From: Methylobacter sp.
Lineage (GTDB): Bacteria > Pseudomonadota > Gammaproteobacteria > Methylococcales > Methylomonadaceae
Reading direction: 5' to 3'
DNA length: 64,000 nt
NCBI GenBank assembly: GCA_030679035.1
Contig: JAUXTH010000050.1
Location: forward strand, 1-64,000
Shown piece by piece: positions 1 to 64,000 of this stretch. Under the pieces are notes generated by a model, which was not told the DNA's origin, ran no database searches, and was given only the letters and a program-made list of their open reading frames with translations. How positions within the stretch are numbered: the stretch's first letter is position 1; the number at the start of each line of letters is the position of its first letter. The position numbers and the translations under genes were made by a program.

Positions 1-1
1 T

Positions 2-835
2 TTACATCCGGCACAGGTGATCGTTGCAGGCTTGGAGAAAATGGAAAAAGGTGAATTGTCATTTCGGCTACCCACTTTCGAGCTAGATGAATGGCAGCGA
101 ACAGGAAAGGCCATCAATCAACTGGCGGCAAGTCTGGAACAGCTCCTTTCCGAGCGCAAGAAGTTAGCATTAAAGTTGATGAATATTCAGGAGGAAGAGC
201 GCCGTTACCTGGCACGAGAGCTGCATGATGAGTTTGGTCAATGCTTAGCTGCGATCAATGCGGTCGCAGCTTCCATTTCACAAACCGCAGCTTATGAATG
301 CCCGGAACTGGTTCCGGAAGGGAAAAACATCAGTCGAATTGTCCATCATATGATGGAATCATTACGTGGATTATTATTGCGCTTACGCCCTTCTGACATT
401 GATGAACTGGGCCTTACAGCCAGTTTAAAAAGCCTGGTGGCTGGCTGGAATGCCAGCAGTGGTGGCAAGACTCATTATAACCTTGCTGTTCATGGCGACC
501 TTGACCGGTTACCCGAACCTATTCCCGTTACTATTTTTCGGATTGTTCAGGAATGTCTGACCAATGTATCCAAACATTCAGCCGCTACGAATGCGAAAGT
601 AACACTCCGGACAGTCTCCGAAAATAGTTCAATAACAACCATTGAACTCATTATCGAAGATGACGGTAAGGCCAATAAACTGCCGTTTGAAGACAACCCC
701 GGAATTGGCCTGCTCGGTATACGTGAACGTGTAGCCGCACTCGGAGGCCGGTTGACGTTAAAGACAGGTAATCCCAGCGGGCTTGCAGTCCATGTATGGC
801 TTCCGGCTCAGCCTATTTCAGGAACACAGACATGA
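2..835 (+). CDS. Sensor histidine kinase, NarX/UhpB-type (HAMP + HisKA_3 + HATPase), 5' end outside window
   Basis: Frame stays open to the window edge (LHPAQVIVAGLEKMEKGEL); EEERRYLARELHDEFGQ phosphoacceptor region and HATPase GIGLLGIRERVAALGG. Confidence 0.88.
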   Translation, partial: LHPAQVIVAGLEKMEKGELSFRLPTFELDEWQRTGKAINQLAASLEQLLSERKKLALKLMNIQEEERRYLARELHDEFGQCLAAINAVAASISQTAAYECPELVPEGKNISRIVHHMMESLRGLLLRLRPSDIDELGLTASLKSLVAGWNASSGGKTHYNLAVHGDLDRLPEPIPVTIFRIVQECLTNVSKHSAATNAKVTLRTVSENSSITTIELIIEDDGKANKLPFEDNPGIGLLGIRERVAALGGRLTLKTGNPSGLAVHVWLPAQPISGTQT

Positions 836-1491
836 CAGGCTCGGAAAGTATCAGAATTTTGCTGGTCGATGACCATGCCATCGTGCGTGAAGGCTATCGC
901 TCACTATTGGAGAAGCAATCAGGAATGGAAGTGGTTGCTGAAGCAGCTGATGGAGCGGAAGCCTATTCACGCTTTAAGGATTGCAACCCTGATATAGCCG
1001 TTATGGATATTTCAATGCCCGGCCAAGGGGGGCTGGAGGCTATTACGCGCATTAAACAACGATGCCCGGATGCGAAGATCCTGGTATTCAGTATGCACCA
1101 GAATCCAAGCTTTGCTGTTCAGGCAATCAGGGCGGGGGCGCTGGGTTATGTCACCAAGAGCAGTGCGCCGGATGTTTTAATTCGGGCTATCCATGATGTC
1201 TATGCAGGGCGAATCACGTTGAGCGCCGACATTGCACAAGCCCTGGCCCTGGAAAAGTTAGGCGGCGATAGTATCGCGCTGCAAGAATTAACAGTACGAG
1301 AATTCGATATTCTGCGTATGTTAGTCGATGCTCGGTCAACAGATGATATTGCTCAAACACTCAATATCAGTCCAAAAACCGTATCCAACAGCCATTATAT
1401 TATCAAGCGAAAACTTGGCGTTGCCAGTGATATCGAGTTGACTCGCCTAGCCATTAAGATGAATGTCATTAATCTTTTGGATTTATCTTGA
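832..1491 (+). CDS. NarL/FixJ-family response regulator
   Basis: REC domain (ILLVDDHAIVREGY, PDIAVMDISMPG) plus LuxR-type HTH (LTVREFDILRMLVDARSTDDIAQTLNISPKTVSNSHYIIKRKL); ATG at 832 overlaps the kinase end. Confidence 0.93.
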   Translation: MTGSESIRILLVDDHAIVREGYRSLLEKQSGMEVVAEAADGAEAYSRFKDCNPDIAVMDISMPGQGGLEAITRIKQRCPDAKILVFSMHQNPSFAVQAIRAGALGYVTKSSAPDVLIRAIHDVYAGRITLSADIAQALALEKLGGDSIALQELTVREFDILRMLVDARSTDDIAQTLNISPKTVSNSHYIIKRKLGVASDIELTRLAIKMNVINLLDLS

Positions 1492-1580
1492 ACGCCTAAA
1501 AAACGCTTGCCGACAAGTGATAGAGCTTGAGAGCATGCAAAACCGGGGGAGGCGCTCATAAGCTAATTATGTCACCAGCT

Positions 1581-1620
1581 TATAGCCTGTCGGAAAACAC
1601 TTGTTTTCCGACAGGCTATA
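1581..1620. repeat. Perfect 19-bp inverted repeat with 2-bp centre
   Basis: TATAGCCTGTCGGAAAACA-CT-TGTTTTCCGACAGGCTATA. Confidence 0.9.
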
Positions 1621-1805
1621 TAAAAGAGTTATATTGTTTCCACAATAGCTTTAAAAGTGTACGGGAAACAGTGTCGCTTAGTACTCCTGTCTCGCAGCGT
1701 AAGCAGTTTTATCAAAAGAGGCCGTTTTTACGCGTCTTTCACCCCGACGTAAAAAGAATCGCCCTTCTAAAATAGCAACTTCATTATTTGAAATGTTTAG
1801 AAAAA

Positions 1806-3149
1806 ATGAAGTTCGAGCTGGGTCAAGACGACTATCTGTTATCCAAAAATCAAACATCCTCCGTTTATTGCGACTTCGACGCCTTGGTTAACGCTCACAT
1901 GCTAATCATGGGTAAGACAGGTATGGGTAAAACGACATTTCTGAGGCGAGCGATACAGCAAATGCATCGTTTCTCGCCGACACCACGCATTCATATCATG
2001 GATGTGCATGGCGACATAAATATCAAGGGCGCTTCGTCTGTCAGATTCTCAGAGTCCACTGAATATGGCCTAAACCCGTTTGTAGTAAGCGCGGATCAAC
2101 ATTTCGGCGGCGTAAGGAAACGCACGCAAGATTTCATCGCGACCATAAATGGCTGTAGGCCAATCGGTTCAAGGCAAGAAGCCGTTATGCGTAACTTGAT
2201 TACCGATCTGTACGCGGCCAACGGATTCTTTGCAGACAATTACAAATCATGGGGTTTGGAGGATGGGTATGCTCGGAAGCATCCCAAGCGATATCCGGCC
2301 ATGGACGATGCCTGTCGCTACGCTTTTGGAAAACTCAAGCAGCTTATTATTGGTAGCGACACAACGTCTGGGAGAGCGCTAGAAGATCTGAACAAGATCA
2401 CTACCAAGCTTTACAAGATATCCAAGCAACTCTGCCATTCAGGCGCCAAGCCTGATGGAGATTTAATCGAAAAAGCGATGGATCTGCGTACAAAGGCTTT
2501 ACGTTCCTACAAAGATTACATCGAAAATTTGGAAACCGGTAAAGAGCTGGAAGACTTTATCAAGTACGAGTCGAAAGAAGTATTGAAGTCGGTTGTGGAG
2601 CGATTCGAGAACCTGAAGGCCAGCGGCATTTTCAAAAACAAACCAGCGCCATTCGACCCTGATAATCCGGTTTGGCATTACGACATTACTGCGTTGCGTG
2701 AAGATGAAAAACGCATGTTTGTCGAATTCAGATTGCAGAAACTATTCTCTGCTGCACTGGAAAAAGGTCCAGTTCGTTGTCAAGAGGAAGGCTTGTTGCG
2801 CGACATCATGATCATTGACGAGGCTCACCTGTTCTTTAGGGACGACCAGAACAACATTCTCAACACCATCGCCAAAGAAGGTAGAAAGTTTGGCCTGGGT
2901 CTGGTTTGCGCCAGTCAATCACCAACCCATTTTTCCGAAGACTTCTTTTCCAACGTCGCCACCAAAATTGTCCTGGGCGTTGATCAGATGTACTGGGACA
3001 ACCTGGTGCGCAAAATGAAAATTGAATCGAAATTACTGCAATACATCAAGCCCTTTCACGTCATCGGTGTACAGATGAGCAACAAAGGGGAGACCAGATC
3101 ACGCTTTACGATGGTTAGAGTGCCGAATTCTCGTGTCACACCAGCATAA
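1806..3149 (+). CDS. ATPase of HerA/VirB4-like (DUF87) type
   Basis: Walker A MGKTGMGKTTFLRRA, Walker B IMIIDEAHLFF, downstream GLGLVCASQSPTHF typical of HerA/TraC-like ATPases; ORF track starts at a TTG at 1788, ATG at 1806. Confidence 0.75.
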   Translation: MKFELGQDDYLLSKNQTSSVYCDFDALVNAHMLIMGKTGMGKTTFLRRAIQQMHRFSPTPRIHIMDVHGDINIKGASSVRFSESTEYGLNPFVVSADQHFGGVRKRTQDFIATINGCRPIGSRQEAVMRNLITDLYAANGFFADNYKSWGLEDGYARKHPKRYPAMDDACRYAFGKLKQLIIGSDTTSGRALEDLNKITTKLYKISKQLCHSGAKPDGDLIEKAMDLRTKALRSYKDYIENLETGKELEDFIKYESKEVLKSVVERFENLKASGIFKNKPAPFDPDNPVWHYDITALREDEKRMFVEFRLQKLFSAALEKGPVRCQEEGLLRDIMIIDEAHLFFRDDQNNILNTIAKEGRKFGLGLVCASQSPTHFSEDFFSNVATKIVLGVDQMYWDNLVRKMKIESKLLQYIKPFHVIGVQMSNKGETRSRFTMVRVPNSRVTPA

Positions 3150-3183
3150 AAAATTAAATATGGGGATTTAAGCATATCGACAA

Positions 3184-3367
3184 ATGAACAGTTCTTAACA
3201 GTTAACTTAACCGATCAAGAAGCCTGGGATTTGGCACACAACTAAAGCGAATTGGGTTATCGGAATTCCGAAATCATGCAGCCGACGAAGACGAGGCTTA
3301 CCGTATGTTCAGTGTTGCAGAAAAAGTCCGATCCAGTCTGGCCGAGATAGGGTATCAGCCACGATGA
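3184..3367 (+). pseudogene. Remnant of a small (~60 aa) accessory protein, broken by stop and frameshift
   Basis: FLTVNLTDQEAWDLAHN* then, in another frame, NHAADEDEAYRMFSVAEKVRSSLAEIGYQPR*; resembles small proteins common on mobile elements. Confidence 0.45.
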
Positions 3368-3457
3368 AGGTTCAAAAAGAACCCACAAAAACGAGGATTT
3401 CTTTGCTCTGTCCAGCAAAGAAATCAGACTCCACAAAGCAAAAGGCAGTTTCCATTT

Positions 3458-4153
3458 ATGACAACAGATAACCCTATTAACTTACGACTTAAATCCTTTG
3501 CCAGTTTCGATGATGCCATGACTATGTGCGATCTTCTGAATAAAGAGACCGGTGATGAATACACTGTTGTGTCAGACAATCACCTGGGCTTCACGGCAAG
3601 ACGGTACCAGGAAAACAGGCAGAAGCAACAACAAAACCCCGTCGAAACCTACGATCATAACAATAGGGCTTATCGCCAGGCATTCAGAGGCTTTATTCCG
3701 CATTATTCGGAAATTACGATCGGGATATTACTGATCGCCAAGCCCTACGCTGTTTTGGGCTGGATTTTTGCTTTGCTGAACATCCAAACAATACCTGAAT
3801 GGTTCAGTTTGCCAGGATGGGGAGAAGTATTCAGATTCGGCGGCTTTTTACTATGGCTTTACGGCCTGCGCTTTATCTACAGCTACTACGCAATAAAGCT
3901 CTATTTTGATGATGACGGTGTACTCCTGAAAAAAGGCATCATTGCCCAAAATCAGGTTCAAATCCGCTTTAACGACATCAAAACCATTGGTGTTCAACAA
4001 AGCATTTTAGACAGGCTGCTAGGTATCGGCACGTTGCATCTCGATTCAGCGGGAACGAATGGGACAGTGGATATTGTATTCAATAACCTGATTAATCCGG
4101 TTTACATGCGCCACCGTATTCAGCATTTGATTGACCAGTATGCGAAGCGCTAG
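3458..4153 (+). CDS. PH-domain (bPH2-like) membrane protein
   Basis: Two hydrophobic segments then LYFDDDGVLLKKGIIAQNQVQIRFNDIKTIGVQQSILDRLLGIGTLHL. Confidence 0.65.
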   Translation: MTTDNPINLRLKSFASFDDAMTMCDLLNKETGDEYTVVSDNHLGFTARRYQENRQKQQQNPVETYDHNNRAYRQAFRGFIPHYSEITIGILLIAKPYAVLGWIFALLNIQTIPEWFSLPGWGEVFRFGGFLLWLYGLRFIYSYYAIKLYFDDDGVLLKKGIIAQNQVQIRFNDIKTIGVQQSILDRLLGIGTLHLDSAGTNGTVDIVFNNLINPVYMRHRIQHLIDQYAKR

Positions 4154-6581
4154 GTTTATGATCAAAAAAATCGCCTCCATGCTGTCCTTTTTTGGCAAAA
4201 AAGGACAAAGCAAAATTGCTCTTAAAAAAGACGATACCAACACACAAAATCAACTAATGGTCGATGAATATGTCTATCGATACCCACCCTTTCCAAAGGG
4301 AATACCGACGGCACCCATCGAAACGATCATTAACAGCAATCAGGAGATGATTCAGCAGATTATCCTGGCCCGAGGCTTGGCAGGTAACCATAATGCAAAG
4401 AAAGCCGAGATAACAATATTGGAACCTATTCGTCATCTTGCCGAGATAGTTCATCTATTGCCTGCATCCGAAAAAAACCATTTCCGGACACCGGGCGGGC
4501 TGTTTCGGTTTAGTCTGGAAAGCGCATTGTTCGGCATTCGTTATGCAGAACGCCGTATTTTGACGCGCGTGACCCCGGAAATACGCAGGGAAAATGAAGT
4601 GTTATGGACACACGCAGCCTTTCTGACAGGCTTATTTAGCGAGTCCATCCTGGTAATCTCACGGATATCTGTGTATTCCGAAGAAGGCGGGATCGAGTGG
4701 CATCCAGGTATGGAATCGATTTTTCAGTGGATGCAGCGAAATAAGCTAAAAAGCTATCACATTCGATGGAGCGAAAAAGAGGATCGGCCGATGATTTACG
4801 CATTGGCCGGCAAAGCCATTAAACCGGAACAGGCGGAAATTCTGGCGCAAGGCGAAAAAGCCATTTACAAAACGCTATTGTCGGCATTACATGATCAGGA
4901 GGATCTCAACAATCCGCTGGTTAAGATTAACCGGTCAGTGAAATACAAACTCATTGAACGTGACGAAGCGGGTGATCCATCGCGTTACGGTAAACCATTG
5001 GCAGGGATGCACCTTGATCCCTGGCTGATTGACGCTATGCGACATCTGGTAGAGAAAAAGCGCTGGGTCGTCAACGAAGAAAATGGCCGATTATGGCATG
5101 GTAAAGACGGGGTCTATCTGGTTTGGCCGCTGGCCGCCAGCGACATGCAGCGCGAGTTGAAAGAGTCAGAAAGCCCGTTTGTACCTAACACAAAAGAAAT
5201 TTTGGCAGAACTCATGCAGGAAGCCGGAATTATCGAAAGCATAGGCATGGGTGGAGGCTATTTATTCGATATTGCAATTCCTCAATCCGATAGCCCGGAA
5301 ATGAAATATGTGACAGCCATTCGCTTGGTGCGACACGAAATTTTGTTTGAAAAGGTTGCGTACAGTCCACTGGATAAAAACTTGCAAATCCATTTGGAAG
5401 AAGAGGAGGAACCGAATCAGGAGACCCAAAAGGCGGTGGTCAATAAAGAACCAGATACAAGCTCCGAAAAGAACACGGAATACAGCGATGACAACGATGA
5501 TGCGGCTCCAGTGGAATCAGACAAATCGGCGTCGGCACCAAGGAAAGAAACCGACATGGAAATCCTGTTTGGAAAACCGGACAAATCGGGCGACGCTGGG
5601 CAGGACGAAATTAAAGGATCATCGACCTCAACAAAAACCGAAGAGACTCGTAGTGAGCCGTGCCGAACTATTGAAATGGACATTCTGTTCGGAAGACGGG
5701 TTGAGCCGGTAGAAACCAATCAATACGACGATGAGTACGCATCAGACTACCACAATGAACAGATCGTCTATGCAGGCTCGCCTGAAGTGACCTGCGCGGA
5801 CACTGACGATCCGGCACATGACATCATAAAGCGGCCTGAGGAAACAATAACTCCAGTGTCTGTGATCAACAATGCCAAAAATAAAAATTTATCAGAACCT
5901 CTCTCAACCGATCAGGAGTCGGCAGAAGTCCTCCTAAAAAATTCAGATTCTAAAAAAACGGATAATCCGAAACTGACTGAAAGCGTCTCAGAACTTCTGA
6001 CGAGCGCTCGGAAGTCGCAGAAAGTCTTCGAAGAACTGGATAATACAAAAAAACCAATGCTAAAGACTGCCTCAAAGCCCTCAGAAGCTTTCAAGGCTTC
6101 TGAGAAGCCAAATAAAGTTAATTCGCCCCGTGAAACCCTACTCGAAGTCGATGAGCAACACAGTAATGCGACATCGGTTTTACTGAGTGAATTGACGAGA
6201 ACATCAACATCCCAAAAGACAGACAAAATCAAGTCAACTGCAGGCACTGTAAAAGCAGACAGTAATTCAGACATTTCAAAACTGTTTGGTAACACGAACA
6301 CACAGAAAAACCATGACGACTTGAAATCGCGTAGTGGCATTGTGTTGAACAGGCTTAAAAAACTCCCGATTGAATTTTTGGAATCGAGACCCGGTGGAAT
6401 TACCAAGATCATCGCTAAAGGGCTGAGGAATACTAATCTGAATCTGAGAGATTGTGTGTCCGTGTTGAAAGCAGCCGATCTATTGGTCTTGGTGGATGGC
6501 CTTGAAACGGGTATGGATTCTTTAGGCGAAAAGCTATCGCAATATTTTCTGGTAAAGGCTGATTTGTTGGATGGCAAATAA
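4149..6581 (+). CDS. MobH/TraI_2-like relaxase-related protein with apparently degenerate HD motif
   Basis: N-terminal TraI_2-like region (ILEPIRHLAEIVHLLPASEKNHFRTPGGLFRFSLESALFGIRYAER), low-complexity middle, conserved C-terminus; directly upstream of traD; exact start codon uncertain (track starts at 4131). Confidence 0.7.
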   Translation, partial: ARFMIKKIASMLSFFGKKGQSKIALKKDDTNTQNQLMVDEYVYRYPPFPKGIPTAPIETIINSNQEMIQQIILARGLAGNHNAKKAEITILEPIRHLAEIVHLLPASEKNHFRTPGGLFRFSLESALFGIRYAERRILTRVTPEIRRENEVLWTHAAFLTGLFSESILVISRISVYSEEGGIEWHPGMESIFQWMQRNKLKSYHIRWSEKEDRPMIYALAGKAIKPEQAEILAQGEKAIYKTLLSALHDQEDLNNPLVKINRSVKYKLIERDEAGDPSRYGKPLAGMHLDPWLIDAMRHLVEKKRWVVNEENGRLWHGKDGVYLVWPLAASDMQRELKESESPFVPNTKEILAELMQEAGIIESIGMGGGYLFDIAIPQSDSPEMKYVTAIRLVRHEILFEKVAYSPLDKNLQIHLEEEEEPNQETQKAVVNKEPDTSSEKNTEYSDDNDDAAPVESDKSASAPRKETDMEILFGKPDKSGDAGQDEIKGSSTSTKTEETRSEPCRTIEMDILFGRRVEPVETNQYDDEYASDYHNEQIVYAGSPEVTCADTDDPAHDIIKRPEETITPVSVINNAKNKNLSEPLSTDQESAEVLLKNSDSKKTDNPKLTESVSELLTSARKSQKVFEELDNTKKPMLKTASKPSEAFKASEKPNKVNSPRETLLEVDEQHSNATSVLLSELTRTSTSQKTDKIKSTAGTVKADSNSDISKLFGNTNTQKNHDDLKSRSGIVLNRLKKLPIEFLESRPGGITKIIAKGLRNTNLNLRDCVSVLKAADLLVLVDGLETGMDSLGEKLSQYFLVKADLLDGK

Positions 6582-8388
6582 TTACGATCCCTACATTCGC
6601 CAGCCCTATGAGCTGTATATCGCGGCAGCCTGGTTTGTAGCGACTGCAACCACGTTCACGGCGTACCTTGTGCTGCCCGGTGGAAATTCCATGCTAATAC
6701 CATGGATCTGCTTTGGCTTGCTAACCTTGCAATCGGCGGTAAAAGGTCTGGATTTGGTGGGGCGTGGACGGTTAGGTCAAATGCTGACGTTTCTGGATGT
6801 CGACAAGTTATTGAAATTGATCCAGCCTGAAAAGATGTGGTTTGGCTGGGGGTTCGACTGGATGCCTATCCATACGCAGCGAGCGGTCGACACCATGCTA
6901 TCCGGTATCAAAATGAGCGATGACCAGGAGCATCCAGGTAGCCCCTGGATACATGGGCTGAATCTCGGCAAGGAACATGAGATTAATATCCCACTCAAGT
7001 CACTGGAAGGGCATACCATTATGTTTGGTACGACTGGCGCTGGAAAAACACGGGCTTATGAGCTCATGGTAACGCAAGCCATTCAACGTGGCGACACTGT
7101 GATTATGATTGATCCAAAAGGTGATAAGGAATTGCGGGATCGCATGGAACTGGAATGCAAGCGAGCCGGACGGGGTGACGCTTTCCTGTTTTTTCATCCA
7201 GCGTTTCCCGGATCATCAATCCGATTAGACCCTATGCGGAATTTCACGCGCACCACAGAAATTGCTTCCCGAATCGCGGCATTATTACCATCGCAATCGG
7301 GCGGCTCCGATGCTTTTACAGCGTTTTCGTTTCGTGCGCTAAATCTGGTTGCACAAGGGTTACTGGAAACCGGCAAACGCCCGTCCATTAAACAGTTGCG
7401 CTATTACATCGAGGGCGGCGCCGAAGCTCTGTTGATTAAAGCAATCGAGGCGCACGCCGATCGCGTCGATCCGGACTGGAAAAACAGTGCCGATCCTTTT
7501 TTTGTAAAAGCCAAGGCCGGCAAAGCCAAAAAAATGGAAACCATTACCAACCCGGAATGGCTGGCTATTGTTGAATGGTATCGAACCACACTAAGCAATG
7601 GGCCAAAAGGCTCAGAAGGCATAGACGGATTGTTGTCTCTGGTCGAGCACAATCGCATGCACTTTTCGAAGATGATCGCATCGCTGATCCCGGTTTTGAA
7701 TATGCTGACATCGGGCGATTTGGGCGATCTTCTATCGCCTGACGAGGAAGATTCAAACGATCACCGGCCAATCTTTGATACATCGAACATTATTTCCGGA
7801 AAGCATGTGCTGTATGTAGGGCTTGATTCATTGTCAGATTCCATTGTTTCGTCGGCTATTGGATCCATTGTATTAGCCGATTTCGCGTCGGTCGCGGGCA
7901 TGATTTACAACAGCGGCAAGAAATTTGGGCGTATCTCAATGTTCGTTGACGAGGCTGCGGAAGTAGTGAATTTGCCGTTTATCCAGATTCTCAACAAAGG
8001 TCGTGGCGCCGGATTCCAGGTCGTCATGGCGACGCAAACCTTGCCGGATATTGTGGCAAGACTGGGCGACGAGGCACGCGCACGACAGGTTATCGGTAAC
8101 TGCAACAATTTGATCACCTTGCGCATCAAGGACGGGGAAACACAAAAGTTTGTTGTTGAGACCTTCGGGCAAACCTATATTAAAACCGTTCAACAGAGCA
8201 TTTCAAGCGGCGTTAATTCGGCCGAAAACTTTGCTCACTATTCCGGCAATAGCGGACAGTCATTAACGTTTAGCGAACACGATTTGTTCCCGCAACACTT
8301 ACTGGGGCACCTCCCTAATTTTCATTACATCGCATCAATAGCCGGCGGCCGTGTCATCAAGGGACGACTGCCTATTATTACGCACTAG
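6571..8388 (+). CDS. traD: Conjugative coupling protein TraD (SXT/TOL-type)
   Basis: Walker A MFGTTGAGKTRAYE, IMIDPKGDKELRDRM, ISMFVDEAAEVVN, GFQVVMATQTLPDI. Confidence 0.9.
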   Translation: MANNYDPYIRQPYELYIAAAWFVATATTFTAYLVLPGGNSMLIPWICFGLLTLQSAVKGLDLVGRGRLGQMLTFLDVDKLLKLIQPEKMWFGWGFDWMPIHTQRAVDTMLSGIKMSDDQEHPGSPWIHGLNLGKEHEINIPLKSLEGHTIMFGTTGAGKTRAYELMVTQAIQRGDTVIMIDPKGDKELRDRMELECKRAGRGDAFLFFHPAFPGSSIRLDPMRNFTRTTEIASRIAALLPSQSGGSDAFTAFSFRALNLVAQGLLETGKRPSIKQLRYYIEGGAEALLIKAIEAHADRVDPDWKNSADPFFVKAKAGKAKKMETITNPEWLAIVEWYRTTLSNGPKGSEGIDGLLSLVEHNRMHFSKMIASLIPVLNMLTSGDLGDLLSPDEEDSNDHRPIFDTSNIISGKHVLYVGLDSLSDSIVSSAIGSIVLADFASVAGMIYNSGKKFGRISMFVDEAAEVVNLPFIQILNKGRGAGFQVVMATQTLPDIVARLGDEARARQVIGNCNNLITLRIKDGETQKFVVETFGQTYIKTVQQSISSGVNSAENFAHYSGNSGQSLTFSEHDLFPQHLLGHLPNFHYIASIAGGRVIKGRLPIITH

Positions 8389-8396
8389 GATTTCAC

Positions 8397-8978
8397 ATGT
8401 CAGATCAAGCCGTTTTACTTTTTTTGAAAAAACCACTCAAACAGCCATTGCAATCACCTTCCATTGAAATGAAAAAAGCATGCAGGGCCACAAGACGCCA
8501 ACCCGCAGCGCAAGAACTATTTGCGCGATGGCCAAACCTGCGCGAATCATCGCAGCGCTTAACGTCACTGCTGACCTTGTACTGGCCCGACCCAAGAAAA
8601 CGAGATGAAAGTTTACTGGTCAATTGTTTAGCGAGTGGGTTAAGCGATGCCGAACAAGTGATCCAAACCGATAATGACGATCTTGTCGAGCAAAAAGCCT
8701 TTATCTGTCGCGTATCCGAGGAATTGGTACAGTGCCTCGGATTGACTCTCATGATCAAGTACAAAGGGGGATGGTCGGCTTATGATCCGAATACTCATGG
8801 CTATCTGGATGACATTATGAGATCGTCAGCAAGCGAAGAGCTAACCTGGGTTAACAAACCCCACGATGCATTCGGCAGCCCACAGAGCAAAATCCTGTGC
8901 GCATCAAGAGTATTTACTATGAACGAGTTGAAATTAGCGGGATTGCTGGAAAGTTTTCAACGCAGTTTGACAGACTAA
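8397..8978 (+). CDS. Hypothetical protein of conjugative module
   Basis: ORF tightly spaced downstream of traD. Confidence 0.6.
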   Translation: MSDQAVLLFLKKPLKQPLQSPSIEMKKACRATRRQPAAQELFARWPNLRESSQRLTSLLTLYWPDPRKRDESLLVNCLASGLSDAEQVIQTDNDDLVEQKAFICRVSEELVQCLGLTLMIKYKGGWSAYDPNTHGYLDDIMRSSASEELTWVNKPHDAFGSPQSKILCASRVFTMNELKLAGLLESFQRSLTD

Positions 8979-8983
8979 CGTCA

Positions 8984-9598
8984 ATGGTGAAGCATTTCCT
9001 GATTTGGTTGATGATTATAATTTTTACGCCACTGGCATTGCCGGCGCTGTTAAGTCCAAAAACCATGTCGCTGACTATACGGAAAGACTACAACGCCGCT
9101 GTCAGTATTTTGGGTGAAAAGGACGAGATTAATAAGCAGCTGATCACGTTATACAAAAATAACTTAACGGTGATTGCAGCGTTTGCCAATGAATTTCGAG
9201 ATAGGCATGACGATTCAAATAAATTCAGAAACAGCGGCGATCATATTGGAGAAGCGATAGCCGATATTCCAGGAGATTGGGCGGAATCAGTGAAATTTCA
9301 GGCCTACAGCATGGCCTTACGCATGGTCATTTTGTCGAAATGGGCCATCTGGTTGCTGATACCGGTGGCGATGGGACTCATTGCCGGGGTTTTTGAGCGG
9401 AGACTAAAGTCAGACACATTCAGTCCGCCGATACCGCCGATTTACAACACATCGGCTCACATGCTGTTGGCGTCAACCTTCATGATAATTTTGTGGTTGA
9501 TTTGCCCCATACCAATACCTTTGTCAATTATTCCGACATTTGCGGTATTAATTAGCGTTTTTATCAGCCTGGCAATTACGCATTATCCAAATTATTAA
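8984..9598 (+). CDS. DUF4400-like integral membrane protein
   Basis: MVKHFLIWLMIIIFTPLALPALL..., several TM segments, position after traD as in SXT-type elements; ATG at 8984. Confidence 0.6.
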   Translation: MVKHFLIWLMIIIFTPLALPALLSPKTMSLTIRKDYNAAVSILGEKDEINKQLITLYKNNLTVIAAFANEFRDRHDDSNKFRNSGDHIGEAIADIPGDWAESVKFQAYSMALRMVILSKWAIWLLIPVAMGLIAGVFERRLKSDTFSPPIPPIYNTSAHMLLASTFMIILWLICPIPIPLSIIPTFAVLISVFISLAITHYPNY

Positions 9599-9604
9599 AA
9601 ATCA

Positions 9605-9635
9605 CAGAAGTCGAAGGAAGTTCTGGCGACTTCTG
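9605..9635. repeat. Short inverted repeat after the tra genes
   Basis: CAGAAGTCG-N13-CGACTTCTG; no clear T-tract. Confidence 0.5.
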
Positions 9636-9824
9636 AAGTCGAGATTGCTGTGACGCTAAAACGCTACGACTTCTATTGACTCTGCATAAGCTATGAGAAC
9701 GCATGGGAAGTCAATAGTTGGGTGACAAAGGCATCCATTAGAAGTTGAGAGAACTTTTTTGAAGTCGTAACAAGTCTTAAAACAAAAGGCGAAATCTATA
9801 CTAAATAAAAACCAGGTCAACCTA

Positions 9825-9946
9825 GCAGTATGTACATGCTGATAAGGGTGCAAGACATAGTGCAACACGCGAGATGCTGGGCTGATTGTTGGCGAAAAAA
9901 AGTATGGTCGTGAGCATGGACTCAGATCGTGGCGTCTCTTTCTAAG
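9825..9946 (+). repeat. ~120-bp direct repeat, copy 1, bracketing TA cassette
   Basis: gcagtatgtacatgctgataagg...ggcgtctctttctaag, alignable to 10791-10909. Confidence 0.9.
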
Positions 9947-10248
9947 TCTGAGAAGTTACTGATCTTGATTGCCCCATCTGGGAAGCGTGCCACGACCTCC
10001 AACTCACCCCCCATCGCCTCAATGTGACTGCGCAGGGTGGAAATGTACATGTCGGCGCGCTTTTCGATCTTGGCAATTGAGGGCTGCTGGACGTGCAGCA
10101 CCTCTGCCAGCATCTTCTGCGACAGGCCGCGTGCTTTTCGTAACTCGTTGAGGGGCATCTCAGCAAGCCACGCCTGAGCCTTGGCTTCTGCCCTTGCACG
10201 AGACTCGGGCAACATTTGTGCGCGCAGTTCAGAATATTTATTAGCCAT
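9922..10248 (-). CDS. higA: HigA-type XRE-family antitoxin
   Basis: HTH LRKARGLSQKMLAEVLHVQQPSIAKIEKRADMYISTLRSHIEAMGGELEVVARFPDG; overlaps toxin end. Confidence 0.88.
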   Translation of the reverse strand: MANKYSELRAQMLPESRARAEAKAQAWLAEMPLNELRKARGLSQKMLAEVLHVQQPSIAKIEKRADMYISTLRSHIEAMGGELEVVARFPDGAIKISNFSDLERDATI

Positions 10249-10606
10249 TGATCAGCCCTTCCTTTTGAAGTTGCATCAGGTGTTCATCGTAGAGTCGGTC
10301 GGCAATGGGAACGTGGATGTCGTACCAACGGTTGTCACCGGTCTTGTCGCCCCCGATCAGCAGAATTGCACTGCGCCGAGGATCGAACGCGTACAGCGTG
10401 CGCAGTGGCCTGCCATCGTGTTGGGTGCGAAGCTCTCGCATATGACCGTGTTTGGAACCGTTAATGCCGCTGCTGTGGGGGAAGCCCAAAGTCGGCCCTC
10501 GTTCTTCCAGCAAACGGACGGAGGCGTCCAACGAAACTTGTTTATCTTCAGACAAGCTGCTCCACCACTCCCCGAATTCATCAGTGTATTCTATATCCCA
10601 ACTCAT
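10241..10606 (-). CDS. higB: HigB/Gp49-like RelE-superfamily toxin
   Basis: MSWDIEYTDEFGEWWSSLSEDKQ...HGHMRELRTQHDGRPLRTLYAFDPRRSAILLIGGDK; toxin-first order. Confidence 0.88.
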   Translation of the reverse strand: MSWDIEYTDEFGEWWSSLSEDKQVSLDASVRLLEERGPTLGFPHSSGINGSKHGHMRELRTQHDGRPLRTLYAFDPRRSAILLIGGDKTGDNRWYDIHVPIADRLYDEHLMQLQKEGLING

Positions 10607-10612
10607 ATTGTT

Positions 10613-10641
10613 AATATAGCCTTGACGGAATATTCCGTCAA
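10613..10641 (-). promoter_or_regulatory. higBA promoter with 20-bp perfect palindromic operator
   Basis: Minus strand TTGACG-N17-TATATT; palindrome TTGACGGAATATTCCGTCAA (10622-10641) covers the -35 and most of the spacer. Confidence 0.8.
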
Positions 10642-10790
10642 TGGAATAAACAAATTTCCTTAAAAGGGCGCTGATTTAGGACTGGTCGCTCTTGGCCGAT
10701 TGAGGGCTACTATTTGCCGTCGTACTCGGAAATCTGACTTCCACCACTCAATCTTTTGCAGAGCAATTTTAATTGCGCTACGATTACCTC

Positions 10791-10909
10791 GTAGTATGTG
10801 CATGCTGATAAGGATTTAAGACATAACGCAATTTGCGAAATGCTGGGCTGGTTGTTGGCGAAAAAAGTATGGTCGTGAACTTGGACTCAGACCGTGGCGT
10901 CTCTCTAAG
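10791..10909 (+). repeat. ~120-bp direct repeat, copy 2
   Basis: gtagtatgtgcatgctgataagg...ggcgtctctctaag, matching 9825-9946. Confidence 0.9.
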
Positions 10910-11013
10910 AGCGAGACTCAAGCATCACTGGAACTAGAAACCAGCGATGCATTAGAAGTGGCTGAATCATTGAATATCGAGAATGCCAAATTCAAGGCGG
11001 ATAAAAATACTTG
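10815..11013 (+). pseudogene. ORF remnant spanning repeat copy 2 and downstream
   Basis: DITQFAKCWAGCWRKKYGRELGLRPWRLSKSETQASLELETSDALEVAESLNIENAKFKADKNT*, preceded by in-frame stop; copy 1 encodes the related DIVQHARCWADCWRKK then shifts frame. Confidence 0.45.
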
Positions 11014-11210
11014 AGGAAACTGACGAAACAAAACCTATGTTTTTTAATTCGGTTCGGTAGGCACGCTCAAATGTATGAAGAGCTTGCCTGGCGGGATAGG
11101 TTCTTAAACTATTACCATGCTGGAAAGTGAAATCCTCGGTTACTTTTAACTATCGCGCGTGGTTATGAGAGTGGTAAATTTTGTAACTAATTGAATTAAA
11201 TTAAAATTAA

Positions 11211-11259
11211 ACGGCCTGCAAAGCCATCTACGGCGGTTCGATTCCGCCCGCAGCCTCCA
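11211..11259 (+). tRNA. 3' fragment of tRNA-Cys(GCA), probable attachment-site scar
   Basis: Anticodon loop CTGCAAA (GCA), T-arm GGCGG-TTCGATT-CCGCC, acceptor 3' strand CGCAGCC, U73 + CCA; no matching 5' half upstream. Confidence 0.82.
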
Positions 11260-11272
11260 AAAGAAGCGCATA

Positions 11273-11307
11273 AACCTGCAAGTCATAAGGCTTAGCGGGT
11301 TTTTTAT
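11273..11307 (+). terminator. Rho-independent-type terminator after the tRNA-Cys 3' end
   Basis: AACCTGC...GCGGGTTTTTT. Confidence 0.6.
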
Positions 11308-11752
11308 TGCCCAAAATATCCATGAGTAAATTTTCCGTTCGCTAATCTAGCGGCAGTATTATTCATTTAGTGATATTGTAAAATTCAGTTTTTAATGTTG
11401 AGGGCTAAGAAAACAGGTCATGGTGCGAGACGCGTGGTCGAAAGCATTGACAGGAAACTAAAGACGAGACGAAGCCGTTATCCGATGTGGAATAATAATT
11501 TTAAAGGCCTATTTCAAATAGGATGTTTTTTAAAATTACGAGAGCGAGTGAAAATCCATAGATACCAGAAACATGCTCGACGGGTGATAAGTGACGCTTG
11601 GTTGATGCAATTCCAACGACTGTTTCAGGGGCGGTGGAAAATTCGCATCTAATTTTTGCTGTATGATTTAAGGCAAGGATCAGCTAACCGATTCTACTTG
11701 CGCCACTGTCACCTGTTGTCGACGAACAGATCAAAACAAAAACAACTCAATA

Positions 11753-14224
11753 ATGGCCATCAAAAAATCCGAGCTTTACTCCACCCTCTGGTCCGGTTGC
11801 GATGAACTTCGCGGCGGCATGGATGCCAGCCAGTATAAGGATTATGTTCTCGTGCTGCTGTTCATTAAATACGTCAGCGATAAATACGCCGGTGTTCCTT
11901 ACGCTCCGATTACCATACCCGAAGGCGCCAGCTTCAAGGACATGGTTGCGCTCAAGGGCAAACCCGACATCGGCGACCAGATCAACAAAAAGATCGTAGC
12001 GCCGCTGGCCAATGCCAACAAGCTGTCGGACATGCCCGACTTCAATGATCCCAGTAAGCTGGGCAGCGGCCAGGAGATTGTTGAGCGCCTGACCAACCTG
12101 ATCGCCATCTTCGAAAACAAGGCGCTCGATTTCAGCAAGAACCGCGCGGAAGGCGATGACATACTTGGCGACGCTTATGAATACCTGATGCGCCATTTTG
12201 CCACCGAGAGCGGCAAGAGCAAGGGGCAGTTCTACACGCCCGCCGAAGTCAGCCGCATCATGGCGCAGATCATAGGCATCCGCGCTGACGACACCAGCAA
12301 TGCAACCACAGTTTACGACCCAACCTGCGGTTCCGGCTCATTGCTGTTGAAAGTGGGCGACGAGGCCCGTGCCAAGGTCACGCTCTATGGGCAAGAGAAG
12401 GATGCCGCCACTTCCGGCCTGGCGCGCATGAACATGATCCTGCACGACAACCCGACAGCTCTGATCAAGCAAGGCAACACGCTGGCAAATCCTCTATTCA
12501 CCGGCGATGACGGTCAGCTCAAAACTTTCGATTACGTGGTCGCCAATCCGCCGTTCAGCGATAAACGCTGGAGCACCGGCATCGACCCGCTTAACGATCC
12601 TCACCGGCGCTTCCAGGATTTCGGTACGCCGCCGGACAAGCAAGGCGATTACGCCTACCTGCTGCATATCGTTCGTTCGCTGAAAAGCACAGGGAAGGGC
12701 GCATGCATTTTGCCGCATGGTGTTCTGTTTCGCGGCAACGCCGAGGCCGACATCCGCAAGAACCTGATCCGAAAAGGCTATATCAAAGGCATCATTGGTC
12801 TGCCCGCCAACCTGTTCTACGGCACTGGCATCCCCGCCTGCATCATCGTTATCGACAAGGAAAATGCTCACACCCGAAAAGGCATCTTCATGATCGATGC
12901 GAGTAAAGGTTATGTCAAAGACGGTAACAAGAACCGCCTGCGCGACATGGACATCCACCGGATTGTCGATATTTTCAACAAGCGGCTGGAGATTGCCAAA
13001 TACTCGCGCATGGTCGGCGTCGAGGAGATCGACAAGAACGAATTCAACCTGAACATCCCGCGCTATATCGACAGCCAGCAAGCCGAAGACATTCAGGACA
13101 TTGAGGGACACTTGAAGGGCGGCATCCCCGTCGCTGACGTGAATGCCTTGCAGTCGTATTGGGATGTGTGTCCGCGACTGCGCAAGGCCTTGTTCAAGGT
13201 CAACCGCCTCGGCTACCTTGATCTGGCCGTTTCCAAACAAGTTATCAAGTCCGCGATCTACGAGCATCCGGAATTCGTCAGCTTCATCGACAGCATGAAC
13301 GCCCTGTTTGCCGACTGGCGGAAGCAGAGCATCAAAACGCTCAAGAGCCTGCAAACCGATTGCTACCCCAAGACCGTCATCGCCGAGCTAGCCGAAGACC
13401 TGCTGGCTCATTACACGGGCAAACCGCTGATTGAACAATACGATGTTTATCAGCACCTGATGGACTACTGGACCGCGACCATGCAGGACGACGGCTACCT
13501 GATCGCCGCCGATGGCTGGAAGGCCGAGACCTACCGGATCATTGAAGTCAAGAAAAACAAGGAAGGTAAAACCGTCAAGGAAACCGTCAAGGAAACCGAT
13601 AAAGGCTGGACTTGCGACCTCGTTCCCAAGCAGCTGATCGTCAACCGCTACTTTGCCGCCCGGCAGGCGGCCATCCGCGAGCAGGAGGCCGCGCTGGAAA
13701 GTGTGACTGCCCAGATGGTTGAGTTGGAAGAGGAGCACGGAGGCGAGGAAGGCGCATTCTCGGAACTGGACAAGGTCAACAAGGCTAATGTTACCGCCCG
13801 GCTGAAAGAAATCACCGGGAACGCCAAGCCCCGGCTTGGCGATAAAAAAGAAGCCGAGCTGGGGCTCGGCGCTCCTGAGGAGGTTGTTCTTTGCGCATGG
13901 CTGCGTTTGGCAAATGAGGAGGCCGAGTTCAAGAAAGCCCTGAAAGAAGCCGAGGCCGCCCTCGACGCGCTGGCCTATGCTAAATACCCCACGCTTACCG
14001 AGGCCGAGATCAAAGTGCTGGTGGTCGAAGACAAATGGTTGTCCGCCATCGCCGCCGCCATCCACGGCGAGATGGACCGCATTAGCCAGACTCTTACGCA
14101 ACGGGTGAAGGAACTAGCCGAACGCTACGAAACTCCGTTACCGATGCTGACCGATAAAGTGGCAAGCCTGAGCGCCAAAGTGGATGCGCATTTGCAAAAA
14201 ATGGGCTTCGTTGTCCATGGATAA
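11753..14224 (+). CDS. hsdM: Type I restriction-modification, methyltransferase subunit
   Basis: HsdM_N and N6_Mtase; TVYDPTCGSGSLLL, FDYVVANPPFSDKRW. Confidence 0.96.
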   Translation: MAIKKSELYSTLWSGCDELRGGMDASQYKDYVLVLLFIKYVSDKYAGVPYAPITIPEGASFKDMVALKGKPDIGDQINKKIVAPLANANKLSDMPDFNDPSKLGSGQEIVERLTNLIAIFENKALDFSKNRAEGDDILGDAYEYLMRHFATESGKSKGQFYTPAEVSRIMAQIIGIRADDTSNATTVYDPTCGSGSLLLKVGDEARAKVTLYGQEKDAATSGLARMNMILHDNPTALIKQGNTLANPLFTGDDGQLKTFDYVVANPPFSDKRWSTGIDPLNDPHRRFQDFGTPPDKQGDYAYLLHIVRSLKSTGKGACILPHGVLFRGNAEADIRKNLIRKGYIKGIIGLPANLFYGTGIPACIIVIDKENAHTRKGIFMIDASKGYVKDGNKNRLRDMDIHRIVDIFNKRLEIAKYSRMVGVEEIDKNEFNLNIPRYIDSQQAEDIQDIEGHLKGGIPVADVNALQSYWDVCPRLRKALFKVNRLGYLDLAVSKQVIKSAIYEHPEFVSFIDSMNALFADWRKQSIKTLKSLQTDCYPKTVIAELAEDLLAHYTGKPLIEQYDVYQHLMDYWTATMQDDGYLIAADGWKAETYRIIEVKKNKEGKTVKETVKETDKGWTCDLVPKQLIVNRYFAARQAAIREQEAALESVTAQMVELEEEHGGEEGAFSELDKVNKANVTARLKEITGNAKPRLGDKKEAELGLGAPEEVVLCAWLRLANEEAEFKKALKEAEAALDALAYAKYPTLTEAEIKVLVVEDKWLSAIAAAIHGEMDRISQTLTQRVKELAERYETPLPMLTDKVASLSAKVDAHLQKMGFVVHG
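13817..13875. repeat. REPIN-like pair (two inverted REPs) inside hsdM, in frame
   Basis: GGGAACGCCAAGCCCCGGCTTGGCG...GCCGAGCTGGGGCTCGGCGCTCC. Confidence 0.85.
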
Positions 14225-15563
14225 TGGGCCATTGAAGATGGACAAGAAATCTTTGTCCGTGCAGGAGGCTTGTGCGCATTATCAGTTATCCGCTGGCAAC
14301 GCTCCGTTATTACCGTCGGGGTACAAGCAGACTGAGGTTGGGGTGATTCCGGAGGATTGGGGGGTCTCTACCGTCGGTGAGGAGTTCTCAATCAAGCTCG
14401 GAAAGATGCTCGACTTTGAGAAGAACGCAGGTGTGCCAAAACCTTATTTGGGCAACCGCGCTGTTCAATGGGGTCGGATTGATCTCAGTGACATTGGTGT
14501 AATCAAGCTGACAACCTCTGATCTCCAGCGTTTTCGGTTACGGGCAGGCGATCTGCTTGTTTGCGAAGGTGGAGAGATTGGACGTGCTGCCATTTGGAAC
14601 CAGCCCATAGAAGAGTGTTACTACCAGAAGGCGTTGCATCGATTGCGTCCATTGCGCGGCTACAATGTTCAACTGATGAAAAACGTACTGCAACGATTTG
14701 CAGTATCAGGATTTCTCCTTAACTTCGTAACACAAACGAGCATTGCCCATCTTCCAAAAGACAAGTTCGAAAAAGTCCCAATTCCTCTGCCGCCCACCAA
14801 AGCCGAACAAGAAGCCATCGCCGAGGCGTTGAGCGATGCGGATGCTCTCATCGAATCACTGGAACAACTTGTCGTTAAAAAACGCCAGATCAAACAAGGT
14901 GCCATGCAGGAATTGCTGACCGGCAAAAAGCGTCTGCCGGGGTTTAGCGGGGAATGGGAAGTGAAAGCCTTAAGTGAAGTTTGCTGGTTTCAAGAAGGTC
15001 CAGGGGTTAGGAATACCCAGTTCACTGCTTCCGGTATAAAGCTCTTGAATGGAACGAATATTTTTCGTGGTGTGCTTAACCTTGAAAATACTAACAGGTT
15101 CATTTCTGAAAAGGAGGCGCGAGGTGCTTACGCCCACTTCATGGCTGATGCAGGAGACATCGTTATCGCATCCTCTGGAATTACAATTGAGCGATTTCAC
15201 GAGAAGGTCGCTTTTGTCAAAGAGCACGATTTGCCGTTTTGCATGAATACCAGCACGATAAGGTTCAAGCCTTACTATGGTTTTTTAGCCCCAGCTTTTC
15301 TCTATCAGTTTCTGACAAGTGATAGTTTTAAGCGAATGATAGGCGGACAGGCAACAGGTTCGGCACAATTGAATTTCGGACCATCTCATATTATAAAGAT
15401 TAGTTTTTCGTTGCCGTCGATTCCTGAACAAACCGCCATCGCCGCCATCCTCTCCGACATGGACGCCGAAATCGCCGCGCTGGAAGAAAAACTCGCCAAA
15501 ACCCGCGCCATTAAACAGGGTATGATGCACAATCTGCTGACCGGAAGGATACGCCTGCTATGA
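14217..15563 (+). CDS. hsdS: Type I restriction-modification, specificity subunit
   Basis: Two TRDs each followed by a conserved helical repeat ending in LLTGKKRLPGF and LLTGRIRLL; overlaps hsdM end. Confidence 0.93.
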   Translation: MDNGPLKMDKKSLSVQEACAHYQLSAGNAPLLPSGYKQTEVGVIPEDWGVSTVGEEFSIKLGKMLDFEKNAGVPKPYLGNRAVQWGRIDLSDIGVIKLTTSDLQRFRLRAGDLLVCEGGEIGRAAIWNQPIEECYYQKALHRLRPLRGYNVQLMKNVLQRFAVSGFLLNFVTQTSIAHLPKDKFEKVPIPLPPTKAEQEAIAEALSDADALIESLEQLVVKKRQIKQGAMQELLTGKKRLPGFSGEWEVKALSEVCWFQEGPGVRNTQFTASGIKLLNGTNIFRGVLNLENTNRFISEKEARGAYAHFMADAGDIVIASSGITIERFHEKVAFVKEHDLPFCMNTSTIRFKPYYGFLAPAFLYQFLTSDSFKRMIGGQATGSAQLNFGPSHIIKISFSLPSIPEQTAIAAILSDMDAEIAALEEKLAKTRAIKQGMMHNLLTGRIRLL

Positions 15564-16264
15564 TGGCTGCTGGGAACGCCAAGCCCCAGCTTGGCGCGGT
15601 GAACAAGCAGACGGCTGAAAGTGAAGAAGCCGAGCTGGGGCTCGGCGCTCCCGTAAGGGTTCCCGCAGCCAAGGGTTGGTATAGCCGGGGTTATTTGCCG
15701 CATTTTGATGCGCCGGGCACTTTGCAATTCATCACCTTTCGGCTTGCCGATTCCCTGCCGCAAACAGTGCTGAAGCAATTGGAGCAGGAGCTTATGCAAT
15801 TGCCGATTTCGACGCGTGAGCGTGAACGGCGCAAGAAAATAGAGCAATGGCTGGATGCGGGTTTGGGCTGCTGCGCTTTGCGTCATCCGCGCATGGCGGA
15901 GTTGATGCAGCAAACTTTGCAGAAATTTGATGGCGAGCGTTATCGTTTGATCGCTTGGTGCATTATGCCCAACCATGTTCATGTATTGATTGAGCCTGCG
16001 ATTAGTTTGCCGAAGATTTTGCAGTCGTGGAAATCGTTTACCGGGAGTTGGGCTATTTCACATAATGCCGAGCTGGGGCTCGGCGTTCCCAGGATTGTCG
16101 GCGCAATTAAAAATCAGTTTTGGATGCGCGAGTATTGGGATCGCTATATTCGCGATGAAGATCACTTCCTCAGGACGATCAATTATATTCACAATAACCC
16201 GGTAAAAGCCGGGCTTTGCGAGGAAGTGCGTGATTGGCCTTGGTCGAGTGCATATGCCGGGTAG
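15560..16264 (+). CDS. REP-associated tyrosine transposase (RAYT, Y1_Tnp)
   Basis: GWYSRGYLPHFDAPGTLQFITFRLADSLP, CIMPNHVHVLIEP (HxH), DRYIRDEDHFLRTINYIHNNPVKAGL. Confidence 0.93.
   Translation: MMAAGNAKPQLGAVNKQTAESEEAELGLGAPVRVPAAKGWYSRGYLPHFDAPGTLQFITFRLADSLPQTVLKQLEQELMQLPISTRERERRKKIEQWLDAGLGCCALRHPRMAELMQQTLQKFDGERYRLIAWCIMPNHVHVLIEPAISLPKILQSWKSFTGSWAISHNAELGLGVPRIVGAIKNQFWMREYWDRYIRDEDHFLRTINYIHNNPVKAGLCEEVRDWPWSSAYAG
15572..15652. repeat. REPIN-like pair at hsdS/RAYT junction, encodes RAYT N-terminus
   Basis: GGGAACGCCAAGCCCCAGCTTGGCG...GCCGAGCTGGGGCTCGGCGCTCCC. Confidence 0.88.
16067..16090. repeat. Single REP of the same family inside RAYT coding region
   Basis: GCCGAGCTGGGGCTCGGCGTTCCC. 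Confidence 0.85.
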
Positions 16265-16455
16265 CGGTAGGAAAAGGTGGACGTCCGCCGCTTTTTGCAA
16301 TCATTGCAGTAGACTTGTCGAAGTAGGTCATTCGACATATTCTTCGGTATATTTCAAGATAATATCTCATGCATAGTTAGATAATTCATTGAATAAATTG
16401 GAATAATAATGGTAAATTAAAGATATAAAAAATACCACTACAGAAAAATATCGCC

Positions 16456-17622
16456 ATGCCTACATTTAATCACCATGATTTGTCTTTGCTCAATCCCGCG
16501 TTTGATTCTCCGTTGGTCGATGTTTTGACGGAGCTGGAACACTTGCGCCGCTTGCAGCTGGGCGGTACAACCCCGCCGCAGGTCTTTTTTCAGCTCAAAC
16601 ATATCTTCCACATGCTGGAAAGTTTGGGTTCAGCCCGTATAGAAGGTAACCACACGACCTTGGCCGATTATGTGGAAAGCAAGCTGGAAGGCACCCGGCA
16701 AGCGCCTTCCGATCAATTGCGGGAAATGGAAAATATTGAAGCCGCTATGGCCTATATCGAGGACAGTATCCAATCCGGCGCTAGCCTGACAGAGCATTTT
16801 ATCTGTGAGTTGCATGCCATTGCGGTAAAAGACCTGGAGCGGGAGGGAGATGCCACGCCGGGCGCTTACCGGCTGAAGCCGGTGCAAATTGCTCAGTCCG
16901 AGCATTTGCCGCCGAATATTGTTCAAGTGCCGGAGTATATACAGGAGCTGGTCGGTTTTATCAATCAGGATGATCCGCCCAAATATGATTTGATCAAGGT
17001 GGCTCTGGCGCATCACCGTTTTGGCTGGATACACCCGTTTGGTAACGGCAATGGCCGGGTGGTGCGGTTGCTAACCTATGCTCTGCTGATTAAGTATGGC
17101 TTTAACGTTAAAACGGGTGGCAGGGTGCTGAATCCGACGGCGGTGTTTTGCAATGATCGGGAGCGCTATTACACTATGCTGGCCTGTGCCGACAAGGGCT
17201 CGCGTGAAGGACTGGAGGAATGGTGTGTTTACGTCTTGCAAGGGATTTTGGACGAATTGCGTAAAGTCGACCGGTTGACTGATTTTAATTTTTTGAGTGC
17301 GAGAATTCTTGCGCCTGCGCTGACTTATGCCAGGGAAAGAGAGCTGATTACGGCAATGGAAGAAAAAATACTGCATATAGCCGCCAATAACGGCGTGGCA
17401 AAGGCGGCTGATTTAGTGGCTGCCATGCCCGGTATGACCGCAGCCCAGCGAACCTATCAAATCAAGAAGCTAGTCGAGCGAAACATGTTGCAGCCGATCA
17501 AGGAAGGAGCAAGACAATATACTATCGGCTTTAGCAACAGCTATTTGATGCGCGGCGTAGTTCGCGCTCTATCAGATGAAGGATTTGTTCCTACGGCGCT
17601 CAATAATATTGATAGTCAATAG
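16456..17622 (+). CDS. Fic-family protein with C-terminal HTH-like region
   Basis: Fic motif [13 protein letters not shown]-terminal SARIEGN matching [S/T]xxxE[G/N] inhibitory motif. Confidence 0.93.
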
Positions 17623-17661
17623 TAAATTGATGCTTAAGCCAAACAATAATGGAAATGCAAA

Positions 17662-20600
17662 ATGAATGAGATTGGCCAACCCGAACGCGCCACGCAGAAC
17701 CGTGTCATTGCTTTATTTAGCGATGAATTGGGCTATCGCTTCCTTGGCGATTGGACTGACCGCAACGATAACAGCAATATCGAGGAAGGGCTGCTTACCG
17801 GTTTTCTGAACAAAAGCGGTTACAGTTCGACGCAGATCAGCCGGGCTCTCGACCGGCTGCGCACCGAAGCGGGGAATCCAAACCGCAGCCTGTACGACAA
17901 CAATAAGGAAGTGTACAGCCTGCTGCGCTACGGCATTCAGGTGCAGGCGGCAGCGGGCGAGAATACGGAGACAATCAGGCTGATCAATTGGGACGACCCG
18001 GCGCAAAATGATTTCGCCATTGCCGAGGAAGTCACCTTGCGCGGCAACTGCAATCGACGGCCCGATTTGGTGCTTTACCTCAACGGCATCGCCGTGGGCG
18101 TGATCGAGTTGAAGAACAGCCGTGTTTCAATCGGCGACGGCATTCGCCAGAATATTTCCAACCAGCAGCCGGAATCCAATGCTTGGTTTTTTAGCACAGT
18201 GCAACTCATCTTCGCCGGTAACGATTCCGAGGGTCTGCAATATGGCACCATAAAGACCGAGGAAAAGTATTTCCTGAAATGGAAAGAGGACGAGACGGAC
18301 AACAGCCGCTACAAGCTGGATAAATACCTACTGAAGATGTGCGACAAGGCGCGGTTGATCGAGCTGATGCATGATTTTGTACTGTTTGATGGCGGCGAGA
18401 AAAAGCTGCCCCGAGTGCATCAGTATTTCGGCATCAAGGCGGCGCAGGCGCATGTCCGCCGCCGCGAGGGCGGCATCATCTGGCACACGCAGGGCAGCGG
18501 CAAGAGTATCGTGATGGTGTTGCTGGCGAAGTGGATTCTGGAGAACAAGCATGATGCCCGCGTGGTGATCGTCACTGACCGTGACGAGCTGGACAAGCAG
18601 ATCGAGGGCGTTTTCATCGCTGCCGGTCATCCGATGACCCGCGCCGGAAGCGGACGCGACTTGATGAGTCAGCTCGGCCAAGCTACGCCGCGCTTGCTGT
18701 GTTCGCTGGTGCACAAGTTCGGCAAAAAGGGCGTGGAGGATTTCGAGCAGTTCATCAAGGAACTGGAGGCACAACCCTGCCGGACGGTGGGCGAGCTATT
18801 CGTATTTGTGGACGAATGCCATCGCACCCAAAGCGGTAAGTTGCACCGTACGATGAAGGCGTTGATGCCCAACGCGGTGTTTATCGGCTTTACCGGAACG
18901 CCGCTGTTGAAGCAGGACAAGCAGACCAGTCTGGAGGTGTTTGGCGGCTATATTCATACCTACAAGTTCAGTGAGGCTGTGGGGGACAAGGTGGTTCTTG
19001 ATCTGGTTTATGAGGCGAGGGACATTGATCAGCATTTAGGCTCGGAGGAAAACGTTGATGAATGGTTCGAGGCTTCCACAACGGATTTAAACGATTGGCA
19101 AAAGGCGGCCCTGCGCGAAAAGTGGGGCACCATGCAGAATGTGCTCAGCTCCAAATCCCGCATGGCGCGGGTGGTTGCGGACATTATCTTCGACTTCAAA
19201 AGACGCCGCCGCTTGAATGACGGGCGCGGTACTGCCATCCTGGTAGCTTCGAGTATTTACGAGGCGTGCAAGTATTTTGAGCTGTTTCAGAAGACGGTGT
19301 TTAAAGGCAAGTGTGCCGTCGTCACTTCTTATAATCCGCAGATTAAAGACGTCACGCTGGAAGACACCGGCGCGAACACGGAGACGGACAAACTGTTCAT
19401 TTACAACACCTACACCGAGCTGTTGCAGAATGTGGATGCGCTGCCCGGCAAATCCAAAACCGAGACCTACGAAGATAACGCCAAGAAGTTGTTCAAGGAG
19501 CAGCCTGCCAACATGAAGCTGTTGGTCGTGGTGGACAAGTTGCTGACCGGTTTCGATGCGCCGAGCTGCACTTATCTTTATATCGACAAGAGCATGAAAG
19601 ATCACGGGCTGTTCCAGGCCATCTGTCGCACCAACCGATTGGACGGCGAGGACAAGGACTTCGGTTACATCGTGGACTACAAAGACTTGTTCAAGAAGGT
19701 GGAAAACGCCATCGCAGTTTATAGCTCAGAGCTTGATCATAGCGAGGGCGGTGCCGATCCTGAGATTATGCTGCAAGACCGCCTGAGTAAAGGCCGGGAA
19801 CGCTTGGATAATGCGCTGGAGGCTATCGCGCTGCTTTGCGAATCGGTGGAGCCGCCTAAAGGGCCACTCGAACATATCCATTATTTCTGCGGCAATACCG
19901 AGATTCCTGATGACTTGAAGGTGCATGAAATTCAACGTGTTGCACTTTACAAGGCGACGGTTGCGCTGGTGCGCGCCTACGCTAATATCGACGGCGAACT
20001 GGACAAAGCCGGATACGGCGATGCCGATATTCAGCGCATCAAACAGAAACTTGACGAGTATCTTAAGCTGCGGGAAATTATCCGTAATGCCGCCAATGAA
20101 AAGCTGGATATGAAAGCCTACGAGGCCGACATGCGGCACCTGATCGACACCTATATCGAAGCCGATGCGCCGAGGAAGATTTCGCCGTTCGATAACATGC
20201 CGTTATTGGAGCTGATCGTGAAAACCGGCATTGCGGATGCGATCAACACGCAACTTGGCGGCCTGAAGGGCAGCAAGGATGCCGTGGCCGAGACCATCGA
20301 GAATAATGTCCGCAGTAAGATCATCAAGGAGCACCTGAACAACCCGGCTTTTTACGACAAGATGTCGGCGCTGTTGGACGAGATCATCGCCACTCGTAAA
20401 GCCAAGGCTATTGAGTATGAAGAATACCTGAAACGGATTGCCGAGCTGGCGAAGACGGTGGAGGGAGGTCGGGCCGAAGATGCGCCCGAGCAATTAAATA
20501 CGCCGGGGCGTCGTGCGCTTTATGACAATCTCTGGTTCGGTATGGCTGAGCCATCTGCCGTCTATGGGCGTGCAAAAAAAGATGAAGTGTTGGAATTGGC

Positions 20601-20760
20601 CGTCAGGATCGACGAGACCGTTAGACAGGTCAGGCCTGACGATTGGCGAGGCGTTCAGGCAAAAGAGCAAATCATCAAAGCGGCTTTGTATGGTATTTTG
20701 CAGGATGCGACGAAAGTTGAACGCATCTTCCCGATCATTACGCAGCACAGGGAATACTGA
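17662..20760 (+). CDS. hsdR: Type I restriction-modification, restriction subunit
   Basis: HSDR_N nuclease region (CNRRPDLVLYLNGIAVGVIELKN), HTQGSGKSIVMVLLA, VDECHRTQSG. Confidence 0.96.
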   Translation: MNEIGQPERATQNRVIALFSDELGYRFLGDWTDRNDNSNIEEGLLTGFLNKSGYSSTQISRALDRLRTEAGNPNRSLYDNNKEVYSLLRYGIQVQAAAGENTETIRLINWDDPAQNDFAIAEEVTLRGNCNRRPDLVLYLNGIAVGVIELKNSRVSIGDGIRQNISNQQPESNAWFFSTVQLIFAGNDSEGLQYGTIKTEEKYFLKWKEDETDNSRYKLDKYLLKMCDKARLIELMHDFVLFDGGEKKLPRVHQYFGIKAAQAHVRRREGGIIWHTQGSGKSIVMVLLAKWILENKHDARVVIVTDRDELDKQIEGVFIAAGHPMTRAGSGRDLMSQLGQATPRLLCSLVHKFGKKGVEDFEQFIKELEAQPCRTVGELFVFVDECHRTQSGKLHRTMKALMPNAVFIGFTGTPLLKQDKQTSLEVFGGYIHTYKFSEAVGDKVVLDLVYEARDIDQHLGSEENVDEWFEASTTDLNDWQKAALREKWGTMQNVLSSKSRMARVVADIIFDFKRRRRLNDGRGTAILVASSIYEACKYFELFQKTVFKGKCAVVTSYNPQIKDVTLEDTGANTETDKLFIYNTYTELLQNVDALPGKSKTETYEDNAKKLFKEQPANMKLLVVVDKLLTGFDAPSCTYLYIDKSMKDHGLFQAICRTNRLDGEDKDFGYIVDYKDLFKKVENAIAVYSSELDHSEGGADPEIMLQDRLSKGRERLDNALEAIALLCESVEPPKGPLEHIHYFCGNTEIPDDLKVHEIQRVALYKATVALVRAYANIDGELDKAGYGDADIQRIKQKLDEYLKLREIIRNAANEKLDMKAYEADMRHLIDTYIEADAPRKISPFDNMPLLELIVKTGIADAINTQLGGLKGSKDAVAETIENNVRSKIIKEHLNNPAFYDKMSALLDEIIATRKAKAIEYEEYLKRIAELAKTVEGGRAEDAPEQLNTPGRRALYDNLWFGMAEPSAVYGRAKKDEVLELAVRIDETVRQVRPDDWRGVQAKEQIIKAALYGILQDATKVERIFPIITQHREY

Positions 20761-21476
20761 TGGTCACTCAGATCGAGCTTGGCGATATTTCCGTGGATGT
20801 TGTGCTAAAAGACATCAAGAATATCCATTTGAGCGTGTACCCACCTACCGGCAAGGTGCGTATTGCCGCGCCATTGCGGATGGATATTGACACCATTCGC
20901 GTGTTTGCGATTACCAAACTCGGTTGGATCAAGAGCCAACAGAAAAAGCTGCGAGAACAGCAGCGTGAAACGCCGCGCGAATACCTCGACCGCGAAAGCC
21001 ATTATGTTTGGGGAAAGCGCTACCTGCTTCAACTGGCTGAGAAAGATGCCGCGCCGGAAGTCGAGTTAAAGCACAATAAAATGCGCCTTCAAATTCGCCC
21101 TGCAAGTAGTGATGTAAGGAAGCAAGAGATTCTCGAAGCATGGTATCGCGAGAGGCTCAAGGAAACTGTTCCAGCTTTGATCGCCAAATGGGAGCCGCTT
21201 ATAGGCGTGAAGGTGGGACGGTTCTTTGTGCAAAGGATGAAAACGAAGTGGGGCAGTTGTAGCCCAAGCTCCAAAAGCATCCGGCTCAATGCCGAACTTG
21301 CCAAGAAGCCGCCGGAGTGCCTGGAATACATCGTCGTACATGAGATGGTTCACTTGCTGGAACCTAGCCACAATACCCGATTCATAATTTTGATGGATCG
21401 GTTCATGCCGAAATGGCGGTTTTACAAGGATGAGTTGAATAAACTACCGGTTAGGCATGAGAGCTGGGTTTATTGA
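20760..21476 (+). CDS. YgjP-like (SprT/DUF45) M48-type metallopeptidase
   Basis: MKTKWGSCSPSSKSIRLNAELAKKPPECLEYIVVHEMVHLLEPSHN; start overlaps hsdR stop. Confidence 0.9.
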   Translation: MVTQIELGDISVDVVLKDIKNIHLSVYPPTGKVRIAAPLRMDIDTIRVFAITKLGWIKSQQKKLREQQRETPREYLDRESHYVWGKRYLLQLAEKDAAPEVELKHNKMRLQIRPASSDVRKQEILEAWYRERLKETVPALIAKWEPLIGVKVGRFFVQRMKTKWGSCSPSSKSIRLNAELAKKPPECLEYIVVHEMVHLLEPSHNTRFIILMDRFMPKWRFYKDELNKLPVRHESWVY

Positions 21477-21532
21477 CGTTCGCGGTTGGAAAAATAAAAA
21501 GTATCCGGTTTAACCCCGATGGTATTGGTGAA

Positions 21533-22303
21533 TCAAGCCCTGGCGCACACCCAAACATCAACCCTGCTAGCTCCGGCTTTTTTCAATACATAGGCCAGTT
21601 CATGGGCTGTTGTGCCGGTGGTCATTACGTCATCGAGTATCGCGATATGCCGGGCGTGTATGGGTTTGATGATCGAAAAGGCATTTTTCAGGTTTTTTTG
21701 GCGTTTTTTGGCGGGTAGCCGGGTTTGATGAGGCGTGTCGCGGTGCCGCTTGCAACTGGTTAAATCCAGCGGAATCTGCATTTCCTTGGCGACGGTTCTG
21801 GCGATTTCTATGGCTTGATTGAAGCCGCGTTCGCGGTAACGGGCTTTATGCAGCGGAACCGGTATTATCAAGTCGGGTTGTTCGGCGGTTTGTTTCATGT
21901 CGGGCTTTCCTGCCCGACACCCTTCGGGTAAATGCAAATCTGTTCCAGACAGATTTGTCAGGTGATCGGCCAATAATAGGCCGAGTAGGCGGGCATTCTT
22001 GTAATTGGCGCCGAATTTTAAGCTGCCGATCAAATGCCGGATGGCTCCCTGATGGATGAACGGCGCGACAGTCTCGTCAAAGGCTGGATGCCTGCTCAGG
22101 CAGCGGCCGCAAAGCACCGGCGCGGTTGCAGGAGTTTCTAGTATTTCGGCGCATCGGTAACAGCACAGGTTATTTCTGGGCAGCTGCGTGTAGCACGAAT
22201 GGCAAATGTCGCGGGAATTGTGTCCTGGGTTTCCGCATAAGATGCAGGTAGGCGGCAGCAGGTAATCCTGTATAATATTGATCCAGTTGTATACCATTTT
22301 CAT
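21533..22303 (-). CDS. comF: ComF family phosphoribosyltransferase-like protein
   Basis: N-terminal CXXC zinc motifs; IIPVPLHKARYRERGFNQA; AILDDVMTTGTTAHELA. Confidence 0.93.
   Translation of the reverse strand: MKMVYNWINIIQDYLLPPTCILCGNPGHNSRDICHSCYTQLPRNNLCCYRCAEILETPATAPVLCGRCLSRHPAFDETVAPFIHQGAIRHLIGSLKFGANYKNARLLGLLLADHLTNLSGTDLHLPEGCRAGKPDMKQTAEQPDLIIPVPLHKARYRERGFNQAIEIARTVAKEMQIPLDLTSCKRHRDTPHQTRLPAKKRQKNLKNAFSIIKPIHARHIAILDDVMTTGTTAHELAYVLKKAGASRVDVWVCARA
21898..21956. repeat. Cluster of three short hairpins inside comF, in frame
   Basis: TGTCGGGC-TTTCCT-GCCCGACA; ACCC-TTC-GGGT; AAATCTGT-TCCAG-ACAGATTT. Confidence 0.8.
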
Positions 22304-22380
22304 TTGAACAGGTTGACAAGTTTATCGTCGTTCGCGATTGATGGACTTCGTACCTCAGTCCTACACTGGAGCTTAACAGA

Positions 22381-23349
22381 ATGTCTGCAAACCCTGCAAT
22401 TCGCCATGACTGGCAGTTGGACGAAGTGCAAGCGCTTTACGCGTTGCCTTTTAATGACCTGATTTTTAAGGCGCAAACCGTACACCGAGAGAATTTCGAT
22501 CCCAATGAAGTTCAGATTAGCAGTCTGTTAAGTATTAAAACCGGCTCCTGTTCGGAAGATTGCGGCTATTGCCCGCAAAGCGCGCGCTATGATTCCGATT
22601 TAACGCCCGAGGCGTTAATGCCGATTGATAAGGTTTTGCAAGCGGCGCAACAGGCTAAAGATCAAGGCGCATCGCGTTTTTGCATGGGCGCGGCCTGGCG
22701 CCAGCCTAAAGACAGGGACGTGGAGCGGGTGGTCGAGATGGTTCAGGGCGTAAAGGCGTTGGGTATGGAAACCTGCGTAACCTTAGGCATGCTGACGGAC
22801 GCCCAAACCATCAGGTTAAAAGAAGGCGGCCTGGATTATTACAACCACAATCTGGACACCTCGGAAGATTATTATTCCGAGGTCATCACCACGAGGACTT
22901 ACCAGGATCGTCTGGATACGCTGGCGCGGGTCAGGGATGCCGGGATTAACGTGTGTTGCGGCGGCATCGTCGGCATGGGCGAGAGCGATGTCGATCGCGC
23001 CAATCTGTTAATCGAATTAGCAAACCTGCCCAAGCATCCCGAAAGCGTGCCGGTCAATATGCTGGTGCAGGTTGAGGGCACGCCGCTGATGGGCACCGAA
23101 TCGCTGGATCCGATTATCTTCATCAGGACCATAGCCGTTGCCAGAATTATGATGCCCAAGTCGCGGGTGCGGTTGTCCGCGGGGCGCAATAACATGAGCG
23201 ATGAAATGCAGGCGCTGTGCTTTCTGGCCGGAGCCAACTCGATTTTCTACGGAGACAAATTGCTGACCACCGATAATCCGATGACTAACCATGATTTGGC
23301 TTTGTTTGATCGACTGGGTGTGCATTCCGGCGGCTCAAGTTACGCTTGA
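22381..23349 (+). CDS. bioB: Biotin synthase
   Basis: Radical [18 protein letters not shown]; canonical BioB throughout. Confidence 0.98.
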
Positions 23350-23364
23350 TCCTAAAAAATCAAT

Positions 23365-23464
23365 TGATCCACGAAAAACACGAAAAGCACGAAAATATTC
23401 AAAGTAATTTATTTTGTGTCGCCTAGAGGCGCCTACTTTTGGCTTTCGTGCTTTTCGTGGACAA
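23365..23464. repeat. Nested intergenic hairpin element
   Basis: Outer arms ...CACGAAAAGCACGAAA / TTTCGTGCTTTTCGTGG with inner GTCGCCTAGAGGCGCCTACTTTTGGC at 23418-23443. Confidence 0.75.
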
Positions 23465-23478
23465 AGACTTTAAATCTA

Positions 23479-24648
23479 ATGACTCCCCCATTCACAGAAT
23501 TAGCAGCCAACCTAGACGATATTGCCCAACAGGGCTTGTATCGATCAAGGCGGGTTATCGCATCCCCTCAAGGCATTAACCTGGAAATCGACGGCAAAAC
23601 TGTCGTCAATTTTTGCAGCAATGATTATCTGGGGCTTACCAATCATCCCGACGTGGTCAAGGCGTTTAAATTCGGCGCAGATCATTACGGGGTCGGCAGC
23701 GGCTCGGCGCATTTGATTTGCGGGCATAGCGCGGCGCACCATGCACTGGAAGAGGAACTTGCTGCATTCACCGGTCGCGAGCGGGCATTGTTGTTTTCCA
23801 CAGGGTACATGGCCAATATCGGCGTGATCTCGGCTTTGTTGGGGCGCGGCGATTCGGTGTTTGAAGACCGGCTAAACCATGCGTCTTTGTTGGACGGAGG
23901 CCTGTTGTCCGGCGCACGGTTTAAACGTTATGCCCATGCCGACATGGCTGATCTCGAAGCAAATCTGGATAAAGCTTCCGGCAACAAGCTGATCGTGACC
24001 GATGGCGTATTCAGCATGGATGGCGATTTTGCGCCGCTTAATGAATTGGCTGTCGCCGCAAAAAAACATGATGCCTGGCTGATGGTTGACGATGCCCATG
24101 GGCTTGGCGTAATCGGTGAGCGTGGCGGCGGGATTCTGGAACATTACGGTCTTGGTCAGAACGATGTGCCGGTACTGATGGGAACTTTGGGCAAGGGTTT
24201 GGGTACATTCGGCGCGTTCGTCGCAGGTTCCGAGCTGTTGATTGAAACCCTGATCCAGAAAGCCCGCACTTATATATATACCACCGCGTTACCGGCGGCG
24301 GTTGCCGAGGCGACGCGGGCGAGCTTGAAAATCGTCATCGAAGAAAACTGGCGCAGGGACAAGCTCAAACAACTGTCGGAACGATTCAGCGTGGGTGCCG
24401 AACAAATCGGGTTGCAGGTGATGCCGTCATCGTCGGCCATCCAGCCCATCCTGATCGGCGACAGCCAAACAGCCGTAGACATCAGCAATGCTTTGTTGGA
24501 TGCCGGTTTGCTGGTCAGTGCGATACGCCCGCCGACCGTGCCGCAAGGCAGCGCTAGATTGCGGGTGACTTTTTCGGCGCTGCACGAAGAGCAACATGTC
24601 GACCGGTTGCTGGATGCGCTGGCTAAAATTATCGTAAGCCGCAAGTGA
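23479..24648 (+). CDS. bioF: 8-amino-7-oxononanoate synthase
   Basis: AONS family; FCSNDYLGLTNHPDV, VDDAHGLGVIGERGGG, MGTLGKGLGTFGAF. Confidence 0.97.
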   Translation: MTPPFTELAANLDDIAQQGLYRSRRVIASPQGINLEIDGKTVVNFCSNDYLGLTNHPDVVKAFKFGADHYGVGSGSAHLICGHSAAHHALEEELAAFTGRERALLFSTGYMANIGVISALLGRGDSVFEDRLNHASLLDGGLLSGARFKRYAHADMADLEANLDKASGNKLIVTDGVFSMDGDFAPLNELAVAAKKHDAWLMVDDAHGLGVIGERGGGILEHYGLGQNDVPVLMGTLGKGLGTFGAFVAGSELLIETLIQKARTYIYTTALPAAVAEATRASLKIVIEENWRRDKLKQLSERFSVGAEQIGLQVMPSSSAIQPILIGDSQTAVDISNALLDAGLLVSAIRPPTVPQGSARLRVTFSALHEEQHVDRLLDALAKIIVSRK

Positions 24649-25448
24649 CAAAAATTCACCTGGAAACGTTTGGGCAAGGCAAACCCATCGTGCTGGTGCA
24701 TGGCTGGGCTATGCATACCGGCATCTGGCGGGAGTTTGCCAAGCAATTGGCGCTCAATTATCAGGTGACCTGCATCGATTTGCCGGGGCACGGGCGCAGC
24801 GAAAAAATCGAGCCGTTTACGCTGGAACGGATCAGCGCCGAGCTGGTTAATGTAGTTCCCGAGCAGAGCTGTTGTTGGCTGGGCTGGTCTCTGGGCGCAA
24901 CTATAGTGCTCGATATAGCCGCCCGTTATCCCGAACGGGTATCCTCGCTGGTTTTGTTGGCAGGAAACCCCGCGTTCACCGTAGGGGCGACCGGCCGGTC
25001 GCCCGAAACGCAAACACCATGGCCTGGTATGGACATCCGCTTGCTGGATGATTTTGCCGAACATTTGCATAAAAACTGTCAGGCGACCTTGCTACGCTTT
25101 TTATCCTTGCAGGTAAACGGCATGCCCGACCCAAAAGCCCTGTTGAAAGCACTTAAAACAGCCGTGTTTGAATGCGCTGCGCCGGATCAAGTCACGTTGC
25201 AGGGCGGTTTAAACATACTGAAACAGGCAGACATGAGGCCGGTTTTATCAGGTCTGACCCTTCCTGTGTCGGTCATCTTAGGTGGCCTGGATACCTTGGT
25301 TCCGGTAGCCGTAGGTCAAAGAATGCAGCAATTATTGCCAACCCTGGAATTAGACATTATCGACCGGGCAGGGCATGTGCCGTTTTTGTCGCACAGCCGG
25401 GAAACGGTGGCGATTATTTCCCGATTTATGGAAGAGCAATGCAGTTAG
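24645..25448 (+). CDS. bioH: Pimeloyl-ACP methyl ester esterase
   Basis: Alpha/beta hydrolase; VHGWAMHTGIW, LGWSLGATI nucleophile elbow; position in bio operon. Confidence 0.93.
   Translation: MTKIHLETFGQGKPIVLVHGWAMHTGIWREFAKQLALNYQVTCIDLPGHGRSEKIEPFTLERISAELVNVVPEQSCCWLGWSLGATIVLDIAARYPERVSSLVLLAGNPAFTVGATGRSPETQTPWPGMDIRLLDDFAEHLHKNCQATLLRFLSLQVNGMPDPKALLKALKTAVFECAAPDQVTLQGGLNILKQADMRPVLSGLTLPVSVILGGLDTLVPVAVGQRMQQLLPTLELDIIDRAGHVPFLSHSRETVAIISRFMEEQCS
24985..25004. repeat. 20-bp perfect palindrome inside bioH, REP-like
   Basis: GGGCGACCGGCCGGTCGCCC. Confidence 0.8.
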
Positions 25449-26239
25449 ATAAAGCCAAAATCAAGCAATCGTTTGCGGCGGCTTCGGTGACTTATGACGG
25501 CGTTGCCGCATTGCAGCGCACTGTCGGTAATGCATTGCTGAATACTATAAATGCCGAAAGCCTGACAGGAACCTTGCTGGACTTGGGCTGTGGCACTGGA
25601 TTTTTAACCGCGAACTTGGTAGGGAGTTGGGGAAATGGTACGCAAAGCGTACCCTACATGAATGCTATCGCTTTGGATATTGCGTTACCGATGGTGCAGG
25701 TGACGCGAGCAAAGCTGGTCGATGCGCCTAATGTCAACTATGTATGCGCCGATGCCGAACAACTGCCGCTGGCCGGCCAAATTGTTGATGGCGTGTTCTC
25801 CAATCTCGCGTTGCAATGGTGCGTCAATCTTGAAGGCGTTTTTACCGATATTAAGCGGGTAATGAAGCCTGACGGACGGCTGGTTTTTTCGACATTCGGC
25901 CCGCAAACGTTACAGGAATTAAAATCCGCTTGGGCAGATGTTGACGATTTCAACCATGTTAATGACTTTTACGGCGAACAGCAGCTAAGACACTTTCTTC
26001 AGCTGGCTGGTTACACTGAGATAGCCATTGAAACCAAGATTTATCTATCAAGCTATGATTCTGTTTTGGCCTTGATGAAGGAGTTAAAACATATCGGCGC
26101 TCATAACGTGATTGCCGGGCGCAACAAAAGCATCACCAGCAAATCGCAGATGCAGCGGATGATTGCGGCTTATGAACAGCATCGAACCGGCGATTTGATC
26201 CCCGCGACCTTCGAGGTCATGATGATTACGGCGAGCTAA
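25439..26239 (+). CDS. bioC: Malonyl-ACP O-methyltransferase
   Basis: MQLDKAKIKQSFAAASVTYD, LLDLGCGTGF SAM motif; between bioH and bioD. Confidence 0.95.
   Translation: MQLDKAKIKQSFAAASVTYDGVAALQRTVGNALLNTINAESLTGTLLDLGCGTGFLTANLVGSWGNGTQSVPYMNAIALDIALPMVQVTRAKLVDAPNVNYVCADAEQLPLAGQIVDGVFSNLALQWCVNLEGVFTDIKRVMKPDGRLVFSTFGPQTLQELKSAWADVDDFNHVNDFYGEQQLRHFLQLAGYTEIAIETKIYLSSYDSVLALMKELKHIGAHNVIAGRNKSITSKSQMQRMIAAYEQHRTGDLIPATFEVMMITAS
25619..25657. repeat. REP-like hairpin inside bioC, in frame
   Basis: GTAGGG...GGTACGC-AAA-GCGTACCCTAC. Confidence 0.75.
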
Positions 26240-26898
26240 TGGAAAAAGGCTACTTCATAACCGGCACCGACACCAACGTCGGCAAGACCTGGGCGACGAT
26301 TGCGCTGATGCGGTACTTTAAAAGTCTGGGGAAATCGGTTGCGGGCATGAAGCCGGTCGCTTCCGGTTGCATCATGCAGGATGGGCAGCTGAAAAATGCA
26401 GATGCGTTGTTGATACAAGAAAATGCGTCATTACAAATTGACTATGATTTGATTAACCCTTACGCCTACGAACTGCCGGTTTCACCGCATATTGCAGGCG
26501 TAAACAACCCGGTCGAACTCGATCAGCTAATCGCCAGATTTGAGCTGTTGAAAACTCTGGCCGATATCGTCGTCGTCGAAGGCGCAGGAGGTTGGTACAC
26601 GCCTTTAAATGAGCAAGAAGCCAATAGCGAATTGGCAATAGCGTTGGCTCTGCCGGTTATCATGGTCGTCGCGATCAGGTTGGGCTGCATCAACCATGCA
26701 AGATTGACTTATCAGGCGATAAAGCAATCAGACGTAGACTGCGCCGGTTGGATTGCGGTTTGCACAGACCCGGACTTGTTAAGCCGGGACGAGACTATCA
26801 ACACCATGAAAGCTAAGTTGGATGCGCCTTTGTTGGGGGTGTTGCCTTATAAAGAACTCGCCGATTTCGATTTTTTCTCGGAACAGCTGAACATATAG
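26239..26898 (+). CDS. bioD: Dethiobiotin synthetase
   Basis: GYFITGTDTNVGKTWATIAL; EGAGGWYTPL. Confidence 0.97.
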   Translation: MEKGYFITGTDTNVGKTWATIALMRYFKSLGKSVAGMKPVASGCIMQDGQLKNADALLIQENASLQIDYDLINPYAYELPVSPHIAGVNNPVELDQLIARFELLKTLADIVVVEGAGGWYTPLNEQEANSELAIALALPVIMVVAIRLGCINHARLTYQAIKQSDVDCAGWIAVCTDPDLLSRDETINTMKAKLDAPLLGVLPYKELADFDFFSEQLNI

Positions 26899-26908
26899 CT
26901 ACAATCCG

Positions 26909-27967
26909 CTAGCATGCCGCTACGGCAACTTGGTTTTTACTTTCGCGCTTGCGGACATACATGGCTGCGTCGGCATGGTGTAACAATGCTTCAGCCGTAT
27001 CGCCGTGCTGTGGATAGGTGGCAATGCCGATACTGATATCGGTAGTGACCGTGTCGCCCCGGTAACTAAAACTGGATGCGACCAAGGTTTCTTTGATGCG
27101 TTTTGCCACCAATTCTGCGCCTTCTGCGGCGGTGCCCGGCAGTAACACGGTGAATTCGTCGCCGCCGTAACGAGCTGCAGTGTCGCAGCCTCTTAAACAG
27201 TGCCGGAAGTTGTCGGCGATGGATTTCAACAGCAGGTTGCCGGCTTCGTGACCGTATTGGTCGTTGACGATTTTTAAGTTGTCGCAATCCCCCAGCAGAA
27301 CGCTGAAAGTGTGTTCCCCACGCCGGGCTTGTTGCAGCTGTTTTTCCAAGAGATCCATGAATGCCCGGCGGTTGTTCAGATGGGTTAATTCATCGGTTTG
27401 CGCGACGGTTTTGATGCGGCTGAAGGCGTGGTATATGTCGTTAGACAACATGGTGGTGATGTAGCCCACCAGCAGCATAGGAAACAGCCAAGTCAGCAGG
27501 ACGCTGCTTTGGCTTAGGGACAAGACCTCGTCGCCGGGTGCGCCGTAGTAGCCCAAATACACATAACAAGCGCCGATTAACAACACTTCCAATAATGTGG
27601 TGAGCTTGCCCAAAGCCAGCGCGCTGGTGATGATGGGTAGAAAATACAGGTTAAGCAACAGGCTGTCTTGGCGTCCGGTGTGCCAAACCGACCAGGTGAT
27701 CAACAAGATCATGACCCAAGTTTCTAAAGCCAGTTTCCAAACGTTGGCCTGGGCAAAAAAATTGGCGTAATGGAATAACATGACGAAGGCGGCGAAAGCG
27801 CAGAGGCCGCCGAGTAACAAGTTTTTAACGTCATCCTCGATATGGCCTACCACCAGATAAAACATCATCAATACCAGCAGCAACCATTCTATTTCCGCAA
27901 CGGTGCGGGAAAAACCGCTCAGTGCGTCGGGTTCTTGATTGAGGCGAAAAAAAGGTTCCTTGGTCAT
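26909..27967 (-). CDS. Membrane GGDEF diguanylate cyclase
   Basis: N-terminal TM segments; ARYGGDEFTVLLPG. Confidence 0.93.
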   Translation of the reverse strand: MTKEPFFRLNQEPDALSGFSRTVAEIEWLLLVLMMFYLVVGHIEDDVKNLLLGGLCAFAAFVMLFHYANFFAQANVWKLALETWVMILLITWSVWHTGRQDSLLLNLYFLPIITSALALGKLTTLLEVLLIGACYVYLGYYGAPGDEVLSLSQSSVLLTWLFPMLLVGYITTMLSNDIYHAFSRIKTVAQTDELTHLNNRRAFMDLLEKQLQQARRGEHTFSVLLGDCDNLKIVNDQYGHEAGNLLLKSIADNFRHCLRGCDTAARYGGDEFTVLLPGTAAEGAELVAKRIKETLVASSFSYRGDTVTTDISIGIATYPQHGDTAEALLHHADAAMYVRKRESKNQVAVAAC

Positions 27968-28194
27968 GGTGAATATTCCCGGTCGATAGTGTTGGGCAGC
28001 GAACTTAAAAGCATCAGGTTATTTATCGACATCTTAACACAATAATTTAGCCTGATTCCTTTATGCAGCCCACCTTATGATGTCTTTATGAGCGGCTAGC
28101 TAAAAATAAAACATGACAAAGTCTTTGAGAAAGCTCTATTATTTTCATTTTTCCAGCTTGATTTTCCGTTTAACGTACGGCACAAGGTTAATGC

Positions 28195-30045
28195 ATGTCG
28201 ATTCGCCCTATTTCATCAGTAAAATTCATTTTAGTCGCCGGCGCGCTGCTGTCCGGATGTACCACGACCCGGCAAATTGTGGTTGATCATCCATCGATCC
28301 AGGCCAGCCAGTTTCAACCTTTGCAGGGCTTTCAGGCCATTGATGGCGACGACTATTATGTGCGCTTGATTTCGGAATTCGATTTTAAAGGGGACAACGT
28401 TTTAAAAAGCGGTTGTACCAATATGACGCCGTCTTATGAGAAAGGCGATTTATCGGCAGCACTTATTTACAGTGTGCGTAACGAGGCGCTTAAACTCAGT
28501 CGTGAAGCCACTGGTTTTTTGTATCAGGCGACCACTGGCAAGTGTAATTTTACCTTCGATGCTAAAAAGCTTTATCTGACCCCGTGGATACGCCTGGATT
28601 CGGGTAGGGAAACGATGGTCGATTATAACTTTTACACGAATGCCAATAGCGATGTGGATGTGTCTAGTCTGGTCGGTGATGTGAATGCGGCCAGTAATTT
28701 GCTCGCGTTAACGGGCGTCGGCATGGGGGTTGCGATCATGGGGCAAGTTGCCGGGCAATGGGTCAAGAATAATCAGCAAGCGGCGGTGCCGACGCCTGCG
28801 GCTCATCAATCGGCCAAGCATAGTTCGGAGTCGCATTCGTTACCTGTGGCGACCAGTTATTCAGGCAAGACCGGAACGCTGAATCAGACGGTATTTAAAG
28901 TTTTTGACGTGGCGGAAGGCGGCTTCAATCTGTTGGGTTCAGACACCAAACAGTTGGGTGAATTAAAAATTTATCCGGAAATTCTGCCTTCTTTGTTGTT
29001 AAAGATGACCGCTGACGGCATCCCCGACGCGCGCGATTTGTCGTTCGAGGAAATAGGCTATTCGCCGATAAAATCGGCGGCTGGGGAAATCAATCTTCAG
29101 CAATTGATTGAGCAATCGAAACATCCGGCAAAACCGAATTTAAAGCCTGACTGGAGCAATTACCAGGAGGTAGAGGGCAATTGCCGCAAATTGAAGCTGG
29201 TGATGAAGGATTTGGGTTTTAATAAATTTGACCGCAATGCGGTGATTTATTATTTCCTGGCGAAAAACGGCGATTGGAATAATTACAATATCAGTCGGCA
29301 AAAAGCGCAGAGCGAAGAAATGCGCCCCAAAGTCATAGAAGGTTATCGCAGCAAGAATTTTGCGAACTGTCTGGCAGCGGACGACTATGCGGTTATGAAA
29401 TCGATGGGCTTGCCGGTTAATACTCCGTCCGATTGGGACCAGGTGGGCGAGGCGAGCCAGAAAAAAGAGCAGTTGTTTACGCCGCTTAAGTCGATTGAGC
29501 GGCAGCTGGTTGCGGTTTTGAAAAATCCAAATAAGGTAGAAATGGAGCAGCAGTTGTTCCCTTTGCTAAATACCGCAAAAAATGGCGACGGCAGCGTGTT
29601 GCTGCAAAATCACTTGGGAGATTTTGGCTTGGAATTGTTGCTGAATCCTCCGGTGGTGCCGGCTCCTGTCCCTGCGCCTACTGATGCATCATCTGCCCCG
29701 GTTACCCCCGCGACACTTGTTGCGACCGTTATTCCCGGCGAGGGGGTTGTTGTCAGCGCCCGGCAATTGGCGCAAGTCTTTTCAGGGCTGTCGATAAATG
29801 AGTTGAGCTGTGCGCGACCGGTTCCTGACAGCTTGGGAAAATCCGCAGGTATTTTATTGTTCACCACTAAAGAAGGCGGCTCGCGCGTCAAGGGGGGGGC
29901 GATGGAGTTTGAGTTTTTCGGCGGCAAGATTACGCGTATTGCTTTTCAGCTGTCCACCCACCGGGATTTCGAGCAGGATCTGTTGGATCGGCCGGAAATT
30001 GGTGGTTGTCGCATCGACCCTGCTTTTTTGGCAAAGCTGCACTAA
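28195..30045 (+). CDS. Predicted lipoprotein of unknown function
   Basis: Lipobox LLSGC; long ORF, no recognised domain. Confidence 0.7.
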   Translation: MSIRPISSVKFILVAGALLSGCTTTRQIVVDHPSIQASQFQPLQGFQAIDGDDYYVRLISEFDFKGDNVLKSGCTNMTPSYEKGDLSAALIYSVRNEALKLSREATGFLYQATTGKCNFTFDAKKLYLTPWIRLDSGRETMVDYNFYTNANSDVDVSSLVGDVNAASNLLALTGVGMGVAIMGQVAGQWVKNNQQAAVPTPAAHQSAKHSSESHSLPVATSYSGKTGTLNQTVFKVFDVAEGGFNLLGSDTKQLGELKIYPEILPSLLLKMTADGIPDARDLSFEEIGYSPIKSAAGEINLQQLIEQSKHPAKPNLKPDWSNYQEVEGNCRKLKLVMKDLGFNKFDRNAVIYYFLAKNGDWNNYNISRQKAQSEEMRPKVIEGYRSKNFANCLAADDYAVMKSMGLPVNTPSDWDQVGEASQKKEQLFTPLKSIERQLVAVLKNPNKVEMEQQLFPLLNTAKNGDGSVLLQNHLGDFGLELLLNPPVVPAPVPAPTDASSAPVTPATLVATVIPGEGVVVSARQLAQVFSGLSINELSCARPVPDSLGKSAGILLFTTKEGGSRVKGGAMEFEFFGGKITRIAFQLSTHRDFEQDLLDRPEIGGCRIDPAFLAKLH

Positions 30046-30218
30046 CGGTGGATTTGTTCCGATGCAGCTTTCTCGTCATGAAAAATAACAAAAATGATTT
30101 TCGGTAAGTCGGAAATAAATTTAGTTTATTTGAGGAAATTAAAGTAGATTTGCAGATAGATATAATCCATAATGTTTGTGCGGTAAATATCAATAATAAA
30201 ATTATCAGGAGAAATGTT

Positions 30219-30617
30219 ATGGCTTTAATTACTTGGACAGCTGCTCAGTTCGGCACAAATGTTGGCTTTGCAGATCAGGAACATCAAATTCTGTTTGGTA
30301 AGCTTAATAAACTGTATGATTTAGCAATAGGGGGCGCAGCGCGCTCTGACATAGGTGCGCAACTAGATGATTTGATTGCCTATGTTGTTGATCATTTTGC
30401 TCATGAAGAAAGAGAGATGCTGGCAAAAGGTTATGCAGGCTACGCTCGCCACAAGGAAGAGCATGAAGCTTTGATAGGCATTTGCGCGGGTCTGCAAGCG
30501 AAGTTCCATGCGGGCGAGGCTGAAGTGGACGAAGGCGTGGGTCAATTGGTTAAGGGTTGGCTAGATAGCCACATCCCTAACTTTGATATGGCTTATGCCG
30601 ATGCATTAAACAGCTGA
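30219..30617 (+). CDS. Bacteriohemerythrin
   Basis: DQEHQILFGKLNKLYDL, DHFAHEEREMLAKGYAGYARHKEEHE, SHIPNFDMAY. Confidence 0.94.
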   Translation: MALITWTAAQFGTNVGFADQEHQILFGKLNKLYDLAIGGAARSDIGAQLDDLIAYVVDHFAHEEREMLAKGYAGYARHKEEHEALIGICAGLQAKFHAGEAEVDEGVGQLVKGWLDSHIPNFDMAYADALNS

Positions 30618-30639
30618 TCGGGCTTCAGCGTTAGAAGAC

Positions 30640-30681
30640 AAAAGGCTTGTGAGCTACATTGATTCACAAGCCTTTTTTTTA
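30640..30681 (+). terminator. Rho-independent terminator
   Basis: AAAGGCTTGTGA...TCACAAGCCTTTTTTTT. Confidence 0.85.
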
Positions 30682-30860
30682 TGCCAAATAAAATCAAGGA
30701 AAGGAGCTCTGGTATAGAATGCCCTCATGGGTTAGAATTGAAAAGATCATTTGTGATAATTATTACGTAAAAGGAATAGGGCTGGCCTTGGCATGCCCTG
30801 ACATTACGAAAAGATATAACGCATACAAGAGTTTATAACTACTAACGAGGAGGCTGCTCC

Positions 30861-32015
30861 GTGAAGAAAACAAAGCAACTGTTCGCAGGTCTGATCTTAA
30901 TGGCTTTTGGCCTAGGGACAGCACAGGCGGAATATACGCTCAATTTGATGAAAGGGGTTACAAAGGTCAGTAATGACATTTATGACCTACACATGCTAAT
31001 TCTATGGGTGTGTATATTCATAGGTATTGGTGTGTTCGGGACTATGTTCTACTCGATTTACCATCATCGTAAATCAAGAGGACATAAAGCGGCGCAGTTT
31101 CATGAAAATACCACGGTTGAAATCATTTGGACGATCATCCCAACCTTGATTTTGATTGGCATGGCTATTCCAGCCACAAAAGCCATGATGGAATTGGATG
31201 ATGTGCAGGAATCCGAAATGTCCATTAAGGTAACTGGGCATCAGTGGAAATGGGAATATGAATATCTTGATAATGGAATTCATTTTTTCAGCAGCTTGGA
31301 TGAAGCCAGTAATAAAGTGCGTCAGGTCGGTTCAGGTTTAGATCCGAGATCGGTTCCTAATTACTTACTGAATGTCGATAAGCCTTTAGTTATTCCAACT
31401 AAAAAGAAAATTCGTTTTGTATTTACCTCGGCAGACGTCATCCATTCATGGTGGGTGCCGGATTTGGGCTGGAAAAAAGACACTAATCCTGGTTTTATTA
31501 ATGAATCATGGACTTCTGTAGACGAGCCGGGAACTTATCGCGGTCAATGTACCGAACTTTGCGGTAAGGATCATGGCTTTATGCCGATTGTTGTGATTGC
31601 AATGAACGAGCCTGACTACAATGCTTGGGTGGAAAAACAAAAAGCGGCTGTAGCGGCTGAAGCTGGTTCGGCAAGCAAGCAGTGGGCTACTGAAGAGCTG
31701 GTTGCTAAAGGTAAATCAGTTTATGAGACCAACTGTTCATCTTGTCATATGGCGGATGGCGCCGGCTTGGCGGGTACATTTCCTGCTATCAAGGCAAGTA
31801 AAGTGGTAACCGGCGATATTAACGCACAAGTTAAGCTAATGTTGGACGGAAAAGGCATGATGCCTGCGTTCGGAAAAATGTTAAGCCCAGTTGATTTCGC
31901 GGCAGTCGTAACATATACCCGTAATGGTTTGGGTAACTCAGTGGGTGATTCTATTCAACCTTCAGCTATCCAGACTCTGCAATCGGCAACACCGGCGGCA
32001 GGTAAAAATGAATAA
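30861..32015 (+). CDS. coxB: Cytochrome c oxidase subunit II with C-terminal cytochrome c domain
   Basis: CuA site GQCTELCGKDHGFMPIVV; CSSCH haem motif. Confidence 0.97.
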   Translation: MKKTKQLFAGLILMAFGLGTAQAEYTLNLMKGVTKVSNDIYDLHMLILWVCIFIGIGVFGTMFYSIYHHRKSRGHKAAQFHENTTVEIIWTIIPTLILIGMAIPATKAMMELDDVQESEMSIKVTGHQWKWEYEYLDNGIHFFSSLDEASNKVRQVGSGLDPRSVPNYLLNVDKPLVIPTKKKIRFVFTSADVIHSWWVPDLGWKKDTNPGFINESWTSVDEPGTYRGQCTELCGKDHGFMPIVVIAMNEPDYNAWVEKQKAAVAAEAGSASKQWATEELVAKGKSVYETNCSSCHMADGAGLAGTFPAIKASKVVTGDINAQVKLMLDGKGMMPAFGKMLSPVDFAAVVTYTRNGLGNSVGDSIQPSAIQTLQSATPAAGKNE

Positions 32016-32069
32016 GTCATTGCGTTCTTATCGATCTAATCTTTTTTATATATTCAAGAGGTATGAAAT

Positions 32070-33677
32070 ATGTCTGCTGTAGTCGCTGAACATGATGATC
32101 ATCACGATCATGGCCCTGCTAAGGGGCTCTTAAGATGGGTTATTACCACCAATCATAAAGATATCGGCACGTTATATTTGCTGTTTGCTCTGGCAATGTT
32201 TTTTGTCGGCGGCGCAATGGCAATGGTTATCCGTGCCGAATTATTTGAACCGGGTATGCAGTTTGTTAATCCCCAGTTCTTTAACTCAATGACCACCATG
32301 CACGCCTTGGTTATGGTATTCGGTGCAGTAATGCCTGCATTCGTCGGCTTGGCCAACTGGATGATTCCAATGATGATTGGCGCTCCGGATATGGCATTGC
32401 CGCGGATGAATAACATGAGTTTCTGGATGCTGGTTGCCGGTGTTTTATTGTTGGCCAGCACCTTGTTCATGGAAGGTGGCGCGCCTGCCAGTGGTTGGAC
32501 TTTGTATCCGCCATTAGTATTGCAAACCGGTAAGGCATTGCCTTTTGCGATTTTCTCGGTGCATTTGCTGGGTATCTCGTCAATCATGGGCGCTATTAAT
32601 ATCATTGCCACTATTTTCAATATGCGTGCCCCCGGCATGACCTTAATGAAAATGCCGATGTTTGTTTGGACTTGGTTGATTACTGCTTTCTTGTTAATCG
32701 CTATCATGCCTGTTTTTGCGGGTGCAGTGACCATGCTGTTAACAGACAAATTTTTTCACACCAGCTTTTTTGATGCTGCGGGTGGTGGTGATCCGGTTCT
32801 TTATCAACACATTTTTTGGTTCTTTGGGCATCCCGAAGTTTATGTAATGATTCTGCCTACTTTCGGCGTGGCTTCTACCATTATTCCAGTGTTTGCACGC
32901 AAACCGTTGTTTGGCTACAGCTCAATGGTTTATGCGACTGCTTCAATTGCATTTTTGTCATTTATCGTTTGGGCTCACCACATGTTTACGGTGGGTATGC
33001 CGATAGCTGGCGAGTTGTACTTCATGTATGCAACCATGTTAATTGCAATTCCTACCGGGGTTAAAGTTTTTAACTGGACTGCGACCATGTGGAAAGGTTC
33101 GATGACTTTCGAAACGCCTATGTTGTTTTCGATTGCTTTCGTCGTTTTGTTTACGATGGGTGGATTCACCGGTTTGATGATGTCTGTTGCACCCGTTGAT
33201 TTTCAGTATCACGATACTTACTTTATTGTTGCGCATTTCCATTACACATTGGTTCCAGCTTCTGTCTTTATATTGATGGCTGCCGGTTATTTTTGGCTGC
33301 CTAAATGGACCGGGCATATGTATGACGAAAGAATTGGCAGGTTGCATTTCTGGTTATCTGTAGTATCGGTCAACATCTTGTTTTTCCCTCAACATTTTCT
33401 GGGGCTTGCCGGTATGCCGCGCAGAATTCCAGATTATGCCGTTCAATTTGCGGATTGGAATATGATTTCCAGTATTGGCGGTTTTATATTCGGCGCCAGC
33501 CAACTGCTGTTCCTGTATATTGTTATAGATACGATAAAAGGTGGAACCGGCGAAAAAGTAACTGATGAAGTGTGGGAAGATGCTGCCAAGCATAGCTTGG
33601 AGTGGACTTTGCCATCACCACCGCCGTATCATTCTTTTACTACACCACCTACAGTGATACCTACTGAGCATATCTAG
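32070..33677 (+). CDS. coxA: Cytochrome c oxidase subunit I
   Basis: Canonical; WFFGHPEVYVMILP, VAHFHYTLV. Confidence 0.99.
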   Translation: MSAVVAEHDDHHDHGPAKGLLRWVITTNHKDIGTLYLLFALAMFFVGGAMAMVIRAELFEPGMQFVNPQFFNSMTTMHALVMVFGAVMPAFVGLANWMIPMMIGAPDMALPRMNNMSFWMLVAGVLLLASTLFMEGGAPASGWTLYPPLVLQTGKALPFAIFSVHLLGISSIMGAINIIATIFNMRAPGMTLMKMPMFVWTWLITAFLLIAIMPVFAGAVTMLLTDKFFHTSFFDAAGGGDPVLYQHIFWFFGHPEVYVMILPTFGVASTIIPVFARKPLFGYSSMVYATASIAFLSFIVWAHHMFTVGMPIAGELYFMYATMLIAIPTGVKVFNWTATMWKGSMTFETPMLFSIAFVVLFTMGGFTGLMMSVAPVDFQYHDTYFIVAHFHYTLVPASVFILMAAGYFWLPKWTGHMYDERIGRLHFWLSVVSVNILFFPQHFLGLAGMPRRIPDYAVQFADWNMISSIGGFIFGASQLLFLYIVIDTIKGGTGEKVTDEVWEDAAKHSLEWTLPSPPPYHSFTTPPTVIPTEHI

Positions 33678-33689
33678 GGTGATGCATTT

Positions 33690-33713
33690 CAGGTTGCTTT
33701 AAAAAGCAACCTG
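33690..33713. repeat. Intra-operon hairpin downstream of coxA
   Basis: CAGGTTGCTTT-AA-AAAGCAACCTG. Confidence 0.75.
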
Positions 33714-33738
33714 CTTAGATAACGTATCAGGTGAAATA

Positions 33739-33837
33739 ATGAATACCAAACAAAAAAATATTTTGACAGCAGTGATTTTGATTTCAATTGCGGTCACCAT
33801 TTATGTTTTTGCAGTGATAAGAGCTGTTTCTCAATGA
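33739..33837 (+). CDS. 32-aa small membrane protein of cox operon (absent from ORF track)
   Basis: [32 protein letters not shown]; stop overlaps the ctaG start (ATGA); one TM helix. Confidence 0.8.
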
Positions 33838-34376
33838 AGGAAGGCGTTACTCAAAAAAATGCCAAGTTAGTTCGGACATTGGTATTTGTTGTATTGGGAA
33901 TGTTTGGTTTTGGCTATGCTCTGGTTCCACTTTATGATGTTTTGTGTGAAGTAACCGGACTCAATGGAAAAGTCGAATCGTCTGCTGTTAAGGAAGTCAG
34001 CTACGAAGTTGATAAAAACAGGGAGATCACTGTAGAATTTATGACTGCGCTGAATGAGGCTACACCGATGGTGTTCCGTTCAGAAATAAATAAAATAAAG
34101 GTTCATCCGGGTGAATATGTAACGGTGAATTTTTATGCGGAAAATAAGACCGATAAAGTAATGGTTGCACGGGCAATTCCAAGTATTTCGCCCGGAGCGG
34201 TTGCTGAATTTTTTAAAAAAACAGAGTGTTTTTGTTTCTCAGAACAGACATTTAAAGCGCGAGAAGGCAGAACCATGCCAGTGCGTTTTGTTGTTAATCC
34301 TGAAATTCCTAAGGAATATAAAACAATCACACTTGCGTACACATTTTTTGATAATACTGAAACATCAGTGAAATGA
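33834..34376 (+). CDS. ctaG: Cytochrome c oxidase assembly protein CtaG/Cox11
   Basis: [26 protein letters not shown]. Confidence 0.96.
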
Positions 34377-34388
34377 GAGAGGAAGGTC

Positions 34389-35252
34389 ATGTCTACAAGT
34401 AACGAGTATTACATTCCGCATAAAGCTACCTGGCCGGTCATTGGCACTGCCGGATTGGTGATGATGCTGGCTGGATTTGCAAATTATTTAAATGGCGCAG
34501 CAGCCGGTTCGGCCTGGATGGCATTAGGGTTGACCGTTTTTATTGTTATGCTTGCCGGGTGGTTCACACTACAGGCCGGGGAAAGTGAATCAGGCATGTA
34601 CAGTACACAGGTAGGTATTTCCTATCGTATGGGCATGATGTGGTTTATCTTTTCAGAAATCATGTTTTTTGCTGTTTTCTTTGGTACGCTTTGGTATACA
34701 CGTAATTTATCGGTGCCTTGGTTAGGCGGTGAAGGTACAAGAGCGGCAACTAAAGAAATGTTGTGGCCTACCTTTGAAGCAGTCTGGCCGACCAACGGTC
34801 CAGGTAAAGTTGGTGGTGAATTTGAGCCTATGGGGGCATGGGGTTTGCCTTTTCTGAATACCTTGATTCTGTTGACCAGCGGCGTAACCTGCACTTGGGC
34901 GCATCATGGCTTGCTTGCCAAAAATCGTGACCAATTGATTAAAGGTTTGGCGGCTACTGTAGGCTTAGGCCTATTGTTCGTGTCTTTTCAGGCCTTCGAG
35001 TATCATGAAGCTTATACCGAAATGGGCTTAACTTTGGGTTCAGGTATTTACGGCTCTACTTTTTTCATGTTGACCGGCTTTCACGGTTTTCATGTCTGCA
35101 TAGGCGCTATTATCTTAAGCGTTGTGTTGTTCCGCAGTTGGAAAGGCCACTTCAAACCGGAAAATCATTTCGCATTTGAAGCCGCAGCATGGTACTGGCA
35201 TTTTGTTGACGTGGTATGGTTAGGATTGTTTGTCTTCGTTTATGTAATTTAA
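34389..35252 (+). CDS. coxC: Cytochrome c oxidase subunit III
   Basis: Canonical COX3; FHGFHVCIGAIIL, WYWHFVDVVWLGLF. Confidence 0.98.
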   Translation: MSTSNEYYIPHKATWPVIGTAGLVMMLAGFANYLNGAAAGSAWMALGLTVFIVMLAGWFTLQAGESESGMYSTQVGISYRMGMMWFIFSEIMFFAVFFGTLWYTRNLSVPWLGGEGTRAATKEMLWPTFEAVWPTNGPGKVGGEFEPMGAWGLPFLNTLILLTSGVTCTWAHHGLLAKNRDQLIKGLAATVGLGLLFVSFQAFEYHEAYTEMGLTLGSGIYGSTFFMLTGFHGFHVCIGAIILSVVLFRSWKGHFKPENHFAFEAAAWYWHFVDVVWLGLFVFVYVI

Positions 35253-35270
35253 TCGAAACAGCCGTACCGA

Positions 35271-35307
35271 AAAAAGCGCTGTCTCACACAGACAGCGCTT
35301 TTTTTTT
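35271..35307 (+). terminator. Rho-independent terminator after coxC
   Basis: AAAGCGCTGTCT...AGACAGCGCTTTTTTTT. Confidence 0.85.
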
Positions 35308-35340
35308 GTCGGGATGATTGAGATGGATTTGAAAAAATGG

Positions 35341-35494
35341 AACACGGATGACACGGATGACACGGATGACACGGATTTTAATGGATAAGCACGGATAGAA
35401 GGGGTTTAAACGGATTTTTTAAAGCTGAAACAAAGCTTGTTATGCGTTTTTAATCAGTAATTATCCGTCTAATCAGTGTCATCCGTGTTCCGAT
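35341..35494. repeat. Inverted-repeat element with tandem 9-mer (A/G)ACACGGAT x4
   Basis: aacacggat gacacggat gacacggat gacacggat (35341-35376) and inverse gtcatccgtgttcc near 35478-35491. Confidence 0.8.
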
Positions 35495-35516
35495 TATAAA
35501 TAGTTATGAGTTGTTT

Positions 35517-35765
35517 TTATTTGACTGGGGCGGTTGGTGCTTGGTGCATTCGAGCTCCCAGCCCGTGAGGCGTGATCATACCGGTTGCTAAGGCGATAAA
35601 AATGAATATGAATAATACAATTGACAGGGTAATGCGAAAGGTCAGCGCTTTGACTGTTTTTCCGGATTGTTCCTGGGGCTTGTGTTTAATCAGATGAAAT
35701 AGCGCAGAACCCAGGCTGATAATGATCAGGATAAAGGCGATAATAACGATGCTTTTTATAATCAT
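35517..35765 (-). CDS. Twin transmembrane protein (DUF2909-like)
   Basis: Two TM helices; position between coxC and surf1. Confidence 0.75.
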   Translation of the reverse strand: MIIKSIVIIAFILIIISLGSALFHLIKHKPQEQSGKTVKALTFRITLSIVLFIFIFIALATGMITPHGLGARMHQAPTAPVK

Positions 35766-35859
35766 AAATAGTGATATGGTTGTCGGCTAAGGTTTTAGTA
35801 TTCTCGGTTATTTAGGTGCCGGTGCCAATAGGGTAAAGAAAAAAAGCAGATGTTAGTTT

Positions 35860-36570
35860 ATGAAGTTTAAAGTCATTCCAACTTTGGCTTATTTATGCCT
35901 GCTGACGGTGTTGCTTGCGTTGGGTATGTGGCAATTAGACCGCTCAGAACAGAAACGAGTGTTGCTCCAGTTGCAGGAACACGCGGGCGCAACGCAAATC
36001 CTGAAGTTGTCTGCGACTATTGAAGACAAAGCAGATGCGCTCAGATACAGGCAGGTCGAGGTTTCAGGGCGTTACGATGTGACGCACCAGTTCTTGATAG
36101 ACAATCAAATCAGTGGCGGCAAGGCTGGGTATTTTGTGTTGACTCCGTTGGTATTGACCGGAGAAGCCAAGGCTGTTCTGGTGAACAGAGGCTGGATTCC
36201 GCAAAACCCGGATCGGACAGTACTGCCTGATTTGCAGATTAACAACGCGGAAACAATTATTAGCGGACGGATTAATAATTTCCCCAGCGTTGGTATAAAA
36301 TTAGCAGGGGCGGAAATTCCAACAGCGGCTTGGCCATCGGTAGTGCAGGTGATTGACGGTGATGTTTTAGCTAAAAAGCTTGGCTATTCATTATTTCAAT
36401 TCCAGCTTGAGCTGGACAAAGAATTGCCTGGTGGATTTAAACGGGAGTGGCGCACATCAACTGTTATGCTGCCCGAACAACATACGGCCTATGCAATTCA
36501 GTGGTTTGCATTGGCATTGACACTAACGATACTGTTTATTTGGTATAGCTTTAAAAAGAATGATGCATAA
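35860..36570 (+). CDS. SURF1 family cytochrome oxidase assembly protein
   Basis: LALGMWQLDRSEQKR, VLVNRGWIPQNPDR, YAIQWFALALTLTILF. Confidence 0.94.
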   Translation: MKFKVIPTLAYLCLLTVLLALGMWQLDRSEQKRVLLQLQEHAGATQILKLSATIEDKADALRYRQVEVSGRYDVTHQFLIDNQISGGKAGYFVLTPLVLTGEAKAVLVNRGWIPQNPDRTVLPDLQINNAETIISGRINNFPSVGIKLAGAEIPTAAWPSVVQVIDGDVLAKKLGYSLFQFQLELDKELPGGFKREWRTSTVMLPEQHTAYAIQWFALALTLTILFIWYSFKKNDA

Positions 36571-37159
36571 TCAAAAGAATAAAAACCACCTATTAATCCT
36601 GGCCATTTTTGGGATGTCGGTTATTCCCTTTCTGATCGCTTGGGGGCTAAAAGAACATCCGCAGCTGTTAAACGGGCAAACTAACCACGGGCAGTTAATC
36701 ATCCCGCCTCAGATGACAGAGCGCGCCGATCTGAGCGGTTTCGACCAGTTTTCAACCGATAATATGGCCGAGCTTACCGGGCATTGGCTGCTGGTAAACG
36801 TCATACCAAACGGTGAGTGCAATGAAGCCTGTATTGAAGCAATCCATAAAACCAAACAAATACGGCTGATGTTAAATAAGGAGTTGACCCGTACGCGCCG
36901 AATAGTGCTGGTATTAAAAGAGGTTGCTCCGGAAACTGCAAGCAAATGGTGGGAAGACGACCAGACCTTATTAAGAGTCAAGCCCAATGACGCCGTCGCC
37001 AAGAAAATTGCGGCAATCAGGCAAGGCAACATCCCTGACGGGATGCTGTTGTTAATGGATCCTCTGGGTAATTTGATGATGCAGTATGAGCCTGGGTTCG
37101 ATCCTTACAATGTAAAAAGCGATCTTATGCATCTTTTGCGAATCTCACAAATCGGATAG
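36560..37159 (+). CDS. Membrane-anchored SCO-like/thioredoxin-like protein of cox cluster
   Basis: N-terminal TM then WLLVNVIPNGECNEACIEAIHKTKQIRLMLNKE. Confidence 0.7.
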   Translation: MMHNQKNKNHLLILAIFGMSVIPFLIAWGLKEHPQLLNGQTNHGQLIIPPQMTERADLSGFDQFSTDNMAELTGHWLLVNVIPNGECNEACIEAIHKTKQIRLMLNKELTRTRRIVLVLKEVAPETASKWWEDDQTLLRVKPNDAVAKKIAAIRQGNIPDGMLLLMDPLGNLMMQYEPGFDPYNVKSDLMHLLRISQIG

Positions 37160-39162
37160 TGGAAAATAAAATGTTTAAAAAAATAACTCTCTTTAGCGTT
37201 GTCTTAGCTTTAATAGTTATCGTAGTCGGTTCATACGTCCGGTTATCCGGGGCGGGGTTGGGCTGTCCTGATTGGCCTGGATGTTATGGGCAGGCCATAG
37301 TAAGCGATCACGCCGATTTTAAGACGCAGGCGGCGGAAGCTTTTCCGGGTCAGACTCCCGATATTGCCAAGGCCTGGAAGGAAATGAGCCATCGTTATCT
37401 AGCAGCAACCTTGGGCATCGCTATCCTGTTGCTGGCGCTACTTTGCTGGCGTGAACAACAAAACCGTTTTGCGGTTATCACGGCTTCATTGGGTTTGGTG
37501 CTTTTGGTTGGATTGCAGGCAGCCTTAGGCATGTGGGCCGTAAAACTGCATGTGATGCCGATTGTAGTAACCGGCCATTTGTTGTTGGGCATGATGACTT
37601 TCTGGCTGCTGTTCTGGCTGTATTTGCGGGTTAAGCCTAAAGCTTCGCTGTTAACCGTGCGCAGCAATGGATTGGCTTGGTTTGCCCGGGTTGCAATGGG
37701 CGTGCTGTTTTTAGAGATTGTTTTGGGCGGCTGGGTCAGCGCTAACTATGCTGCTTTAGCCTGTTCGGGATTTCCTAATTGCAATGGCTCATGGTGGCCT
37801 ACAGCCGATTATCGAACGGCGCTGGACTTATTTAACGGATTAAGCACCGGTTATACCGGCGTCATCGCATTCGATGCGCAGGTTGCCGCAAACTGGCTGC
37901 ATCGAGTCGGTGCGCTGGTTAGTTTTATCGTGCTCACCTTGTTGATGCTGAATGCAACATCGGCGCACCATCCAAAACCGGTCAGACGCGCAGGCTTATG
38001 GCTGAGCGTGCTGCTGTTGGCTCAGATCGGCTCAGGCATAGTCGGCATTAAACTGGGGGCGCCTTTATGGGTTGCTGTCGCACATAATGCGTTTGCCGCC
38101 TTGTTGATGTTGCCGTTGATTGCGATCAGTTTTTACAGTCGAAAGGCTTATGCTGAAGAGCTAAAACCAGCCGTAGAAGTTGAGCAAGCGGAAGGCGCAG
38201 TTGTTCCAGCAGCGGAAGAAGCTTATCAGATACCGGAACCCGAGTCGCTCTACCTGCGCCTTAAGACTCAGTTAAAGCGTACCCGTTCCGGCCTTAGCGG
38301 GGTATTGGCGCATATTCCTCTGGGTCGACAAGAAATTGACAGGGATTTGCTAGAAGAAATTGAAGCCAGTTTGTTGATGGCTGATATAGGCGTTGATGCG
38401 ACCACGGAAATCATCAAGCGCTTAACTGAAAGTGTGGAACGTCACCAGCTCAATGACGGCGAGGCTTTATCCGCCGCCTTAAAGCAGGAGCTGCTGAGCA
38501 TGCTACAGCCGTGTAGCAAGAACCTGCATATTCCCAAACAGGACAAGCCTTTTGTTATCCTGGTCGTCGGCGTCAATGGGGCGGGTAAAACCACTACCAT
38601 CGGCAAACTGGCCAAACGCCTTCAGGCGCAAGGCCATAGCGTCATGCTGGCCGCCGGTGATACCTTTAGAGCCGCGGCTGTCGAGCAATTGCAAACCTGG
38701 GGCGAGCGCAATAACATCCATGTCGTGGCTCAGCATACCGGAGCCGATTCGGCATCGGTCATTTATGATGGCGTGCAATCCGCGCAGGCCAAAGGCATTG
38801 ATGTGTTGATTGCCGATACCGCCGGACGCCTGCATACCAAATCCAACCTGATGGATGAATTGAAAAAAGTAAAACGCATTATCAGCAAGCTGGATGAAAC
38901 TGCGCCTCATGAAGTGCTATTGGTATTGGATGCCGGTACCGGACAAAACGCCTTGTCGCAGGCAAGACTGTTTAATGAAACCGTGGCGTTGACTGGTTTG
39001 GCGCTGACCAAGCTCGACGGCACGGCAAAAGGCGGTATTATTTTCGCGCTGGCCAAACAGTTCAACATTCCGATTCGTTTTATTGGAATAGGCGAGGGCA
39101 TTGATGATCTGCAGGATTTTGATGCAGAGGCTTTTGTAAACGCATTGTTTGTCAAAGACTAG
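37159..39162 (+). CDS. Heme A synthase (COX15/CtaA) - FtsY fusion protein
   Basis: Residues ~1-330: 8 TM COX15 with MSHRYLAAT, TGHLLLG, WLHRVGA, AHNAFAA; residues ~365-667: SRP receptor NG domain (VVGVNGAGKTTTIGKLA, GDTFRAAAVEQL, DTAGRLH, TKLDGTAKGG). Confidence 0.95.
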   Translation: MENKMFKKITLFSVVLALIVIVVGSYVRLSGAGLGCPDWPGCYGQAIVSDHADFKTQAAEAFPGQTPDIAKAWKEMSHRYLAATLGIAILLLALLCWREQQNRFAVITASLGLVLLVGLQAALGMWAVKLHVMPIVVTGHLLLGMMTFWLLFWLYLRVKPKASLLTVRSNGLAWFARVAMGVLFLEIVLGGWVSANYAALACSGFPNCNGSWWPTADYRTALDLFNGLSTGYTGVIAFDAQVAANWLHRVGALVSFIVLTLLMLNATSAHHPKPVRRAGLWLSVLLLAQIGSGIVGIKLGAPLWVAVAHNAFAALLMLPLIAISFYSRKAYAEELKPAVEVEQAEGAVVPAAEEAYQIPEPESLYLRLKTQLKRTRSGLSGVLAHIPLGRQEIDRDLLEEIEASLLMADIGVDATTEIIKRLTESVERHQLNDGEALSAALKQELLSMLQPCSKNLHIPKQDKPFVILVVGVNGAGKTTTIGKLAKRLQAQGHSVMLAAGDTFRAAAVEQLQTWGERNNIHVVAQHTGADSASVIYDGVQSAQAKGIDVLIADTAGRLHTKSNLMDELKKVKRIISKLDETAPHEVLLVLDAGTGQNALSQARLFNETVALTGLALTKLDGTAKGGIIFALAKQFNIPIRFIGIGEGIDDLQDFDAEAFVNALFVKD

Positions 39163-39180
39163 AAAATCGTTCATAAAAAT

Positions 39181-39282
39181 GGAACACGGATGACACGGAT
39201 TAGGCGGATAATCACTGATTTAAAAGTGTGTGGCATTTTTAAAAAACCGCGTAAATCAGTCCAATCCGTGTCATCCGTGTTC
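39181..39282. repeat. Inverted-repeat element between ftsY and ftsE
   Basis: GGAACACGGATGACACGGATT...AATCCGTGTCATCCGTGTTC. Confidence 0.85.
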
Positions 39283-39338
39283 TATTAATCATAATAATCA
39301 GCGTTCTATTTTGGGCTGTGGGGTAGTACAAAAAACCT

Positions 39339-40013
39339 ATGTTAAAGTTCGATAATGTCAGTATGAGGTACCCTGGAGCAGGCGATGTGTTGCGCAATGT
39401 CAGTTTTCATCTGGCGCGTGGTGAGATGGCTTTTCTGACCGGACATTCAGGTGCCGGAAAAAGCACGTTGTTGAAATTGATTGCGCTGATCGAGCGTTGC
39501 AGCCGTGGGCAGGTTTTACTGGACGGCGAAAGCCTCAACTTAGCTAAAGACAGACAGGTTCCTTACCTACGCAGGAAAGTGGGTTTGATTTTCCAGGATT
39601 ACAAGCTGCTGCAGGACAGGACGGTTTTCGATAACGTGGCATTGCCGCTAGTGATAGCTGGTTACGGACATAATGAGGTTTCCCGAAGAGTGCGGGCATC
39701 ATTGGATAAAGTCGGGCTATTAGGTAAAGAAAAAAAATACCCTGCTGTCTTATCCGGCGGCGAGCAGCAGCGGGTCGGGATTGCCAGGGCGGTCGTTAAT
39801 AAGCCGCCGATGATTCTGGCCGATGAACCGACCGGAAATCTTGATCCGGAATTGTCCACTGAAATCATGCATTTGTTCGAGCAATTCCAACAGGTCGGCG
39901 TTACCATATTCATTGCCTCCCATGATATTTCATTGATTGCTCAGATGAACCATCGAATATTAAAGCTGGATCACGGTCAACTGGTTGGCGAGTTAAATGA
40001 TGAAACACGTTAA
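39339..40013 (+). CDS. ftsE: Cell division ABC transporter ATP-binding protein
   Basis: GHSGAGKSTLLKLI, SGGEQQRVGIARA; order ftsY-E-X-rpoH. Confidence 0.97.
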   Translation: MLKFDNVSMRYPGAGDVLRNVSFHLARGEMAFLTGHSGAGKSTLLKLIALIERCSRGQVLLDGESLNLAKDRQVPYLRRKVGLIFQDYKLLQDRTVFDNVALPLVIAGYGHNEVSRRVRASLDKVGLLGKEKKYPAVLSGGEQQRVGIARAVVNKPPMILADEPTGNLDPELSTEIMHLFEQFQQVGVTIFIASHDISLIAQMNHRILKLDHGQLVGELNDETR

Positions 40014-40995
40014 TAAAAAACCGGGTAAACAGGAGCCGCGCTGGCAAACCAAAATCTCCGGCGGTAATTTTGTCGATAAATTCCACGCTTATCGGAACCA
40101 TCATGCGCAAGCGTTGTTTTCAAGTCTGGGACGATTGGTCGCGTCGCGATTCTCATCGGCAATGACCATAGTGGTTTTGGCGATTGCCATTTCACTGGCG
40201 ACCGGCTTTTATATCCTGGTGGCGAACCTTCAGCAGTTGGCGGGCAATTTGGAAGCCAGCAATCAAATCTCATTATTCCTTAAAGATGACATTTCCGAGG
40301 CCAGGACAAACAAGTTTGTAAATAGCATCAAGCAAAATCCTGATGTCCAGGACGTAAAACTCATTACCAAGGAACAGGCGCTGGCAGAGTTCCAATCCTA
40401 CAGCGGTTTCGGTGAAGCAATAAAAGCCCTGGAAAAAAATCCGCTGCCGGTAGTCATTCAGGTGCAGCCCAAAAATTCATTGGAAAACGAGCAGGCGCTT
40501 CAGGCTTTGCTCGAGGATTTTAGCCGGTCGGCGGAAGTGGATTTTGCTCAGTTGGATATGCAATGGGTTAAGCGCCTAAAATCCATTATGGAGGTGGTGC
40601 GGTGTGGCGTTTTCTTATTGAGCTTGTTGCTGGGGGCGGGAGTGCTGTTTATTACCGCCAATACCATACGTCTGGAATTATATAACCGGCGTGACGAAAT
40701 CGTGATCGCCAAGCTGGTGGGCGCGACCAATGGCTTCATTTGCAGACCTTTTTTGTACGGTGGATTCTGGATCGGCTTTTTTTCCGGCGTCGCGGCATGG
40801 TTTATTGTTACGGTGATCATGTTGATTTTGAGGCAGCCGGTCGAAACACTTTCCCGGCTTTATGATAGCGCTTTTCATGTGCTGTTTTTGGGCTTTACTG
40901 AAACATTAGCATTGTTGTTTATCTCATCCGTATTGGGCGTGGTGGGTTCATGGATAGTGCTGCATTTCCAACTTCGACAATTAAAACCCGAGTAG
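39997..40995 (+). CDS. ftsX: Cell division permease-like protein
   Basis: FtsX topology and synteny. Confidence 0.95.
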   Translation: MMKHVNKKPGKQEPRWQTKISGGNFVDKFHAYRNHHAQALFSSLGRLVASRFSSAMTIVVLAIAISLATGFYILVANLQQLAGNLEASNQISLFLKDDISEARTNKFVNSIKQNPDVQDVKLITKEQALAEFQSYSGFGEAIKALEKNPLPVVIQVQPKNSLENEQALQALLEDFSRSAEVDFAQLDMQWVKRLKSIMEVVRCGVFLLSLLLGAGVLFITANTIRLELYNRRDEIVIAKLVGATNGFICRPFLYGGFWIGFFSGVAAWFIVTVIMLILRQPVETLSRLYDSAFHVLFLGFTETLALLFISSVLGVVGSWIVLHFQLRQLKPE

Positions 40996-41003
40996 AAAAA
41001 TTA

Positions 41004-41030
41004 TTAGCACTCTTGCGTGCAGAGTGCTAG
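41004..41030 (+). promoter_or_regulatory. CIRCE-like HrcA operator upstream of rpoH
   Basis: TTAGCACTC-ttgcgtgca-GAGTGCTAG, one mismatch to TTAGCACTC-N9-GAGTGCTAA. Confidence 0.88.
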
Positions 41031-41061
41031 AATTTGAAAAAAATCTTACAAGGGGGTTTCA

Positions 41062-41919
41062 ATGAGTAACGCATTAGCTTTACCCGTTAATTTATCGGTC
41101 GGAACATTCGACGCCTATTTGAATGTCGTCAGGCAAATGCCTAAATTGACAGTAGAGCAGGAACGCGAGTTAGCCTTAAAATTTAGGGATAACGGTGACT
41201 TGGAAGCCGCACGCGAATTGGTGATGACCAATCTGCGCTTTGTGATTCATGTTGCCAGAGGCTACAGCGGTTATGGCTTGTCTATGCCGGATATTATCCA
41301 GGAAGGCAATGTTGGCTTGATGAAAGCCGTTAAACGCTTTGATCCTGACGTCGGCGTGCGTTTGGTCTCTTTCGCCGTACACTGGATTAAAGCCGAAATT
41401 CACGAGTATGTGATCAAAAACTGGGGCATCGTAAAAGTTGCGACCACCAAGGCGCAGCGCAAGCTGTTTTTTAACCTGCGTAAATCGAAATCGGATTTGG
41501 GCTGGTTATCCAATGACGAAGCGGTGGCGATTGCCAAAGATCTTGATGTTGATGTCAGTACCGTTTACGAAATGGAAAAGCGTCTTGGCAGCAGGGATAT
41601 GTCGTTTGATATGCCTGTCGACGAAGCAACGGAAGAAAGCTATGTTGCTCCGGCCAGCTATCTTCATCAGCACGGCGCTGATCCTGCGGTGCTGCTTGAG
41701 AATTCGGATTGGGTGGGGCATGAGCAGGATTTACTGGCTGATGCGATGGCGGAGCTGGACGAGCGCAGTCTGGACATTCTGTCGAGTCGCTGGCTGGTGG
41801 ACAAAAAAGCCACCTTGCATGAGCTTGCCGAACGCTACAATGTGTCAGCCGAGAGAATCAGACAGCTGGAACAAAATGCGATGAAAAAATTGAGGGCGGC
41901 AGTTGAACTTGCCGCTTGA
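41062..41919 (+). CDS. rpoH: RNA polymerase sigma-32 factor
   Basis: VARGYSGYGLSMPDIIQEGNVGLMKAVKRFDP; ftsEX-rpoH synteny. Confidence 0.98.
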   Translation: MSNALALPVNLSVGTFDAYLNVVRQMPKLTVEQERELALKFRDNGDLEAARELVMTNLRFVIHVARGYSGYGLSMPDIIQEGNVGLMKAVKRFDPDVGVRLVSFAVHWIKAEIHEYVIKNWGIVKVATTKAQRKLFFNLRKSKSDLGWLSNDEAVAIAKDLDVDVSTVYEMEKRLGSRDMSFDMPVDEATEESYVAPASYLHQHGADPAVLLENSDWVGHEQDLLADAMAELDERSLDILSSRWLVDKKATLHELAERYNVSAERIRQLEQNAMKKLRAAVELAA

Positions 41920-42020
41920 CCCTTCGGCTATCGCTCAGGGCAGGCCCTTGATTTCGTTGCAGGGTAGGGTTGTGGTTTCGCATATGACAAAGGGTATCGG
42001 CTTTAAATTTCAGGAAAGGT

Positions 42021-42106
42021 GGAGCCGCGACTTCAGTCGCGCTGATGGTTGTTATCGTCATCGCCCGTGTATATGATGTTTCATGCGCGACTGAAGTCGC
42101 GTCTCC
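42021..42106. repeat. REPIN-like inverted pair
   Basis: GGAGCCGCGACTTCAGTCGCGC...GCGCGACTGAAGTCGCGTCTCC. Confidence 0.85.
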
Positions 42107-42141
42107 AGTTATAGTTTCCCTGCATTTTAAAGTAGATACAC

Positions 42142-42176
42142 AAAAGGCTTAACGACATATCGTTAAGCCTTTTTTA
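42142..42176 (+). terminator. Terminator between convergent genes
   Basis: AAAAGGCTTAACGA-CATA-TCGTTAAGCCTTTTTT. Confidence 0.85.
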
Positions 42177-42204
42177 TTGCCTAGGATTTTGATCGGCTGA
42201 TTTT

Positions 42205-42441
42205 TTAAACTGGCCTCAGTATATCCAGAACCGCTTGAGCCTGTTTTGCAGTTTCAATGCCTAGATTAGTCAGATAGCCGCCGTCATCCTGTGACACTAA
42301 GCCTTTTTCGAATAGTCGATGGGTGGCGGCAATGGTTTCCGGTGTAGCGGTTTTATGTACCTTGATTCCTTCTTGCATGGTGGACAGGTTGTAGCGAACC
42401 AGAATGTTCAGTTCCTCTACAATATCTTGGGTATAGGGCAT
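42205..42441 (-). CDS. TIGR02647-like small conserved protein
   Basis: MPYTQDIVEELNILVRYNLSTMQEGIKVHK... Confidence 0.65.
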   Translation of the reverse strand: MPYTQDIVEELNILVRYNLSTMQEGIKVHKTATPETIAATHRLFEKGLVSQDDGGYLTNLGIETAKQAQAVLDILRPV

Positions 42442-42511
42442 AGCAAATCCTCATGACTCATTGATTAAGGCAAGTAGCATAATGCTATTTACAACGAAGG
42501 AGTATCTTTTT

Positions 42512-43201
42512 TTACGCAGTCTTCTTTCTTGCAACGATCACGCCGTCACGGGTCGGGTTGATGAACGTGTCAAAGTCAGGATCATTAAAAATGAGTTCAT
42601 TGTGCTCAATAATCGCTTCAGTCCAGCCGGGGAAAATATCGGTATATTTATCAACCGCCACCCGGCCGCGCCAAAGCACATTATCGGCAATATACAGTCC
42701 ACCGGGGCGAATCCTGTCTTTAGCCATAAGCCAAATCGCAGGATAATTGCCTTTATCGACATCGTTGTAGCAGATGTCGAACAAGCCCTCGGTTTGAGCA
42801 AAAACCTCCTGGGCCATGCCCGCCCGAAAATCGATTCGATCCCACAAACCAGCTGCACTGAGATAGTGTTCAGCTTTTTCCTGATTCAGAAAATCGGCAT
42901 CGGTGCAAATTACCTGGCCTTTCGGGCCGACCGCCTTGGCAAACCAATAGGCGGAATAACCATAGCCGCTGCCGAATTCAAACACCCGTTCGGCATTGAT
43001 CATTTTGGCCTGTGCTTCAATAAAAACGCCCACCAAGCGACCAATGATAGGGAAATTGTTTTTATGAGCTAGCGCTTCCATCTCGGTTAGTACCGGATGA
43101 TCGGTGTGTCGCAGCAAGCCATGCATGTAATTTTCAATGGCTGGGTTGACCGGGATCAATACGCCGGGATTTGAAACGGTAGGGGATTTTATATCGGCCA
43201 T
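42512..43201 (-). CDS. O-methyltransferase (class I SAM)
   Basis: VFEFGSGYGYSAYWFAKAV, DICYNDVDKGNYPAIW. Confidence 0.9.
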   Translation of the reverse strand: MADIKSPTVSNPGVLIPVNPAIENYMHGLLRHTDHPVLTEMEALAHKNNFPIIGRLVGVFIEAQAKMINAERVFEFGSGYGYSAYWFAKAVGPKGQVICTDADFLNQEKAEHYLSAAGLWDRIDFRAGMAQEVFAQTEGLFDICYNDVDKGNYPAIWLMAKDRIRPGGLYIADNVLWRGRVAVDKYTDIFPGWTEAIIEHNELIFNDPDFDTFINPTRDGVIVARKKTA

Positions 43202-43309
43202 TAGCGGTTCCTCATGAAGGATTGTGACGTGAGTGCTTGTTGGCGTTGGTCCGCCGAAGTACAAGGTAGTGCTGAATTTTAGCCTAATGAGGCCGGGTAC
43301 GGCGAGGGT

Positions 43310-44317
43310 TTAAAATAATTCAATTTCACTGGCGTTGTTATCTTGCACAAGGGCCATGTCTTCATACAAAACCACCCTGTTTCTGCCATTGTCTTTGGCG
43401 TAATAAAGCGCTTTATCGGCATGATCCAATTGTGTTGTGGGCATCGATATGCCGTCGACATGCGTTAAGCCAACGCTGACGGTGACTCGGCCGACAGTAG
43501 GGAAATTGTAATTGGCAACTTCTTCCCGGAAACGGTTAAACACAGTCACAGCCGTTTCCTGGCTGGCTAAATTCAGGATAACAACAAATTCTTCGCCGCC
43601 GAAGCGGAATAGGAAGTCATTGTAACGAAAGCATTTCCCCATCAGCTGGCTAAATGTCAGCAGCACCTCGTCGCCATATAAATGGCCGAAATCATCATTA
43701 ACCCGTTTAAAATGGTCAATATCCAGTATCGCGATCCACGAGCTTTTCTCCTCTAATTTATCAATGATTTGATAGTCGCTGTAATGTTCGCAAACTTGTA
43801 ATAAACGAGTGTCTAAGGACTGCCGATTAGGCAATTTGGTTAGCACGTCCCGTTCTTTGGTATCATGCAATATCACCAGGTTTCGGTATATCCCCCGGAG
43901 ATGGCTCAGTAAATCAAGCATTTCCTGGTTAAATGCTCCTTCCAGATGGATGGCGCGTTCAGGGCCGCCGCAGCCTTTTATGGAAAAAATAGCCCACGCA
44001 TACAAACCGGATTGATCGGGAGCGCCGAGATTTAAGTCAATCGTATGATCAATTTCGGTAAGCAGGGTGTTATGATCTTCTTCATCATTCCGGGTAAAGT
44101 TCAAAGGAAATTTCCGGATTAACAGTTCATGAACAGTGGCCGCTTCTCCCGGTTCTTTCTTTTCGTGATTATATATTTCATAAGCAGTCGCGCTATCAAC
44201 CCACGGAATATCAGTAAGAACGCCTAAAAACTTATGCGTTAATGCCTGATAATCCTGCTGGGCAGATAATTGTAAAGACCAGGAAAAAACTTGCTGTACT
44301 GTTAGATTGAGGCTCAT
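43310..44317 (-). CDS. GGDEF diguanylate cyclase
   Basis: LFRFGGEEFVVILN; VSVGLTHVDG. Confidence 0.93.
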   Translation of the reverse strand: MSLNLTVQQVFSWSLQLSAQQDYQALTHKFLGVLTDIPWVDSATAYEIYNHEKKEPGEAATVHELLIRKFPLNFTRNDEEDHNTLLTEIDHTIDLNLGAPDQSGLYAWAIFSIKGCGGPERAIHLEGAFNQEMLDLLSHLRGIYRNLVILHDTKERDVLTKLPNRQSLDTRLLQVCEHYSDYQIIDKLEEKSSWIAILDIDHFKRVNDDFGHLYGDEVLLTFSQLMGKCFRYNDFLFRFGGEEFVVILNLASQETAVTVFNRFREEVANYNFPTVGRVTVSVGLTHVDGISMPTTQLDHADKALYYAKDNGRNRVVLYEDMALVQDNNASEIELF

Positions 44318-44580
44318 CGGTACTCAGTCACAATATCGAAAGATTCGATTATGCGACTTTTACCGCAAAAATGGGACTTTTTTTCGAGAATTTGTGTCGA
44401 TTTAAAAATGCGAAATAGTTAAATATTATCTCTAGCCCTTATGTTGAGGGTTGTTTCTTGCTCTACTGCGTGAGTATTTTCGGTCATTGTTTTTTATATT
44501 CGGTCTTCACTGCTGCCAGGTATACTTTAAGACAACGAGCTGGGGTAGGGGCAATGCCATAAAGTTAAGGTCAATGTCAC

Positions 44581-44663
44581 TGTAGGAGCGGGCCGCGCCC
44601 GCGATATTGAGGCAGTGATTTATAAATTACGTTACATCATCGCGGGCATGGCCCGCTCCTACA
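44581..44663. repeat. REPIN-like inverted pair
   Basis: TGTAGGAGCGGGCCGCGCCCGCGAT...ATCGCGGGCATGGCCCGCTCCTACA. Confidence 0.9.
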
Positions 44664-44672
44664 ACGCTTAAC

Positions 44673-45572
44673 TTAATGACATTGGGGGTAGGGGTACAAA
44701 CTGGCCAACAACTTATCGAGCATAGTTTCCGCCTGATGCAGATAGCCTTGCCCGAACAGGTTCAGGTGATTGAGTATATGGTATAAGTTGTACAGCGTTT
44801 TTCTGTTTGCATAGCCCGGCTCTAATGGATAAACGGCTTGATAAGCCAGATAAAATGCCGGACTGAAACCGCCGAACAACTCGGTCATCGCCAGATCGGT
44901 TTCCCGGTCGCCAAAGTAGCAGGCCGGATCGTAAATAACCGGATTGCCCTGATCGTCTGCCGCCGCATTGCCGCACCATAAATCGCCATGCACTAAAGCC
45001 GGTTGTGGCTGGTAGCCTGAAAATAACGGCTTTAAATCGGCACAGAGTTTCTCGCCCAGCGTTTGCAAACGGCCGCCATAACCCTTGGCTGCCGCCAGCT
45101 TTAGTTGATGACCCAAGCGTTGTTCAGACCAGAACGTAAGCCAGTTGTCATAACGGCCATTGACTTGAGCAGTGCTGCCGATGGTGTTGTCGCGGTGCCA
45201 GCCGAAATAGGGCTGCTTTTGCAGATGCAGCTGCGCCAGTTGCTTGCCCAGCAACTGCTCGGAACGGGGATTCAGGTTGTTTAGGGCGATATATTCAAGC
45301 GCCAAAAAGGCGTGCTCGGCTGTTTGTCCGCAAGCAATAAGTTTCGGTACGCGGATGGACTGGGTTTGCGCCAGGGCTTCCAGGCCTGCGGCTTCGGCCT
45401 CAAACATCGCAAGCCGAGCAGGACTGTTCAGTTTGACAAAAAAGCTCCGGTCTTCCCCCTGTAACCGATAAGCCGCATTAATATCGCCGCCCGACAGCGG
45501 CTTGGCTCCCAGCAACTTAAAAGGTTGGTCGGTTGCCGATTCGATGTGTTGAACAATCGCCTGCCAATTCAT
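44673..45572 (-). CDS. Fructosamine kinase family protein
   Basis: LSGGDINAAYRLQGEDRSFFVKLN, LVHGDLWCGNAAAD. Confidence 0.93.
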   Translation of the reverse strand: MNWQAIVQHIESATDQPFKLLGAKPLSGGDINAAYRLQGEDRSFFVKLNSPARLAMFEAEAAGLEALAQTQSIRVPKLIACGQTAEHAFLALEYIALNNLNPRSEQLLGKQLAQLHLQKQPYFGWHRDNTIGSTAQVNGRYDNWLTFWSEQRLGHQLKLAAAKGYGGRLQTLGEKLCADLKPLFSGYQPQPALVHGDLWCGNAAADDQGNPVIYDPACYFGDRETDLAMTELFGGFSPAFYLAYQAVYPLEPGYANRKTLYNLYHILNHLNLFGQGYLHQAETMLDKLLASLYPYPQCH

Positions 45573-46075
45573 CAGTACAGCTTGCCGAATAAATCCAGAT
45601 GAGTCAGATACAGCCTCATATCCAGCTCGAACCGGTGATAAGCGGGCTCCATGTGCTCGCACAGCTTATAAAACGCCTTGTTGTGATCCTTTTCCCTTAA
45701 ATGCGCCAGCTCATGTACGACGATCATCCTTAAAAATTCCAACGGAACATTTTTAAACAGCGACGCTATTCGGATCTCATTTTTCGCCTTGTGCTTGCCG
45801 CCCTGCACCCTGGAAATAAAGGTATGCAGGCCCAAGGCATGATGCAGGTCTTTAATCTTGTCATCGTAAATCACCTTGCTAAGGGGCTGGGATTGTTTCA
45901 ACAACGCATTTTTCAGGTCAACGGTATAGGTATAAAGCGCCTTATCCGTCCTGACCGTATGGGCCGCAGGATATTTTTTCAACAGCGCCTCGCCGAGTTT
46001 ATCGTTATCGATCAGCAGGCGCACTTGGCTGGTTACATTTTCGGAATAGCCGAGTAGATATTTCAATTCCGGCAT
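45572..46075 (-). CDS. YgjP-like M48-type metallopeptidase
   Basis: FLRMIVVHELAHLREKDHNKAFYKL. Confidence 0.88.
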   Translation of the reverse strand: MPELKYLLGYSENVTSQVRLLIDNDKLGEALLKKYPAAHTVRTDKALYTYTVDLKNALLKQSQPLSKVIYDDKIKDLHHALGLHTFISRVQGGKHKAKNEIRIASLFKNVPLEFLRMIVVHELAHLREKDHNKAFYKLCEHMEPAYHRFELDMRLYLTHLDLFGKLY

Positions 46076-46081
46076 GGTTGG

Positions 46082-47014
46082 TTATTTCAGCGTGTTCAAT
46101 ATCTGCTCCAGCGGAGCCAGGGAGATCAGTGCCCGGTAAAGAATGGTCTTGTCTTCCAGCAGGCCGTAACATTCATAATGATACGGCGAGTCTATGGAGT
46201 GGCCGATGCCGTCTTTCTTCAATTCCGGGGGAATTTGCCGGATCAGTATATACAGCGCGTCGCCGGATTTTAGTTGCGCAAGGTAGGTGCGGTCGATACT
46301 GATTTTGTGCGACATATACACCAGCGGATTACGCTCGAAATCATGCTTTTCGATGACCGCCTTTTCCAGTAGCGCGCTGGAAATAAGGCTGCATGGGAAT
46401 ATTTCGGGAAACACGGCCTTGTTTTTAAAGGGGTCGAAAAAAGTATCCTGATCGACCAGCGAGCCGCACAAAAAGTTTTTGGCATTGCTGGTGGTGATGA
46501 ATTTTCGTTTCAGGAAAAAACTGCTGCCGGAGATAAAAGACCGGTCGGGGTGCTGGTTGAGGGCGCCAAACAGCGGAACATCGGGATTGGTCAGAAACAA
46601 CGCAAATTTGGATTCGGTTTTGTAGCCAAACAACGCCAACGCGCCGCCCGACTTAACCGCAATCCTGTTGCTGAGCACCGTCTCTGGGTCTTCTTTAAGC
46701 TGCGATTTTTTTATATCGACCGATACCATCTGTCCGGGCTTGACCGCATTAACAAAAGAAAACTGATAATTGCTAAAGCGCAGGTTTTTATCCCTGATCA
46801 GCTTGTTTTCTTTATGTAACTTGCGATGAAGAAAAATCTTATGCTCAAGCAACGATTCCACTTGAAAGCCCAGAGCAATAGGGCCTTTGAACGGATTGCG
46901 GTTGATGCGCTGCCACCTGTTTCTGTCGTGAAACAAATTGAAATCGTCCGTTGCATTGCGTGCAACGTCAATGTGTATCTGGTTAAAAACGTCCGAACTG
47001 TCTGATTGTTTCAT
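46082..47014 (-). CDS. Hypothetical protein, possible hot-dog/MaoC-like fold
   Basis: DFNLFHDRNRWQRINRNPFKGPIALGFQVESLL resembles MaoC-like entry motif. Confidence 0.5.
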   Translation of the reverse strand: MKQSDSSDVFNQIHIDVARNATDDFNLFHDRNRWQRINRNPFKGPIALGFQVESLLEHKIFLHRKLHKENKLIRDKNLRFSNYQFSFVNAVKPGQMVSVDIKKSQLKEDPETVLSNRIAVKSGGALALFGYKTESKFALFLTNPDVPLFGALNQHPDRSFISGSSFFLKRKFITTSNAKNFLCGSLVDQDTFFDPFKNKAVFPEIFPCSLISSALLEKAVIEKHDFERNPLVYMSHKISIDRTYLAQLKSGDALYILIRQIPPELKKDGIGHSIDSPYHYECYGLLEDKTILYRALISLAPLEQILNTLK

Positions 47015-47046
47015 TAGCGCCTCAGCGATAGATTCCTGGGTTTGTT

Positions 47047-47931
47047 TTAATCAATAAAACGTCGGGTCAAATCGCCATATTCATCAATCCGGCGGTCGCG
47101 CAGGAACGGCCATATTCGCCTGACCCGCTCAGCTCTTGCTCTATCAATCGTGCAGCTTAGTACTTTTGTTTCCGAATCATTGGCGCTGGTGATAATTTCT
47201 CCCTGCGGCCCGGCTATAAAACTGTTGCCCCAGAAGTTGATGCCTGACGCCAAGTCCGGCGCCTGCTCAAAGCCGATACGGTTGCAGGAAATAACCGGAA
47301 TGCCGTTGGCAACAGCGTGGGAGCGCTGAATGGTAATCCAGGCATCCAGTTGGCGCTGCTGTTCCTTAGTTGTATCTTCAGGATCCCAGCCTATCGCGGT
47401 CGGGTAAATTAACAGCTCCGCACCGGCCAAAGCCATTAATCGTGCGGCCTCAGGGTACCATTGATCCCAGCAAACCAATACGCCTAATTTGCCGATAGAG
47501 GTTTCGATGGGCTTGAAACCCAAATCGCCGGGTGTGAAATAATACTTTTCATAAAATCCCGGATCATCGGGGATATGCATTTTCCGGTACTTACCGGCGA
47601 TACTGCCGTCCTTGTCGAACACAACCGCGGTGTTGTGGTAAAGCCCCGGCGCTCTTTTTTCGAAAATGGTCGAGACGATGACGATGCCGAGTTCTCTAGC
47701 CACGTCCGACAGGATTTCAGTAGTCGGGCCGGGAATAGGCTGGGCAAGATCAAAATTATTATAATCTTCGCTCTGGCAAAAATACGGCCCCAGATGCAGC
47801 TCAGGCAATACCACCAAATCGGCATTTGCGGCTGCTGCTTCATGGATTTTTGCTATGGAAAAATCAAGGTTGGTCTGTCTGTCTTCATCGCAGGGCTGCT
47901 GGACAGCGCTAACGGTTAGTGTCGATTTCAT
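47047..47931 (-). CDS. aguB: Carbon-nitrogen hydrolase, N-carbamoylputrescine amidase-like
   Basis: Nitrilase triad E (LPELHLGPYFCQ), K (YRKMHIPDDPGFYEKYYF), C (VLVCWDQWYPEAAR). Confidence 0.9.
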   Translation of the reverse strand: MKSTLTVSAVQQPCDEDRQTNLDFSIAKIHEAAAANADLVVLPELHLGPYFCQSEDYNNFDLAQPIPGPTTEILSDVARELGIVIVSTIFEKRAPGLYHNTAVVFDKDGSIAGKYRKMHIPDDPGFYEKYYFTPGDLGFKPIETSIGKLGVLVCWDQWYPEAARLMALAGAELLIYPTAIGWDPEDTTKEQQRQLDAWITIQRSHAVANGIPVISCNRIGFEQAPDLASGINFWGNSFIAGPQGEIITSANDSETKVLSCTIDRARAERVRRIWPFLRDRRIDEYGDLTRRFID

Positions 47932-48044
47932 GATGATCGTGTGAGGTGGTTTTTAATGGGCGTTATTTTACAACGATTTAAGGATAGCAAATAACAAAAC
48001 TGCGATTATTGTTCCCGCACCGGAGCGCAGGAACAAGGTGTAAA

Positions 48045-49358
48045 TCAACTCGCCAACCGCTCCTGCCATTCAGCGATTTTCATTCTCAACTCATCAACAT
48101 TAACCGTGGTCAGATGGCGCTGCTTTAACAGGCGTTTGCCCGCCACCCAGACATCGGTGACTTGCTGACGGCTGGCGGCGTAAACGATCTGCGAGATCGG
48201 GCAATACAACGGCTGGGTTTCCAAATGCGATAAATCTATGGCGATCACGTCGGCGGCTTTGCCGATGGTTAACGAGCCTATTTCATTGTCCAAGCCTAAG
48301 GCTTTCGCGCCGTTGATGGTCGCCATGCGCAGAGCGGTCATCGCCGGAATGGCGCTGGCGTCACCGGCAACGGCTTTGCCTAGCAACGCCGCCGTGCGCA
48401 TCTCTCCGAACATGTCCAGGTCGTTGTTGCTGGCTGCGCCGTCGGTGCCTAAGGCCACATTGATGCCTGCCGCGATACATTTGGCGACCGGGCAAAAGCC
48501 GCTGGCCAGTTTTAAATTGGATTCGGGACAATGCACGATATGAGCGCCGGATTCTGCAAACCGGGCGATTTCGTCATCGGTTAACTGGGTCATGTGCACT
48601 GCGATGAATGACGGATCGATCAGGCCGAGATCATGCAGTCTTTGCAAGGGACGCTGACCGGTTTTTTCCAGTTCCTGCTCGGTTTCGTGCAGCGTTTCGT
48701 GGACATGCATATGGATCGGCAGTTCCAGTTCGTCGGCAAAGGTTTTGATTTTTTGCAACGGTTCGTCCGACACCGTGTACGGCGCATGCGGCGCAAACGG
48801 CGTGGAAATCAGCGGGTGGTGTCGCAATTGTTCATGCAAGGCCAGACCTTTTTCAATATAGGCTTCGCCGTTTTCGGCCCAGACAGTCGGGAAATCGATG
48901 ACGATCAGGCCGACGCTGGCGCGGATGCCGTGGTGTATCGCCTGCGTTGCGGTGATTTCCGGAAAAAAATACATGTCGTTGAAACAGGTCGTTCCGCCCA
49001 GTATCATCTCGGCTATCGCCAGATCGGTGCCGTCTCTGACAAACGCCTCGCTCATCCATTTTTGTTCCAGCGGCCAGATGTGGTTTTGCAGCCAGTCCAT
49101 CAGCTGCAAATCATCGGCGATGCCGCGCATCAAAGTCATCGCGGCATGGGTGTGGCTGTTGATTAGGCCGGGCAGCAGCGCGTGATTTTCCAGGCTTTCG
49201 GTGGTTGTGCCTTGATACTTTTGCTTGGCAAGCTCGGTAGGCAGCAGATCGATAATCCTGCCGCCATCGATAACCAATGTGTGGTGTTCCAGGGTTACGG
49301 ATTCCGGTTCAACGGGTATAATCCACCGAGCGTGGATGAGGGTATCGACAACTGTCAT
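48045..49358 (-). CDS. mtaD: TRZ/ATZ-family amidohydrolase, methylthioadenosine/SAH deaminase-like
   Basis: GLINSHTHAAMTLMRGIADDLQLMDWLQ, ALGTDGAASNNDLDM; divergent from mtnA. Confidence 0.9.
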   Translation of the reverse strand: MTVVDTLIHARWIIPVEPESVTLEHHTLVIDGGRIIDLLPTELAKQKYQGTTTESLENHALLPGLINSHTHAAMTLMRGIADDLQLMDWLQNHIWPLEQKWMSEAFVRDGTDLAIAEMILGGTTCFNDMYFFPEITATQAIHHGIRASVGLIVIDFPTVWAENGEAYIEKGLALHEQLRHHPLISTPFAPHAPYTVSDEPLQKIKTFADELELPIHMHVHETLHETEQELEKTGQRPLQRLHDLGLIDPSFIAVHMTQLTDDEIARFAESGAHIVHCPESNLKLASGFCPVAKCIAAGINVALGTDGAASNNDLDMFGEMRTAALLGKAVAGDASAIPAMTALRMATINGAKALGLDNEIGSLTIGKAADVIAIDLSHLETQPLYCPISQIVYAASRQQVTDVWVAGKRLLKQRHLTTVNVDELRMKIAEWQERLAS

Positions 49359-49427
49359 AAGATATTCCTGTATTGGGTTGCCAAATTATAACTTTTTACC
49401 ATGGGTTTTTTGATAAAAATGACTATG

Positions 49428-50459
49428 CAAAACAAATTAGCCGTACAAGCCTTGCAATGGACAGGCAGCGCTTTAAAAGTGCTGGATCAGCGACAATTGC
49501 CGGATAAAATCGTTTACGATGAATACACGGATGCCGAAGGCGTAACAGAAGCTATCGCCAGCATGCGCGTTCGCGGCGCACCGGCTATCGGCATAGCCGC
49601 CGCTTACGGCGTGGCGCTGTCGGTTCGTAAGCACTATGCCCAGTCCAATCATTGGCGGCAAAAAGTGGAGGCGGACATAGCCATGCTGGCAAAGTCCAGA
49701 CCGACGGCGGTCAATTTGTTTTGGGCGCTGGATCAGATGAAGGCCAAACTGGCCAAGCAGCTTGATAATCCCCCTGCGGCTATTCTGGCATGTGCGGAAA
49801 AAATCCATAGCGACGATATTGCCGCCAATCACAAAATGGGCGAACTGGGTGCGGATATTCTGGCCGGAGCCAAAGGCGTGATGACGCACTGCAACGCCGG
49901 CGCCCTGGCAACCGGCGGTTACGGCACGGCGCTGGGCGTTATTCGCAGCGCTTATCAACGAGAGCACATCAATGTCTATGCGGGCGAAACCCGGCCCTGG
50001 CTGCAAGGCGCAAGATTGACCGTTTGGGAATTGGCGCAAGATGAGATTCCTTCGACCTTGATTGCCGATTCGGCGGCGGCATGGCTGATGAAATCCGGCG
50101 CTATCGATTGGATCGTCGTCGGCGCAGACCGCATCGCCGCCAATGGCGATGCCGCAAACAAAATCGGCACCTACTCCCTGGCCGTGCTGGCCAAACAGCA
50201 CGGCGTAAAGCTGATGGTGGTAGCGCCCACCACGACCATAGACTGGGGCATGCCTAGCGGCGACCTGATAGAAATAGAGCAACGCAACCAGAACGAATTA
50301 TTGCCCGACTGTTATAACCACGAGGGTTCCCTGGTTAGCGCCTGGAACCCGGTCTTTGACGTGACCCCGGCGGAACTGATTGCCGCGATTGTGACCGAGC
50401 GCGGCGTGGTATTGAATCCAGCCGGGCAAGGCGTGGGAGGTTTAAGAAATGCAATTTGA
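49428..50459 (+). CDS. mtnA: Methylthioribose-1-phosphate isomerase
   Basis: MRVRGAPAIGIAAAYG, THCNAGALATGGYGTALGV, VGADRIAANGD. Confidence 0.97.
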   Translation, partial: QNKLAVQALQWTGSALKVLDQRQLPDKIVYDEYTDAEGVTEAIASMRVRGAPAIGIAAAYGVALSVRKHYAQSNHWRQKVEADIAMLAKSRPTAVNLFWALDQMKAKLAKQLDNPPAAILACAEKIHSDDIAANHKMGELGADILAGAKGVMTHCNAGALATGGYGTALGVIRSAYQREHINVYAGETRPWLQGARLTVWELAQDEIPSTLIADSAAAWLMKSGAIDWIVVGADRIAANGDAANKIGTYSLAVLAKQHGVKLMVVAPTTTIDWGMPSGDLIEIEQRNQNELLPDCYNHEGSLVSAWNPVFDVTPAELIAAIVTERGVVLNPAGQGVGGLRNAI

Positions 50460-51168
50460 TAAGAAAGGCAACAACCCGGTGCTGGCCGTCGGCTTTTTGT
50501 TTAAGGGCCTGAACTTATTGACCAGCCCGGAATTGCGCAAATTTATCATCATCCCGATATTGATTAACGTGGTGCTGTACAGCGCCGCCTTAACCTTGGG
50601 ATATTTTTATATTTCGGATTTGATCGACCAATTCATCCCCGGCTGGCTGCATTGGTTGAGCTGGGTGTTATGGCCGCTGTTTTTCATCAGCTTTTTTATC
50701 GCCGGATTTTTCACCTTTACCGTATTGGCGAATTTGCTGGCCGCGCCTTTTTACGGAAAATTATCGGCAAAAACGCTGGCGATGGTAAGCGGGCAGACTC
50801 TTGCAACCGCCGAACAGCCGTTGCCTAAAGTCCTTTGGGCGGAATTAAAACGCATTGGCTATCTGGGGACAAGAGCCTTGCCGCTGCTGGTCTTGTCGAT
50901 CATCCCCGGCATCAATGTGCTTGCGCCTTTTTTATGGGCGCTGTTCGGGGCATGGGGCATGGCGCTGGAATACCTGGCTTATCCGCTGGAAAATCAGGGC
51001 GTATTGTTTTCCGAGCAGAAAGAGCTGGTCAAAAGTGTCAGGCTGGGCGCGTTAAGCTTTGGCGGACTGGCGGTGCTGGGACTGACCGTTCCGGTGCTGA
51101 ATATCATCGTCGCCCCGGCTGCGGTAATTGGCGCTACGCTTTATTTTAATGAGATTAAGCGGGGTTGA
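50449..51168 (+). CDS. cysZ: Sulfate transporter CysZ
   Basis: EI24/CysZ family membrane protein. Confidence 0.9.
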   Translation: MQFDKKGNNPVLAVGFLFKGLNLLTSPELRKFIIIPILINVVLYSAALTLGYFYISDLIDQFIPGWLHWLSWVLWPLFFISFFIAGFFTFTVLANLLAAPFYGKLSAKTLAMVSGQTLATAEQPLPKVLWAELKRIGYLGTRALPLLVLSIIPGINVLAPFLWALFGAWGMALEYLAYPLENQGVLFSEQKELVKSVRLGALSFGGLAVLGLTVPVLNIIVAPAAVIGATLYFNEIKRG

Positions 51169-51241
51169 GCGGCAAATGGTAAGGGGTGTTTGTTAAATAC
51201 TAATGCATCGAAATAAAGGTGTCTATTTATAGTTATGTATC

Positions 51242-51784
51242 ATGACTGAGTGCCAAAAACTGACCATCTCAAAGTTGGATGCTGCCAAACGGCAGCTAGA
51301 GACAGTCATTCGCCTCTATTTTGCTTATGGCGATCCAGTCGCTATTCACACGCTTACGTCCGCCGCGTACAACGTGATACGTGACATCAACAAAAAGAGA
51401 GGTGGCTCGCCTCTAATTGCTAAAGATGGTTTCCTTGACTACATCAAGGAAGGTCATGAGAAGGAGGTCCGCGACCTAATCAATGCCGCTGAGAATTTCT
51501 TTAAGCACGCTGATCGAGATTACGACTCCACTATTGACTTCAATCCAGAGCAAAGCGAGTTCCTAATCCTTGAAGCTTGCGGCGCATACTGGAAGCTGAC
51601 TGGAGAGTTTCCCCCGCTCTTCCGCGTGTATCAATCGTGGTTCATTGCCCACCACCAAGCGCTCTTTAATTTTCCCGAAGAGCAAAAACGGCTAATTGCG
51701 CTTAGTGCTTCAGCGGTAACAACGGTGAGTAGAGAGCAGTTCTTCACTCAGGCATTGCCAGCCTTAATGAAGCCCTATGCATAA
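51242..51784 (+). CDS. Hypothetical protein
   Basis: Clean ORF, no recognised domain. Confidence 0.6.
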   Translation: MTECQKLTISKLDAAKRQLETVIRLYFAYGDPVAIHTLTSAAYNVIRDINKKRGGSPLIAKDGFLDYIKEGHEKEVRDLINAAENFFKHADRDYDSTIDFNPEQSEFLILEACGAYWKLTGEFPPLFRVYQSWFIAHHQALFNFPEEQKRLIALSASAVTTVSREQFFTQALPALMKPYA

Positions 51785-51810
51785 CCTCTCGGTCAACCAG
51801 AACCATAGGC

Positions 51811-51916
51811 TGAGCGGGGTTTGCAACCCCGCCCCTAACGTTTCCGCGATGCCCAACTAAAATGGTTATACTTAATCAACGCAAAACATTTCGGACGGGG
51901 CAATATGCCCCGCCCG
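51811..51916. repeat. REPIN-like inverted pair
   Basis: GCGGGGTTTGCAACCCCGCCC...GGACGGGGCAATATGCCCCGCCC. Confidence 0.8.
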
Positions 51917-51948
51917 GCTTGTTGAAGTTCTTCCTGTGATAAAACAAA

Positions 51949-52338
51949 ATGAAATTTGCCATTCAAGTTAACGCCAGCCCATACCAATCAAATGCCGGGT
52001 ATACCGCGTATCAATTTATCAAAGCCGCCTTGGCAGCGGGGCATGAAGTGTTCCGGGTGTTTTTTTATCACGACGGCATTTACCATGCGTTCAAATACGC
52101 CACGCCGCCGGATGACGAACTTCAGTTCACCGCGCAATGGAGCGAGCTGGCAAGACTGCATCAGATTGACTTGGTAGTGTGCATTTCCGCAGCGCAACGG
52201 CGCGGCTTATTATGCAGCGACGAGGCCAAGCGGCAGGGCAAGCAGGGTAATGACCTGGCCGAGGGCTTTCGCATTTCCGGTTTGGGGCAGCTGGTCGAGG
52301 CCACGCTGGAAGCCGACCGCTTTATCGTATTCGGGTGA
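51949..52338 (+). CDS. tusD: Sulfurtransferase complex subunit TusD
   Basis: DsrE family; FRVFFYHDGIYHA, LVVCISAAQRRGL. Confidence 0.9.
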   Translation: MKFAIQVNASPYQSNAGYTAYQFIKAALAAGHEVFRVFFYHDGIYHAFKYATPPDDELQFTAQWSELARLHQIDLVVCISAAQRRGLLCSDEAKRQGKQGNDLAEGFRISGLGQLVEATLEADRFIVFG

Positions 52339-52342
52339 GGGT

Positions 52343-52699
52343 ATGAAGCGTTATTTATTCATACTGCGTAAACCGCCGCACAGCGGGGCTCAGGTTCAGG
52401 AAATGCTGGACATTATTTTGACCACCGCCGCGTTCGACCAGCATGTCAGTATCTTGTTGCTGGACGATGGAGTGTTCCAGCTGAAAAACGGCCAAAATCC
52501 TGAAATCGCGGGCATGAAAGATACCTCATCTATTTTTAAGGCGCTGGAAATTTACGATGTGAACGACATTTACACCGAAGTGGAGTCGCTACAGGAACGC
52601 GGTTTAAAGCCGGGTGACTTGTGCTTGCCGGTGCAGGAGTTTTACCGGAAAGACATAGCCGGATTGATGAAACGGTTTGATGTGGTGTTTGCGGGGTAG
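52343..52699 (+). CDS. tusC: Sulfurtransferase complex subunit TusC
   Basis: DsrF-like; MKRYLFILRKPPHSGAQVQEMLDIILTTAAFDQHVSILLLDDGVFQL. Confidence 0.88.
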   Translation: MKRYLFILRKPPHSGAQVQEMLDIILTTAAFDQHVSILLLDDGVFQLKNGQNPEIAGMKDTSSIFKALEIYDVNDIYTEVESLQERGLKPGDLCLPVQEFYRKDIAGLMKRFDVVFAG

Positions 52700-52701
52700 G
52701 T

Positions 52702-52771
52702 TGTAGGGGCGCCCCTTGTGGGCGCCCAAGACATGACGCAAAACAGGGCACCCACAAGGGGCGCCCCTACA
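52702..52771. repeat. REPIN-like inverted pair
   Basis: TGTAGGGGCGCCCCTTGTGGGCGCCC...GGGCACCCACAAGGGGCGCCCCTACA. Confidence 0.9.
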
Positions 52772-52777
52772 CACCAA

Positions 52778-54445
52778 TTAACCAGTCAGCTTTTTATACT
52801 TCAACCGATGCGGATTATCCGCATCGCTACCCAAGCGGCGATGACGGTCGGCCTCGTAATCTTCATAGTTGCCTTCAAACCAGACCACATTACTGTCGCC
52901 CTCAAACGCCAGCATGTGCGTTGCGATTCTATCCAGAAACCAGCGGTCATGCGATATAACCACCGCGCAACCGGGGAAAGCCAGCAGCGCTTCTTCCAAT
53001 GCGCGCAGGGTTTCAACGTCCAGGTCATTGGTCGGTTCATCGAGCAACAGCACGTTGCCGCCGGTTTTAAGCAGCTTGGCTAAATGCACACGGTTGCGTT
53101 CGCCACCGGACAAATCGCCGATACGTTTTCCCTGGTCTGCACCTTTAAAGTTAAAACGACCGACATAAGCCCGTGATGGCGTTTCATATTTGCCAACGGT
53201 AATCAAATCCAGCCCGTCGGAAATTTCATCGAACACGGTTTTTTTCGGATCCAGGTCATCGCGCAACTGATCAACATAGGCGAGTTGAACGGTTTGTCCC
53301 AGTGTTAAGGTGCCCGAATCGGGCTTGTCGACACCGGCCATCATGCGGAACAACGTGGTTTTACCCGCGCCGTTCGGGCCGATAATGCCGACGATGCCGC
53401 CGGGCGGCAGTTTAAAACTCAGACCGTTGAATAACAGCTTGTCGCCGAAAGCCTTGCTGATGTTGTCAGCTTCAATCACCACGTCGCCCAGGCGAGGGCC
53501 GGGTGGAATATAAATTTCCTGGGTCTCGTTGCGTTTTTGCACTTCGGTTGATGACAATTCGTCAAAACGGGCCAATCGGGCCTTGCTTTTGGCATGGCGG
53601 CCTTTCTGATTGGAACGTACCCATTCCAGTTCTTCTTTCATGGCTTTTTGGCGGGAAGATTCCTGCTTTTCTTCCTGCAACAATCGGTTGCTCTTTTGCT
53701 CTAACCAGCTGGAGTAATTGCCTTCCCACGGAATGCCGGAGCCTCTGTCCAGTTCCAGAATCCAGCCGGCCACATTGTCCAGGAAGTAACGGTCATGCGT
53801 TACCGCAACCACGGTACCGGGATAATCGTGCAGGAACCGTTCCAGCCAGGCGACCGATTCGGCGTCCAAATGGTTGGTCGGTTCGTCCAGCAGCAGCATG
53901 TCGGGGTTGGACAGCAATAACCGGCACAACGCCACGCGGCGTTTTTCACCGCCGGACAGCTTGGTCACATCGGCATCCCAATCGGGCAAGCGCAACGCGT
54001 CGGCGGCGACTTCAAGCTTGCGCTCCAGGTTGTGGCCGTCGCAAGCGTTGATGAAGTCTTCCAGGAACGCTTGTTCGGCAGCCAGTTTGTCAAAGTCGGC
54101 ATCGGGCAGCGCGTAAGCGGCATAGACGGCGTCGAGTTTTGCCAAGGTTTCCTTGATTTCCGCGACCGCTTCTTCGACATTGCCGCGCACGGTTTTATTG
54201 GGATCGAGTTGCGGCTCTTGCGGCAGATAGCCGATATTAATGCCTTTGAGCGGGATAGCCTCGCCTTCAATGTCCTTGTCGATGCCCGCCATGATGCGCA
54301 GCAGCGTCGATTTACCCGAGCCGTTTAAGCCCAAGACGCCGATTTTTGCGCCGGGGAAAAAAGACAACGAGATGTCCTTGAGGATGTATTTTTTGGGCGG
54401 GACAATCTTGCCGACCCGGTTCATTGAGTAGATGTATTGCGCCAT
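52778..54445 (-). CDS. ettA: Energy-dependent translational throttle protein EttA (ABC-F)
   Basis: Two ABC domains; [29 protein letters not shown]. Confidence 0.97.
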
Positions 54446-54526
54446 AGTGTTTAGTTCAGCAGTTTAAGGTGGGTAGAGGTTACCAGATGTGGGCGATTTA
54501 GGCGACTCGTTGTCGGCTATTTCCGG

Positions 54527-54856
54527 TTAAACGATACGTAAAAGCCGTCTGGTAAGCAGTGACTTCAAATCCCGTCGAGTATCGGTAATGATATGGATGT
54601 AGACGGTGTCGAGCCGCACTTCATAAATGATGCGATTCATTCCTGAAACAACTTGCCGGTATTGGCTTAAACTAAGCTTTTCGAATTCTTCCGGGATAGA
54701 ACCGGCATCAGGGAAGGTCTTCAGATTCAGGATAGACGTTTTGATCTTGTCATAGCTGTTCTGCCAAGTCTCGACAGAGAAATTCTTGATGATGTAATTC
54801 TTAAGTTCTTTCAGGTCATGCTCAGCCGATTCCAGCATGACGATTTTCATGCTCAT
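54527..54856 (-). CDS. RelE/ParE-family toxin
   Basis: SMKIVMLESAEHDLKELKNYIIKNF...FPDAGSIPEEFEKLSLSQYRQVVSGMNRIIYEVR. Confidence 0.9.
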   Translation of the reverse strand: MSMKIVMLESAEHDLKELKNYIIKNFSVETWQNSYDKIKTSILNLKTFPDAGSIPEEFEKLSLSQYRQVVSGMNRIIYEVRLDTVYIHIITDTRRDLKSLLTRRLLRIV

Positions 54857-55116
54857 TGTTCGTCCAGTTCAGCAAACACATCCTCCGCATCACGGAATTT
54901 GCCTTGTTCGATCTCGCGATTTCCGAGCGCCAGAATCTTCAACAGAGCTAGCGTTTCCTCCTGCTCTTCGTAGCTCTTCACGTCCATGACAACAAGCTTG
55001 GCCTCGCCGTTTTGGGTGATCAGCAAAGGCTCACGGCTTTCCGAAAGCTCCCTGACAATCTCGGCTGTGTGGCTCTTGAGATAGCTGATAGGCTTGATAC
55101 GGGATGAAAATTTCAT
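54853..55116 (-). CDS. Phd/YefM-family antitoxin
   Basis: YLKSHTAEIVRELSESREPLLITQNGEAKLVVMDVKSYEE; overlaps toxin start. Confidence 0.92.
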   Translation of the reverse strand: MKFSSRIKPISYLKSHTAEIVRELSESREPLLITQNGEAKLVVMDVKSYEEQEETLALLKILALGNREIEQGKFRDAEDVFAELDEQ

Positions 55117-55141
55117 GGTGGCGCTCTTGGCTGAGTTAATG

Positions 55142-55168
55142 AGACTGATATTAGTCTTAATTAAGTCT
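55142..55168 (-). promoter_or_regulatory. Candidate antitoxin operator with three 11-bp-phased half-sites
   Basis: AGACT-GATATT-AGTCT-TAATTA-AGTCT directly upstream of the Phd start. Confidence 0.6.
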
Positions 55169-55204
55169 TTCGTCCAGGGCGGTGAGGGTTAGAATAAACC
55201 TTCT

Positions 55205-57001
55205 TCATTGTGTCGGCCTTCGCGCCTCGCGGAACCATACCCGGTATTTCTCCATTTTCGCGCGCTGTTCCGCCGGCGCGTGGCGGCGGCAGGTGGAATA
55301 TTCCTCCGTGCCCGGCTTCGCGCCCCAACGCATTTCGGCGCAGTCATTGGGATTATATGTCATTTCATAGGCTGGCTTCCGTGCCAGCACCTCGGCCACG
55401 GAAAGCTCCCACGGGCTGCCGTCCGTGCGCGTATAGCGGATGCTGCGTTCCTGGATGCGCATTGCATGGTACTGCTCAATTTCAGCCTTGGCCTGTTCGG
55501 GGTTCCTGCCGTTCATCACGAACAATTCGGGATGGCGCACGATCTTCTCGGGCAAGCCGTTCAGCACATTGATGGCGATGATCAGGCGCATGTCGCGGGA
55601 GGGCGTGGAGTAATCCTCCCAAGGGCCTATGGTCTGGAAAATCGCGGCGCCGCCAGGCATCGGGATGACGCTGCCGGGGTTTTTGCGGAAATACGCCTCG
55701 CCGTTTTCCACAGAGTTTACGCGGGTCTCGATTTGCTCGACCAATGCATCCAGCGTGGCTTCGTAAGCTTGCTTGGGTTCAAGGCCTTTGGGGTTGGCGA
55801 GCTTGGCCAGCCGGGCATAGAAATCGTCGGGGGAAAGTTGATCTTGCTCCAGGGAAAATGGGGCGAAGCTGGGCGTATCGATCAAGTCATCATTGGAGAG
55901 CGCCCGCAATCCGCCCGAGGCCGCGCGGGCCAAGGGGCGGAAAGCCTTGAAACCAGGCCCGGAGCCGGCGACGTTGGCGAACAGGAAAGTGCCTTCCCAG
56001 AACCGCTTGCGGGTGACCGAGTTGTCCGGCTGGGCATCGACGGCCAGCAAGATGCCGGGGCGGTCCGATGTCTGCGGCACCCATTCAACCAGCACCAGCA
56101 CATGGCCGTAGGGATCGGCATAGACCGTCCCCGGCCAGAGCGTCTCCCGGTTGAGAGGGACGGGATACAGATCCGTGGATTCGTCCTCAAGCCCGGTTCG
56201 CGCCGAGCCCGAATGGACGGCATCCGCCAACTGCCGACTGACATTCCTGAAGTCGGCCTGCGAGTTGATGCCGTGGGTGAATTCGGTCTTGACGATGGCC
56301 GCGCCGCAATGCGGAGGCGCGTTGGCCGAACCACGCCCGCAGGCGCGGAAAGCGATTGGCAGGCCGACCTTCCAGGCAAAATAAGCCCGCAAGGTGTAGG
56401 GCAAGTCGGCACAATCGGGAGTTAATGGCAGGCCTTTGTCTTCGTTGAGGCCGAGATGGTTGTGCAGGAAGTTGCCCTCGGTGTTGCGCAACACCGGCTC
56501 CAGGGAAGCGAAGCTGAGGTTTTCCTCGGGCGGCGCACCAAACAACTCTTCGAGCCATGCAGAATAAAAAGCTTCGGTCGCAAGTCCCCACGCTTTGGGT
56601 TTTTCCTGTGTGCCTGATCCGCCGATGGTGAGTGGATGGCAGGCGGTAAGCTTGCCATCCAGGTCGGCTACCACCCGGTAATCCCCGTTGTTGAGCCCAT
56701 CCAAAGCGGTGACCAAGCTCCAAGGCGGGCCGCCTCGGCGGTGGGATTGCAGGGGTATGCGCCGGCCTTGACTGTCGATCAGGGCCAGCTCCGACACGGG
56801 GCCGTCCGTGGACACGGCCATGATCTTGACCTGTTTATCTGCTTTGGGGTTGAGGGGCGAGATCCAGATATGCGTCTCGCCAGTTTCTTCGCATGAAAAA
56901 TCATCGGCCAGCGCCACCGAAATGCTGGCCCATGCCAGCAGGCAAGCGAGAAAATGGTGAAAGATTTTGACTAAGGTTGTCATGCTCGCGCGTTTGTTCA
57001 T
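55205..57001 (-). CDS. Secreted protein of unknown function, possible cysteine peptidase/transglutaminase-like
   Basis: Signal peptide-like N-terminus; DCADLPYTLRAYFAWKVGLPIAFRACGRG and VYADPYGHVLVLVEW. Confidence 0.65.
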   Translation of the reverse strand: MNKRASMTTLVKIFHHFLACLLAWASISVALADDFSCEETGETHIWISPLNPKADKQVKIMAVSTDGPVSELALIDSQGRRIPLQSHRRGGPPWSLVTALDGLNNGDYRVVADLDGKLTACHPLTIGGSGTQEKPKAWGLATEAFYSAWLEELFGAPPEENLSFASLEPVLRNTEGNFLHNHLGLNEDKGLPLTPDCADLPYTLRAYFAWKVGLPIAFRACGRGSANAPPHCGAAIVKTEFTHGINSQADFRNVSRQLADAVHSGSARTGLEDESTDLYPVPLNRETLWPGTVYADPYGHVLVLVEWVPQTSDRPGILLAVDAQPDNSVTRKRFWEGTFLFANVAGSGPGFKAFRPLARAASGGLRALSNDDLIDTPSFAPFSLEQDQLSPDDFYARLAKLANPKGLEPKQAYEATLDALVEQIETRVNSVENGEAYFRKNPGSVIPMPGGAAIFQTIGPWEDYSTPSRDMRLIIAINVLNGLPEKIVRHPELFVMNGRNPEQAKAEIEQYHAMRIQERSIRYTRTDGSPWELSVAEVLARKPAYEMTYNPNDCAEMRWGAKPGTEEYSTCRRHAPAEQRAKMEKYRVWFREARRPTQ

Positions 57002-57183
57002 TGATTACCTTTATAATTTGCTCGCCTTAACCGAACGCATTGGCAAAAGGCATCCAAAGAGTTGGTATGACAATGGTTATTTCCATACTAAATGTTAAAA
57101 ATGAAACGTGGCAAAACTAAACTGACCGTCTGGTTTTGGCGGAAAGCGGAAAATTATAGTTTCAGACATCGTCAGCAAAAAGT

Positions 57184-57891
57184 CTAAATTATTTCTTTGC
57201 CATGTCGGGTCAAATCTGATCGGACACAGTTTGGCGGCGCCCGATAGCGTTCCAAATCCTCCGGCGTATCCAAATCCCACTGTTCGCTCAATTCGTGATG
57301 GCGAAGTTTATAACGTTCGATACGGTTGCGGGTTTCACCAAGCACCTGCGCCGTTCCCCAAGGCATGTTATCGAAGAGTTCCGGGTGAGGGCGGTTGAGC
57401 CCGATTAGCACGTAGCCGCCGTCTTCTGCGGGAGCTAACACGACGTCATTTTCCTTATTCAAGGCGGTTAGCGCTTGCTCCAGATCCTGTTCGGTTAATG
57501 ACGGGCAATCGCAGCCCATTAATAAGGCGTGGGAGTAGTCGGCAAGCGCCGAGCGAAAAGCGTGGTGCATGCGTTCGCCTAAATCGGTTCCTTGTTGTTG
57601 CTTTAGAACTAACGGATAGGCGGCTTTCGATTCGCTAAAAAATACATGGTCGGTTGTTGGCGAGCACCAGAGTTGTACGGGGCATAAGTGGCTTTGCGTC
57701 GCCCGCTGGAGTGTTTTTGTGCTGAGTTCGATATGAAGCTCTGAGGCCTGTTCGGCGGTTAATTCCGGGATTAGGCGGGTTTTAACTTGGCCGGAAATCG
57801 GGGCTTTGCAGAAAATCATCAGGACGGCGTTGGGGTATTTGTAAGTCATGATTGATAAGTTACGGGCGATTAATGGAGCGTTTTTACGCAA
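57184..57891 (-). CDS. TIGR04282-like glycosyltransferase (DUF2064)
   Basis: AVLMIFCKAPISGQVKTRLIPEL, LMGCDCPSLTEQDLEQAL, APAEDGGYVLIGL. Confidence 0.92.
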   Translation of the reverse strand: MRKNAPLIARNLSIMTYKYPNAVLMIFCKAPISGQVKTRLIPELTAEQASELHIELSTKTLQRATQSHLCPVQLWCSPTTDHVFFSESKAAYPLVLKQQQGTDLGERMHHAFRSALADYSHALLMGCDCPSLTEQDLEQALTALNKENDVVLAPAEDGGYVLIGLNRPHPELFDNMPWGTAQVLGETRNRIERYKLRHHELSEQWDLDTPEDLERYRAPPNCVRSDLTRHGKEII

Positions 57892-57908
57892 AAGTATTTA
57901 AACAACGC

Positions 57909-58117
57909 GTCATCCCGGCAGGGAATGCCGGGATCCAAAAGCCATGGATGGCAATGCCCAATTAGGCCAAAAGTCTCGCCACACGAGACCGATTTTTGAG
58001 TTGTTTTTTCCATACGTTCACTTTAGCACATCCCTGTGATCTCGGTAATTGCTCCTGCATTACTCTACCTTCTGCATCCATGCAGTCGTGGATCCCGTCA
58101 TTCCCTGCCGGGATGAC
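57909..58117. repeat. Inverted pair of palindromic repeats
   Basis: GTCATCCCGGCAGGGAATGCCGGGATCCA (57909-57936) and GTGGATCCCGTCATTCCCTGCCGGGATGAC (58088-58117). Confidence 0.85.
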
Positions 58118-58158
58118 GATATTACGATTTATGCGGTATCTCTATGGGGGGGGCGTAT

Positions 58159-58950
58159 TCAGCGTTTCCGCAACGCCTTAAACGGCAGTAGTAATAATTG
58201 TATAAAGCCTAATTCATGCTGCTCACGGAAAGGGCTTAACCCGATAGCCATAGTCGTTTGCGACTGCTTGGGTTCGGCGACATAGGTTCTGCACAGTCTG
58301 TCCCAGCAGGAAATGGAAAAGCCGTAATTGCTGTCGGTTTCGGTCGGAAGGGTCGAGTGATGGATGCGGTGCATGTCCGGGGTGATGATCAGCCAGCGCA
58401 GTTTTTTATCGATCGCAGCAGGGATATTGATGTTGCTGTGGTTAAAGGTCGCCGCGCCGTTAAGGATGATTTCAAAAGCGATGACCGCCCACGGATTTGC
58501 GCCGATCAAGACAATGCACAGCACTTTGTACAGCATCGAAATCATGATCTCCAGCGGGTGAAAGCGCACGGCGGTGGTGGCATCGAACTCCAGGTCGGTG
58601 TGATGCACCTGATGCAAGCGCCAAAGCAGCGGCCATTTGTGCGAAACGATGTGCTGGCAGTAAATGGCAAAATCGAGGAATAATAAAGTCACGGTAATCG
58701 ACAGCCATTCGGGGGCGGGTACTTGATTTAGCAATCCGTAACCTTGGCCTGCGGCGGTTACGGCGCTCAGGTAGGCCATGCCGCCGATGGTCAAGCGCAT
58801 GATTGCGATGTTGAATACGGCGAGCCCCAGGTTAACCGGCCAGCGTTGCTTGCGGCTGATCTGCCGGGCTCTTCTGGGGCTGACATATTCCCAGCCAATC
58901 ATGATGCAGAAAATGCCCAGCGCGACGCTTAAACGGATTATGGTTTCCAA
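58159..58950 (-). CDS. Sterol desaturase/fatty acid hydroxylase family protein
   Basis: His boxes HIVSHKWPLLWRLHQVHHTD, HRIHH; probable TTG start at 58950. Confidence 0.9.
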   Translation of the reverse strand: METIIRLSVALGIFCIMIGWEYVSPRRARQISRKQRWPVNLGLAVFNIAIMRLTIGGMAYLSAVTAAGQGYGLLNQVPAPEWLSITVTLLFLDFAIYCQHIVSHKWPLLWRLHQVHHTDLEFDATTAVRFHPLEIMISMLYKVLCIVLIGANPWAVIAFEIILNGAATFNHSNINIPAAIDKKLRWLIITPDMHRIHHSTLPTETDSNYGFSISCWDRLCRTYVAEPKQSQTTMAIGLSPFREQHELGFIQLLLLPFKALRKR

Positions 58951-59618
58951 AACTGTCCCCTGGAATAAAGTGCGGCCAATAACTGCGGGTCTGCGCCAAA
59001 GAAGTAACGCAGGCGCAGACTCCACATCAGCAGTATAGTCCGGTAGATACCGTAGCGCTTCCATCTTCGCCCGGAGCTGGTGACTTTGGCGCTAAGGCAA
59101 ACCGGCGGACTGATTTTATTTAGCGCCTTACTCAAGGCGATGTCTTCCATCAAGGCAATTTCGGGATATTGCCCCGCTGCTGCAAACGCTTCTTTTGTGA
59201 CAAAAATGACTTGGTCGCCGGTGGCAATGCCGGTCAGGCGTGAACGCAGGTTCATCATCCAGGCGATGACTTTTAACATGAAATGATCGCCGCTTAATTG
59301 GATGTCGAAACGGCCCCATTGCTTGTAGTTGATGTGTTGTTCGATCAGCTGCAAGACGTGTTTGGGCAGGTGGGTATCGGCGTGCAGGAAGATCAACATA
59401 TCCCCGCTGGCATGGCTTGCGCCGAGGTTCATTTGCCGGGCGCGGCCTTTTTCCGAGCTGATGATTTTGTCTGCCAAAGCGGCGGGGACGACAGGCTGTC
59501 CGTCGGTGGCATCGACAATAATGATTTCGCAGTTGTCGCGTAAAGGCTGCAACGGGAACAAACACGAGGCTATGGTTTTTTGTTCATTCAGGGTTGGGAT
59601 GATGATCGAGAATTTCAT
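58938..59618 (-). CDS. TIGR04283-like glycosyltransferase
   Basis: MKFSIIIPTLNEQKTIASCLFPLQPLRDNCEIIIVDATDG; RARQMNLGASHASGDMLIFLHADT. Confidence 0.93.
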   Translation of the reverse strand: MKFSIIIPTLNEQKTIASCLFPLQPLRDNCEIIIVDATDGQPVVPAALADKIISSEKGRARQMNLGASHASGDMLIFLHADTHLPKHVLQLIEQHINYKQWGRFDIQLSGDHFMLKVIAWMMNLRSRLTGIATGDQVIFVTKEAFAAAGQYPEIALMEDIALSKALNKISPPVCLSAKVTSSGRRWKRYGIYRTILLMWSLRLRYFFGADPQLLAALYSRGQFWKP

Positions 59619-59697
59619 TGGAAGAATCACCTCGTTTGCGGTTCCCAAGCCCAATAGACTGTGAAAGTAAATCGTTTCACTAACCTCTTGGCAATAA

Positions 59698-59719
59698 CTG
59701 CCTACATTCATGTAGGCAG
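59698..59719. repeat. 22-bp palindrome
   Basis: CTGCCTACAT-TC-ATGTAGGCAG. Confidence 0.75.
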
Positions 59720-59756
59720 CGCGCGTGAACTAACTTTCCGTATTGCCGGATTTATT

Positions 59757-59803
59757 TGTAAGGGCGAATTTTATTCGCCCAAGGCGATTGAAATCGCCCT
59801 ACA
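59757..59803. repeat. REP-like element abutting the ispG stop codon
   Basis: TGTAAGGGCGAATTTTATTCGCCCAAGGCGATTGAAATCGCCCTACA. Confidence 0.8.
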
Positions 59804-61027
59804 TTACGGCGCGTAATGCGTTTCAATATAGCGTTGCACGATTTCCTGAAATTCTTCGGCGATTCTATCGCCTTTCAGCGTAACCGTTTTTTCGCCGTCT
59901 TCGTAAACCGGCGCTACCGGGGATTCGCCGGTGCCGGGCAGGCTGATGCCGATATTGGCGTTTTTGCTTTCACCCGGCCCGTTGACCACGCAACCCATGA
60001 CCGCGACTTCCATGGCCTCAACGCCCGGATATTGGGTGCGCCAGACCGGCATTTGATCGCGTAAATAGCTTTGGATGTCCATCGCCAGTTTTTGGAAATA
60101 ATCGCTGGTGGTGCGGCCGCAACCGGGGCAGGAGATAACCATCGGCGTGAATGAACGAAAGCCCATGGTTTGCAGAATTTCCTGGCCGACAATCACTTCC
60201 TGGGTTCTGGATGCGCCGGGTTCCGGCGTCAGGGAAATGCGGATGGTGTCGCCGATGCCTTGCTGCATCAACACCGACAAGGCGGCAGCCGAAGAGACGA
60301 TGCCTTTGGAGCCCATGCCTGCTTCGGTCAATCCCAAATGCAACGCATAATCGCAACGGCTGGAAAGATCCTGATAGATATTGATCAATTCCTGCACATT
60401 GCTGATTTTGCAGGACAGGATGATTTTGTTTTTGCCCAGCCCAAGTTCCTCGGCTTTGGCGGCGCTTTCAAGCGCCGACAATACGATCGCTTTGCGGGTT
60501 ACGGCGGCCAAAGGCTCGGGTGTTTTCAGGCTTCTGTTTTCATCCAGCAAGCGGGTCAACACCGCTTGATCCAAGCTGCCGCCGTTGACGCCGATGCGTA
60601 CCGGTTTGTTGTACTGGCAGGCAAATTCAATCATTTGCTGGAATTGTGGGTCACGGCTTTTGCCGCGGCCTACGTTGCCTGGATTGATGCGGTATTTGTC
60701 CAGAGCCTGGGCGCAGTCCGGGTATTTTTCCAGCAGTTTATGGCCGTTAAAATGGAAGTCGCCGACGATCGGAGTCGAGTTACCTTTTTTATCCAACTGA
60801 TTGCGGATTTCGGCAACGGCTGCTGCCGCTTCCTCGGAGTTAACCGTGATGCGGACAAGCTCGGAACCGGCAGCGGCCAGTTCGATGATTTGGTTAACGG
60901 TTGCAGTAATGTTGGCGGTGTCGGTATTGGTCATCGACTGAACGACAATAGGAGCGCCGCCGCCGACTTTAACGTCGCCGACTAAAACTTGGTGGGTGAT
61001 TTTTCTAAGGCTAATGGACATATACAA
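59804..61027 (-). CDS. ispG: (E)-4-hydroxy-3-methylbut-2-enyl-diphosphate synthase
   Basis: [29 protein letters not shown]. Confidence 0.98.
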
Positions 61028-61108
61028 AATCTTTTGAAAAAGGTTACAGTTATCTGGAAGAATGTTGTTAAATTATACGCCGATACAGGCCATTGAATAG
61101 AGTTTAGT

Positions 61109-61837
61109 GTGAGGATAAATTATTTTTCCGATATACATTTGGAGTTTGGAGCGCTGGAAGCGCCGGATAATGACGCCGACATTATTGTCGCGGCGGGCGA
61201 TATCGGCATCAATATGCAAGGCGTTGACTGGCTTAAAACACTGGATAAACCGGTTATTTATATTGCCGGTAATCACGAATTTTATGGACAGGAATATCAG
61301 CAAACGTTGCAGTCGATTCGTAAGCAATGCGCCGGCAGCAATGTGCATTTTCTTGAGAACGACTGTTTTGTATTTCAGGATGTGCGCTTTTTAGGCTGTA
61401 CGCTCTGGACCGATCTGTTTGCTGAAGGCGATCAAAAGGCAGCAGCTTTGGGCAAGGCTTTAAATGATTTCAGGCGAATTCAATTTGATAATAAGCCTTT
61501 TGATACTAAAAAGTTTAGCCGTTTGCATAAAGGTTCAAAGATTTGGCTGGAATTGCAATTAGACCAGCCGTTTTCAGGAAAAACGGTCGTCATAACTCAT
61601 CATGCGCCTTCTCAGTGGAGCTGGAATGAGTCGCCCCATGAGCTTAAGAAACTGGCCTATTGCAATGACCTGAAATCGCTGCTGCATGAATACGAGATTG
61701 CGGCCTGGTTCCATGGTCATGTGCACAGTCAGGCGGATTACCGTATAGCGGGCGCCAGGATATTATGCAATCCCAGAGGTTATTTCGGTGCAAAAGTTGT
61801 ACCCGATTTCGATAGGAACAGGACGGTTGATATTTAG
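61109..61837 (+). CDS. Calcineurin-like metallophosphoesterase
   Basis: YFSDIHLEFG, AAGDIG, AGNHEFY, TTHHAPS-like ITHHAPS, FHGHVHSQADY. Confidence 0.92.
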   Translation: MRINYFSDIHLEFGALEAPDNDADIIVAAGDIGINMQGVDWLKTLDKPVIYIAGNHEFYGQEYQQTLQSIRKQCAGSNVHFLENDCFVFQDVRFLGCTLWTDLFAEGDQKAAALGKALNDFRRIQFDNKPFDTKKFSRLHKGSKIWLELQLDQPFSGKTVVITHHAPSQWSWNESPHELKKLAYCNDLKSLLHEYEIAAWFHGHVHSQADYRIAGARILCNPRGYFGAKVVPDFDRNRTVDI

Positions 61838-61913
61838 ACTTGTGTCGGCTGTCGATTGGGAGTTAAAGGTAACTCCTCATTCCCAGAGGTATTGAATAAA
61901 ATAGCACGCAGAT

Positions 61914-61939
61914 GCCAAAAGTAGGCGCCTCCAGGCGAC
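61914..61939 (+). repeat. 26-bp dispersed repeat GCCAAAAGTAGGCGCCTCCAGGCGAC
   Basis: Matches 63321-63346 and the reverse complement of 23418-23443. Confidence 0.85.
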
Positions 61940-62164
61940 ATGGATTTAACGGGTAAAATGGAGCTTTTATAAAGTCCGGTTTAGTGTAGCCATTTCAGTG
62001 CAGACTGCGTATGCCCGTTTTCCTCTTGCGGTGACGCGGATTGAAGATTTTTATCTTCAATCCGCCCTCTACCGATCCCCTCTGCCAGTCTTTATAACGC
62101 CTATTACTGCTTACCTGTACAAAACAGGCAACTTAAGACAGTGACGCAGCGCGCGGAAGCGCTG

Positions 62165-62722
62165 CTAAAGCGGTAGTTGATCTTTTGATGACTCCGATGA
62201 TGGTTTTGAATTTGATTTCTCAGACTTAGACGAATCATCAATGCCGTCATAGCCAAACAGGCCGGTGATCATTTCCCACAGGGTTTTTTCAAGATCGCGC
62301 TTGGGCACTTCGACGGTGGTTTCATCCGATGCTTTAATGACCGGAACTTCGCTGGGTTTGAAATCGCCTTGCACGCCGATTAGCTGATCGTTTTCAAAGT
62401 ATAATGAAATTCTTTTTTGCAGCCTGTCGCCACCTTCAACTTGCGCCGAATAGAGGTAGTCCCAACGCTTCGGGTGAAAAGCATCAACCAGCATCGGTGA
62501 GCCCATGATGTACAGCACCTGGCGTTTGTTCATGTTGGGTCTGAGTTGGTCGATCATGGCTTGATCGACGATATTGCCTTGCTGGACATCCACGGTATAG
62601 ACGCCGGGCAGGTTGGTCAGAATGGTGGTGCACGAGGCGAGTGTCAGACTTGCTAAGACTGCAAGGATACAGAGGGTGAAGCGACTGTTGGATAGATTTA
62701 AAGCAAAAAGCGGCTTTCTCAT
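62165..62722 (-). CDS. bamE: Outer membrane protein assembly factor BamE (SmpA/OmlA)
   Basis: Lipobox [50 protein letters not shown]; divergent from fur. Confidence 0.95.
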
Positions 62723-62858
62723 TGGAGGCTGCGGGTATGTTGAAAATATAAAATCATACAGGATGTTAAAGGATTATCCTATAAAACTGTCATGCGCGGT
62801 CTGCTAAAAAAAGGCTACAATGGGCGCAGTTTTGTATAAAGCGCACAAGCGGAGATTG

Positions 62859-63278
62859 ATGTTGGAAACCCATGATTTAAGGAATGCAGGCCTGAAGGTG
62901 ACTTTGCCTAGGGTCAAGATTCTGCAAATTTTAGAAACGCAGGTTAATGATCGCCATTTAACCGCTGAACAAATTTATAAAATTCTGCTGAGCGAAGAGG
63001 AAGAAATCGGCTTGGCTACGGTTTATCGCGTGTTAACCCAGTTTGAGGCGGCGGGACTGGTGACCCGGCATCACTTTGAAGGCGGCAATTCTGTTTTTGA
63101 ACTGGATAAAGGTACTCATCACGATCACATTCTCTGCATGAACTGCGGCAAGGTCGATGAATTTACCGATGAGGTTATTGAGGCTCGGCAAAAAGAAATT
63201 GCAGCAAAACTGGGCTATGAATTGACCGACCACGGCCTTTATTTATACGGTTTTTGCTCTCAGTGCAGGAAATCCTGA
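62859..63278 (+). CDS. fur: Ferric uptake regulator
   Basis: LRNAGLKVTLPRVKILQILE, GTHHDHILCMNCGKVDEF. Confidence 0.97.
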   Translation: MLETHDLRNAGLKVTLPRVKILQILETQVNDRHLTAEQIYKILLSEEEEIGLATVYRVLTQFEAAGLVTRHHFEGGNSVFELDKGTHHDHILCMNCGKVDEFTDEVIEARQKEIAAKLGYELTDHGLYLYGFCSQCRKS

Positions 63279-63320
63279 TGTATAACTACTCGGTGCCAGC
63301 GAATGCAATGGAACGCGGAT

Positions 63321-63346
63321 GCCAAAAGTAGGCGCCTCTAGGCGAC
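63321..63346 (+). repeat. 26-bp dispersed repeat GCCAAAAGTAGGCGCCTCTAGGCGAC
   Basis: Third copy, next to GGAACGCGGAT...ATCAGCGTTC inverted-repeat arms. Confidence 0.85.
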
Positions 63347-63432
63347 GCAGATAATTATGATTAATTAAGATTTTTCTTTGAATTATCAGCGTTCTATTTT
63401 TGGTTTTTTAATTATTTAAAATTATAAGCTTC

Positions 63433-64000
63433 ATGTTTAAACCTCTCATTTTTTATATCGGCCTGCGTTATACGCGGGCCAAACGTCGAACTCAGTTCAT
63501 TTCTTTTATTACTTTAACATCCGTTTTAGGCATAGCTTTGGGCGTTACGGCGTTGATTGCGGTGTTGTCGGTGATGAACGGCTTTGAGGCCGAATTACGC
63601 GAACGGATACTCGGCATGACTTCGCATGCGACGGCCACCGGACGATACGGCCAGTTGGATAATTGGCAGGAGCTGGAGCGGAAATTAAAAAACTATCCGC
63701 ATGTGGAAGGCGCAGCACCTTTTATTAACGGACAGGTGATGATTAACGCCGACCGGCGCGTTAGCGGCACCATGCTGACCGGGATTTTGCCGGAATACGA
63801 ATCCAGGGTGTCGGAAGTTGCCGATAAGATGAAGGAGGGCAAGCTGTCCGATCTGGTTCCAGGCGAATACGGTATTGTTTTAGGCGTGGAGCTGGCCAAT
63901 TATTTGGGCGTGATCACCGGCGATAAAATCACCGTGATCAGTCCGCAGATTAATTCGACCCCGGCCGGTATTGTGCCGCGCATGAGGCGGTTTACCGTGG
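63433..64000 (+). CDS. Lipoprotein-releasing ABC transporter permease (LolC/LolE), truncated by window end
   Basis: MFKPLIFYIGLRYTRAKRRTQFISFITLTSVLGIALGVTALIAVLSVMNGFEAELRERIL; open to the end, not in ORF track. Confidence 0.93.
   Translation, partial: MFKPLIFYIGLRYTRAKRRTQFISFITLTSVLGIALGVTALIAVLSVMNGFEAELRERILGMTSHATATGRYGQLDNWQELERKLKNYPHVEGAAPFINGQVMINADRRVSGTMLTGILPEYESRVSEVADKMKEGKLSDLVPGEYGIVLGVELANYLGVITGDKITVISPQINSTPAGIVPRMRRFTV

Follow-up and report, generated by a model that had tools for sequence, protein, structure and literature searches.

What becomes of an SRP receptor, and of a respiratory enzyme, when the two are translated as one protein? This question is raised by the window, the stretch of 64,000 nucleotides of Methylobacter sp. 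DNA analyzed here, in which an uninterrupted open frame at 37159-39162 encodes CtaA and FtsY in one chain. FtsY is the near-universal SRP receptor of bacteria and is normally peripheral, and both the sufficiency of stable membrane attachment and the role of its A domain have long been debated. From the comparisons described below, we consider it probable (roughly 0.75) that the sole SRP receptor of nearly all Methylococcales is a permanent membrane-integral protein with a CtaA-derived anchor that probably binds heme b.

The fusion gene and its distribution

Pfam models placed COX15-CtaA at 9-318, SRP54_N at 389-445, and SRP54 at 464-664 of the window protein, and the NCBIfam model of FtsY (TIGR00064) scored 373.7 bits against a cut-off of 260.7. 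The single uninterrupted frame and the complete FtsY N and G domains described in a sequence-only reading of this DNA were thus upheld. Of its 667-codon frame, the openness stands and the start does not: initiation at the ATG is more likely than at the upstream GTG (Table 1), because the N-terminus MF[RK]KITLF is conserved among relatives. In an AlphaFold2 model built with 34 homologues (mean pLDDT 75), the protein has eight long membrane helices, the alphaN1 helix, and an NG fold, with a disordered linker at residues 326-357 of the 663-aa form. The best Foldseek matches of the NG part were FtsY-NG structures, with E. coli FtsY at a TMt of 0.88 and ~59% identity over the NG structure. A phmmer alignment to the solved Bacillus subtilis CtaA (6a2j) placed E57, H60, H123, C191, C197, H216, and H278; residue checks against this structure covered all listed positions but C35/C42. 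Four histidines, both cysteine pairs, and E57 are all present, so that the window protein has the eight membrane helices, Cys pairs, His ligands, and E57 of a type 1B heme A synthase. The model and the alignment bear out the eight transmembrane (TM) segments and four histidines that had been read from the letters.

Table 1. Positions of the fusion gene, its domains and key codons, and the neighboring genes in the window
Feature	Position	Strand	Remark
ctaA::ftsY fusion gene	37171..39162	+	663 aa from ATG; genome's only ftsY
ctaA::ftsY alternative start	GTG 37159	+	667 aa
CtaA N-terminal (substrate, heme o) half, TM1-4	37171..37653	+	intact here; lost in most relatives
C35/C42 codons	37264-37266 and 37282-37284	+	N-half
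E57 codon	37381-37383	+	N-half
H60 codon	37390-37392	+	N-half
H123 codon	37576-37578	+	N-half
CtaA C-terminal (heme b cofactor) half, TM5-8	37654..38136	+	kept in nearly all fused proteins
C191/C197 codons	37762-37764 and 37780-37782	+	C-half
H216 codon	37900-37902	+	C-half
H278 codon	38083-38085	+	C-half
Cytoplasmic linker RKAYAEELKPAVEVEQAEGAVVPAAEEAYQIPEPES	38140..38247	+	occupies place of FtsY A domain; predicted disordered
FtsY alphaN1 amphipathic lipid-binding helix LYLRLKTQLKRTRSGLSGV	38248..38304	+	retained; role from PMC5533587
FtsY N + G domains	38323..39150	+	N = Pfam 38323-38493; G = 38548-39150
Cox cluster upstream of fusion	30861..37159	+	gene order in the following six rows
coxB	30861	+	upstream cox cluster
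coxA	32070	+	upstream cox cluster
cox11	33834	+	upstream cox cluster
cox3	34389	+	upstream cox cluster
surf1	35860	+	upstream cox cluster
SCO-like gene	36560-37159	+	stop 11 nt 5' of fusion ATG
ftsE	39339-40013	+	downstream of fusion
ftsX	39997-40995	+	downstream of fusion
rpoH	41062-41919	+	downstream of fusion (block 39339..41919)

A genome search recovered the full-length fusion across the genus, the family, and the order (61 genomes; 311 genomes of the order). Among the loci analyzed from families f1 to f6, many of them from metagenome-assembled genomes (MAGs), all 139 distinct Methylococcales proteins were fused in frame (a raw tally of 140 rows holds the window copy twice). Named isolates with the fusion are Methylobacter tundripaludum SV96, M. 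marinus A45, M. luteus, Methylotuvimicrobium buryatense 5G, and Methylovulum miyakonense. In families f7 and f8, ctaA and ftsY are separate, and the fused genomes in a class sample of 369 all belong to Methylococcales. The fused set was monophyletic (support 92) in a quick tree of the FtsY domain, on which one change suffices and no confirmed reversal was found; the fusion arose once. Methane oxidation is not simply tracked by the fusion, because the unfused f7/f8 also carry PF02461 (AMO/pMMO).

That the joined frame is an assembly or annotation artefact has a vanishingly small probability. The window assembly is a draft of 216 contigs, but the fusion also occurs in closed or near-closed genomes and named isolates (G019, G032, G039, L045, L047, and L057), and chance and assembly error are both excluded because the frame is conserved across an order. 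A stop in related genomes and a separate ftsY, which the sequence-only reading had named as grounds for rejecting the fusion, were both looked for: the fused architecture is common to the relatives, and the window genome has one FtsY with no unfused copy. Six loci of the fused clade that had seemed unfused (L025, L030, L067, L070, L147, and L157) were in frame across the junction when inspected. The frame is broken in only two loci of this clade, both in draft MAGs with fused close relatives: L150 (G484) has a TGA in TM8, and L290 (G467) has a frame change in the linker; these may be errors or may mark a recent fission. Elsewhere in the class, long open frames upstream of ftsY (G147, G198, G325, G343, G380, and G394) encode no TM domain and are A-domain or non-genic open frames.

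The gene order points to how the junction formed. In the unfused f7/f8, coxB-coxA-(cox11)-cox3-surf1-SCO-ctaA-ctaB faces an oppositely oriented rpoH-ftsX-ftsE-ftsY; in a fused f6 locus (L153), cox...SCO-ctaA::ftsY-ftsE-ftsX-rpoH faces ctaB. The two orders fit a single inversion next to the cox cluster, in which the segment ctaB...rpoH-ftsX-ftsE-ftsY was turned around and the fusion created; its break points would lie where ctaA ends (3') and where ftsY starts (5'). The earlier proposal of a rearrangement joining the cox cluster to ftsY-ftsE-ftsX-rpoH therefore holds, and the synteny fits an inversion. As had also been noted, ftsE rather than ctaB follows in the window; the inversion would account for the absence of ctaB behind ctaA. 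In f6 and in G020, ctaB lies downstream in convergent orientation, and a search of the window genome located a stand-alone copy (G000:C58).

A palindromic intergenic repeat (core AATCCGTGTCATCCGTG) lies between ftsY and ftsE at 39178-39285 and is predicted to form a highly stable hairpin (-52.8 kcal/mol, z -8.2), with related copies between cox3 and surf1 at 35343-35487. Exact copies were present in only three fetched loci, L001 (the window), L006, and L031, the latter two probably representing one relative, and the repeat is therefore probably a recent REP/MITE-like insertion.

Constraint on the CtaA domain

In heme A synthase, the substrate heme o presumably occupies the N-half (H60, H123, and the catalytic E57), where a Cys pair is important for activity, and a low-spin heme b the C-half (ligands H216 and H278), whose Cys pair is dispensable for heme A synthesis (PMC12808453). 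We scored these residues in the fused proteins. The catalytic set E57, H60, and H123 was complete in 33/139 and incomplete in 106/139; for example, the substrate half is dead in Methylotuvimicrobium buryatense 5GB1 (H60R, H123Q), whereas the triad is intact in Methylobacter tundripaludum. By contrast with this decay of the substrate half, H216 and H278, the ligands of the heme-b module, were both present in 138/139 proteins, and C191 and C197 in 137/139. All nine residues were kept in 36/36 unfused CtaA controls (30 from the class and six from f7/f8). When only losses were counted, E57 was lost 27 times, H60 24 times, and H123 23 times, compared with two losses each of C191 and C197 and one each of H216 and H278; a count that permits reversals gives 16 triad changes. 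Separate triad losses number about 16-26. Alignments of degenerate N-halves are uncertain, and residue losses were also checked by local context.

The same inversion of constraint was seen in other measures. In close pairs, Nei-Gojobori dN/dS values, rough because dS was near 1, were 0.14 in the N-half when the triad was intact versus 0.29 when it was lost; they were 0.11 and 0.12, respectively, in the C-half, and 0.03-0.04 in FtsY. Some alignment columns never vary in unfused CtaA; the ones that triad-lost fused proteins retain (0.97-0.99) were chiefly C202, P206, C208, H248, R249, and H309, a second numbering in which H248 and H309 are the heme ligands, R249 is the following Arg, and C202/C208 form the disulfide. 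Their retention was.99 for H248,.97 for R249,.99 for H309, and.98 for both C202 and C208; the same test gave 0.11 for E75, 0.52 for H78, and 0.50 for H140. In short fused forms of 564-570 aa, the N-half is smaller by ~90 residues and lacks two TM helices. The remaining number of TM helices, six, is even, and the FtsY end is therefore cytoplasmic.

Two exceptions were found on the heme-b side. L085 (Methylovulum MAG FW215_bin.51) has lost H216, H278, C191, and C197 (Y, gap, Y, and N) and keeps E57 and H60, a reverse pattern; it is the only fused protein to lose the ligands and this Cys pair together. In L157/L297 (G029, genus g8), the CtaA part is too divergent for the Pfam model and C191/C197 are absent, but a multi-TM domain is still in frame with FtsY and both His ligands aligned. 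Because of L157 and L085, the heme site is not absolutely required.

A search for a second ctaA in the window genome located a stand-alone gene (L208, G000:C207:43957-44925). It is of another type, with an H60N substitution, described as type 1.3 (PMC8239418), and without the second Cys pair; in the 12 kb around it, no cox, surf1, or ctaB query gene adjoined it. Such a second CtaA was found in 127 genomes of the fused families. Almost every fused genome has one, whereas the listed f7/f8 genomes have none. E57, N60, H123, H216, and H278 were kept in 46/46 scorable copies. Once acquired, this gene may have allowed the fused copy to decay. G040 (f5) yielded no CtaA other than the fused domain, which is intact. 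In G514, listed as 99% complete, the fused CtaA (L289) has no E57, and no second CtaA was detected.

These results bear on the proposal, also made from the sequence alone, that the fusion might couple SRP targeting to sites of oxidase assembly. An active fused CtaA could bring SRP-delivered CoxA to the heme A supply, and the position of the gene in the cox cluster, the whole catalytic set in the window protein and 32 others, and the intact sole CtaA of G040 would agree with this. However, the triad is incomplete in most fused proteins even though coxA clusters persist (e.g., L151 and L057), almost every fused genome has another CtaA whose active-site set is consistent, and the idea would not explain why the fusion is conserved across the order. 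We regard a bifunctional enzyme-receptor as an unlikely general account: coupling through an active heme A synthase finds no support across the fused family, because the triad decays while the fusion and the heme-b half persist. In the window species, where the triad is intact, such coupling may occur, and the enzyme half may still make heme A, giving a bifunctional protein. Given the triad decay and the second CtaA that almost every fused genome has, heme A synthesis is not the lasting function of the fusion. About three-quarters of the fused "heme A synthase" domains probably lack this activity.

Alternatively, the fusion might be an accident without benefit, locked in by the essentiality of ftsY, with CtaA as a passive anchor and its C-half conserved merely as a neighbor of FtsY that must fold. 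The single origin without a confirmed reversal, the tolerated catalytic decay, and the function of TM-anchored FtsY derivatives in E. coli (PMC2780400) are in line with this. Yet a plain anchor needs neither heme ligands nor the following Arg nor a disulfide, all of which are retained while most other TM residues drift in triad-lost proteins, and the N-terminal TM helices, which might have been lost altogether, seldom are. A purely neutral origin and persistence thus appears somewhat doubtful to us, and a heme-binding anchor is preferred.

FtsY and its attachment to the membrane

Each genome had one match above the FtsY cut-off, the other match being Ffh, which leaves the fused protein as the sole SRP receptor. 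The window genome also encodes Ffh (G000:C16) and 4.5S SRP RNA (G000:C59). By analogy with what is known of FtsY, the fused receptor would be essential.

E. coli FtsY functions only once it has reached the membrane, FtsY of some Gram-positives has a true TM helix (PMC2780400, PMC6022935), and FtsY derivatives tethered by a TM segment are functional in E. coli (PMC2780400). In the fused proteins, the NG chain is predicted to carry an N-terminal TM segment of eight helices, or six in the short forms, which supports the expectation that any FtsY made from the window gene would be membrane-tethered. The suggestion that a peripheral membrane domain had been replaced holds in part. The A domain is replaced, by a linker that is 28-59 aa long in relatives, but the amphipathic lipid helix alphaN1 is retained in nearly all members, with positions R/L/K/Q/L/T/R/G conserved in the 139 fused proteins, and the peripheral binding element is therefore not lost. 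In known FtsY, alphaN1 mediates a stable lipid-bound mode that the A domain restrains (PMC5533587).

Free FtsY might instead be made by internal initiation or by proteolysis in the linker, with the fusion serving translational coupling only. E. coli FtsY is cleaved in its A domain according to a 1999 paper as cited in PMC6022935, and a Met in TM8 is common (99/139). The window linker, however, contains no ATG, GTG, or TTG start codon, which extends the earlier statement that it lacks in-frame ATG and GTG and that the nearest ATG (38107) is inside TM8. In the 139 fused proteins, internal starts in the linker occupy no conserved position and only 3/139 have a strong Shine-Dalgarno core, a pattern that argues against internal initiation. 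Translational coupling would also not require a stop-free frame across the order. We consider two separate products improbable, although proteolysis could conceivably release some soluble FtsY.

The preferred reading, a receptor permanently integrated through CtaA, suggests the following course. In the ancestor of f1-f6, the inversion would have put ftsY in frame behind ctaA, and the 8-TM CtaA domain (N-in, C-in) would have taken over membrane anchoring from the A domain. The alphaN1 helix and NG would still run through the usual SRP cycle, with Ffh and 4.5S RNA as partners, while the CtaA domain would hold NG permanently at the membrane, making FtsY membrane-integral in vivo. Heme A synthesis by the fused domain would have become dispensable because nearly all lineages carry a second, stand-alone CtaA. 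The substrate half may then have decayed repeatedly, with the heme-b half (H216/H278 and the disulfide loop) staying under purifying selection as part of the receptor. This half presumably binds heme b in vivo and may have been retained for the fold of the anchor or since the heme state influences the receptor, which would give heme b a structural or a redox role in targeting. The C-half might serve purely as a stable anchor that requires heme to fold and regulates nothing. More tentatively, the state of the heme or the disulfide might regulate or gate co-translational targeting; a heme- or redox-responsive SRP receptor recycled from the cofactor half of a heme A synthase would then exist, a conjunction that we hold as a speculative possibility.

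Comparison with known systems

Integral FtsY and CtaA-CtaB fusions are already known. In the open-licence literature searched, we found no published CtaA-FtsY fusion, order-wide fixation of one, or retention of its heme-b half, and these three features appear to be new. If the preferred reading is true, an essential targeting machine gained a heme-bearing membrane anchor. The Methylococcales, mostly methane-eating bacteria and an order with laboratory strains that are open to genetic manipulation, would represent an order-wide natural experiment that hard-wires the sole FtsY to an integral protein, and the loss of the enzyme with retention of the heme site is a testable hint of a role for heme b in protein targeting. 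Correcting the annotation of these "heme A synthase" domains matters when methanotroph respiration is inferred from genomes.

With a type 1B heme A synthase (CtaA/Cox15, stand-alone or CtaB-fused), the window protein shares the whole 8-TM domain; it differs in that the partner is FtsY rather than CtaB and that in most relatives the catalytic half is degenerate and the heme-b half kept. With E. coli FtsY, it has the alphaN1, N, and G domains in common, whereas the acidic A domain and N-terminal lipid motif are replaced by CtaA and the linker. In the eukaryotic SRP receptor, SRalpha is tethered by the integral GTPase SRbeta. There, too, the homologue is held permanently at the membrane by an integral component, but the anchor of the fusion is in the same chain, is not a GTPase, and is not known to be homologous to SRbeta. 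A membrane-integral FtsY of Actinobacteria and some Gram-positives was reportedly described by Bibi et al. in 2001. As in the fusion, NG is carried there on a transmembrane N-terminus, which is a hydrophobic N-terminal segment or TM helix (PMC6022935, PMC2780400). The anchor of Methylococcales FtsY, unlike the Actinobacterial one, has eight TM helices, derives from an identifiable heme enzyme, and conserves a heme-b site, and its homology to CtaA argues against a shared origin of the two anchors.
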